Virus record (IMG/VR): IMGVR_UViG_3300035181_002196
Span: 1-34,444 of that record
Length of the DNA stretch: 34,444 bases
DNA from: a virus
Direction: 5' to 3' (one strand)
A program made the position numbers and the translations under genes. Shown here piece after piece: positions 1-34,444 of this stretch. Each line of letters begins with the position of its first letter. The first letter of the stretch is position 1. A model generated the notes under the pieces. The model saw only the letters and a program-made list of their open reading frames with translations. It was not told where the DNA came from and made no database searches.

Positions 1-147
1 ATGACAAGTGGAGTTAAGGAAACCGAAACCCCATTTGAAAAGCCGACACAATCGAGGGGAGCAGAGAAGAAAGAGACTGTCCTAAACAGCGATGACGACG
101 ACTTCTTCAAATCCTTGGCAAGCGACGAAGACGACATCCCGTTCTAA
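1..147 (+). CDS. C-terminal tail of a single-stranded DNA-binding protein (gp32/SSB type), 5' partial
   Basis: The first 48 codons are an open frame entering from the left edge and ending at TAA 145-147. The ATG at position 1 is in frame but there is no upstream sequence to judge it, so I treat the gene as partial. The residues are hydrophilic and end in a run of Asp, two Phe, then Asp/Glu and a terminal D-D-I-P-F. This is the acidic tip by which bacterial SSB proteins contact replication partners. T4-like gp32 proteins also end in an acidic tail, and gp32 would fit the T4-type replication genes further on. The DNA-binding domain is outside the window, so SSB and gp32 cannot be told apart. 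A strong terminator follows 10 bases after the stop. Confidence 0.6.
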   Translation: MTSGVKETETPFEKPTQSRGAEKKETVLNSDDDDFFKSLASDEDDIPF

Positions 148-157
148 TGTTGAATGC

Positions 158-192
158 GTGGAGGATATGTTAAATGTCCTCCACATTTTTTT
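158..192 (+). terminator. Rho-independent terminator after the SSB-like gene
   Basis: GTGGAGGA (158-165) pairs perfectly with TCCTCCAC (177-184) and is followed by a run of seven T (186-192). A near copy of the stem lies at 907-934. Confidence 0.9.
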
Positions 193-213
193 GCAAAAAT
201 TTCGAAAAAGTTC

Positions 214-242
214 TTGACATTCTTTCTATCTTATTATATAAT
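214..242 (+). promoter_or_regulatory. Consensus sigma70 promoter
   Basis: TTGACA (214-219), a 17-base spacer and TATAAT (237-242) match both consensus boxes exactly. The start codon of the beta-helix gene is 42 bases downstream. Such a perfect promoter fits early transcription by unmodified host RNA polymerase. Confidence 0.9.
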
Positions 243-283
243 TTGTTCATAGTGGTTATAAACAGTGACGAAGGAGCAATAAA

Positions 284-646
284 ATGAAATATGAATTGAC
301 AAATATCAAGAACGACCGTGGTCTGTTCCGAATCAGAGCACTTAAGAACTTCAGTGATGTTAAAGCAGGAGACCTTGGCGGTTGGATTGCGTCTGAAGCA
401 AACTTGTCCCAATATGGAGATTCTTGGGTTTATAATAACGCATGGGTTCATGGAAACGCAAAGATCTACGGAAACGCAAAGATTCGCGATAACTCGTGGA
501 TTGCTGGAAACGCAGAAGTCTTCGAGAATGCAACGGTTTGTGATCGTGCAAGTGTCTTTTCGGACGCAAAGATCTACGGAAACGCAGTAATCAATGGGAC
601 GATGCATATCACTGGAAACACGAAAGTTTCTGGAGACGTTAAGTAA
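284..646 (+). CDS. Left-handed beta-helix (hexapeptide-like repeat) protein
   Basis: 120 aa, with AAGGAG seven bases before the ATG. Residues 1-35 form a short N-terminal cap. From about residue 36 to the end the chain is a run of six-residue turns of the type x-G-N-A-x-I or x-D-N-S-W-V (for example W-V-H-G-N-A and K-I-Y-G-N-A), the pattern of a left-handed parallel beta-helix. Proteins of this type are often annotated as acetyltransferase-like or polymer-forming. No catalytic His is evident and the helix is short, so a structural or binding role is likelier than catalysis. The DNA carries an exact 21-base duplication (458-478 and 566-586) encoding A-K-I-Y-G-N-A, offset by 36 codons, which is six turns. 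It is the first gene after the consensus promoter and sits in a cassette bounded by two near-identical hairpins. Confidence 0.75.
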   Translation: MKYELTNIKNDRGLFRIRALKNFSDVKAGDLGGWIASEANLSQYGDSWVYNNAWVHGNAKIYGNAKIRDNSWIAGNAEVFENATVCDRASVFSDAKIYGNAVINGTMHITGNTKVSGDVK

Positions 647-678
647 AGTTGTTTTCTAACGCGAGAAGGAGAAGCAAA

Positions 679-882
679 ATGTATCTATTTGAAATAGATG
701 TTCGTGACGGAAGAGGAATTATTAAGGTAGCCGTCGCGAATTACGTAGATGGTGAAAGATTGAAAAAGGTTGTCAATGATGCTGATGATCTTTACGAAGC
801 ATTGGGATACGTCAAAGACCAGCTTGACTGTGGCCAAGCAATTGATCCAGCCGAAATTCAAGCAGTGCTAAATGACATTTAA
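679..882 (+). CDS. Small protein of unknown function, 67 aa
   Basis: An in-frame upstream start at 649 exists, but the ATG at 679 has an AGAAGGAGA Shine-Dalgarno at the right distance and gives a normal N terminus (M-Y-L-F-E-I-D-V-R-D-G-R). The product begins with two predicted beta strands, followed by an acidic helical half with D-A-D-D-L-Y-E-A. I recognise no family. It follows the beta-helix gene closely and shares its promoter. The 907-940 hairpin lies just after the stop. Confidence 0.65.
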   Translation: MYLFEIDVRDGRGIIKVAVANYVDGERLKKVVNDADDLYEALGYVKDQLDCGQAIDPAEIQAVLNDI

Positions 883-906
883 ATGAAGCTTCAATCAGGA
901 AGATTC

Positions 907-940
907 GTGGAGGATATATCAAAATGTCCTCCACATTTTA
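907..940 (+). terminator. Terminator-like hairpin, near copy of that at 158
   Basis: GTGGAGGA (907-914) pairs perfectly with TCCTCCAC (927-934), followed by ATTTTA. Stem and much of the loop repeat the hairpin at 158-184. The T-run is shorter, so termination may be partial. Confidence 0.7.
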
Positions 941-959
941 ACCGTGAAGGAAAAATAAA

Positions 960-1160
960 ATGAACAGAGCAGAAGTAAAAAACAAAGTTTTTAATAGCGA
1001 TCTTTTCTGCGAATATTTGAAATTCATCTATACTCATCCAAAAAGTGATCATGTTATCTACGACGGAGATATGATTCTCAAAGCTGTAGAAGAATGCTTT
1101 CTTCTAGATGAATTTGTTGATCACGTAATCGCGGGAAATGTGTCAACTACCACGCCCTAA
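960..1160 (+). CDS. Small protein of unknown function, probably truncated by a repeat element
   Basis: 66 aa, with GAAGGAAAAATAAA upstream of the ATG, a leader very like that of the gene at 284. The product is helical and mixed-charge (M-N-R-A-E-V-K-N-K-V start) with no recognised domain. Its last six residues (V-S-T-T-T-P) and its stop are read out of the 93-bp repeat that begins at 1142. The natural C terminus was therefore probably longer and was lost when the element arrived. It could be functional in its present form, but I cannot tell. Confidence 0.55.
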   Translation: MNRAEVKNKVFNSDLFCEYLKFIYTHPKSDHVIYDGDMILKAVEECFLLDEFVDHVIAGNVSTTTP

Positions 1161-1234
1161 AGGACGCGGCTTGCCCACTCCCATGACCAACCAGCATTGT
1201 AATGGATCTCTCGATTTTACTAGTCATTTTCTGT
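1142..1234 (+). repeat. 93-bp repeat copy 1, IS200/IS605-end-like
   Basis: The stretch matches 10441-10533 over 93 bases with four mismatches and no gaps, in the same orientation. It starts GTCAACTACCACGCCCTAAA and continues GGACGCGGCTTG, an imperfect hairpin with loop TAAA. I know this arrangement (GTCAAC, a C/G-rich stem, a TAAA-type loop, then GGCTTG) from the ends of IS200/IS605-family elements next to tnpB. No transposase or TnpB frame is present. Similarity to copy 2 stops sharply after CTGT at 1234, so this is a partial element. Confidence 0.7.
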
Positions 1235-1292
1235 TTATTCAGCAAAACGACCTGAGTATTCTTAAACTCTTTTTTGATAGTGGAGATTTGAA

Positions 1293-1925
1293 TTGAAAAA
1301 TAATCATATGGAATTGCTTCGGTCAAGATGGAATGTCCGAGGAGCAAAGCTTCGTACCTCAAACAAAGACGGGGTCGTCATTTATCATTGTTATGACGAA
1401 CAAAAGAACTATTCTTGGTGGGATGACTTCGGGTTTTTCATCAATGGAATCTATCATGTTGTTTGGTGGGTTCATCCTCGAATGAGATATTTGGATAAAT
1501 GTGAAGACCTTGCACATGATGAAGTTCAACATCTATATCCTAAGTCTGAATTGGCTTCGGACTGGTTATCTATGGATGACCCAATTTGGAAGAAGCAGGG
1601 AAAGAGTCGTAAGAAGGTCGTTGGATATAAAAGCTCTCTAAATGATTCTGGGTCTCAACGTAAATTGTGGTACGATGAGTTCAATAAGGCGAGTGAAAGA
1701 TATAAGACAACGTCTGATATCGTAGTTCACCCTTCGATTAAAACAGAATGGCTTAACTATGGAAAAGGTATTGACCTTTGTTATCCAGTTGAACTTCGTA
1801 ACGAACAGGAAATCACTGAATTTGCTTTGAAATTGAAAGAAAGCATTAAGACAGGTGTTCCACTTGAAATGACTGGAACATATTCGAAAGACGACTTCCT
1901 CAAGGAAAATCAGAATGGAAAATGA
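1293..1925 (+). CDS. Phage protein of unknown function, 210 aa
   Basis: The start is a TTG at 1293 preceded by GGAGA at 1282-1286. An ATG five codons later (1308) is the alternative. The product is rich in aromatic residues, especially Trp and Tyr in the first 110 residues (Y-S-W-W-D-D-F-G-F-F and V-V-W-W-V-H-P-R), followed by a charged C-terminal half. I see no signal peptide, membrane segment or known motif. It lies directly after repeat copy 1 and overlaps the next small gene by 11 bases, which suggests coupled translation. Confidence 0.65.
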   Translation: MKNNHMELLRSRWNVRGAKLRTSNKDGVVIYHCYDEQKNYSWWDDFGFFINGIYHVVWWVHPRMRYLDKCEDLAHDEVQHLYPKSELASDWLSMDDPIWKKQGKSRKKVVGYKSSLNDSGSQRKLWYDEFNKASERYKTTSDIVVHPSIKTEWLNYGKGIDLCYPVELRNEQEITEFALKLKESIKTGVPLEMTGTYSKDDFLKENQNGK

Positions 1926-2046
1926 CGAAGTCAAGTATGTATGTGCGTGTCGTTTAGCAGACGGAACTAAACATCTCATCAACATCGGGGATTGTAGCAT
2001 GGAAGAGGTCAAGGGTATCGTAACGGAGCACCTTCCAACTACTTAG
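1915..2046 (+). CDS. Small protein of unknown function, 43 aa
   Basis: This short frame starts at ATG 1915, eight bases after AAGGA (1902-1906), and ends at TAG 2044-2046. The product reads M-E-N-D-E-V-K-Y-V-C-A-C-R-L-A-D-G and goes on to a short amphipathic helix. The C-A-C pair is notable. The start lies inside the end of the preceding gene in another frame. The good ribosome-binding site and the natural stop just before the next promoter support it, but nothing shows its function. Confidence 0.5.
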   Translation: MENDEVKYVCACRLADGTKHLINIGDCSMEEVKGIVTEHLPTT

Positions 2047-2056
2047 AGGATATATG

Positions 2057-2085
2057 TTTACAAAGTAAGTTTACTATGTTACAAT
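2057..2085 (+). promoter_or_regulatory. Sigma70-type promoter
   Basis: TTTACA (2057-2062), a 17-base spacer and TACAAT (2080-2085), preceded by TG one base upstream of the -10 box. It drives the 2H phosphoesterase/macro-domain group. Confidence 0.75.
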
Positions 2086-2099
2086 GATTTAACTTAAAT

Positions 2100-2141
2100 G
2101 TTCTGCTAGAAAAGCTAGTATGAAGTCATATTCAACAGAAC
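2100..2141 (+). promoter_or_regulatory. Three-way-junction leader RNA candidate
   Basis: Between the promoter and the GTG start, GTTCTG (2100-2105) can pair with CAGAAC (2136-2141). This stem encloses two small hairpins: CTAG/CTAG (2106-2109, 2115-2118) and TATG/CATA (2119-2122, 2127-2130). The Shine-Dalgarno GGGAG follows at about 2149. The inner stems are short, so the fold may be fortuitous. Confidence 0.35.
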
Positions 2142-2159
2142 GTCCGTAGGGAGCATAAA

Positions 2160-2585
2160 GTGTCCTGGTTAAAAACAAAAGGTCGTCTTATCTACGACCC
2201 AGTACGAGAAGACTTTAAAAAGACCCACAAGCAACAAGCTTTAATTCTTCAACTTCCACGTGACCAACTTGATCTATATTACCAATGGTTTTTGACCAAA
2301 CAATACGGAACTTGGTTGACGCTTCAACGTCCCATGTACGGATTGCACATCACTGTGGTAAGAGGTGACGAAAGACCAAAATTTCAAGAACACTGGAAAA
2401 AGTACTCAAACCAAGAAATTGAGATCGAATACAATCCGGAAATGATTGAACGTTACTGGGCTTTTTGGACAATTGAAGTTAGATCAGAAAAGCTTGATGA
2501 GATCAGAAGAGAACTTGGATTTAAAAATTTTCATCGGCACCACATTACGTTCGGTAGACAATATGATTGGCAACCAAAGGAGTAG
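2160..2585 (+). CDS. 2H phosphoesterase, probable Acb1-type anti-CBASS protein
   Basis: 141 aa, GTG start with GGGAG upstream. Two H-x-T motifs are visible: H-I-T at residues 63-65 in G-L-H-I-T-V-V-R-G, and H-I-T at 128-130 in R-H-H-I-T-F-G-R. Paired H-x-(T/S) motifs about 65 residues apart define the 2H phosphoesterase (LigT-like) fold, which hydrolyses cyclic or 2',5'-type phosphodiesters. The chain length and the stretch around E-R-Y-W-A-F-W-T-I resemble, from memory, the T4 gp57B/Acb1 group. Acb1 degrades the cyclic nucleotide messengers of CBASS defence. An alternative is a cyclic phosphodiesterase acting on ADP-ribose cyclic phosphate, which would fit the macro-domain gene two positions downstream. 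The catalytic class is well supported, but the substrate is inferred. Confidence 0.75.
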   Translation: MSWLKTKGRLIYDPVREDFKKTHKQQALILQLPRDQLDLYYQWFLTKQYGTWLTLQRPMYGLHITVVRGDERPKFQEHWKKYSNQEIEIEYNPEMIERYWAFWTIEVRSEKLDEIRRELGFKNFHRHHITFGRQYDWQPKE

Positions 2586-2588
2586 ATC

Positions 2589-2819
2589 ATGAAAGATGAT
2601 AAAATTCGATATGCTGTTATTTTTGAGCGTGACATGGAAGTTCTTGAAGCTAACCATGTTACTCCTGGGGCAGCTTGGAACGTCAAGCTGTTTGATTATA
2701 CTAATTCCGATCAGATCACGATCGTCAAAACCAAAAATGACGCGATCTTGGGAGAAGTCAATCGTAAGGGTCAGCTATTGAACACTCAAAAAGATTTTCC
2801 ACAGACAATCTGGAACTAA
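2589..2819 (+). CDS. Small protein of unknown function, 76 aa
   Basis: ATG 2589 follows AAAGGAG by eight bases, and the gene lies three bases after the phosphoesterase stop. The product (M-K-D-D-K-I-R-Y-A-V-I-F-E-R) has alternating hydrophobic residues that suggest a small beta-rich fold. No motif is recognised. Its position between the 2H phosphoesterase and the macro-domain gene makes a role in the same process possible but unproven. Confidence 0.65.
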   Translation: MKDDKIRYAVIFERDMEVLEANHVTPGAAWNVKLFDYTNSDQITIVKTKNDAILGEVNRKGQLLNTQKDFPQTIWN

Positions 2820-2820
2820 C

Positions 2821-3279
2821 ATGATCTATACAAAGTACGGTGATGTTTTAAACGTTGACACAGGGATCATCGTCCATGGTTGTAACTGCTATGGGGTGAT
2901 GGGATCTGGAATTGCACGGTCTATTAAAGAGCGTTTTCCAACAGCATATCAAGTCTACCGTGAAAAATTCGAGAGCTCTGGATTGAAACTAGGTGAGATC
3001 ACTTACGTTGAAGTTTCTGATCGAAAATGGATCGTGAATGCTAATACCCAACAAGGAACTGGTAGTGGACGGCAAGTAAGCTATGATGCGATCGTTAGCT
3101 GCTTTGAAAAAGTGTTCTTGTTAGCATCTTTGATTAAAGTAGATGAACTAACAGCCCCAAATATCATATTCCCAAAGATCGGGGCTGGATTGGGTGGTGG
3201 TGATTGGGAGATCATCTCTACTATCATTGACGTAACTATCCCAGATGAGTTTCAAAAAACACTATACTTGTATGAATAA
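2821..3279 (+). CDS. Macro-domain protein, ADP-ribose-1''-phosphatase-like
   Basis: 152 aa. The hallmarks of a macro domain are in order: V-D-T-G-I-I-V-H-G-C-N-C at about 12-23, the glycine-rich loop G-V-M-G-S-G-I-A at 25-32, V-N-A-N-T-Q at 72-77, and the second phosphate loop I-G-A-G-L-G-G-G-D-W at 120-129. Members bind ADP-ribose and many remove the 1''-phosphate or hydrolyse ADP-ribosyl esters. Length and motifs match a stand-alone phosphatase-type domain. The start codon is one base past the previous stop with no strong Shine-Dalgarno, so translation is probably coupled. Possible roles are processing ADP-ribose phosphate made by the neighbouring phosphoesterase, or reversing ADP-ribosylation imposed by a host defence system. 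Confidence 0.85.
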   Translation: MIYTKYGDVLNVDTGIIVHGCNCYGVMGSGIARSIKERFPTAYQVYREKFESSGLKLGEITYVEVSDRKWIVNANTQQGTGSGRQVSYDAIVSCFEKVFLLASLIKVDELTAPNIIFPKIGAGLGGGDWEIISTIIDVTIPDEFQKTLYLYE

Positions 3280-3295
3280 CCAAAAGGAGATTTAG

Positions 3296-3730
3296 ATGTT
3301 TAAAAAGCGTACAGCTTTGATAGTCACAGGAATGATGTTGTTTTCTTCAGTTGCATTTGCCACAAATTGGGTTCTCTTAGATTCAAGCGATAAAGCAGAA
3401 CTCTATGTTGACAAAAGTTCCGTTGAATTTGAGCACAATGGTACTGCTTCACTCTGGGTAAAGTACAAGTACATCACTCCTACAAACAATGCTGATTTTT
3501 TGCCTGCCTACACGATCTCTGGATTTGTACGAAAAGACATCATTGATTGTAAGAACAACAGCTACACTAGTGATCTAATAAACTGGTATGAAGTTGGTGG
3601 AAAAGCAGTCTATGTTCAAAAAATGAGCAGTACTAAAAATAACATCAATCCGGGTACTTTGGGTGAAACTGAAATGCAGTTTGTTTGCACTACTACTCGT
3701 AAAGTGATCACTCAAGGGCCTGCATTTTAA
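3296..3730 (+). CDS. Secreted protein resembling the surface-adhesin E family
   Basis: 144 aa with AAAGGAG upstream. Residues 1-22 form a typical Sec signal peptide: M-F-K-K-R, a hydrophobic core L-I-V-T-G-M-M-L-F-S-S-V, then A-F-A before T-N-W. The mature part opens N-W-V-L-L-D-S-S and carries a Y-V-D-K-S-S-V strand, several W/Y-rich strands and two cysteines (D-C about residue 83, V-C near the end) that may form a disulphide. This pattern matches small periplasmic or surface proteins of the adhesin-E type found in Gammaproteobacteria. In a phage genome it is likely a host-derived lysogenic-conversion or superinfection-exclusion style gene, although the surrounding phage looks lytic. Confidence 0.65.
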   Translation: MFKKRTALIVTGMMLFSSVAFATNWVLLDSSDKAELYVDKSSVEFEHNGTASLWVKYKYITPTNNADFLPAYTISGFVRKDIIDCKNNSYTSDLINWYEVGGKAVYVQKMSSTKNNINPGTLGETEMQFVCTTTRKVITQGPAF

Positions 3731-3782
3731 AGAATAGTGCTTTCTACTCAATAATCTAGAGTAGTGATAGTTTGAATCCTAA

Positions 3783-3808
3783 CACCAGACTATAATTTTA
3801 GTCTGGTG
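3783..3808. terminator. Perfect 10-bp hairpin after the adhesin-E-like gene
   Basis: CACCAGACTA (3783-3792) and TAGTCTGGTG (3799-3808) pair perfectly around TAATTT. No long T-run follows, so it may be a transcript-end stabiliser rather than an intrinsic terminator. Confidence 0.6.
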
Positions 3809-3843
3809 CTAGCCACTCAGAAAACACAACCTTCTCAGCAATG

Positions 3844-3851
3844 TATAAATA
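3844..3851 (+). promoter_or_regulatory. T4-type late promoter
   Basis: TATAAATA followed by CT is the T4 late-promoter box read with the phage late sigma factor and clamp. It stands 40 bases before the ATG at 3891. Confidence 0.8.
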
Positions 3852-3890
3852 CTTTAAGTCAATTTGACTAAAACAAATTTGGAGACTAAA

Positions 3891-4067
3891 ATGAACAAAG
3901 AAGAAATTAAAGATGTGATCAATAACTTGATCAAAGATGACACTGAAGCTGCAACTCAAGGTCTGCATCGCATCTTAGCAGCTAAGATGCAAGATCGTAT
4001 TCAACCTTCTGAGGTTGAACCATCTGAATTTGATCCCTTTGAGATTGAAGAAGTTGTAGAGGACTAA
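3891..4067 (+). CDS. Small acidic late protein, possible prohead core (gp67-like) protein
   Basis: The frame could open at a TTG at 3864, but ATG 3891 has TTGGAGA at the right distance and lies downstream of the late promoter, so I start there (58 aa). The product is helical and acidic: M-N-K-E-E-I-K-D-V-I, then E-A-A-T-Q-G-L-H-R-I-L-A-A-K-M-Q-D-R-I, then a Glu/Asp-rich tail. Short acidic helical proteins with an A-A-K-M/T-Q-D motif occur as prohead core components in T4-like phages. The resemblance is one of pattern only. The late promoter agrees with a virion-assembly role. Confidence 0.55.
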   Translation: MNKEEIKDVINNLIKDDTEAATQGLHRILAAKMQDRIQPSEVEPSEFDPFEIEEVVED

Positions 4068-4071
4068 CAAA

Positions 4072-4581
4072 ATGTTAGTCGTCCCTTTAAAAGGTGATAA
4101 GATCACTACAAAGGATAATAGTGATCCACAGATAGTATCATCTTATTCTTCTCTGAAAGATGAACCTGCTGTCTATTTGAAGAACTCAAGTGATCAGTTT
4201 GTTTATTTCACTGACATCGTTGAGATCAATGGGGTTAGAGTTGAGTATGACTCAACTTCTAATCTCTTCAATGCTTTAGGTCCATTGCGTCGCGCTTTCA
4301 ATCTTCCACAACCAAAAGACACGATTAAAGTTAAGTTGATGGATGTCTCTTTTAGAGATGACATTGAAGAGATGGAAGTAACTTCGATCAAACTACACAT
4401 GAAGAAGTATGGAGTTGAACGTGGGCTTCTTGTCTGTACAAAGGAAGGTTGTTTCTCTTTATCAGACATTGAAGCGATCGATCATAAGTCTATCTCTGAA
4501 AATTTTGACCCTGTAAAGTTCAAACGCTATTACTTTGATTATTATCCTATTTTAAACAGAGGAAAGAAAAATTCTTCGTGA
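4072..4581 (+). CDS. Late protein of unknown function, 169 aa
   Basis: The ATG comes four bases after the previous stop and is in the same late transcript. The protein is mixed alpha/beta and soluble, with no signal peptide or membrane segment. A conserved-looking central stretch reads F-N-A-L-G-P-L-R-R-A-F-N-L-P. I recognise no family. Its place behind a late promoter, next to a prohead-core-like protein, argues for a virion or assembly function. Confidence 0.6.
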   Translation: MLVVPLKGDKITTKDNSDPQIVSSYSSLKDEPAVYLKNSSDQFVYFTDIVEINGVRVEYDSTSNLFNALGPLRRAFNLPQPKDTIKVKLMDVSFRDDIEEMEVTSIKLHMKKYGVERGLLVCTKEGCFSLSDIEAIDHKSISENFDPVKFKRYYFDYYPILNRGKKNSS

Positions 4582-4587
4582 TAAATA
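4580..4587 (+). promoter_or_regulatory. Late-promoter-like box
   Basis: GATAAATA followed by ATTG at the end of the preceding gene differs from the T4 late box by one base. It lies 89 bases before ATG 4676. Confidence 0.45.
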
Positions 4588-4675
4588 ATTGTAGACATGA
4601 CTTACTTTTGCATAAATTTTGATTATCTTGTGATAGTAAAGTCAAAGAACTATAGAAATAATATTTGAGATCACG

Positions 4676-5287
4676 ATGCCTTTAAAAAGCTTTATAATTC
4701 AAGAATCTCTTAAGGCAGAACATGCTGAGAGATTCATTCTTTATGTTGACCGTTATCACGCTCAAGTATTTCTTGATCTTAGAAAATTACTTGAAGATGC
4801 TTGGAAATCACAAGTTTCTAAACTATCAAAACAGCATAAAGTTCCTGCTGACGTCAAAGAAGATTATCTTCTTCGTAACCCATCTGCTACCCTTGAACTT
4901 TCAGTAGAATCAAAACCTGAAAAGATCATTACATCTCGTCTCAGAGAAACAGCTGAAGTTTCTCCTTCAGTTAAAATTCCGTTAGCTCTAAGTGCTGAAG
5001 CTCGAGATCTAATCTTAAAAACTCTCCTGAAAGATTCTGAAGATATCTTCAAAGAGCTAACTTATCGTTGGAGTGAGATCTTTAAGGTTGAGCGCAAAGG
5101 TAAAGCGGTTCCTTGGTTTAAGATCGTCCAAGACCATGATGAAGTGAGACTTCAACTGTCACTTTCATCAGAAGATCAAGAAGTCTATAAGACTCTATAT
5201 TCAGTGAGAATTGAATATGGTAAGAAAGGTAGTAAATTGAAAGATTTTGACAGAGTGTACTTAGTATCTCTGATAAAACAACTATGA
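4676..5287 (+). CDS. Late protein of unknown function with a capsid-targeting-like N terminus
   Basis: 203 aa. The start ATG has only a weak Shine-Dalgarno (GAGATCACG). The N terminus reads M-P-L-K-S-F-I-I-Q-E-S. I-Q-E followed by Ser at residue 10 fits the (L/I)-X-E cleavage rule of the T4 prohead protease, and a short basic-hydrophobic leader before it resembles T4 internal-protein targeting sequences. The remainder is rich in charged helices and ends in K-D-F-D-R-V-Y-L-V-S-L-I-K-Q-L. I recognise no family. An internal head protein is my inference. Confidence 0.6.
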   Translation: MPLKSFIIQESLKAEHAERFILYVDRYHAQVFLDLRKLLEDAWKSQVSKLSKQHKVPADVKEDYLLRNPSATLELSVESKPEKIITSRLRETAEVSPSVKIPLALSAEARDLILKTLLKDSEDIFKELTYRWSEIFKVERKGKAVPWFKIVQDHDEVRLQLSLSSEDQEVYKTLYSVRIEYGKKGSKLKDFDRVYLVSLIKQL

Positions 5288-5312
5288 CAAAATTCAAGAC
5301 GCTGGAGCTAAC

Positions 5313-5660
5313 ATGAATGACAGTTTCTATACATTTTTAATTTATTTTTTGATTGTTCCTCCGATACTTTTATTTGTATTGAATTTTTTAAAATTTGTTA
5401 AAGCTTTTATTAATATAAAACGATCAACATCACCTCATGAAGACTCAATTGAGATCGTAAACATATCTGAAGAAATTGTAGGTCGTTATCAAGATAAAGA
5501 TATCTCTCGATACATCACGATTGCTGATGGCAGAGTATTTGAATACGAGGGAATCGCTCACAAAACAAGTGAAGGAATTTACTATACCAGCGAACCTGGA
5601 AAAGTTCATGTGAAGATTGATAATCTTCTATATAAGATGGTTTCTTATCAACATGGATAA
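5313..5660 (+). CDS. Membrane-anchored small protein, 115 aa
   Basis: ATG 5313 follows GGAGCTAAC. Residues 5-27 are strongly hydrophobic (F-Y-T-F-L-I-Y-F-L-I-V-P-P-I-L-L-F), followed by K-F-V-K-A-F-I-N-I-K-R, which by the positive-inside rule puts the rest in the cytoplasm. The C-terminal 75 residues form a small, probably beta-rich domain. I recognise no family. It lies among late genes but its transcript is uncertain. Confidence 0.6.
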   Translation: MNDSFYTFLIYFLIVPPILLFVLNFLKFVKAFINIKRSTSPHEDSIEIVNISEEIVGRYQDKDISRYITIADGRVFEYEGIAHKTSEGIYYTSEPGKVHVKIDNLLYKMVSYQHG

Positions 5661-5663
5661 ATA
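5656..5663 (+). promoter_or_regulatory. Late-promoter-like box
   Basis: GATAAATA followed by AACTA overlaps the preceding stop codon and stands 36 bases before ATG 5692, the usual late-promoter spacing in this window. Confidence 0.5.
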
Positions 5664-5691
5664 AACTAAATATGTTCTAAGGAACCTCGTA

Positions 5692-6075
5692 ATGAAAATC
5701 TATGAAATTATAAACCCTTCAATAATGATTGAAGGGATGGTTGAACCCAATGTGATGATGTCAGTACAGAATATCATCAAGAACGGTAAAGCTACCAATA
5801 CGTTTGAGTATATCGTAGTAGCTAGACTGCTTCAGCTCTTGAAAAATGGAGATTTTTACAAAGAATCTAATCCATTAGAAGTAAACATGTCGACCTCTAA
5901 AGACGTACTTGATACCCTCAGAGCTCTTGATCCGCTTGACATGGTGACGGTAGCCAAACAATTACTAGACTTACTAATCTCTAAGGATAAAGATGAGTTT
6001 TATTATCTAGTAAATCCGGCACAAGAGTTTGCTGAATGGTTGAAACTGGTACGTTCACGTGAAGCAAATGATTAA
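5692..6075 (+). CDS. Late protein of unknown function, 127 aa
   Basis: ATG preceded by AAGGAAC. The protein is almost wholly helical and soluble: M-K-I-Y-E-I-I-N-P-S-I-M-I-E-G-M at the start, leucine-rich helices in the middle (V-V-A-R-L-L-Q-L-L-K) and E-F-A-E-W-L-K-L-V-R near the end. The M-I-E-G at residues 12-15 is a near match to a prohead-protease site. No family is recognised. The late-type box just upstream and the terminator after it mark it as the last gene of this late group. Confidence 0.6.
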   Translation: MKIYEIINPSIMIEGMVEPNVMMSVQNIIKNGKATNTFEYIVVARLLQLLKNGDFYKESNPLEVNMSTSKDVLDTLRALDPLDMVTVAKQLLDLLISKDKDEFYYLVNPAQEFAEWLKLVRSREAND

Positions 6076-6190
6076 CGATGAAAGATGCTCAATTATCATC
6101 AATTCGATCATTTTTGTAAATGTACCAACTTAAGAGTTCACTGATTGTCACTAAAGTTCTATGAAATTTTTAATGATAAACCTTCTATGA

Positions 6191-6220
6191 ATAAAGCACC
6201 CAATTGGGTGCTTTATTGTT
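6191..6220. terminator. Bidirectional rho-independent terminator
   Basis: ATAAAGCACCC (6191-6201) and GGGTGCTTTAT (6206-6216) pair around ATTG-type loop bases, with A- and T-rich flanks that allow termination on either strand. The gene-free stretch 6076-6265 holds nothing else I can identify. Confidence 0.85.
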
Positions 6221-6265
6221 TCTATAACATATCATAAAACCAACAATTACTTCTGGAACTTTTAT

Positions 6266-6955
6266 ATGGCTAAAAAGCGTTATCAACCTCAAACGGTAGA
6301 TCCTAGTTTGTTTCTAAAACCCCTCACTTTAAAGAATGGAACCCAAGATTACTACATGTCAACGTTACGAGAGTCAGATATTACTTTTTGCGTAGGACCA
6401 GCAGGAACAGGTAAGACGTTTATCGCAACGTATGTAGCACTTGAAGCTCTCTTAAACGGTGAAATTGACAAGATCATCTTGACTCGTCCGATCGTAGCTA
6501 CTGAAGATATCGGTTACCTTCCCGGAAATATGGATGAAAAAATCCATCCATATATCTTGCCGCTTTTTGATGCACTTGAGATTCATTTAGGTCCGACCAA
6601 GACAAAGGTTCTGTTAGCTGACGGTAGGATTGAGGTTCTTCCACTAGCATACATGAGAGGGCGTTCTCTAAACAGATCATTTTTAATTCTTGATGAAGCT
6701 CAAAATACTACTCGAGAACAGATGAAAATGTTTCTCACTAGGATGGGGTATGATTCAAAGATCGCCGTGACAGGTGACGCTTCTCAATCAGATCTTCCGC
6801 ACCCTCATGATAATGGATTGATCTGGGCTCACGGTAAGCTAAAGGGAGCTGACTCTAATATCAGTACTGTTGAATTTACACACCGTAACATCGTGAGAAA
6901 TCCTCTCATTGAAACTATGTTAAGATATCTTGAAGGTTCACCTATGATCGCTTAA
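6266..6955 (+). CDS. phoH: PhoH-family ATPase
   Basis: 229 aa. Walker A is G-P-A-G-T-G-K-T at residues 44-51. Typical PhoH signatures follow: I-I-L-T-R-P-I-V at 70-77 and D-I-G-Y-L-P-G at 81-87. Walker B with the adjoining DEAQN is F-L-I-L-D-E-A-Q-N at 139-147, and the conserved T-G-D-A-S-Q-S-D-L-P is near 169-178. Length and order match the short PhoH proteins common in aquatic phages. They hydrolyse nucleotides and have been linked to RNA metabolism and phosphate stress, but the phage role is not settled. It lies between two terminators or promoters and so is probably transcribed on its own. Confidence 0.95.
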   Translation: MAKKRYQPQTVDPSLFLKPLTLKNGTQDYYMSTLRESDITFCVGPAGTGKTFIATYVALEALLNGEIDKIILTRPIVATEDIGYLPGNMDEKIHPYILPLFDALEIHLGPTKTKVLLADGRIEVLPLAYMRGRSLNRSFLILDEAQNTTREQMKMFLTRMGYDSKIAVTGDASQSDLPHPHDNGLIWAHGKLKGADSNISTVEFTHRNIVRNPLIETMLRYLEGSPMIA

Positions 6956-6976
6956 ATATACTTTTTGCAATGTGTT

Positions 6977-6985
6977 TGATATAAT
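6977..6985 (+). promoter_or_regulatory. Extended -10 promoter
   Basis: TGATATAAT fits the extended -10 form TGnTATAAT. No good -35 box is present. The downstream GATCTTGTA resembles the bases after the promoter at 18642-18670. Confidence 0.65.
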
Positions 6986-7047
6986 GATCTTGTATTAAAC
7001 ACACTGCTTAATATAAATTCTTGATAAACTTTAGCATGGAAACCATA

Positions 7048-7353
7048 ATGAATACAAATACTAAACGTACCTTCAATCAAGCACCGGTCTTCAACGTTGA
7101 GTCTCATCTCAAAGAGATCAATGAGCGTTTTGCCAGGTTGATCAAGAACTTGGGTGCGAACAATAAGAAGGGATCAACTCGTTATCAATTTGAAGTTGAT
7201 TTTTCTTATGCTATAAACGAAGTTTCAAAGAGCCCTTCTTACATGCAAGGAAAGATGTTTGATAAAGCATCTCTCGTCGTAAACAATCTCATCAATCAAT
7301 TAAAAGTTCAACGTGAAGCTGACGTTGTAGCTGACGTTGTAGCTGAAGTTTAA
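7048..7353 (+). CDS. Small basic protein of unknown function, about 101 aa
   Basis: In-frame starts lie at 7021, 7036 and 7048. I choose ATG 7048 because GGA sits seven bases upstream and the earlier starts lack a site. The product is lysine- and arginine-containing and helical (S-H-L-K-E-I-N-E-R-F-A-R-L-I-K-N-L-G), with Y-M-Q-G-K-M-F-D-K-A in the second half. It ends in A-D-V-V-A-D-V-V-A-E-V, produced by a 12-base tandem repeat. I recognise no family. A nucleic-acid-binding role is possible. A strong terminator follows, so it is a single-gene unit. Confidence 0.6.
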   Translation: MNTNTKRTFNQAPVFNVESHLKEINERFARLIKNLGANNKKGSTRYQFEVDFSYAINEVSKSPSYMQGKMFDKASLVVNNLINQLKVQREADVVADVVAEV

Positions 7354-7357
7354 ACTT

Positions 7358-7387
7358 AAACCTCTAGAGATGAAAATCTAGAGGTTT
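7358..7387. terminator. Strong palindromic terminator
   Basis: AAACCTCTAGA (7358-7368) pairs perfectly with TCTAGAGGTTT (7377-7387). A third partial copy, AAACCTCTA, follows at about 7398-7406. Confidence 0.8.
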
Positions 7388-7423
7388 AAAAATTTCTAAA
7401 CCTCTAAATATAGGTAATTAAAC

Positions 7424-7639
7424 GTGAAATTTGACTTTGAAGAAGCAAAATCTTTATTTATCGGTGGTTTGTTCTTCGGAATATTTACATTTATTGTATT
7501 ATTACATTTTTTTGGTGAAAAAACAACATTATACCATGATGGTTATAAAGCTGGGTATAAACAATGTCAAATTGATAACAATATTAAGAATAAGCTTGCA
7601 ACTAAGAAAGATGGATCACAAAAAGAAAGTTTGGAATAA
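7424..7639 (+). CDS. Small single-span membrane protein, 71 aa
   Basis: The start is a GTG at 7424 with AGG about ten bases upstream. Residues 11-29 (L-F-I-G-G-L-F-F-G-I-F-T-F-I-V-L-L) form one membrane segment. The acidic residues before it and the Lys-rich tail after it leave the orientation unclear. The tail includes Y-K-A-G-Y-K-Q-C-Q. No family is recognised. The overlapping frame starting at 7431 lacks support. Confidence 0.5.
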   Translation: MKFDFEEAKSLFIGGLFFGIFTFIVLLHFFGEKTTLYHDGYKAGYKQCQIDNNIKNKLATKKDGSQKESLE

Positions 7640-7674
7640 ATTCGTGTTTAATTTCCTATTATTTAGAGGTAGTT

Positions 7675-8259
7675 ATGTCATCTAGTAAAATTCCTCAATT
7701 TGCATTAGCAATCGACTGGGAAACATCAGGATATTCACTCCCTAATTATGCTGAATCACACCAAGGTATCTCTTTTGGTGCAATCATTTTTGATTTGAAA
7801 ACATTAACACCTGTAGAACAGATCTATCGTGAAATTAAATTCAATGACAAATATCAATGGTCATCAGGTGCTGAAAAAGTACACGGGATCACTAGAGAAC
7901 GCTTAAAGAACGGAGTTACACAAGAAGAAGCTGCAACTGATCTAGGTAATTTAGTTGTAAAGTACATTGGTACAGAAGCTGTCATATTGTTAGGACACCG
8001 TGTTTACTTTGACAAAGCTTTTACCACTCAGTTAATGAAAACGATTGGGTTTGACTTTAATTACCATCCAACTATGCTGGATAGTAGCTCGATGGCTACA
8101 GTTCTCTTAGAAATGACAAATTCAGATGATGTGTTTCAAATTTTAGGGCTCCCACCTCGAGGTAAGCACAACGCTCTTGAAGACATTCAGTATACTCTTG
8201 AGTCAATTAAAAGAATGAAAGAATTCTTTATCACAGGTGTTGCTATGTCACTATCTTAG
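7675..8259 (+). CDS. DEDDh 3'-5' exonuclease (DnaQ/RNase T-like)
   Basis: 194 aa, with AGAGGT upstream. The full catalytic set of the DEDDh superfamily is visible: D14 and E16 in A-I-D-W-E-T-S-G, D113 in G-H-R-V-Y-F-D-K-A-F, and H165 and D170 in K-H-N-A-L-E-D. K-V-H-G-I-T at 68-73 is a further common feature of this group. Such enzymes remove nucleotides one by one from the 3' end of DNA or RNA. T4 DexA is a phage member of the superfamily. Likely roles are breakdown of host DNA or processing of small RNA. The substrate cannot be read from sequence. Confidence 0.9.
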   Translation: MSSSKIPQFALAIDWETSGYSLPNYAESHQGISFGAIIFDLKTLTPVEQIYREIKFNDKYQWSSGAEKVHGITRERLKNGVTQEEAATDLGNLVVKYIGTEAVILLGHRVYFDKAFTTQLMKTIGFDFNYHPTMLDSSSMATVLLEMTNSDDVFQILGLPPRGKHNALEDIQYTLESIKRMKEFFITGVAMSLS

Positions 8260-8262
8260 TGA

Positions 8263-8291
8263 TATACAATATCATAACAATTTGTTATAAT
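8263..8291 (+). promoter_or_regulatory. Probable sigma70-type promoter
   Basis: TATACA (8263-8268), a 17-base spacer and TATAAT (8286-8291), with TG just upstream of the -10 box. It serves the small membrane protein at 8320. Confidence 0.6.
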
Positions 8292-8319
8292 TACATTTTG
8301 AATGACATAGGAGAAGAAA

Positions 8320-8559
8320 ATGGCTCATTATGTAATTTCTGGTAGTAAATTGTCAATTGGGATTCTAGTAGTTTCAATCTTCGTTTCAGTTTGTGTTTGG
8401 TTTATGAACGCTTTCATTATGCACCTTGATCTGCCTGAAGTTCACCTAAACACTGAAAACAAGTGCGTAAAGGTTGTAAATTTCAAAAATGGGGACGGTT
8501 ATATGTGTCAAGACGTTGATGTCATTCTGCGAAAATACAAGATCGTCCACGTACAATGA
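8320..8559 (+). CDS. Small membrane protein of unknown function, 79 aa
   Basis: ATG after AGGAGAAGAA. Residues 11-34 form one hydrophobic span (S-I-G-I-L-V-V-S-I-F-V-S-V-C-V-W-F). The rest contains C-V-K-V-V-N and Y-M-C-Q-D-V-D, two cysteines that could be oxidised if this part is periplasmic, and ends in the charged stretch L-R-K-Y-K-I-V-H-V-Q. Small inner-membrane proteins of phages often block superinfection (T4 Imm is one example), but no sequence resemblance to Imm is claimed. Confidence 0.6.
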   Translation: MAHYVISGSKLSIGILVVSIFVSVCVWFMNAFIMHLDLPEVHLNTENKCVKVVNFKNGDGYMCQDVDVILRKYKIVHVQ

Positions 8560-8666
8560 TGTGATTATTGGTAGATTACTTAGAATTGTTAAGCGTGTTA
8601 GCTGAACAAGGATGATTCGTTCACTTACAATACAGGACTAAAGATCCCGTAGTTTTACGCTCAACG

Positions 8667-8674
8667 AATAAATA
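8667..8674 (+). promoter_or_regulatory. Late-promoter-like box
   Basis: AATAAATA preceded by CG and followed by ATAAG differs from the T4 late box by one base. It lies 26 bases before ATG 8693, with TTAGGAG between. The stretch 8560-8666 holds no gene. Confidence 0.5.
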
Positions 8675-8692
8675 ATAAGTTAGGAGATACCA

Positions 8693-9910
8693 ATGAGCGC
8701 GTTAAATAAGTTCATCATTTACCAGTGTGACACTTGTAATCGCAAGACAGAGATTCAATTAGACGGGAAGCGTCCAGACCCGGTGAACTGTAATATCACG
8801 TTAAAGTGTAGAGGTAAGTTAAAACGAGTAGGTGAAAGCTCATCAAAGCATTTTTTATTCACTCCGATAGTCAGCAATCTTCAAGATTATGTACCTAGGG
8901 GGACAAAGATAATACCAAGCTCTGTAACACCTAATGTACCAGAAATCTCAATTTTTACGGGTAGCAATCCGGGAATTTTAACGATAACAGGTTTAAGAAG
9001 ATCTCAAAGCTCAGTTAATTCATTCGTGATCAATGAACTTAATAAAGGTGAGATGGTTGCTGAAACTCAACCATTAGAGATCTTAGCTCCTCTTTCATCT
9101 AAGATCTCATTGATCATGTATGAAATATCCTCTGATATCTTACAGTTCAAAAAATACACGTTTCTTCGTCAAGGAAACGTTCAATTGATCCATGGTAGTG
9201 ATGACTCTCCTGAAGGGAATAGTTTAAGGTTTACTCAATCTAATCGGCTTCAGGTTAACGTTAACGGGGTTGAACTTGATCCTTCATTCTTTGACTCAAG
9301 CATAAATGATCAAATTACGTTAACTCCTGCGATCTTTAATTCATACAGTTTGATTGAGATCCTCGTGTTCAATGATCTATCTAAAGAGATCAATCAAACA
9401 AAGATGATTCGTCTTGAATTTTTTCCGCTTAATAAAAATGTAGCAAACAATCTCAATTACCTTGAAAGGTGTGCTTGGGGAGACAATCAAAGCGTCAAGA
9501 TTGATGACATTGAAACGTTTAATTTGTATTGTACTGACACTTCAAAGTTAGTACAAAACGCGAGTTATGGCATAGACAGCATAGAATTAACTGACAATCT
9601 TAATAGTATTAGAACAATTGAACCTTCTCAAGTTAAGCTACTATTAGGTTCCCGCCCTTATTCATTTGAAGATAAAGAGCTGTTTGGATTTGTTAGCGGA
9701 TCAACGTTAACAGACAAGACTGTAGCTCTTTCTTATAAACAAAATAAAGAATCTGGAGAGTTTGAACTATTGATCAGTTCTGACCATATTACTCAAACAA
9801 TTCACCAGATAACTCCTACTAACAAGCTTGTGATCAATTCAGCAGTAGTAAACATTGAAATTACAACTTCTATGAACCTAGTTCATAGATACATTTTAGG
9901 GCCTGTATGA
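8693..9910 (+). CDS. Late structural protein candidate with N-terminal zinc ribbon, 405 aa
   Basis: ATG after TTAGGAGATACC. Residues 12-39 hold C-x2-C (C12, C15) and a second pair C33 and C39, a likely zinc ribbon. The remaining 360 residues are rich in Ser, Asn, Thr and Ile with many short beta strands, such as G-I-L-T-I-T-G-L and R-L-Q-V-N-V-N-G-V-E-L. This is the composition of phage baseplate or tail proteins. A late-type promoter and a coupled downstream gene support a virion role. I cannot place it in a named T4 gene family. Confidence 0.6.
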   Translation: MSALNKFIIYQCDTCNRKTEIQLDGKRPDPVNCNITLKCRGKLKRVGESSSKHFLFTPIVSNLQDYVPRGTKIIPSSVTPNVPEISIFTGSNPGILTITGLRRSQSSVNSFVINELNKGEMVAETQPLEILAPLSSKISLIMYEISSDILQFKKYTFLRQGNVQLIHGSDDSPEGNSLRFTQSNRLQVNVNGVELDPSFFDSSINDQITLTPAIFNSYSLIEILVFNDLSKEINQTKMIRLEFFPLNKNVANNLNYLERCAWGDNQSVKIDDIETFNLYCTDTSKLVQNASYGIDSIELTDNLNSIRTIEPSQVKLLLGSRPYSFEDKELFGFVSGSTLTDKTVALSYKQNKESGEFELLISSDHITQTIHQITPTNKLVINSAVVNIEITTSMNLVHRYILGPV

Positions 9911-10383
9911 AAAACTTTTATTATGTCTTAACGTTCAATTTGTCTAATAAACTAATCAAAAAATACCTTGAAGAATTTATTTCTATCAATGACAGCTTAG
10001 TAGACTTTAAAGTTCGCTCAAAGCTATTTTTGAACTTTGATGAAACAATTGAACATGTAAATTTAGACTTTGATAAAAAAGCTAACTTGATTTTAGGGTC
10101 AGATGAAGCACTGTTTAAGATTGCTTCAGTGATAAACCCAGCTTATGCTAGCCCAGAAGTCATGGAAGACATGATTGATGAATTTGGAGTTGAAGCTGCT
10201 GAAGCTTGGGACAAACACTGTTATGGGATTGAGTTCTTCCTAGAAGATGTGATCGTTGATCAAAATTCTTGGATGTGTAAGTATGAGATCTTTGGAACTA
10301 CTGATGGAATTGAGCTCAGCGGGAACGGAGACTTTGTAATTTCTGCAATGCAGGTACAGCCGTACACTTCAACATATCATTGA
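9907..10383 (+). CDS. Protein of unknown function, 158 aa, coupled to the preceding gene
   Basis: ATG overlaps the previous stop as ATGA, a translational coupling signal. The product is acidic, with M-E-D-M-I-D-E-F-G-V-E-A-A-E-A-W-D in the middle and a C-terminal beta-rich section (G-I-E-L-S-G-N-G-D-F-V-I). No motif is recognised. Being coupled to a late structural candidate, it may be a partner or chaperone of that protein. Confidence 0.6.
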   Translation: MKNFYYVLTFNLSNKLIKKYLEEFISINDSLVDFKVRSKLFLNFDETIEHVNLDFDKKANLILGSDEALFKIASVINPAYASPEVMEDMIDEFGVEAAEAWDKHCYGIEFFLEDVIVDQNSWMCKYEIFGTTDGIELSGNGDFVISAMQVQPYTSTYH

Positions 10384-10401
10384 TCGCAAAGATCGGTGAT
10401 A

Positions 10402-10440
10402 ATGAAAAAGTACTTGATTGTTGGTTACTCCATACTTTAG
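10402..10440 (+). pseudogene. 12-codon gene fragment cut off at repeat copy 2
   Basis: ATG 10402 opens a normal-looking N terminus (M-K-K-Y-L-I-V-G-Y-S-I-L), preceded by GGTGATA. It ends in TAG at 10438-10440, exactly at the border of the repeat starting at 10441. It looks like the head of a gene destroyed by the element, but it could be chance. Confidence 0.35.
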
Positions 10441-10533
10441 GTCAACTACCACACCCTAAAGGACGTAGCTTGCCCACTCCCATGACCAACCAGCATTGTA
10501 CTGGATCTCTCGATTTTACTAGTCATTTTCTGT
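10441..10533 (+). repeat. 93-bp repeat copy 2, IS200/IS605-end-like
   Basis: This matches 1142-1234 with four differences in 93 bases. It begins GTCAACTACC, then has an imperfect C/G-rich hairpin around TAAA and GCTTGCCCACTCCC. Unlike copy 1, further hairpins follow: GGGA/TCCC (10543-10546, 10554-10557), AGTCGC/GCGACT (10559-10564, 10574-10579) and the one at 10684-10703. The element here therefore seems longer. Confidence 0.7.
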
Positions 10534-10735
10534 AGGGCCACTGGGATCTCTAGTCCCAAGTCGCCTGTTGCTTGCGACTATATTTTTAGTTACTTTGACA
10601 AAATCATTTCACTAGGTAAATGTAACAACTTGGTTATCGTCATTACATGATTATTTATACAAGTTAAAAAGCACGCCTTATATCCCTGGCCTAAAGGCCA
10701 AGGTTTTACGGCGACATCCGATAAATGTTCTTATT
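10534..10735 (+). mobile_element. Non-coding relic of an IS200/IS605-like element downstream of the repeat
   Basis: No reading frame of note occupies this stretch. Two hairpins at 10543-10579 are followed by ATATTTTTAG. Near 10684-10703, CCCTGGCC TAAA GGCCAAGG forms a stem with one mismatch and is followed by GGTTTTACGGCG. A stem with a TAAA loop running into GGTTTTACGGC is, from memory, the layout of many IS605/tnpB right ends, the part that also gives the TnpB guide RNA. tnpA and tnpB are both absent, so this would be a non-autonomous or decayed copy. Confidence 0.5.
10652..10659 (-). promoter_or_regulatory. Late-promoter-like box on the minus strand
   Basis: TATTTATA on the plus strand is an exact TATAAATA on the minus strand. 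It points into the repeat and the 9907 gene, where no minus-strand gene exists, so it may be fortuitous or give antisense RNA. Confidence 0.3.
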
Positions 10736-10745
10736 TTCTCAACAA

Positions 10746-10754
10746 TGTTATAAT
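10746..10754 (+). promoter_or_regulatory. Extended -10 promoter before dsbA
   Basis: TGTTATAAT fits TGnTATAAT. No clear -35 box. It lies 53 bases before the ATG of dsbA. Confidence 0.65.
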
Positions 10755-10806
10755 GTTTATTCATAAACGTTTCAATCCTCAATCTTTGTAATAAAGGAAT
10801 TATAAC

Positions 10807-11094
10807 ATGGCTCGCAAAAATAAAGTTGAATTTTCTCTAGAAACACTTCTTGCAAACACTACTAGCAGTAAACAGCTAGAAGGTTTTATCGAAGAGCTCA
10901 TGCTCTGCAAGATGAAGATCAAGTCAGAGCGTGAAGCAATTAGTGACATCATCAAAGAGTGTAAGGATAGTCTGGGTGTACCTGGAAAGATCTTGAACGG
11001 TCTAGTAAATGAAAAGATGAATCCAGGTTCAATTGATCAACAAGTACATGAGATTGAAGAAGTACAACAGATCGCAGAAGGTCTAGGGATCTAA
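10807..11094 (+). CDS. dsbA: DsbA-like double-stranded DNA-binding protein
   Basis: 95 aa, with AAAGGAATTATAAC upstream. It follows the layout of T4 DsbA (89 aa): a basic M-A-R-K-N-K-V-E-F start, a helix with L-C-K-M-K-I-K-S-E-R, then I-K-E-C-K-D-S-L-G-V-P-G-K-I-L-N-G-L, closely matching the A-K-D-E-L-G-V-D-G-K-M-F-N-R-L core of T4. An acidic E-I-E-E-V-Q-Q tail ends the protein. T4 DsbA binds duplex DNA and influences late transcription. It begins the operon carrying the ACP fusion and polymerase genes. Do not confuse it with the bacterial disulphide oxidoreductase of the same name. Confidence 0.85.
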   Translation: MARKNKVEFSLETLLANTTSSKQLEGFIEELMLCKMKIKSEREAISDIIKECKDSLGVPGKILNGLVNEKMNPGSIDQQVHEIEEVQQIAEGLGI

Positions 11095-11095
11095 T

Positions 11096-11659
11096 ATGCA
11101 AGAGGATGAAATCAAAAATAAAGTCAAGAAAGAGATTGCGTTTCAATTAGGTATCAAAGAATCACAAGTCCATCTTGACTCAACTTTAAAATCACTTGGC
11201 GCAGATTCTCTTGACATAGTTGAGATCGTGATGCAAATTGAAATTCAATTTAACGTTAATTTTAATGAAAACATTGATTTCACTACGGTTCATGATATTG
11301 TTGAGGCAGTCAAGAGTGAAATTGGTTTCATTCCTCAAAAGCAATTTGAACAAGAAGATATTCCCTCACTGACTGAAATAGATGCACTACTTAAATCAGA
11401 TGATGTTGAAGGTGTTGACATCTGTGATCAAGAAAGCGAAGAGACTCTACCAATAAATCATAACAAGCGTTGGGAACAAGAAGATGATGATAAGGTGATC
11501 TTGATGTTTGCAGCCAGATCAAGTGTTGAAGTGATTGCACAAGAACTTGGTAGAAGTGTATCTTCAATCTTACATCGGCTTGCGATCAAGAAATTGCTTA
11601 AATATGATCACAAAGAAGCTGCGTACTACACAACTCCATCTCTTTTCTACAAAGTTTAA
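11096..11659 (+). CDS. Acyl carrier protein fused to a helix-turn-helix domain
   Basis: 187 aa, start two bases after the dsbA stop. Residues 1-78 are a complete acyl carrier protein: Q-L-G-I-K-E-S-Q-V, then L-G-A-D-S-L-D-I-V-E-I-V-M, where S38 in the D-S-L motif is the phosphopantetheine attachment site, and a final T-T-V-H-D-I-V helix. A Glu/Asp-rich linker (about 79-122) leads to residues 124-168: K-R-W-E-Q-E-D-D-D-K-V, then V-I-A-Q-E-L-G-R-S-V-S-S-I-L-H-R-L. This is a Myb/SANT-like or sigma-like helix-turn-helix of the kind that scans DNA. The two domains are in one uninterrupted frame. I know of no characterised protein with this pairing. An acylation-dependent DNA-binding protein, or a decoy for host phosphopantetheinyl transfer, are possibilities. 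Confidence 0.85.
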   Translation: MQEDEIKNKVKKEIAFQLGIKESQVHLDSTLKSLGADSLDIVEIVMQIEIQFNVNFNENIDFTTVHDIVEAVKSEIGFIPQKQFEQEDIPSLTEIDALLKSDDVEGVDICDQESEETLPINHNKRWEQEDDDKVILMFAARSSVEVIAQELGRSVSSILHRLAIKKLLKYDHKEAAYYTTPSLFYKV

Positions 11660-11662
11660 AAC

Positions 11663-13240
11663 ATGTTTATCTCTTCATTTTATGACCGTTACTCTGACAA
11701 GGTTATAGTTTGGGAAAAAACTAATTCTGGAAAGAGAATTAGAGTAGAGCATCTTAGTCCGTATTATTTCTACGTCCCATCTAAGACAGGTACATTCACT
11801 GCAATCACAGATGAAAAACTTGAAAAATTAGAGTTTAACTCAAAACGTGAATTTGATGATGCATGCTACAAATATGAAAAAAGGTTTGAGAGTGATCTAA
11901 CTACTCAAGAAAAAGTTATGATGACATACTTTGGAAAACCAATTCCGAAGTTAATCATCGGCTTTCTTGACATTGAAGTTGATTATGATCCTTCGATAGG
12001 ATTTTCTAGACCGTCAAATCCTTACGCTCCGATCAATGCAATCACACTTTACAGAACTGATCTAGAAGCATACTTTACGATCGCGATACCTCCCCCTGAG
12101 TGGGGGAACAAACCTCTTCCTGACGAGATGATAGCTGATAATTATTTTATCGTCAGGTCAGAAAGAGAGCTACTTGAGCAGTTCTTGATGTTGATTGAAG
12201 AAGTTGACGTCCTGACAGGTTGGAACTCAGAATTCTTTGATATACCCTACATCGCAAAGAGAATTGAGCTCTTGTTCGGTCAAGCAGCACTTAAAAAGCT
12301 AGGATTTGAAGGAGCTCCTGCTCCTCGGTGGGGTGAAAAAGATCGGTTCAAGGGATCTTCTGAGAAAGAACTGGTGATTGACCTTCAAAGCCGAGTTCAC
12401 CTTGACTATATGGCTCTCTTCAAGAAATTCAACCTCGGTGGACGTCAATCTTATGCGCTAAATTCAATCGGTGAAGAAGAAGTTGATGAAAAGAAGATTG
12501 AATATGACGGAAGCTTACATGAGCTCTATCATAATGACTTTGCTAAGTTCATTCTCTATAATAGACATGACGTTCGAATCATCATCAAGATTGACAAGAA
12601 ATTTAAGTACATTGAACTAGCAAATGAAATGGTGCATGAAGCTACAGTAAATTTTTCAGCAATCTTTGGTTCTGTGCAGTTAATTGACACCGCAATCATA
12701 AACTTCTGCCATTCTCATCTCAATCGAATTGTCTTTGACAAGGTACATAAACCAAAACAGAGCGTTGAAGGTGCGTTAGTGATGTCTCCTGTAGTAGGAC
12801 TTCACAGAATGATCGGTTCTTGTGACATTAACTCACTGTACCCTAGTACTTATCGTTCTCTGAATCTATCACCTGAAAAGATCGTAGGTCAGTTGGCAGA
12901 ATATGAAGAGGGATGGAGAGCCATTTATAATGGAATCAACAATCCTGACAATGATCTCAATATGCTGAAGACCGTAACGATCATTCCAGAAGATTCTCAG
13001 GAAGAGAGAGTCAGCTTATCAGTCAGAGAGATGATTGACTTATTGAAACAAAACAAGTATGCAGTATCAGGGTACGGTACGATCTTAGACCAGGGAAACG
13101 GAGAAGGGTTAATTCCAGCAGTATTAACTTACTGGTTTAACGGTCGTAAAGAAATGCAAGCTCTAAAAAAGAAATACGCTAAAGAAGCAGATTTAATTTT
13201 TGATAAAGGAATCAAACTTGATAGTCTTTTAGATAAATAA
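11663..13240 (+). CDS. 43A: DNA polymerase gp43, N-terminal half (43A: exonuclease and palm motif A)
   Basis: 525 aa. It holds the N-terminal and 3'-5' proofreading domains of a T4-type family-B polymerase: Exo I with D103 and E105 in F-L-D-I-E-V, Exo II in T-G-W-N-S-E-F-F-D-I-P-Y (about 185-196), Exo III Y-N-R-H-D (299-303). Polymerase motif A follows, D-I-N-S-L-Y-P-S at 388-395 with catalytic D388. The chain runs into the fingers (F-N-G-R-K-E-M-Q-A-L-K-K-K) and stops at TAA 13238-13240, before motifs B and C. Those are in the gene at 14023. Together the halves are about 948 residues, near the 898 of T4 gp43. The two products must assemble for activity, as is known for split gp43 in some Aeromonas phages. 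Confidence 0.95.
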   Translation: MFISSFYDRYSDKVIVWEKTNSGKRIRVEHLSPYYFYVPSKTGTFTAITDEKLEKLEFNSKREFDDACYKYEKRFESDLTTQEKVMMTYFGKPIPKLIIGFLDIEVDYDPSIGFSRPSNPYAPINAITLYRTDLEAYFTIAIPPPEWGNKPLPDEMIADNYFIVRSERELLEQFLMLIEEVDVLTGWNSEFFDIPYIAKRIELLFGQAALKKLGFEGAPAPRWGEKDRFKGSSEKELVIDLQSRVHLDYMALFKKFNLGGRQSYALNSIGEEEVDEKKIEYDGSLHELYHNDFAKFILYNRHDVRIIIKIDKKFKYIELANEMVHEATVNFSAIFGSVQLIDTAIINFCHSHLNRIVFDKVHKPKQSVEGALVMSPVVGLHRMIGSCDINSLYPSTYRSLNLSPEKIVGQLAEYEEGWRAIYNGINNPDNDLNMLKTVTIIPEDSQEERVSLSVREMIDLLKQNKYAVSGYGTILDQGNGEGLIPAVLTYWFNGRKEMQALKKKYAKEADLIFDKGIKLDSLLDK

Positions 13241-13271
13241 AATCATGGTATCTACAAAGAAGGATGTTATG

Positions 13272-14078
13272 ATGATTTTTGTATATAAAACTGTCAATAG
13301 AATTAATTCTAAATATTATATCGGTGTCCATGAAGGTTCAGAAACTGATGAATATCTTGGATCTGGAACTTATTTAAAAGCTGCGATTAAAAAATATGGT
13401 ATTGAAAATTTTACAAGAGAAATTTTACAAATTTGTGAAACTAAAAATGAAGCATATAACATAGAAAGAAGTCTTGTTACACCTGAACTAATAGATTCTG
13501 GTGTGTGTTATAACTTAAACGTTGATGGGTATGGAGGATGGTATCATATAGATTCTTCAGGTGACAATAATCAAATGAAAAAACGAAAAGTTTCTGCAAA
13601 AGTTTGGAAGTCTAGAAAAGATAATCCATTAGCAGTTTTAAAACAAACAGAAACAGCAAAAGAAAATATCAAAAAAGCTCATAAAGCAAATATTGGTTCT
13701 GTTAGATCGGAAGAAACAAGAAAAAAAATTTCATTGTCCAATAAAGGACAAACAAGATCAATAGAATCTAAACAACGAATGTCAGATTCAGCGAAGAAAA
13801 AACCAAAAGCATCAGAAGAAACAAAAAAGAAAAGATCAGAAAATGCAAAGAAGCAAAATAGAGATATGTCTCTTCTAGCAAAAGGCATAAAACGTTCTGA
13901 AGAATTTAAGAAAATCATAAGTGATCGCATGAAACAACAACATGCTAATCAACTAGAAAAATATACTTGTATGTACTGTGGTTTAGAATCTAAGTTAAAA
14001 GCAAATATCACTAGGTGGCATAATGAAAACTGTAGACATAAAGAATCTAACAAAGTCTCAAGCTCTAGCATTAGTTGA
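13272..14078 (+). CDS. GIY-YIG homing endonuclease, Seg-like, between the polymerase halves
   Basis: 268 aa from ATG 13272. ATG 13269 and 13245 are in frame, but AAGGA at 13260-13264 favours 13272 or 13269. The first 90 residues form a GIY-YIG nuclease domain: F-V-Y-K-T-V-N-R-I-N-S-K-Y-Y-I-G-V, Y-L-G-S-G-T-Y, A-I-K-K-Y-G-I-E-N-F, and a catalytic-type Glu in N-I-E-R-S-L. Next come repeats of S-E-E-T-R-K-K-I-S type (NUMOD3-like DNA-binding segments), then a C-terminal zinc-finger-like C-M-Y-C...H-N-E-N-C. The gene is markedly richer in AAA codons than its neighbours, a sign of transfer. Its last 56 bases overlap the start of 43B. The gap between polymerase halves leaves little room for a group I intron, so it looks free-standing. 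Confidence 0.93.
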   Translation: MIFVYKTVNRINSKYYIGVHEGSETDEYLGSGTYLKAAIKKYGIENFTREILQICETKNEAYNIERSLVTPELIDSGVCYNLNVDGYGGWYHIDSSGDNNQMKKRKVSAKVWKSRKDNPLAVLKQTETAKENIKKAHKANIGSVRSEETRKKISLSNKGQTRSIESKQRMSDSAKKKPKASEETKKKRSENAKKQNRDMSLLAKGIKRSEEFKKIISDRMKQQHANQLEKYTCMYCGLESKLKANITRWHNENCRHKESNKVSSSSIS

Positions 14079-15294
14079 AACTGGAGAGTTAGTTCTACAT
14101 AAAAATAAACTATATACAATAGAAGATTTTAATGAAGCTATAGAGCTTCAAGAAAAATCAGATTATAATGATATGCTTCAGGGTGTTCGAAAAGTATTGT
14201 TAAATTCTACTTACGGAGCATCTTTGAATGAATTCTGCCGCTTTCATGATCCTCGTTTAGGAGCTTCAACTACAGGTTCAGGCCGACAGATTACGACTCA
14301 CATGATCAATACAGTATCAAGATGTTTAATGGGTGATAACGCTCCTAAGGTCATAAAAACTATCGGATTTGATAAGAAGACAGGTGAATCTATCAATGAT
14401 TATAGTGTAGCAGTACCATCTGGAATTGGACCAATTTATTCTGACACAGACTCCTGTTATTTTGTTATGAAAAATTTAGTAGGTGATTCTATTGAAGACG
14501 CGATTGCTTGTGCAGACGCAGTAGTATCACAGATAAATGATTCATTCCCTGAATTCATGAGAACTGCATTCTTATGTCAACCAGGATTTGATAATCTGAT
14601 CAAAGCAAATCGTGAAGTTGTAGCTACCGCTGGGATATTTAGAGCCAAGAAAAAATATATCTTGCACGTTGCTGACATGGAAGGAAAGAGATTAGATCCA
14701 GCTGATCCTAAGTCACTTAAGTCTCAGGGAAGTGACATTAAGCTCTCATCAACACCTGAAACGATCAGAACACTCCTAAAAGACGTTACCATGATGATCT
14801 TGAACGGAAGTGAACGTCAACTGATTGATGATTATATTATCAATTTTAGAAAAAATCTACATGACAATCATAACATCAATCCTCTTGACTACGCAACAAT
14901 CACGTCAATCAATAACATTGATGAGTATTTCATAAAATGGAAAACGATTGAAAAACCAGGGTTAGGTAAAGCTAATCTACCCGCGAACGCAAGATCTTCA
15001 ATTAACCATAACTTGTGTGTAGAAATGTTTGGAGATAGTGATACTCGCCAAATCATATCAGGAAATAAGATCAAGATCGTTTGGCTAAAACCAAATGATC
15101 ACGGTTTCTTAAACATGGCCTTCAACTCTGACACTCTTAATCTTCCAAAATGGTTTACTGACAACTTTTCAATTGACGTAAAGTTAACTGAAAAGAAATT
15201 AGTTGACAAGAAACTTGAAAACATTTTTGAGCCGATCGGTTGGTCTGTTCCAACAGTACAAACACAGCTTGTTGCTAAGCTATTAGACTTCTAA
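14023..15294 (+). CDS. 43B: DNA polymerase gp43, C-terminal half (43B: palm motifs B and C, thumb)
   Basis: 423 aa. The start ATG 14023 is inside the end of the homing endonuclease gene, four bases after AGGTGG. The first 50 residues complete the fingers, then motif B appears as R-K-V-L-L-N-S-T-Y-G-A-S at about 56-67, and motif C as I-Y-S-D-T-D-S-C-Y-F at 138-147 with D141 and D143 catalytic. The thumb follows. The last residues are V-A-K-L-L-D-F. A short C-terminal hydrophobic D-F peptide is how T4/RB69 gp43 binds the sliding clamp. All catalytic residues missing from 43A are here, so the split gene is presumably active in trans. Confidence 0.95.
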   Translation: MKTVDIKNLTKSQALALVETGELVLHKNKLYTIEDFNEAIELQEKSDYNDMLQGVRKVLLNSTYGASLNEFCRFHDPRLGASTTGSGRQITTHMINTVSRCLMGDNAPKVIKTIGFDKKTGESINDYSVAVPSGIGPIYSDTDSCYFVMKNLVGDSIEDAIACADAVVSQINDSFPEFMRTAFLCQPGFDNLIKANREVVATAGIFRAKKKYILHVADMEGKRLDPADPKSLKSQGSDIKLSSTPETIRTLLKDVTMMILNGSERQLIDDYIINFRKNLHDNHNINPLDYATITSINNIDEYFIKWKTIEKPGLGKANLPANARSSINHNLCVEMFGDSDTRQIISGNKIKIVWLKPNDHGFLNMAFNSDTLNLPKWFTDNFSIDVKLTEKKLVDKKLENIFEPIGWSVPTVQTQLVAKLLDF

Positions 15295-15328
15295 ATTACA
15301 TAATAACCCATCTTTACTGGAGTTTTAA

Positions 15329-15586
15329 ATGGAAACACAATTAGATGTTGAAGATAATCTATCTGAAAACGCAAGATCTTCAATCAACTACTATACCTTA
15401 TGTGACTCTAACCTGATCAGTAACACCAAAACATTCAAAATCACCATGAACCTCAGGATAGTTAAAACTAAGCAGTGGTCTGACGTATGTGATACTTTAA
15501 CTTATGATCGTTTTCAACAAGCGTGGATTTGTATTGAGACAGGAGAAGTAGAGTGGAGAGATATTGAAGTAGTACAAGAATCCTAG
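15329..15586 (+). CDS. Small protein of unknown function with a 43B-like segment, 85 aa
   Basis: ATG after ACTGGAGTTTTAA. Residues about 10-19 read N-L-S-E-N-A-R-S-S-I-N. They almost repeat N-L-P-A-N-A-R-S-S-I-N of 43B, and the DNA shares a 17-base exact match (14986-15002 and 15368-15384). The rest is an unrelated beta-rich stretch, R-I-V-K-T-K-Q-W-S-D-V, ending in E-V-E-W-R-D-I-E-V-V. I recognise no family. The N-terminal part may have come from a local duplication of the polymerase gene. Confidence 0.55.
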   Translation: METQLDVEDNLSENARSSINYYTLCDSNLISNTKTFKITMNLRIVKTKQWSDVCDTLTYDRFQQAWICIETGEVEWRDIEVVQES

Positions 15587-15599
15587 ATTTACCCGATAA

Positions 15600-15629
15600 A
15601 TGACATCTTTTTAAAAGATGTGTTACAAT
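15600..15629 (+). promoter_or_regulatory. Clamp-gene promoter with an inverted repeat in its spacer
   Basis: ATGACA (15600-15605), an 18-base spacer and TACAAT (15624-15629) with TG at -14 form an extended -10 promoter. ACATCTTT and AAAGATGT (15603-15610, 15614-15621) form a dyad that fills the spacer. Confidence 0.6.
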
Positions 15630-15665
15630 TTAACAGTCAATTTTTATAACATACGGAGATATATT

Positions 15666-16391
15666 TTGAAACTTACTACCGATTCAATCACAAAATTAGA
15701 TTCACTCGTTCAAACAGCTCTCACTGCTGGTATTAAAAAATTGGTAATTGAGAGCGGAAAGATTCGCGGAATTGATGAAAAACAATCAGTTGCTATTATC
15801 ACTACAGACAATGTTCCTGACTTTGAAGGGAAGCAAGTAGGGATCAATCGTCTAGAACAACTTGCTGCTCGTATCTCACTGGTAAAAAATCAAGGTGATC
15901 TTTCAATTGAAGCCACTGAAGCTCCTAATGGCTCTGATATCTCTATCCTTGATCTAAGCTGCGGAAAAACAAAAGCTCAATTTCGCTGTGCTTCAATAGA
16001 AGCTATAAAGGGTGTACCCAAGAACGTTGCTGACACCCTAGTCTGGGAGATCAAGATCGGGACAAAAACTCTTCCGATCATCTCGCAAGCAGTGAACGCC
16101 ATGGGTTCTGAAACTGTGACCGTTGCTTCTAAGGATGGGGTTACTGTTTCAATTGAATGTATTGACAGAAACAAAGACGTGTTTACTACCGATCTAGATG
16201 ATGCTCCAGTCTGGATCGGTCAAGGTGCTCAAGGGACATCATTCTGTCAGAAATATCCAGCAAAAACATTTGTGTCTTTGATCAAAGAAGCTCTAAAAAC
16301 AAGTGATCCTGTAACTCTCCTATTAGGTGAAGGTGGAATCTTCTCCTTCAAAGTAAATGGTTTCACTTTCTTCATGTTACCTGTAGCTTAA
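15666..16391 (+). CDS. 45: Sliding clamp gp45
   Basis: An open frame begins at ATG 15618, but that codon lies within the promoter. TTG 15666, eight bases after CGGAG, gives a proper clamp N terminus (M-K-L-T-T-D-S-I-T-K-L) and 241 aa, against 228 in T4. The T4 clamp pattern is visible: the opening amphipathic helix, I-I-T-T-D-N-V-P-D-F near the first strand set, an internal repeat of two similar beta-rich domains, and the final F-K-V-N-G-F-T-F-F-M-L-P. The trimeric ring tethers the polymerase, and in T4 it also activates late promoters, several of which are present here. The assignment rests on gene order and pattern, as clamp sequences diverge strongly. Confidence 0.8.
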   Translation: MKLTTDSITKLDSLVQTALTAGIKKLVIESGKIRGIDEKQSVAIITTDNVPDFEGKQVGINRLEQLAARISLVKNQGDLSIEATEAPNGSDISILDLSCGKTKAQFRCASIEAIKGVPKNVADTLVWEIKIGTKTLPIISQAVNAMGSETVTVASKDGVTVSIECIDRNKDVFTTDLDDAPVWIGQGAQGTSFCQKYPAKTFVSLIKEALKTSDPVTLLLGEGGIFSFKVNGFTFFMLPVA

Positions 16392-16394
16392 ATT

Positions 16395-16934
16395 ATGTCA
16401 CTCTTTATTTCAATTTGGAACAAATATCTAGGTGGACGTAAGAAACCCTGGATTGATCTACAATATGTTGACGGTAAACTTGTCGGTAAAGATTTCAACA
16501 AAGCCTTCATTGAATCAGTAAAAAAGAAGCATGAAGACCTTACCGTTGAAATGAATGACCAGCAAGTTGTTGAACTGTTCTTGGGTAGAGAAAACTTAGA
16601 TATAGAAGAACCTCGACTAGAGGTTCTTCACTCTGGTATCACCGAAGACGGTCGTGTGAAGATGACTCTTGACTGGAACACAGCTTTTATTCGTCATTTA
16701 GCTGATAACGGAATCATGGCTGAAACAGAAGAAGAAGCGATTCAGCAATACATGTCTCTCTTGACTCACAACATCGCTGAAGATATGCATGAAGGTATCT
16801 CAAAAAATCATCTAGATGAAGCGTTCAAAGATCTTGAAGCTGAAACTCTTCGTGAACTTGAAGAAGCTGCGAGACAAGCCGAAGAGAACGTAAGAACTTC
16901 AAGAAAACTAAAACGTAGAAGAGTTGTGAATTGA
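16395..16934 (+). CDS. Replication-region protein of unknown function, 179 aa
   Basis: Starts three bases after the clamp stop, and its own stop overlaps the RNase H start by one base (TGATG), so the three genes are co-translated. The N-terminal part has W-I-D-L-Q-Y-V-D-G-K-L and a helical middle. The last 50 residues are a charged coiled coil (L-E-A-E-T-L-R-E-L-E-E-A-A-R-Q) ending in a basic R-K-L-K-R-R-R-V-V-N that could bind nucleic acid. I recognise no T4 counterpart. Its position suggests a replication accessory role. Confidence 0.6.
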   Translation: MSLFISIWNKYLGGRKKPWIDLQYVDGKLVGKDFNKAFIESVKKKHEDLTVEMNDQQVVELFLGRENLDIEEPRLEVLHSGITEDGRVKMTLDWNTAFIRHLADNGIMAETEEEAIQQYMSLLTHNIAEDMHEGISKNHLDEAFKDLEAETLRELEEAARQAEENVRTSRKLKRRRVVN

Positions 16935-17995
16935 TGAAAAAGCTTCCGTCAAAAACAATAATTGTTGACATTTCACATCTTTTATTCAGAATAGCATCAG
17001 TTCAAAAGATTAATCCTTACATGAAAGATGCGTCTACTGAAGATCTTGTAAACATTTGTTTCCATATCTCTTTACTATCTATCTATAAGTGGTACAATAA
17101 ATTTCACCCTGACTTTGTTGTATTTGCGTTTGAAGGAGGAAATAACTGGAGAAAGTCATTTACTGCTAAAGCTGGATCAAGAAAGCAGTACAAGGGAGAT
17201 CGAGTAGTTGACCCTGAAATGAAACATTATTATCAATTGTTAAATTCATTTCAACAAACGATGAAAGCTCACACTTCAATTTGTTGTTTAAGCATTCCTA
17301 CCATGGAAGCTGATGATGCAATTGCAGGTTTTTGTCAGTTATACGCACGCGAAGATCATCAGATCTTCATTATCTCAGGTGATAAGGATTTTACTGGACT
17401 GTTAAAGCTGCCCGGGGTAAAGTTAGTAAACCCAGATAATGGAAAATTTAGAAATCAACCAGGTGACAAGGGATATGAACCTGACATTGATTTTTGGACA
17501 TTCTTGAAGTGTGTAAGAGGAGACATGGGTGACCATGTACCTTCTGCTTTCCCTCGTGTTAGAGAAACTAAGATCAGAAAAGCTTATGACAATGAGTATG
17601 ATCGTATAAATTTCATGAATGAAACATGGGTTGAAGTGGTGTTTGAAGAAATAGACGGTCAAGAGGTAAAGAAAGAAGTAACTCACCGAGTGGGTGATCT
17701 ATTTGAAGAAAATCGAATCTTGCTTGATCTATTTCAGCAACCAAAAGAACAGCGAGATATATTGCTTGAAGGTATTAAACAACAAGTTGAAGATATCGGA
17801 AATTATTCTCACTTTCACTTCTTGCGGTTCCTAAATGAGTTTGATCTCCAACGACTGAAGGAAGATGCAATGAAATTTGTTGATTTATTTGCAAATAATC
17901 AACGATTTCTGAAAAGTGAAAAAGAAGTCAAAAAACAACAAGCTCAAGAATCATCTGCTGAAGTAAAACAGAAATCTTCTCTGCTAAACTTCTAA
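16934..17995 (+). CDS. rnh: T4-type RNase H, 5'-3' nuclease of the FEN family
   Basis: 353 aa from ATG 16934. A TTG at 16931 is an alternative. The FEN signatures are in order: I-I-V-D-I-S-H-L-L-F-R at 9-19 with the first metal-binding Asp, F-A-F-E-G-G near 68, P-T-M-E-A-D-D-A-I-A-G-F about 120-131, I-I-S-G-D-K-D-F-T-G-L-L about 144-155, and R-G-D-M-G-D-H-V-P where the helix-three-turn-helix begins. T4 RNase H (305 aa) removes RNA primers and flaps from lagging-strand fragments. This one has a longer C-terminal extension that is glutamine- and lysine-rich and ends K-S-S-L-L-N-F, a possible clamp-binding peptide like the L-L-D-F end of 43B. Confidence 0.92.
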   Translation: MKKLPSKTIIVDISHLLFRIASVQKINPYMKDASTEDLVNICFHISLLSIYKWYNKFHPDFVVFAFEGGNNWRKSFTAKAGSRKQYKGDRVVDPEMKHYYQLLNSFQQTMKAHTSICCLSIPTMEADDAIAGFCQLYAREDHQIFIISGDKDFTGLLKLPGVKLVNPDNGKFRNQPGDKGYEPDIDFWTFLKCVRGDMGDHVPSAFPRVRETKIRKAYDNEYDRINFMNETWVEVVFEEIDGQEVKKEVTHRVGDLFEENRILLDLFQQPKEQRDILLEGIKQQVEDIGNYSHFHFLRFLNEFDLQRLKEDAMKFVDLFANNQRFLKSEKEVKKQQAQESSAEVKQKSSLLNF

Positions 17996-18000
17996 GATCT

Positions 18001-18008
18001 TATTTATA
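18001..18008 (-). promoter_or_regulatory. Late-promoter-like box on the minus strand
   Basis: TATTTATA is an exact TATAAATA on the minus strand, aimed back into RNase H. No minus-strand gene lies there. It could give antisense late RNA or be chance. Confidence 0.3.
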
Positions 18009-18049
18009 CTTTTCTTTAAAAGTTTCATCAAACTCTTTTGCACCGTAGA

Positions 18050-18057
18050 TATAAATA
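18050..18057 (+). promoter_or_regulatory. T4-type late promoter
   Basis: TATAAATA followed by AAT, 57 bases before ATG 18114. Confidence 0.75.
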
Positions 18058-18113
18058 AATCTAACGAATGAAAGATTTCGTCTAGACTAACACAAATAGA
18101 TAGGAGTATTACC

Positions 18114-18572
18114 ATGGCAGCCCCAAAGACTAAAACAAGATCAATTGATGAGCGTTTGATGAAGACGACTCTTAATCACATTTTCAACTTTGACATTTCT
18201 GGTGACGGTAGAATGCGTGAAGTTGCTGTAGTTAAAGCTGATAGAAATCCAGACAAGTCAATTCGTTCAATCTATTACATTGACGTTGCATTGCTTGACA
18301 ACGTTGATAAAGGTCGTTTGAAGACAATCGTTACTAGCCGTCACTCTGACAAATATGAACTATGGGACCTGCTTGCACAAAGCACTCTCAGTAATGGGAA
18401 AAATGCATTAGATTATTTCCATCAGTTAGTTCGTTCTGAACAAGGTGTAGGAACTGTAAATACATCTTTAGGTGGTGGATTAGCTGGAGTTAAGAGTGAA
18501 GGTGCTCAGATCATCGGATCTGAATTCTCTGATCCTACCTCAGCTGCGCTTGAGACTCAAGCAGCTTCTTAA
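18114..18572 (+). CDS. Late protein of unknown function, 152 aa
   Basis: ATG after ATAGGAGTATTACC, a strong site, and behind an exact late promoter, so likely made in quantity late. The N terminus is basic (A-A-P-K-T-K-T-R-S-I-D-E-R). The middle is beta-rich with I-S-G-D-G-R-M-R-E-V-A-V-V, and the last 40 residues are flexible Gly/Ser/Ala (L-G-G-G-L-A-G-V-K-S-E-G). The pattern suggests an abundant virion protein such as a head or neck decoration component. No named family fits. A terminator follows, making it a one-gene transcript between replication genes. Confidence 0.6.
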   Translation: MAAPKTKTRSIDERLMKTTLNHIFNFDISGDGRMREVAVVKADRNPDKSIRSIYYIDVALLDNVDKGRLKTIVTSRHSDKYELWDLLAQSTLSNGKNALDYFHQLVRSEQGVGTVNTSLGGGLAGVKSEGAQIIGSEFSDPTSAALETQAAS

Positions 18573-18590
18573 TAAAACGTCACATCAAAT

Positions 18591-18630
18591 AAACGACAAG
18601 GTGTATGTGCACCTTGTTGTTTATATTTTT
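18591..18630 (+). terminator. Rho-independent terminator
   Basis: AAACGACAAGGTG (18591-18603) pairs with CACCTTGTTGTTT (18610-18622), with one G-T pair, and is followed by ATATTTTTTT. Confidence 0.88.
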
Positions 18631-18641
18631 TAATAATCCAT

Positions 18642-18680
18642 TTTACACTCACATTACAAGATGATATAATATCTTGTAAT
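18642..18680 (+). promoter_or_regulatory. Promoter with operator-like dyad around the -10 box
   Basis: TTTACA (18642-18647), 17 bases and TGATATAAT (18662-18670) form a strong extended promoter. ATTACAAGAT (18653-18662) and ATCTTGTAAT (18671-18680) are perfect inverted repeats on both sides of the -10 box, as expected for a repressor site. Confidence 0.7.
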
Positions 18681-18712
18681 GCAGACTTTATTTTATAAAA
18701 GGAGAATCATAA

Positions 18713-18799
18713 AAGAAAATACTGATCGCATTAGATTGTGATCTCAAAAGCCTAGTAAACATACTTCCGTGTTTACGTAACTTAAGGGAATCAACATGA
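18713..18799 (+). other. Leader reading frame without an AUG
   Basis: AAAAGGAG at 18697-18704 is an excellent Shine-Dalgarno, but no start codon follows it. An open frame runs on from AAG 18713 (K-K-I-L-I-A-L-D-C-D-L-K-S-L) and stops at TGA 18797-18799, overlapping the next ATG as ATGA. It may be a small gene whose start was lost, or a leader. A 7-bp hairpin (18755-18761, 18770-18776) lies inside it. Confidence 0.35.
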
Positions 18800-19503
18800 A
18801 ACTGATCAATACACTTTATATTGCTCTAACCATCGCAGTAAGTACAGTAGCTTGGGTTTACACTAAACCTCTAATCACTCAAAATGGAACATCTGTAATT
18901 TACGCCATGTCAATTGATGGTAAAAACGGAGGAAAACCACTCACCGTTAAACTTTCTAATGACATCTCAAATCGTCAACATGAACTTCTAAGTTTTGCAT
19001 ATGAAGTTGCTAAAGCTGACGGAATAAAAAATCCACAATACCTTCAAGGTATCTTGATGCAAGAATCAAAAGCTTGCGGAATGAAGAACTTTCGTGTCGC
19101 AGGTCTGTCAAATAAAGAAGGTGATCGATATTTTGGTTGCGGACAGATCAAGCTAGCAGCTGCTAAAGCAGTAATGAATCGTTACTCAGATATGTGGAAA
19201 TATCTTGAATCAAAGACTGTTGAAGAGCTCCAAGCAAGATTGATCCTAGATGATAAATTTAACATTCGGGTAGCAAGCAAGTACGTTCTCATGATGGGAA
19301 TTAATGAAAATCCAACAAGAGCGATTACTGCATACAACGTAGGTCCAGGTGCTGTAGTTAACGTAAATTCAAATACTCATGGATACACGCTAAAAGTTAA
19401 ACAGTTCTCCAAACAAGTGAAAAATGTACCGACCGTTAATAATGAATTACAATTATCAAGTAATTCTAATATGACAAGGTTGGCTCTGATTGATCGATAC
19501 TAA
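18796..19503 (+). CDS. Lytic transglycosylase with N-terminal export/anchor signal, endolysin candidate
   Basis: 235 aa, with AAGGGAATCAAC upstream. Residues 6-22 (T-L-Y-I-A-L-T-I-A-V-S-T-V-A-W-V-Y) form a weakly hydrophobic, Ala/Ser/Thr-rich segment, either an uncleaved anchor or a signal-arrest-release type signal. The SLT domain follows: catalytic E90 in Q-G-I-L-M-Q-E-S, Y-F-G-C-G-Q-I-K at 112-119, and A-I-T-A-Y-N-V-G-P-G-A-V at 176-187. The enzyme cuts the MurNAc-GlcNAc bond of peptidoglycan. It may be the endolysin or a wall-remodelling enzyme. It is the first gene of the primase-helicase operon, an odd place for a lysis gene, and its end overlaps the primase gene by 14 bases. Confidence 0.85.
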   Translation: MKLINTLYIALTIAVSTVAWVYTKPLITQNGTSVIYAMSIDGKNGGKPLTVKLSNDISNRQHELLSFAYEVAKADGIKNPQYLQGILMQESKACGMKNFRVAGLSNKEGDRYFGCGQIKLAAAKAVMNRYSDMWKYLESKTVEELQARLILDDKFNIRVASKYVLMMGINENPTRAITAYNVGPGAVVNVNSNTHGYTLKVKQFSKQVKNVPTVNNELQLSSNSNMTRLALIDRY

Positions 19504-20503
19504 AGACGACATTGAATCTCTAATACGACGTTACATACCCTTAGGAAAAAGATCTCCTAAAGGGTATGAAGTTGTAAAGTGTGCACTTTGTAATGATTAC
19601 AAAGAACGTGGTGGTTTCAAGTTTGAAAATGATAGTGTACATTACTCTTGCTTTAACTGTAGCACTAGTACTGGTTACAACCCAGAAGAAAATCGACACT
19701 CGATCAAAAAGAAATTCAAAGAAGTTTTATTAGCTTTCGGAATACCTGAAAGTGAAATTGAAACTTGTATTAGCTTTAATTTTTTCAAGAGCTCAACTTC
19801 TAAACCTGAAGTGACTGAAAAAAAGTCAAACTTAGAGTTCCCATCAAAAGAGATTCCACTTCCACATAATTCAGTTTTAGTCAGGTCTTTTTCATCACCC
19901 TGGTGTGATGTAGCTGATCACTATCTAAAACGAAGAAGTCTTTCTTGTAAGGATTTTGATTTTTACGTGACAAACGAGACATCTTACGCTGGACGATTGT
20001 TGATCCCTTATTTCTTTAGAGGAAAGATTGTCTTCTGGCAAGGTAGATCTTTAGATGACAGCTTGATCTCACCTAGATACAAAAATCCATCAGCTAACAA
20101 AGAAAATATCTTTTTTAACATGGATGAGATCTATCGTCATACTACAGAACCCTTATTTGTGGTCGAAGGACCTCTTGACGCTGTGTCAATTGGTAAAAAC
20201 GCAATAGCTCTAACGGGTAGCACTCTCAGTGAATTTAGACTACATGAACTAAAAAAAGTTGCAACAAAGCGAAAAGTAATATTTGTAATTGATAAGAACT
20301 TAAACGGATACAAGCTAGGACAAAAACTTCTCAAAGAAGAAGTAGAAAATTGGTTTATCACCATGTTTCCTGACAATATTGATGATTCAAATGATGCACT
20401 CCAACAATTAGGAAGAATCTGGACAGTAGCTCACTTGACTTCAACAGCAGTCAACAAGTTCCAAGGGAAACTAGCGCTAGAGCTTAACTGCTCTAAAACA
20501 TAA
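19490..20503 (+). CDS. 61: DNA primase gp61
   Basis: 337 aa (T4: 342). It begins with TTG 19490 inside the end of the transglycosylase gene, with AAGG ten bases before. The N-terminal zinc ribbon has C31, C34, C54 and C57 (C-A-L-C and C-F-N-C). The TOPRIM domain has F-V-V-E-G-P-L-D-A-V with the catalytic Glu, and later F-V-I-D-K-N. Such primases make short RNA primers for lagging-strand synthesis and work in a complex with the helicase, here encoded directly downstream. The D-x-N in place of the usual D-x-D of TOPRIM is worth noting. Confidence 0.93.
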   Translation: MIDTKDDIESLIRRYIPLGKRSPKGYEVVKCALCNDYKERGGFKFENDSVHYSCFNCSTSTGYNPEENRHSIKKKFKEVLLAFGIPESEIETCISFNFFKSSTSKPEVTEKKSNLEFPSKEIPLPHNSVLVRSFSSPWCDVADHYLKRRSLSCKDFDFYVTNETSYAGRLLIPYFFRGKIVFWQGRSLDDSLISPRYKNPSANKENIFFNMDEIYRHTTEPLFVVEGPLDAVSIGKNAIALTGSTLSEFRLHELKKVATKRKVIFVIDKNLNGYKLGQKLLKEEVENWFITMFPDNIDDSNDALQQLGRIWTVAHLTSTAVNKFQGKLALELNCSKT

Positions 20504-20518
20504 AATAAGCAGGTCATC

Positions 20519-21865
20519 ATGGAATTAGAAAAACAACGGTTATTAGTAAACTATTTGATCTCTTCACAAGAACTTTTTGTAAAAGTAAACCCAATCTTAA
20601 AAAATAAGTACTTTGATGTCAAGATCAAAAACGCAGTAGGTTTCATTCAAAAGTACTTTGATGATTATAAATCACCACCCACTCCAGAACAGATAAAAGC
20701 TGAAACTGGTCATGATATTTCGCTACACTCGTCACTAACTCGTCAAGAACTAGCATACGCCGAAAATGAAATTGAATGTTTCTGTCGCAATAAAGCGATT
20801 GAACATGCAATCTTAGCTTCACCGAAGTTACTAGAAGAACAAAAGTTCGGAGAGATTGAAAAGTTAATTAAAGACGCAATCACTGTAAGTTTACAGCGAA
20901 ACATTGGATTAGACTATTTTTCTGATCCTGAAGCTCGCTTAAAACTTCTCTCTTTGAGCAACAATATGACTTCAACGCTCTGGGCTCGTCTTGATGAATA
21001 CTTAGGGGGTGGTTTAAATCGTAAAGAAATGATCATCTTTGCTGCACCCCCAGGCGTAGGTAAATCACTTACCATGGGGAACTTAGCAAAAAATCTCATG
21101 AAACAAGGGTTGAACGGTTGTTACATCACCCTTGAATTATCTGAAGAAGTCACAGCAAAGCGATTTGACTCGATGTTTTCTGGGATTCCTCAGATTGACA
21201 TCTTGAAAAACATCACCAAAGCTACTGTAGCAATTAATCAACAAAAGGAAAATCACGGACATCTTCACATTAAACGGATGCCTGAATCGTCTACAAATGC
21301 AAACCATATTAGAGCATATTTAAAAGAATTTGAGATTGTTAACGGATACATTCCTGATTTTTTGATAGTAGATTACCTTGATCTAATGTGCTCAGTACAG
21401 AATGTTTCAGCAGAAAACACGTTCATTAGAGACAAGTTTATCTCTGAAGAACTACGTAGTATTGCTAATGAGTTTAACTTGATCATGATCACAGCATCTC
21501 AGTTAGGTAGAGGGGCACAAACGTTAGAGAATGGAATTGAAGATCTTAGTCAAGCTCATATTGCAGGTGGTATCTCAAAAGTGAACACAGCAGATAACTT
21601 AGTAGCAATCATTCAAACACCACAGATGAAAGCACGAGGAGAGATGATGTACAAGCTACTCAAGACTCGCTCTTCTAACGGTGTAGGTAGCATCTTTATG
21701 CTCAAGTTTAACTCTTCATCACTAACTTTAGAAAACTTAGAAGAAGAGGGTAAAGGTCCTTCTAAGATGGCTAACGCAGTTTCAAATTATAGTAAACAAA
21801 AGACTGAAAATTCAATTACTAAATCTAGTTTAGGTGGTATTACTGAGCTTCCATTTCAAGTATAA
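20519..21865 (+). CDS. 41: Replicative DNA helicase gp41 (DnaB-like)
   Basis: 448 aa (T4: 475). The N-terminal helical domain is at 1-125. The RecA-like core has Walker A A-P-P-G-V-G-K-S at 176-183, C-Y-I-T-L-E-L-S-E-E with the catalytic Glu at about 206-215, Walker B F-L-I-V-D-Y-L-D-L-M, and the I-T-A-S-Q-L-G-R motif. These are the DnaB motifs H1 to H3. The hexamer unwinds DNA 5' to 3' ahead of the fork and binds primase. The start ATG 20519 is 15 bases after the primase stop, with AAGCAGG upstream. Confidence 0.95.
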   Translation: MELEKQRLLVNYLISSQELFVKVNPILKNKYFDVKIKNAVGFIQKYFDDYKSPPTPEQIKAETGHDISLHSSLTRQELAYAENEIECFCRNKAIEHAILASPKLLEEQKFGEIEKLIKDAITVSLQRNIGLDYFSDPEARLKLLSLSNNMTSTLWARLDEYLGGGLNRKEMIIFAAPPGVGKSLTMGNLAKNLMKQGLNGCYITLELSEEVTAKRFDSMFSGIPQIDILKNITKATVAINQQKENHGHLHIKRMPESSTNANHIRAYLKEFEIVNGYIPDFLIVDYLDLMCSVQNVSAENTFIRDKFISEELRSIANEFNLIMITASQLGRGAQTLENGIEDLSQAHIAGGISKVNTADNLVAIIQTPQMKARGEMMYKLLKTRSSNGVGSIFMLKFNSSSLTLENLEEEGKGPSKMANAVSNYSKQKTENSITKSSLGGITELPFQV

Positions 21866-21958
21866 TTAAAAGTGTAAACTATCGCTTCACGAGGATCCTT
21901 GGGTGCATGGTTACCCACTTATAATAATTGACATAAAATTCTACATTTATTTGAGTGA

Positions 21959-21966
21959 CATAAATA
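21959..21966 (+). promoter_or_regulatory. Late-promoter-like box before the eight-gene operon
   Basis: CATAAATA followed by GAAC differs from the T4 late box by one base and stands 20 bases before ATG 21986. The gap 21866-21985 also has TATAAT at 21920-21925 without a good -35. Confidence 0.45.
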
Positions 21967-21985
21967 GAACATGAAACTTTAATTC

Positions 21986-23485
21986 ATGGCGAATATGAAA
22001 CTTAACTTTAAGTCATTTAATCAAAAATTCTTAACTGAAGGCTCAGACTTCGGGATTGCACATATTGAAGATCTAGACATAGAAACCTTCATTAGATCAA
22101 TCGAAAACATTCATAAACTTGAAGCTATTCAAAAGCTTGATGGCGCAAATCTTAGAGTGGGAATTGATGAAAATGGTGAACTTTTTACTTCTCGTGAACA
22201 AAAGGGTGGTAAGCGTTTTTATAATGAGCATGACTTCCCTAAAAATTCAGCATATGATGCTTTCAAAGCAGCACATCTTGTCTTAGAGAAGGTTGAAGGA
22301 TCAATTCAAGAAGTTCTTGACAAGGGTGAGTCAATTAATCTTGAAATCATCTTCGGGGCACAGCCAAATACTGTATTTTACGGAAAAGATAACGTAAATT
22401 ATATTGCTCTATTAGAGATGGTACAAGGTGATGACCCTTCAGTTAAACCTGATCAATCAAAGATTCAAAAGCTTTTGAAGCTCTTGAAGGGTAAAGTATA
22501 CAACATCAGATCAACCTTTGCTGATACTATTGACGGAATTACGATTGTCAAATCTCCTCGAGTTACTGATTGGAAGTTTACCACCTCTGATAAAGTACCC
22601 AAGAATGAAGTGAGTGAAATTGATTTTTCTGAAAAACTTTCAGAACTAAAAAGATTTCTTCGAGCAGAAAATGATGCTGCTCGAGATGAAGGTCGTGACC
22701 TTACCAACTTTGAAGTATTAAAAGATCACTCCAAGAGCTTAGCTGAAGAGAGAAAGACACTTTCAGAAAAGATCATGACTGATTTTAAGCTTCCAATAAA
22801 ACAAAAGTTACTTGATCTAGTCTATAAACAAAAACCTTCACTTAGAGGTGATATTGATTCTAGCGGAGCTTATTCTGGAATAGAAGGGATCATTTTTACA
22901 AACCCTGAATCTAGAGAACGTTTTAAAGTAGTAGACAAAGATGTGTTTACATCAATCAATAATTTTAACTATCAAGCTAGAAAAAGCATTGCTGGTAGAA
23001 TTGCTAGCGCAGACCAAGATCTACCGATTGAATCTAGAGGTGGAATTGTAGGTGAAGCTAAACTTAGATCGATTAAGTTATTCAGTCTTGACAATGCTGA
23101 ATTGCCGATGCAGACAAAGAAAGTAATTGAAAAGTTTAAAGGTGACACTAAAGTAGAAACTATCCATAATTTAGCCAAGTCATTACATCAACTAAAAGTA
23201 CCTTCAATCAAGAGAAAAATGCAAGCTATCTATATTTCAGCGCTAGATGAGCTGGAAGGAGCTCTTGACGCGTTCAAACAGAATGCAAGTAACTATGAAT
23301 TAGAACTAAAGAACGGTAAAAAGATAAAGTATACTAAAGAAATTCAACGTCGAACTTTAATGGTTTTTGCTGAAGCAAGAAAAAATATAACTTCAATGAT
23401 CTCAAAGATTCGTAGAGCTAATGACATGGATGACTTAATTGAAATCTTCTTTGACGCTCAACTTAATCAAATTCACGGAGAGTAA
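21986..23485 (+). CDS. Ligase-type nucleotidyltransferase (KxDG motif), candidate head-packaged enzyme
   Basis: 499 aa. The motifs of the covalent nucleotidyltransferase superfamily (RNA/DNA ligases, capping enzymes) are visible. Motif I is E-A-I-Q-K-L-D-G-A-N-L with nucleophile K50. A following S-R-E-Q-K-G-G-K-R-F (69-78) is Arg-containing. Motif III is N-L-E-I-I-F-G with E120, motif IV G-I-E-G-I-I-F with E299, and motif V R-F-K-V-V-D-K with K313. A long helical insert separates III and IV, and the C-terminal 180 residues are helical with no known ligase domain. The N terminus, M-K-L-N-F-K-S-F-N-Q-K-F-L-T-E-G, looks like a T4 capsid-targeting leader with an L-T-E cleavage site. The best description is an RNA- or DNA-ligase-like enzyme of unknown substrate. 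No close match is known to me. Confidence 0.75.
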   Translation: MANMKLNFKSFNQKFLTEGSDFGIAHIEDLDIETFIRSIENIHKLEAIQKLDGANLRVGIDENGELFTSREQKGGKRFYNEHDFPKNSAYDAFKAAHLVLEKVEGSIQEVLDKGESINLEIIFGAQPNTVFYGKDNVNYIALLEMVQGDDPSVKPDQSKIQKLLKLLKGKVYNIRSTFADTIDGITIVKSPRVTDWKFTTSDKVPKNEVSEIDFSEKLSELKRFLRAENDAARDEGRDLTNFEVLKDHSKSLAEERKTLSEKIMTDFKLPIKQKLLDLVYKQKPSLRGDIDSSGAYSGIEGIIFTNPESRERFKVVDKDVFTSINNFNYQARKSIAGRIASADQDLPIESRGGIVGEAKLRSIKLFSLDNAELPMQTKKVIEKFKGDTKVETIHNLAKSLHQLKVPSIKRKMQAIYISALDELEGALDAFKQNASNYELELKNGKKIKYTKEIQRRTLMVFAEARKNITSMISKIRRANDMDDLIEIFFDAQLNQIHGE

Positions 23486-24427
23486 ATGAAAATTCTAGCT
23501 ACATTACAAGAAAGTGTAAACTTAAATCGATTAAAAGGTGCTTCGTTTGATAAGGTTCAACAAGCATTTATGGCTAACTATTTAGCAGCTCTCCTATTCT
23601 TGAAATTACAAGATCTAAAGGGATTGAAGCTAATAAATGATCCTAGTCACGCAAATCTTAAAAAGTTTTCAAGTTCGATGAGTGATTTAAACTTTTGGGG
23701 TAGATCTCTATTTTATTCAAGTGACTCTGAAATTAAGAATCGAATGATGAACGGTCATGCTGAAGTGTTGGCCGACTCAGCTGGACGAATTTCATATCCT
23801 AGAATCCAAAAGATCATGAACGTCCCTCTAACAGCACCTGACAGAATTGACTGGCAGGATACCATCTCAGCGGTTGCATTGTTAAGATATCGATTTGACA
23901 TCAAGAGCTCTTATCTTGATAAAATTCTACGATCAATTTATAAGTGGGATACACTTGGAAGCGCAGCTAAACAAAAAACCATTAACGATTCGTTTATGTT
24001 CTTAATGCAAAGTGATTCTCAATCAGCACTCTTACCTAGACTTCGTAATCTAGAAAACACTATGATGGTAACTTCAATCACCTCACTTGTTAATAAGGTT
24101 CTTGGATTTAAACGCCTTCATGAAGATGGAGAAGGTGGTGCAGTTACAGCAGTTTCTGGAGATGCGTCTTCAACAGCTAGTATCGGTACTACTAATAATG
24201 CAATCATTGACCCTGGATCTGCTGGTTCTAGAGATCAAGACACAGATCTAAGCGGTTTGTACCGGTTAACTAAACTATCAAAGATACAAATCTCTAAAAA
24301 AGGTCGTTTCACCATTAGAAACGGAAAGATCGTAAAGAAAAAAGTTAAAAGTCTTGAATACAAGAAGTTTAAATCACCTGACTTCATGAAACCAACCAAG
24401 AAAGGAATTGAAAATGCAACTAAATGA
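23486..24427 (+). CDS. Protein of unknown function with a flexible G/S/T linker, 313 aa
   Basis: Starts at the base after the preceding stop. It opens M-K-I-L-A-T-L-Q-E-S, an (L)-X-E site at residue 9. Residues 10-205 are helical (F-M-A-N-Y-L-A-A-L-L-F-L-K and L-N-F-W-G-R-S-L-F-Y-S). A disordered segment, about 211-240, is Gly/Ala/Ser/Thr-rich and is preceded by another L-H-E-D site. A strongly basic tail (I-V-K-K-K-V-K-S-L-E-Y-K-K-F-K) could bind DNA. I recognise no family. Linkers like this are common in phage virion proteins processed during head maturation. Confidence 0.6.
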   Translation: MKILATLQESVNLNRLKGASFDKVQQAFMANYLAALLFLKLQDLKGLKLINDPSHANLKKFSSSMSDLNFWGRSLFYSSDSEIKNRMMNGHAEVLADSAGRISYPRIQKIMNVPLTAPDRIDWQDTISAVALLRYRFDIKSSYLDKILRSIYKWDTLGSAAKQKTINDSFMFLMQSDSQSALLPRLRNLENTMMVTSITSLVNKVLGFKRLHEDGEGGAVTAVSGDASSTASIGTTNNAIIDPGSAGSRDQDTDLSGLYRLTKLSKIQISKKGRFTIRNGKIVKKKVKSLEYKKFKSPDFMKPTKKGIENATK

Positions 24428-25700
24428 AATGATGAGAAAATTAGCTCCTGAATTTGGGTTCTTAGCTGAAGACTCTAAAAATATTGAAAATGAAGTAATC
24501 GCTAAGCTAGACAGATCAATTAAGTATGATGAAATTGACACCATCACGTTTGGAATTGAAACCGATGACGGAAAGATCGTCAAAGTTTATGTAAATGCTG
24601 AACAAGCTGATGATTTTGAAAAAGCTCTGGCAGATAAATTGGGTGAAGTAGATGACATTGAAGAAGTCTTAAACGCGCTCTCAAAAGACTTTGAGATTGT
24701 TGACGTTGAATGGCCATCAAAAAAAGAAATTTCTGATATTGATGAAGAAGGTGAAGATGGAGAAGACACCGGAAAAGAAGTTCTTGATCCGAAAGTATAC
24801 AATAACGCAAAGGAACGCATTGACATGGAAGATAAAATGAAAACCCCAAACTTTGAACAACTATCATCTGACGAACTAGAATTGCTTGAAGCGGATCAAA
24901 ACTCAATTGAAAGCCGCTTTACTACAGCGACTCAATTAATGATCTACCATGCGATCATTGATCTTGGAATCCCAGAGATGGCACTGATACGTAGCCCATA
25001 TCGCCCTCAAATCGTTAAAGGAATCAAGGACAAAGCGTTTGAGATGATGAAAAATTCAGCACTTAAGAACGCTTTAAAAACTTTCATTGTTCGAAGCATT
25101 GATTTTGATGAAAAGGCAAAGGAAAATGAAAAAGAAAACGCTGACGTTAAAGAGTCACGTATCAATGAAGATGTAGGTAACTGGAACTTTAGCATGTCTA
25201 AAGACATGCTTACGATCTCAAATAGCATGCTCAAGATCACACTAGACGCTGAAGAAGCTGAAAAGGTTGTTAAGGGAATCAGCAACCATGATGCTGTAGT
25301 AGTTAGAGACGCTGAAGATACTAAGAAAAAAGTTGTGTTCTCACCTAGAGGATCAAAATTAGTTGTTAAGCAGATCGGAACTCCCGAGGGAATCACGATG
25401 AGCTCTAAAGACATAGACGACCTGATTGATATTATATCATCATCAACAGATGAAGTTAAAGAAAGTATTGATAAGTCAAAATCATTGATCAGTAACTTAG
25501 AAGCTTTTGCAAAAATTAAGCTCAAACCAGGTAGAAACATAATCAAAGGATATCCAGTTACAATTGAAGATAGTGATGGAAGCTTCGTTGACATGACAGC
25601 TGTAGATAAAGATGCTTGCACCAACTTATTGAAAGCTCTTAGAGCTGAAGGATTCAAAGCAAAACGTGACGGTGATACCGGAATCTCTATTGATGAGTAA
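24414..25700 (+). CDS. Acidic protein of unknown function with capsid-targeting-like N terminus, 428 aa
   Basis: ATG 24414 has GGA seven bases upstream and overlaps the previous gene by 14 bases. An in-frame TTG at 24408 is less likely. The start is M-Q-L-N-E-M-M-R-K-L-A-P-E-F-G-F-L-A-E-D, with an L-A-E site at residue 20. The protein is markedly acidic (D-I-D-E-E-G-E-D-G-E-D about 105-115), with two similar-looking alpha/beta segments (I-T-F-G-I-E-T-D-D-G-K and S-K-D-M-L-T-I-S-N-S-M). Acidic charge is typical of T4 core and internal proteins. No named family. Confidence 0.6.
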   Translation: MQLNEMMRKLAPEFGFLAEDSKNIENEVIAKLDRSIKYDEIDTITFGIETDDGKIVKVYVNAEQADDFEKALADKLGEVDDIEEVLNALSKDFEIVDVEWPSKKEISDIDEEGEDGEDTGKEVLDPKVYNNAKERIDMEDKMKTPNFEQLSSDELELLEADQNSIESRFTTATQLMIYHAIIDLGIPEMALIRSPYRPQIVKGIKDKAFEMMKNSALKNALKTFIVRSIDFDEKAKENEKENADVKESRINEDVGNWNFSMSKDMLTISNSMLKITLDAEEAEKVVKGISNHDAVVVRDAEDTKKKVVFSPRGSKLVVKQIGTPEGITMSSKDIDDLIDIISSSTDEVKESIDKSKSLISNLEAFAKIKLKPGRNIIKGYPVTIEDSDGSFVDMTAVDKDACTNLLKALRAEGFKAKRDGDTGISIDE

Positions 25701-26367
25701 GCTAGATCTTGATAGATTCAAGTACCTCGACTATGAGACAATCAATGTCGAGGGAAAACGAATTTATAAAATCTCTGATGAAAAGTACTATCCTTCAATC
25801 ACTACGGTTCTAGGCCAAACGCTAGAAACAGAAAAGAAGAACGTGCTCAATAATTGGAGAGCTAAAGTAGGGAACAAAGAAGCTGATAGAGTATCTAAAG
25901 CTGCATGTGATCGTGGTACTAACACTCACTTAATGCTAGAACGTTATCTACGAGATGAAGACCCAAAATTGCACGAGTTCCCTGAAGCTCATGTCAATAT
26001 ATTTAACAGTCTTCGACTTGAACTTAGAAAGATAAATAAAGTGTTTGGACAAGAAGTCGTTCTTTATTCTGACATTTTAGGTATTGCAGGACGTTGTGAT
26101 CTAGTAGCTGAGTATCAAGATACTATTGCCATCATTGACTATAAAACTTCAAGTAGAGTTAAATCAATTGATGAGATAGATGATTATTGGGTACAGTGTT
26201 CAGGATATGCTATGATGCATAATGAAATGTTCGGAACAAACATTGAGAAAATGGTAATAATGATGGGAGTGGAAAACCATCTTCCGATGGTTTTCAAGAA
26301 AACTATAAATGAAAAGTTAGTTGAAAACCTTTATAATAGAGTTACTTCTTTTTATCAAACTATCTGA
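25693..26367 (+). CDS. PD-(D/E)XK nuclease, RecB/Cas4-like
   Basis: ATG 25693 overlaps the previous stop by eight bases, giving 224 aa. The frame is open upstream, but M-S-K-L-D-L-D-R-F is the natural start. The RecB-family motifs are in order: R-G-T-N-T-H-L-M-L-E at 74-83, E121 in Q-E-V-V-L-Y-S, G-R-C-D with D136, I-I-D-Y-K-T-S with D149 and K151, and Q168...Y172 in Q-C-S-G-Y-A. No Fe-S cysteine cluster is present. Such nucleases degrade or trim DNA ends. Similar short exonucleases occur in T4-like cyanophages. Its place in the operon beside a ligase-like enzyme suggests joint action on nucleic acid. Confidence 0.88.
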   Translation: MSKLDLDRFKYLDYETINVEGKRIYKISDEKYYPSITTVLGQTLETEKKNVLNNWRAKVGNKEADRVSKAACDRGTNTHLMLERYLRDEDPKLHEFPEAHVNIFNSLRLELRKINKVFGQEVVLYSDILGIAGRCDLVAEYQDTIAIIDYKTSSRVKSIDEIDDYWVQCSGYAMMHNEMFGTNIEKMVIMMGVENHLPMVFKKTINEKLVENLYNRVTSFYQTI

Positions 26368-26406
26368 ACGAACTTGTAAATTTTATACAAAAACTTTAAG
26401 GAAACT

Positions 26407-26841
26407 ATGATGCCTCTTACTGAAAGTGACAATTCTGCGTTAGTTACACCTGACTTTACAGGGACTGATGACGAGAAAATCTCAGTGATTAATTACTGGG
26501 CAGAACTTATCGGTTTAATTCGCTCTATTGATGCATCAGTATCTTCTCTTGAAAATAAGCTAGCAATTGTTTCGCAGATCAAAAAAGAGATTGAACTGAT
26601 TGAATTAAGCTTAACTAATGCTACAGCACAGCCGATAGATAATGGTGATGGTGCTGTTGAATTAAAAAAAGCTACTAACGCTGATAAGAAAAAAGTAACG
26701 GTTGATATCAAGGGTGAAAAAACACCTGGGTCTTCACAGAGCCCAAATTATCCATCATCATCTATTGATACTCCTAATCGCCCTCTAGCAACAACAGAAG
26801 ATCTAAAGCATCAATTGAAGAAATTAGCAGGGATCAAATGA
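26407..26841 (+). CDS. Coiled-coil and linker protein of unknown function, 144 aa
   Basis: ATG 26407 or 26410, with AAGGAAACT upstream. The N terminus is M-M-P-L-T-E-S-D, with an L-T-E site at residue 6. A coiled coil spans about 30-75 (S-V-S-S-L-E-N-K-L-A-I-V-S-Q-I-K-K-E), and a disordered Pro/Ser/Thr-rich part is at 100-128. The end, E-D-L-K-H-Q-L-K-K-L-A-G-I-K, is a basic helix. No family recognised. It may be a scaffold or an adaptor among the operon's products. Confidence 0.55.
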   Translation: MMPLTESDNSALVTPDFTGTDDEKISVINYWAELIGLIRSIDASVSSLENKLAIVSQIKKEIELIELSLTNATAQPIDNGDGAVELKKATNADKKKVTVDIKGEKTPGSSQSPNYPSSSIDTPNRPLATTEDLKHQLKKLAGIK

Positions 26842-27656
26842 AGATCTTAGAGATCAAAGAACAATCAGAAACAAGTTATAAGATGGATCTTTCTGATCAT
26901 CTATTTCTTGAGCTCTTAAATAAGAAAACAAAGAACTCTCATCGTGTAATGACAATGGCTCCGATCTTTACTGTGAGTTCTGGTAGTGACATCATGTTGA
27001 TAACTCCTGAGCTATCTCCAAAGAAGATTAGTAAATTTTGGATTGACAGTATCATTAAAACTTCACCTCACTGGAAAAAATTTCCAGATCGTGAGCACAG
27101 TATTCGTGCTTTTACAGAACGAACGAGAGCTGGAACTGATCCTTATGTAGTGATACCCTTTGATCGCTCTAGAGTTGGAATCAGTTTAAAAAGTTCATTT
27201 TACAAAAGCTTTAGTGAGGTTGAACGTAGCTTAAATCTTGATCGAGTTGACAATGCTGCGATGCTTAGTTGGGTAAAAAATATCAGCTCAGCAGTAAATA
27301 AATTATCAGGTGAAGATCTCAATACCGAGATAATGTCTTATTCGAGCTTTGAATCTTTTTTAAAGAACTTAGACAAAGTGATCATTGACAATCGTGGAAA
27401 GATCGTTAAAAACTTGCAGACGAATACTGAAATAACTGAAGAAGAAAGCCAAGTTATGAGCGATCTAATGTCAAGATTTGTAACATCAACAATGCTCTAC
27501 CTTAAAGAAAAATTTGACCCTGATTCAAATGGATTTAAAGTTATTCCAATTGAATCATTTCATGAAGTAGAAGATCGTGAAGTATGGATTGCTTCTCCCT
27601 GTCTTTTAATTAAACAATCAAAATATGTTGAGCTATTCAAGCAAGGAAAAATATGA
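26838..27656 (+). CDS. Protein of unknown function, 272 aa, in the late operon
   Basis: Overlaps the previous gene by four bases (ATGA). The start is M-K-I-L-E-I-K-E-Q-S with I-K-E at residues 6-8. A segment at about 80-120, H-W-K-K-F-P-D-R-E-H-S-I-R-A-F and P-Y-V-V-I-P-F-D-R-S-R-V-G-I, looks like an enzyme core, with a charged pair and a substrate loop. I have seen this general pattern in phage proteins of undetermined function but cannot name the family. The C-terminal part is helical. The stop overlaps the start of the RimK-RimB gene. Confidence 0.6.
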   Translation: MKILEIKEQSETSYKMDLSDHLFLELLNKKTKNSHRVMTMAPIFTVSSGSDIMLITPELSPKKISKFWIDSIIKTSPHWKKFPDREHSIRAFTERTRAGTDPYVVIPFDRSRVGISLKSSFYKSFSEVERSLNLDRVDNAAMLSWVKNISSAVNKLSGEDLNTEIMSYSSFESFLKNLDKVIIDNRGKIVKNLQTNTEITEEESQVMSDLMSRFVTSTMLYLKEKFDPDSNGFKVIPIESFHEVEDREVWIASPCLLIKQSKYVELFKQGKI

Positions 27657-29086
27657 AAAAGTTGATCATAGTTACAGCTGAACCTAATAACTTTGTACCT
27701 ATTGAGCTAAAAAAAGCTGCAGAAAAAGTAGGAGTAGGACTTGAAACTCAAATTCTTGACATCACAAAATGTGTCTTGATTGAAGGTGCTGAAAGCGGAG
27801 TGTTCTTCATAAACGATGGTATTTTAGTTCCTGTTAACGTTGATGCTGAAACTGCGATCATTCCAAGGTTAAATGAATACCACTTAGAAATTAAGCTTGG
27901 TATCTTGAAGCGCTTAGAAACTCAAGGAGCTAAATTACTGAACACTCCTGAAAGTATGGAACTGTGTAATGACAAGCTAATGACTCAAGTGGTATTGAAC
28001 TCTGCTGAAATCAAGACACCTTATAGCGTCATAATTCAGGGTACAGATGATATTGAAACTGTAGTTACATCGTTAGAACAACAAGGAAAGATAAACTATC
28101 CTTTTGTTATTAAGACATTAAGAGGTACTCATGGAATTGGTGTCATGAAAGTTGACAGCCGCGCTTCATTGGTGTCAGTAGCTCAAACGCTTTCTAAGGA
28201 AGGTATTGATTTCATGTTACAAGAATTTTGTAAACATGACAAATCTATTAGAGTTATCATGATCGGTAACTCTTTATTGGCTTCAAATTTACGTGGTCAA
28301 CCTAAGGAAAAAGATGAGTTTCGTACTAACTCTCACTTGGGTTCTGAAACTGAAAAATATGAACCATCTGAAGAAGAGCTTGCAGTATCAAAAAAGATTG
28401 TTGAGCTTTTTGGAAGTAGATTCTGCGCAATTGATTATCTCTTGACTGAAAATAAAGAGATAATTGTGCTTGAAGTTAACGGTTCCCCGGGTCTTGAAAA
28501 CATTCAAAAGAACTGGCCTGAAAAGAACTTAGCAGAAGAGATTGTAAAGTACTTAAACCAATCTCAGGCTGATGTTGAACAACCTATAGCACCAACTTCT
28601 GAAATCTCAACAATGTCACCAACGGCAACAGATCCTGTAGCACAAACAACTGAACCTGATGATCATCATTTAGGTGAAACTGAACCGTGTACTGTACACC
28701 GAATTATTGATAACACAGAAGCTAGAATAGACACAGGTGCAAAGTACAGTTCATTACATGTTGATAAATCAGTCATAGAAGGTGATTTTGTAAAATTTAC
28801 AAGAGGTGACATCACTTATAAAGTACCTGTGTACAAGACAGTAAAAATTAGACAAGCTTCTCTTGATCAATCAATTTCCCGTCCAGTAGTCAAGCTTGAC
28901 ATCACGGTCAGGGGAATACGTTTAAATCAGATTGAGTTCACTTTGAATGACCGTTCAACCATGAAGTATGAAATTTTATTAGGTAGAAATGTTTTGGGTG
29001 CGCTAGGAATCCCAATTACATTTGATTCTAATGGATATTCATCTGAATCTCCAGAAAGTGAAATAATTGACTCTGAAGAAGAATGA
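27653..29086 (+). CDS. RimK-like ATP-grasp ligase fused to a RimB-like aspartic protease
   Basis: 477 aa. Residues 1-300 are a RimK/glutathione-synthetase-type ATP-grasp enzyme: L-N-T-P-E-S-M-E-L-C-N-D-K at 96-108, P-F-V-I-K-T-L-R-G-T-H-G-I-G-V at 150-164 (ATP lysine and glycine loop), M-L-Q-E-F at 188-192, and A-I-D-Y-L...V-L-E-V-N-G-S-P-G-L at 259-281. RimK adds Glu residues to the C terminus of ribosomal protein S6. A Pro/Thr-rich linker (304-340) leads to a RimB-like domain (retropepsin-like, PF05618 type): A-R-I-D-T-G-A-K-Y-S-S-L-H at 357-369 with catalytic D360, and L-N-D-R-S-T-M-K-Y-E-I-L-L-G-R at 431-445. Bacteria often encode RimK and RimB side by side. Here both are one chain, so a tag can be made and removed by one protein. 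The target may be host S6 or a phage protein. Confidence 0.9.
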   Translation: MKKLIIVTAEPNNFVPIELKKAAEKVGVGLETQILDITKCVLIEGAESGVFFINDGILVPVNVDAETAIIPRLNEYHLEIKLGILKRLETQGAKLLNTPESMELCNDKLMTQVVLNSAEIKTPYSVIIQGTDDIETVVTSLEQQGKINYPFVIKTLRGTHGIGVMKVDSRASLVSVAQTLSKEGIDFMLQEFCKHDKSIRVIMIGNSLLASNLRGQPKEKDEFRTNSHLGSETEKYEPSEEELAVSKKIVELFGSRFCAIDYLLTENKEIIVLEVNGSPGLENIQKNWPEKNLAEEIVKYLNQSQADVEQPIAPTSEISTMSPTATDPVAQTTEPDDHHLGETEPCTVHRIIDNTEARIDTGAKYSSLHVDKSVIEGDFVKFTRGDITYKVPVYKTVKIRQASLDQSISRPVVKLDITVRGIRLNQIEFTLNDRSTMKYEILLGRNVLGALGIPITFDSNGYSSESPESEIIDSEEE

Positions 29087-29760
29087 TAAATAGTATCAAC
29101 AACAGTCTAATATCAAAAGACAAGATGACAAAACAAACTAAATCTCCATTTTTAATTTTTCAAAACTTAATTGATTCTGATACATGTGATCAGATTGCAA
29201 CTGAAGTTAGAGTGCAACCGATCAAAGATGATTTTGACGTGCTACAGCCGTCTGAACGATTTCATGTAGAAGCTGAAAATAAAATTTTTGATAAGTACAA
29301 AGAATTAATTAAACCTATTGAAGAGCACTACACAGGGTTTAAATATAGGGGAACAGAACACTTAGTATTTCAACAGTTCCCTGTATCAAGTGGAAAACCT
29401 GCTGAAGAACCTCACTGTGAAAATGCGGTGTTCAAGAGAAAACATTGGATTAGAGTTAAAGATCGTGACTTAACTGGAGTGCTTTGGTTAAAAGACTATC
29501 AAGAAAACCCACCATTTGATCTTGATACACACGTATTGGGTGGAAAACTTGAATTTCCTGTTTACAATTTCGGGTTCCAACCTCAAAAAGGAACCTTAGT
29601 AATCTACCCGTCTAATGAAAGATTTATCTCTCTAACTTCTTCAATTCTAGTAGGTGAACTTCAATGCGTCAGATTTCACATCTGCGGGGAAGGAATTTGG
29701 ATATATGATCCAACTGATTACCCAGGTGATTTTAGATCATGGTTTAATGAAATAGTTTAG
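29083..29760 (+). CDS. 2OG-Fe(II) oxygenase-like protein with an incomplete metal triad
   Basis: 225 aa if it starts at ATG 29083, which overlaps the previous stop. ATG 29125 is an alternative. The fold markers of a prolyl-4-hydroxylase-like dioxygenase are present: E-E-P-H-C-E-N at 108-114 (H111 and E113 in place of H-x-D), T-G-V-L-W-L-K-D-Y at 131-139, G-G-K-L-E-F-P at 153-159, and P-Q-K-G-T-L-V-I-Y-P-S at 167-177. The distal iron-binding His, expected a few residues after the P-S, is not there (N-E-R-F-I-S-L-T). An R197 might bind the 2OG carboxylate. It may be inactive, use another ligand, or be a related but different fold. It is the last gene of the operon. Confidence 0.6.
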   Translation: MINSINNSLISKDKMTKQTKSPFLIFQNLIDSDTCDQIATEVRVQPIKDDFDVLQPSERFHVEAENKIFDKYKELIKPIEEHYTGFKYRGTEHLVFQQFPVSSGKPAEEPHCENAVFKRKHWIRVKDRDLTGVLWLKDYQENPPFDLDTHVLGGKLEFPVYNFGFQPQKGTLVIYPSNERFISLTSSILVGELQCVRFHICGEGIWIYDPTDYPGDFRSWFNEIV

Positions 29761-29809
29761 CAGCAGTTAAACAGTAAGATCAATTAAAACTGCAATTCTG
29801 ATAAAGAAA

Positions 29810-29832
29810 CTGGGAGATTTTTAATCTCCCAG
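29810..29832 (+). terminator. Terminator of the plus-strand operon
   Basis: CTGGGAGATT (29810-29819), TTT, AATCTCCCAG (29823-29832): a perfect 10-bp stem. T-rich sequence follows only loosely. Confidence 0.75.
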
Positions 29833-29860
29833 ATGTCTATTTGTAGCTTTTAAACAAGTT

Positions 29861-29891
29861 CAACTATAATTATCAACCATAATTATAGTTG
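29861..29891. terminator. Convergent-transcription terminator, perfect 13-bp inverted repeat
   Basis: CAACTATAATTAT (29861-29873), CAACC, ATAATTATAGTTG (29879-29891). It stands 15 bases before the stop of the first minus-strand gene, so it probably ends the minus-strand tail transcript and blocks read-through. Confidence 0.75.
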
Positions 29892-29906
29892 ATAACATAA
29901 TCCACC

Positions 29907-30149
29907 TTACGGGTTGGTTTTGAACAAACCTGCTGCATTGTACATACTAACTGACAATGCAATCAAACTTTGAATCGCAGGCCAATTAGCTTGAAACCAA
30001 TCTGTTGCCATACCACCTGCAGTAGCAAACTCTTCAAGCATTGTCTTAACCATGTCAAGTTTTGTAGTACCTTGTCCTGTACCAGGAATCAATTGTTCAG
30101 CAACTTTAACTGCAGCAAAAACTTGTTTAAGCAATGTTACGTAGTTCAT
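29907..30149 (-). CDS. Small lysis-cassette-associated protein, 80 aa
   Basis: Minus strand, with AAAGGAAATTTAT upstream. The sequence M-N-Y-V-T-L-L-K-Q-V-F-A-A-V-K-V-A-E-Q-L-I-P-G-T-G-Q-G, followed by a short helix and a mildly hydrophobic C-terminal stretch W-P-A-I-Q-S-L-I-A-L-S-V-S-M, resembles small proteins found beside holin and spanin genes in many phages. These have no agreed function. The hydrophobic part is too short for certainty about a membrane span. Confidence 0.55.
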   Translation of the reverse strand: MNYVTLLKQVFAAVKVAEQLIPGTGQGTTKLDMVKTMLEEFATAGGMATDWFQANWPAIQSLIALSVSMYNAAGLFKTNP

Positions 30150-30160
30150 ATAAATTTCCT

Positions 30161-30493
30161 TTAATTAGTTTTACATTCAACTCTAAATACAGCACCGTCA
30201 ACGTTATCCAGTAATTCCGAAAATTGAACTTGGGTCGAGTTCTGGCTTACTTGCGGTTTGTTCTGGTAGATCCCCATTTGACGTAACGTCTCCGGATCGT
30301 TTACCAGAATTTGGGCTTTCAGCTTGCATGACGGGCGTTCCGGTATCAGTACTACTTTCGGTTTTGGATCCAACTTTATCAGTCCTTGCGGATATGACTC
30401 CAATACCAACAGATTTTGAGGTGGCACTGATGAAGTATTTATTCCAGAGCAACCCGACAGTAGTAGCAAAACCAGCAATATTTTGAACATCAT
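30161..30493 (-). CDS. Lipoprotein, o-spanin-like, nested in the holin-like gene
   Basis: 110 aa with AGGACCTG before the ATG. The N terminus, M-M-F-K-I-L-L-V-L-L-L-L-S-G-C-S, is a lipoprotein signal peptide with lipobox L-S-G-C and lipidated C15. The mature part has Pro-containing segments (P-P-Q-N, K-P-K, P-E-R-P-S), as in outer-membrane spanins of the Rz1 type, and ends in V-E-C-K-T-N. Of its length, 290 bases overlap the 30204-30653 gene in another frame. Rz1-type genes are often nested in Rz, and here the host gene looks like a holin. Possible function: fusion or disruption of the outer membrane at lysis. Confidence 0.65.
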   Translation of the reverse strand: MMFKILLVLLLLSGCSGINTSSVPPQNLLVLESYPQGLIKLDPKPKVVLIPERPSCKLKAQILVNDPETLRQMGIYQNKPQVSQNSTQVQFSELLDNVDGAVFRVECKTN

Positions 30494-30653
30494 CAGGTCC
30501 TAAAAAGATCTTCCAGTGAGCTAACACTATTGAAATGACAGTAGCAAACGTGAGAAATACGTTACCCAGATCTTGTCGGCTTTTCCAGATCGCAGAGTTA
30601 TCAAGTTGTGCTCCTGCTTTTGTAGCCATCCAAAATATTTTTAACCATTCCAT
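30204..30653 (-). CDS. Holin-like protein with a long hydrophilic tail, 149 aa
   Basis: Start after AGGGAGCAAAC. The N terminus, M-E-W-L-K-I-F-W-M-A-T-K-A-G-A-Q-L-D, leads into two predicted membrane spans, about 30-50 (N-V-F-L-T-F-A-T-V-I-S-I-V-L) and 56-75 (I-A-G-F-A-T-T-V-G-L-L-W). The rest, from residue 78, is a Ser/Thr/Gly-rich, uniformly hydrophilic tail whose reading frame is shared with the nested lipoprotein gene. The second span itself overlaps the lipoprotein signal peptide. A membrane-permeabilising lysis protein is the best guess. An inner-membrane spanin is the alternative. Confidence 0.6.
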   Translation of the reverse strand: MEWLKIFWMATKAGAQLDNSAIWKSRQDLGNVFLTFATVISIVLAHWKIFLGPDDVQNIAGFATTVGLLWNKYFISATSKSVGIGVISARTDKVGSKTESSTDTGTPVMQAESPNSGKRSGDVTSNGDLPEQTASKPELDPSSIFGITG

Positions 30654-30665
30654 GTTTGCTCCCTT

Positions 30666-31277
30666 TTAATTTTTCCAAACAATTGCGTCAAATTCAGCTT
30701 CAGTAGTTGCTGAGCTCAACTGTGTAATCAATTGATTACATCTATTTTGTTGTAATTGAATAAAATTAATGCAATCCATTCCTACTTGTTGAATTTGTTC
30801 AGCAGTATGAGCAGTAAATTCCCAATTTCCAGTAGTATCAGCACACCAAAAATTAATCGTCCAAGTAGGGTCACTTGTATGTAGGAGAGATGACGTAATA
30901 CACCCGTTCAAGTTTTTCTGATCAGTTTCATTACTTGGATACGTGTGCTCTGTACCAAGAGCTGAGCTTTTGAATCCACTGATGATCTCATTACTACAAG
31001 CACTCTTAATTAGTTGTTGCTTTATTGAAATACATTTACTAAGATTCAAACGTCGTTCAATTTGATCATTTATAAGATAATAATCATAGAATGGTTGATA
31101 TACCTTATGTTTCATCTGTGTAATATAATCAATCTCACTAATATAAAGCGAAGATAATTGCACAGATTGAGCATCAGTTAACTGAACCCAATTATCATAC
31201 CCGACATAATTATTACCTGCTTCAATCTCTACTTTACCAAGAATCTTGTTATCTTGATCTAATAATACTTTTTTCAT
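30666..31277 (-). CDS. Tail-fibre assembly protein-like (DUF4376 type)
   Basis: 203 aa, with AAGGAATATTAA upstream. Features typical of tail-fibre-assembly chaperones with a DUF4376-type C terminus: G-F-K-S-S-A-L-G-T-E-H-T-Y-P-S-N about 100-115, E-T-D-Q-K-N-L, then W-C-A-D, G-N-W-E-F and T-A-H-T-A-E-Q-I-Q-Q-V. The N terminus (M-K-K-V-L-L-D-Q-D-N-K-I-L-G-K) is a beta hairpin. Such chaperones help fold or trimerise the fibre tip, and the fibre-like gene lies directly upstream on the same strand. Confidence 0.8.
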   Translation of the reverse strand: MKKVLLDQDNKILGKVEIEAGNNYVGYDNWVQLTDAQSVQLSSLYISEIDYITQMKHKVYQPFYDYYLINDQIERRLNLSKCISIKQQLIKSACSNEIISGFKSSALGTEHTYPSNETDQKNLNGCITSSLLHTSDPTWTINFWCADTTGNWEFTAHTAEQIQQVGMDCINFIQLQQNRCNQLITQLSSATTEAEFDAIVWKN

Positions 31278-31287
31278 TTAATATTCC

Positions 31288-32625
31288 TTAAATCGGTTGT
31301 ACTTTCAAGTCTGCATAAGTTTCAAATAGTCCTTCTGCTAATGAATAATTAGCAGCTGCTGCTGGCATCCATTTAATGGTGACTGTCTTTTTTACCCCGG
31401 CTTTGAATATAGCACCTGATAATTGATTACCAACCGCGAGCATACCAGAAAAGTTTCGGAGATCAAGAGTAAACCCTTCAGATCCCAAATAAATGTCATA
31501 GCTACCGATCCCAGGTGTAGGATGTACCCACAAATTGCTTATATTAGGAGTACCAGAACCAATTCTTACTCCATCAATTAAGACGTCTATATAAAATACT
31601 ATCTGTCCAGAATGGAATGCAGGTGCACATGCACCTGTATGATAACCAGTAAATGTAACATAACTATCAACTAATGGTGTAATATCAACGTTTATGATAC
31701 CAATGTTAGTTATAGCTGTTTTTGTTAATCCACCTTCAGGAGAAACTAATATAGTGTCACCTGTGACGTTTGCTACATAAGGATAACTTGAAGTTTGTAC
31801 TGCAGGATCACCCCCAAAATGTTGATTACATAAACTTAAATTGTAAGTATAGCTAGTAAATTCCCCTCTATACATCGCTTTATAAATTGATGACACCTTT
31901 GGTGTTGAACCTATAAGATTAGAAGATTGAACCCAAGTAGATCCATTGTTAACCATTAACTGATTATGAGATGAATTGTCATACCATAAATTGCTTCCAG
32001 TAGATGTAGGTGCAGTAGCTTGAACTGGAATCGCAAAATTTATATTATTAATAGCAGTTGAAATCGCAGAATTTACTGTATTAGGATCATAAACATTTAA
32101 CCAAGCACCGTTAGTAAATACACTCAACACGTTAGTTGAATTGTTTAACCAAAGTTTTCCTTCAGTAGGATTTACCGGTGCAACACTACTTACAAAACAT
32201 CCTAGATCAGACACCACAATCCAAGAACCATTATGAAATACCTTCAAGATTCCAGGGTTAGTATTTGTATCATACCATAAACGCCCTTCAATAGCAGGTA
32301 CAGGTGGAACGATCCCTGCAGTGCTACCAACTTCAGATCCGCTTAAAATGATCTTAGCCCAAGCACCACTTAACGTAAACACTTTTAGTTCACCAGGAGA
32401 AGCTGATGTATCATACCAAACTTGGCCGTATGTAGGATTTCCGGGTGGTGTTGAATTCGCAAAATTCTCTAATAAAGCCATTAAATCTTCTTGAAGAGGT
32501 TCACCCCAGTTCGGTGCAGCTCTTGAAATAAGCGTCAATGAAGTTGACGTGGTATCTATGGTACCATCTTGCAACGTGATTACCGGTTTAAGGGTTGAAC
32601 TACTCCAATTTAATACATATGCCAT
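31288..32625 (-). CDS. Tail-fibre protein with four WYDT-type repeats, 445 aa
   Basis: Start after TTGGAGAATATAG. Residues 1-60 hold A-P-N-W-G-E-P-L-Q-E-D-L-M-A-L-L-E-N-F, a motif I associate with fibre and baseplate-attachment regions in T4-like phages. Four repeats follow, each with G-x-(L/V)-W-(Y)-(D/N) near its start and (L)-x-V-F-x-x-G-x-W near its end: 67-92, 114-137, 156-178 and 210-233, the last being more divergent. The C-terminal part (about 250-445) is beta-rich, with the composition of a receptor-binding tip. It is followed by a fibre-assembly-like gene. Likely to set host range. Confidence 0.8.
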   Translation of the reverse strand: MAYVLNWSSSTLKPVITLQDGTIDTTSTSLTLISRAAPNWGEPLQEDLMALLENFANSTPPGNPTYGQVWYDTSASPGELKVFTLSGAWAKIILSGSEVGSTAGIVPPVPAIEGRLWYDTNTNPGILKVFHNGSWIVVSDLGCFVSSVAPVNPTEGKLWLNNSTNVLSVFTNGAWLNVYDPNTVNSAISTAINNINFAIPVQATAPTSTGSNLWYDNSSHNQLMVNNGSTWVQSSNLIGSTPKVSSIYKAMYRGEFTSYTYNLSLCNQHFGGDPAVQTSSYPYVANVTGDTILVSPEGGLTKTAITNIGIINVDITPLVDSYVTFTGYHTGACAPAFHSGQIVFYIDVLIDGVRIGSGTPNISNLWVHPTPGIGSYDIYLGSEGFTLDLRNFSGMLAVGNQLSGAIFKAGVKKTVTIKWMPAAAANYSLAEGLFETYADLKVQPI

Positions 32626-32640
32626 TCTATATTCTCCAAT

Positions 32641-32856
32641 TTATCTTTTAACCGCAGTTGTAAGAGCTTTTATTTCATAATTGAGAGCTTTAGGTTCAAC
32701 GCTTGCTTGTCCAAGGTCATAATCACTGATCACGTCATCTGAAACATTTTCAAATACAAAAGTTCCTTTGTTGCCGACCTTAATGATTTCTACCATTTTA
32801 AACTTTCTGACTTTCAAGTACGCAGCCAAAACGATATCTGATGTCTGTAATTCCAT
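32641..32856 (-). CDS. Small DUF5659-like protein, 71 aa
   Basis: Start after GGAAGAGGAATT. The opening, M-E-L-Q-T-S-D-I-V-L-A-A-Y-L-K-V-R, is the signature I connect with the DUF5659 family of small phage and bacterial proteins of unknown function. The C-terminal part reads T-F-V-F-E-N-V-S-D-D-V-I-S and A-L-N-Y-E-I-K-A-L. The assignment is from memory of the pattern. Confidence 0.6.
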   Translation of the reverse strand: MELQTSDIVLAAYLKVRKFKMVEIIKVGNKGTFVFENVSDDVISDYDLGQASVEPKALNYEIKALTTAVKR

Positions 32857-32868
32857 AATTCCTCTTCC

Positions 32869-32876
32869 TATTTATT
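32869..32876 (-). promoter_or_regulatory. Late-promoter-like box, minus strand
   Basis: On the minus strand it reads AATAAATA followed by GGAAGAGGAATT and the ATG at 32856. One base differs from the T4 late box. Confidence 0.45.
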
Positions 32877-33444
32877 AGGATACGCTAATTGTTAAAGTGT
32901 AAGTAAACAAGAATGCTCGATTAGCGGTCTTTTCATAAGGGCTAAATATAATGTGAGTCAATAGAAGATCGTCAAATGATTTTAATCCAATCTCATCAAA
33001 CACGTATGGAGCATCTGGGTTAGTAGTTATATTATCAGCAGCTGCTTGTCCAGCAGGTTCATTAGCATTCAATTGAGCTGTAATAGTGATAACTGAAGTT
33101 ATAGCTGGATCAGGAGAAGGACTTGACACTACAGAATTTGTAGGAGGAGTACCTACTGATTGATCATCAACTTGTACAAAATAGGTTTCATTGTATAATG
33201 TAGCAGCACCTGTTGTATTCGGTGGACGATATACAATTTGATTGCTTGAATTAAAAAATGTACCACCGTTCCCAAAACAAAGCTTAAAGATTCCACCATT
33301 TTCATCTCTAGACAAAGCTCTCGCAATGATCAACGCCATGTTCTGAGGGTGAATTGCATTATACTTGTTTATAATGACTTCACCTGTGTCAATATCTTGA
33401 CACTTTAAGTGTCCTTTAACCGCAATATTAAACTTTTCATTCAT
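32875..33444 (-). CDS. Virion structural (tail/baseplate) protein candidate, 189 aa
   Basis: Start after AGGATAATATCAG and an exact late promoter (33471-33478, minus). The N-terminal part, F-N-I-A-V-K-G-H-L-K-C-Q-D-I-D-T-G, is beta-rich. H-P-Q-N-M-A-L-I-I-A-R-A-L-S-R at about 32-46 is a striking helix, followed by G-G-I-F-K-L-C-F-G-N-G-G-T. The last part is strand-rich and Thr-rich. Proteins of this make-up occur beside fibre genes in T4-like marine phages. No T4 homologue named. Confidence 0.65.
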   Translation of the reverse strand: MNEKFNIAVKGHLKCQDIDTGEVIINKYNAIHPQNMALIIARALSRDENGGIFKLCFGNGGTFFNSSNQIVYRPPNTTGAATLYNETYFVQVDDQSVGTPPTNSVVSSPSPDPAITSVITITAQLNANEPAGQAAADNITTNPDAPYVFDEIGLKSFDDLLLTHIIFSPYEKTANRAFLFTYTLTISVS

Positions 33445-33470
33445 CTGATATTATCCTACTAAATTTTAAG

Positions 33471-33478
33471 TATTTATA
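33471..33478 (-). promoter_or_regulatory. T4-type late promoter, minus strand
   Basis: TATTTATA on the plus strand is an exact TATAAATA followed by CTT on the minus strand, 27 bases before ATG 33444. It drives the tail gene block. Confidence 0.75.
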
Positions 33479-33487
33479 AAATGATTG

Positions 33488-34444
33488 TCATGCTAGCTCA
33501 ATCATGATTGAAAGAGGACTACTTAATGTTACAACTACGCGATTATCTTCTATCAACAGAGCAAATGGATCAAAAGGAATTCCGTCAAATAACACAGTGG
33601 CTTTTGTGATCGGTGCTCCCTCACGATAGACTACAAGCTCATGAACGTCAATCGGTTCTTGATACAAATTTGAGTCTGGATGAAGCACAACATTGTGAAC
33701 GGTCTTAACATTACCTGTATCTTGAAAGTACATCGTAAAATACATGTCGTCAATGATACAAGAATACAAACCTCTTACGTCAAATAAAGAACTATTTGTG
33801 TCTTTCGGGTACGTGTCATACAAGTGTTCATCATAAAAATCTCTAACAGAAAGATTATTGCACACAGGATTAAATAATTTTATGTCATAGATGATGTCAT
33901 CATATGATAAATTAATCCAAGAAACTAAAGGGTTGATCGGATAAAAATCAAGCTCTCGATTAACAATTGCAGTTGTAGGTAGTGCTGAGACGACAGTTCT
34001 GTTTGGATCACTCAAATCAACCTTACAAAATTGCCCTCGATACGCAATTGAGTTAGTACAAATTCCGTCTTCAAGCTTTATCAAGTCAGTAAACTTAATT
34101 TCTTCATGAATACTTGTACCTACCCATTGATTATATTGACCTTCTTGATCAATCCTCAATTCAACATATGTCCAACGCGGAGGAGGAGTATCTAACTCAA
34201 ATGTATAATATTCTTGTTCACCGATTAAAGTTTGTTTTAAATTTCTCTTAACAGTTCCTAATGTTTTATACTTTACAGGGTGGTGTAATAAATCATCCAC
34301 AAAACCATGTTCTTTAATAATGCTTAAATTTGAGAAAAATTCTGAAGCATCACTAGAGCTTGCAATGTCAGTTCCAAAAGAAAGAAGATTAAATGAAAAG
34401 TAGCTATTTTCATCTTGTTCAATCTGATAAGAAGTCCAACTACG
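33488..34444 (-). CDS. Tail or baseplate protein candidate, 5' partial, at least 318 codons
   Basis: A GTG at 34300 would give 270 aa, but the frame stays open back to the window edge (S-W-T-S-Y-Q-I-E-Q-D-E-N-S-Y-F-S-F-N-L-L-S), so the start is probably outside. The visible part is beta-rich with many aromatic residues (Y-T-F-E-L-D-T-P-P-P-R-W-T-Y-V-E-L and V-S-W-I-N-L-S-Y-D-D-I-I-Y-D). It has no signal peptide or membrane segment in the visible portion. The neighbourhood of late tail genes supports a baseplate or tail role. No specific T4 gene assigned. Confidence 0.6.
   Translation of the reverse strand, partial: RSWTSYQIEQDENSYFSFNLLSFGTDIASSSDASEFFSNLSIIKEHGFVDDLLHHPVKYKTLGTVKRNLKQTLIGEQEYYTFELDTPPPRWTYVELRIDQEGQYNQWVGTSIHEEIKFTDLIKLEDGICTNSIAYRGQFCKVDLSDPNRTVVSALPTTAIVNRELDFYPINPLVSWINLSYDDIIYDIKLFNPVCNNLSVRDFYDEHLYDTYPKDTNSSLFDVRGLYSCIIDDMYFTMYFQDTGNVKTVHNVVLHPDSNLYQEPIDVHELVVYREGAPITKATVLFDGIPFDPFALLIEDNRVVVTLSSPLSIMIELA

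Follow-up and report, generated by a model that had tools for sequence, protein, structure and literature searches.

The operon and its leaders

This study was concerned with a 34.4-kb IMG/VR fragment from a jumbo T4-like phage, referred to as the window at its whole length. The window encodes a gp41/gp61-type helicase and primase, PhoH and tail-type genes. Its DNA polymerase gene is split by a homing endonuclease. The closest fully readable relatives are the contigs G002 (345 kb) and G001 (360 kb), and the gene order of the window is collinear with that of G001. For the majority of jumbo-phage genes no function is known. After the helicase gene lies an operon of eight genes (21986-29760), which code in order for an RNA-ligase-like protein, family B, family C, an exonuclease, family E, family F, a RimK-RimB fusion and an oxygenase-like protein. 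The seventh product joins a RimK-type ligase to a RimB-type protease; the eighth is weakly oxygenase-like (2OG-Fe(II), phrog_61, E=3e-5). The features are listed in Table 1. Genes in unannotated genomes were called with a simple purpose-made gene finder, and some starts may be wrong.

Table 1. Operon features and further leader candidates in the window (a slash marks the putative cut)
Feature	Position	Strand	Remark
Late-promoter core, T4-type (CATAAATA)	21959..21966	+	27 nt upstream of ligase ATG
Putative ligase leader MANMKLNFKSFNQKFLTE/G, 18 aa	21986..22039	+	15 aa if start is Met4
RNA-ligase-like nucleotidyltransferase, 499 aa	21986..23485	+	K50-LDG, E300-G, K314; alignments, Foldseek
Putative leader MKILATLQE/S (family B)	23486..23512	+	motif in 8/9 family members
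Family B protein, 313 aa	23486..24427	+	
Putative leader MQLNEMMRKLAPEFGFLAE/D (family C)	24414..24470	+	motif in 14/17 family members
Family C protein, 428 aa	24414..25700	+	
Exonuclease, phrog_298, PDDEXK, leaderless	25693..26367	+	internal negative control; motif 0/13
Putative leader MMPLTE/S (family E)	26407..26424	+	motif in 6/7 family members
Family E protein, 144 aa	26407..26841	+	possible prohead-core protein
Family E C-terminal tail LKKLAGIK	26815..26838	+	also in gp22-position scaffolds of related jumbo phages
Putative leader MKILEIKE/Q (family F)	26838..26861	+	motif in 12/12 family members
Family F protein, 272 aa, phrog_12810	26838..27656	+	homologous to tagged paralogue array of Atu_ph07
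Further candidate, leader MPLKSFIIQE/S	4676..5287	+	P3 = V in G001 homologue
Further weak candidate, leader ...SIMIE/G	5692..6075	+	P3 = M; G001 has SIITE/G, P3 = I

T4 gp21 cleaves after L/I-x-E, and residues 1-10 of IPIII are enough for capsid targeting (PMC9026906). A sequence-only reading of the window had claimed that five of the eight operon genes begin with leaders ending in (L/I)-x-E, and all five were found where it had placed them (...KFLTE/GSD at 21986, MKILATLQE/SVN at 23486, ...FGFLAE/DSK at 24414, MMPLTE/SDN at 26407 and MKILEIKE/QSE at 26838). It had also named the gene at 4676, where MPLKSFIIQE/SLK is indeed present, but the site is not strictly conserved, as the G001 homologue reads FIVQE with V at P3.

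The T4 late promoter consensus is TATAAATA. The core ATAAATA precedes the ligase start by less than 100 nt in the window and in 14 of 15 homologous loci (15 of 16 together), and the operon is predicted to be expressed late. Peptidase_S77, the gp21-type prohead protease, scored above cut-off in all eight of the related records larger than 250 kb that were searched. No head genes were found in the 34.4-kb fragment; the prohead protease of the window phage itself is not seen because the fragment holds no head module.

The ligase and its leader

The ligase ORF begins one codon past a stop codon, so its start cannot move further upstream; going by the homologues, the true start may be Met4. Homologues were first collected from 21 viral contigs, and a few more were added by later searches. 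In 21 of 22 distinct leaders, (L/I)-x-E lies 4-9 residues ahead of the His of the conserved HxEDL, at the domain start, while 2.4 leaders with a motif at this boundary were expected from shuffling (P about 5e-22). When near-identical leaders were collapsed, 17 of 18 had the motif (P about 2e-18); this collapsing is the only way in which these P values model relatedness. The leaders are 5-23 residues long and variable in both length and sequence outside the site, and P1' is Gly in 16 of the 21 with the motif. Their aromatic residues are not spaced as in the IPIII tag.

The ligases of PA5oct, Phosso, Atu_ph07 and locus L213 are leaderless. They start at or near the domain, and therefore the leader is an add-on outside the fold; packaging of the ligase, where it occurs, would thus not be universal. 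In the AlphaFold model of the window ligase, pLDDT is below 50 in residues 1-22 only, and the leader is predicted to be the sole disordered segment. In six other phages the ligase and family B form a single ORF, with B at the C-terminus of the ligase, and (L/I)-x-E occurs in the linker of five of these six. Such a linker site would be expected if the polyprotein is cut where the genes are separately tagged elsewhere.

The sequence-only reading had called this protein a ligase-like enzyme, and the fold search bears this out as RNA-ligase-like. The top Foldseek matches of the model were T4 Rnl2 (E=8.5e-4), Trl1, Rnl1, and archaeal and Naegleria RNA ligases (probability 1.0 for the Naegleria enzyme), with modest TM-scores of 0.2-0.4 and one match at E<0.001. 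In the sequence profile search, Pfam RNA_ligase (PF09414) was matched below cut-off. Motif I (KxDG), the E-G of motif IV and the Lys of motif V are all present; K50, D52 and G53 are invariant in the alignment, and E300, G301 and K314 are at least 90% conserved. The rank order of the fold matches points to RNA rather than DNA as the putative substrate. The ligase was looked for in T4, RaK2, XacN1, S-PM2 and KVP40 and was found in none of them.

Leaders across families and genomes

The bare motif was compared with chance in several ways. Within the window, the motif rate is higher in the operon than among the other genes (5 of 8 vs 8 of 41, Fisher P=0.023), but this difference is suggestive only and, taken alone, is weak evidence for real leaders. 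Genome-wide counts of (L/I)-x-E were only modestly above column shuffles, and an internal control stretch of G001 was likewise above them. In addition, among PA5oct proteins the motif was not enriched in those detected in virions by mass spectrometry (19 of 87 vs 47 of 197 others, P=0.76). Bare counts were thus rejected as a genome-wide test, as the PA5oct virion proteins and the internal control stretches show them to be unspecific; the motif is not diagnostic because it is too short. Conservation between genomes gave a different result. Between the window and G001, 4 of 4 operon pairs, a count that covers leader-bearing pairs only, retain an N-terminal (L/I)-x-E at the aligned place, as do 2 of 27 other pairs (P=0.0005). 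Cross-genome comparison, here and for the ligase leaders, is decisive and turns the weak evidence of the window into strong evidence.

The motif is also retained, above shuffling, in the homologues of the other four families at the rates given in Table 1. For the exonuclease of the same operon, an (L/I)-x-E leader was found in none of 13 homologues. The eight-member alignment of family F has seven invariant columns, which include Met1 and the Glu of the site. The phrog_12810 profile is matched both by family F and by the tagged paralogues that adjoin the ligase in Atu_ph07. In this cultured Agrobacterium phage, the array gp054-gp063 has leaders of the form MRWEQLTE/.

A more specific, position-specific pattern that fits the leader of IPIII was also counted (M[KR]-hydrophobic-x-x-[LI]-x-E, in versions of 8-10 residues). 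In G002, the closest full-length relative, this pattern occurs on 14 unrelated families where 1.2 are expected, with a maximum of 9 in 2000 shuffles; a Nudix hydrolase, an SLT transglycosylase and a cytidylyltransferase are among the proteins tagged there. In Atu_ph07 it occurs on 9 families where 1.1 are expected. In G001 it marks 26 genes, mostly of one paralogue family, and in T4 it marks IPII, IPIII and one other gene. Arrays of tagged paralogues reach about 39 members. The leaders of G001 and G002 (MKFKEFLKE) are close to the IPIII spacing, in which the hydrophobic targeting residues are 4 and 7, while residues 8 and 10 serve for the cut. A single leader shared by many unrelated proteins has the look of an address tag.

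These results bear on the explanation that an N-terminal (L/I)-x-E arises by chance, or as a side effect of amphipathic helices at the N-terminus, and is never processed. The frequency of the bare motif, the PA5oct result and the control stretches all favor this explanation, yet it accounts neither for the ligase leaders, which place the motif at the domain border while the exonuclease has none, nor for the excess of unrelated families with one specific leader in G002. It is considered very improbable.

The sequence-only reading had further described the operon products as an enzyme set. This is supported for one of the five leader-bearing products, the ligase, and not for the other four. No trustworthy match for family B (23486) or family C (24414) was found in Pfam, PHROG or NCBIfam, and families B, C and E had no homologue among the PA5oct virion proteins. 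The predicted fold of family F (26838) had no PDB match in the fold search. An assignment of family F as an ADP-ribosyltransferase, hinted at by a YRG in the Atu_ph07 paralogues, was rejected, as there is no fold match and the YRG with its key Arg is absent in the window protein.

Family E (26407) ends in a C-terminal L-x-x-LAGI tail that is present in scaffold proteins, and its LKKLAGIK resembles the gp22-position scaffolds of G001, PA5oct, Phosso, Atu_ph07 and XacN1. No similarity to the scaffolds of these relatives was found beyond the tail. Since the tail is the sole similarity, family E is not filed as gp22, although by the shared tail it may be a prohead-core protein. This raises the possibility that the operon products are prohead-core or assembly factors, which would be targeted by their leaders, cut by the protease and then mostly degraded or expelled rather than delivered. 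T4 gp22, gp67 and gp68 are core proteins (PMC9026906), and for families B, C and E such roles are a real alternative. However, it is not obvious what an RNA ligase whose catalytic motifs are intact would do in head assembly, and the Nudix, SLT and cytidylyltransferase proteins of G002 bear the same type of leader. As an explanation for the operon, core assembly is therefore considered unlikely.

Proposed head delivery and known systems

The five leaders are best explained as capsid-targeting propeptides of the T4 type, with products that are packed, cut and injected with the genome; we place the probability of this reading at about 0.7. The steps that we infer (targeting, cleavage, packaging and injection, together with the substrate of the ligase) would be as follows. 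The operon would be transcribed late, and a leader of 6-19 residues would direct each product to the prohead core. A gp21-type (S77) protease would then cleave after (L/I)-x-E, and the mature protein would remain in the head and enter the host with the genome. There the ligase could reseal broken RNA ahead of any new phage protein synthesis; its targets would most plausibly be tRNA or other RNA of the host that host nucleases have cut.

The sequence-only reading had already proposed leaders of the gp21 type, and several observations support it: the position of the site at a domain border, the variability of the remainder, the presence of leaders on five unrelated families, the late-promoter core, S77 in full-length relatives and the many cargos. 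The absence of enrichment in PA5oct and the ligase spacing, unlike that of IPIII, count against it. Virion data from relatives also bear on the question. In Atu_ph07, mass spectrometry of virions detected 29 proteins of the block CDS 31-76 (PMC6102473), and both the ligase gene and the tagged-paralogue array lie inside this block, which is indirect support for the leader reading. The leaderless ligase of PA5oct does not carry the mark for detection in virions; of the 14 genes that separate it from the ribonucleotide reductase gene, 10 do.

A further explanation is that the products are cut by the prohead protease and then kept as structural parts of the virion, such as neck or inner shell, without being injected. 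The capsid and vertex proteins of T4 have propeptides too (gp24, MAKINELLRE/S). The cargo here is enzymatic, however, and an essential structural role fits poorly with the leaderless orthologues and with an operon content that varies; this explanation is considered very improbable.

Beyond the operon, there is perhaps an even chance that jumbo T4-like phages possess a general tag-and-deliver system, in which a single short address is read by the prohead core, cut off by the prohead protease and used to bring dozens of unrelated proteins into the head. If so, an RNA-repair and host-takeover kit would be injected and active ahead of phage gene expression, with a cargo of RNA ligase, Nudix, transglycosylase, cytidylyltransferase and large paralogue arrays. 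RNA repair would then be available at time zero of infection, ahead of RNA-cutting defences of the host. In addition, if proteins delivered by the head carry an N-terminal address that can be read, injected proteins would be predictable from sequence alone, and such tags would offer a natural means of loading proteins into phage heads.

The mechanism is already known from T4, and it has been suggested that various proteins are carried by T4-like phages by means of the tag (PMC9026906). In the open-access papers searched, no description was found of an RNA ligase as cargo, of the conserved operon or of so wide a range of tagged cargo. Domain fusions and gene context have led to the proposal that effector enzymes are packaged in the head (PMC5512222, PMC9503650), and the ligase-B or ligase-C fusions resemble the multidomain versions of these polyvalent effectors; a cleavable N-terminal tag on RNA ligases was not found described in these two papers. 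In SPN3US, a giant phage of the phiKZ type, a diverged gp21 homologue cleaves many head proteins after Glu, and these proteins enter the host by ejection (PMC9026906). That system belongs to another phage group and has another cleavage context, whereas the head module here is of the T4 type with Peptidase_S77.

The ligase shares the nucleotidyltransferase fold and the KxDG and EG motifs with T4 Rnl1 and Rnl2 and fungal Trl1. It differs from them in that it is tagged, lies behind a late-promoter core and is fused to family B in some phages; T4 Rnl1 and Rnl2 are not known to be head-packaged. Three leaders were read from the T4 record, MKTYQEFIAE, MELITE and MAKINELLRE, which we take to be those of IPII/IPIII, Alt and gp24, respectively. 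Alt, a head-packaged ADP-ribosyltransferase, is similar in being an enzyme with a six-residue leader (cf. MMPLTE at 26407 and MKILEIKE at 26838), but no sequence or fold similarity to it was found. There is also a close likeness to T4 IPI-IPIII and their CTS, which share the short N-terminal propeptide ending in (L/I)-x-E, late expression (predicted here) and, with the full-length relatives, a gp21-type protease, and the leader of IPII/IPIII fits the pattern of the G001, G002 and Atu_ph07 leaders. In T4, the cargo consists of Alt and a small number of small basic proteins; the system proposed here differs in having an RNA ligase in a conserved late operon and, per genome, 9-14 unrelated cargo families, with arrays of up to about 39 paralogues.

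Start of the ligase operon and fused ligases

Only about 20 nt separate the T4-type late-promoter core from the start of the RNA-ligase-like protein in the window, and this gap is less than 10 nt in some homologues. Because the gap is so short, the late mRNA may be leaderless. The start region is without a clear Shine-Dalgarno sequence. In six other viral loci (L196, L178, L213, L181, L216 and L220) the ligase is fused in one ORF to family B, the product of the next gene of the operon, and in L212 it is joined in a single ORF to family C instead. These fused ORFs encode 740-1035 aa.

Other genes in the window

The RimK-RimB protein joins a RimK-type glutamate ligase (ATP-grasp) to a RimB-type retropepsin-like protease, uniting writer and eraser domains. 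The DNA polymerase gene is split by a homing endonuclease gene; in G001, the collinear 360-kb relative, it is an uninterrupted ORF of 908 aa. The repeat protein (phrog_5070), which contains GNAxIYGNAxI-type repeats, is probably a beta-helix and is akin to a long repeat protein of G001.

Locations of the features discussed (window unless stated)
Feature	Location
Repeat protein	284-646
Acyl carrier protein domain plus D5-like regulator-type stretch, one protein	11096-11659
DNA polymerase, parts	11663-13240; 14023-15294
Homing endonuclease	13245-14078
Ligase start region	21959-21988
RimK-RimB protein	27653-29086
G001 paralogue family	L020-L022, G001 280-306 kb; further copies at 335.8 and 347 kb
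Atu_ph07 tagged array	L027:12546-20273

Tagged paralogues in relatives

G001 carries about 39 paralogues of one family, the majority within a single tandem array. Each is about 200 aa long, with a leucine-rich middle and a C-terminus common to the family (..CQ.ELIDAGLEEYAKL), and the majority have MKFKEFLKE-like leaders. In Agrobacterium phage Atu_ph07, a tandem array of tagged paralogues with a YRG motif immediately follows the ligase operon, and its leaders include MRWEQLTE and MKWHQLTE, each with the predicted cut after the final E.
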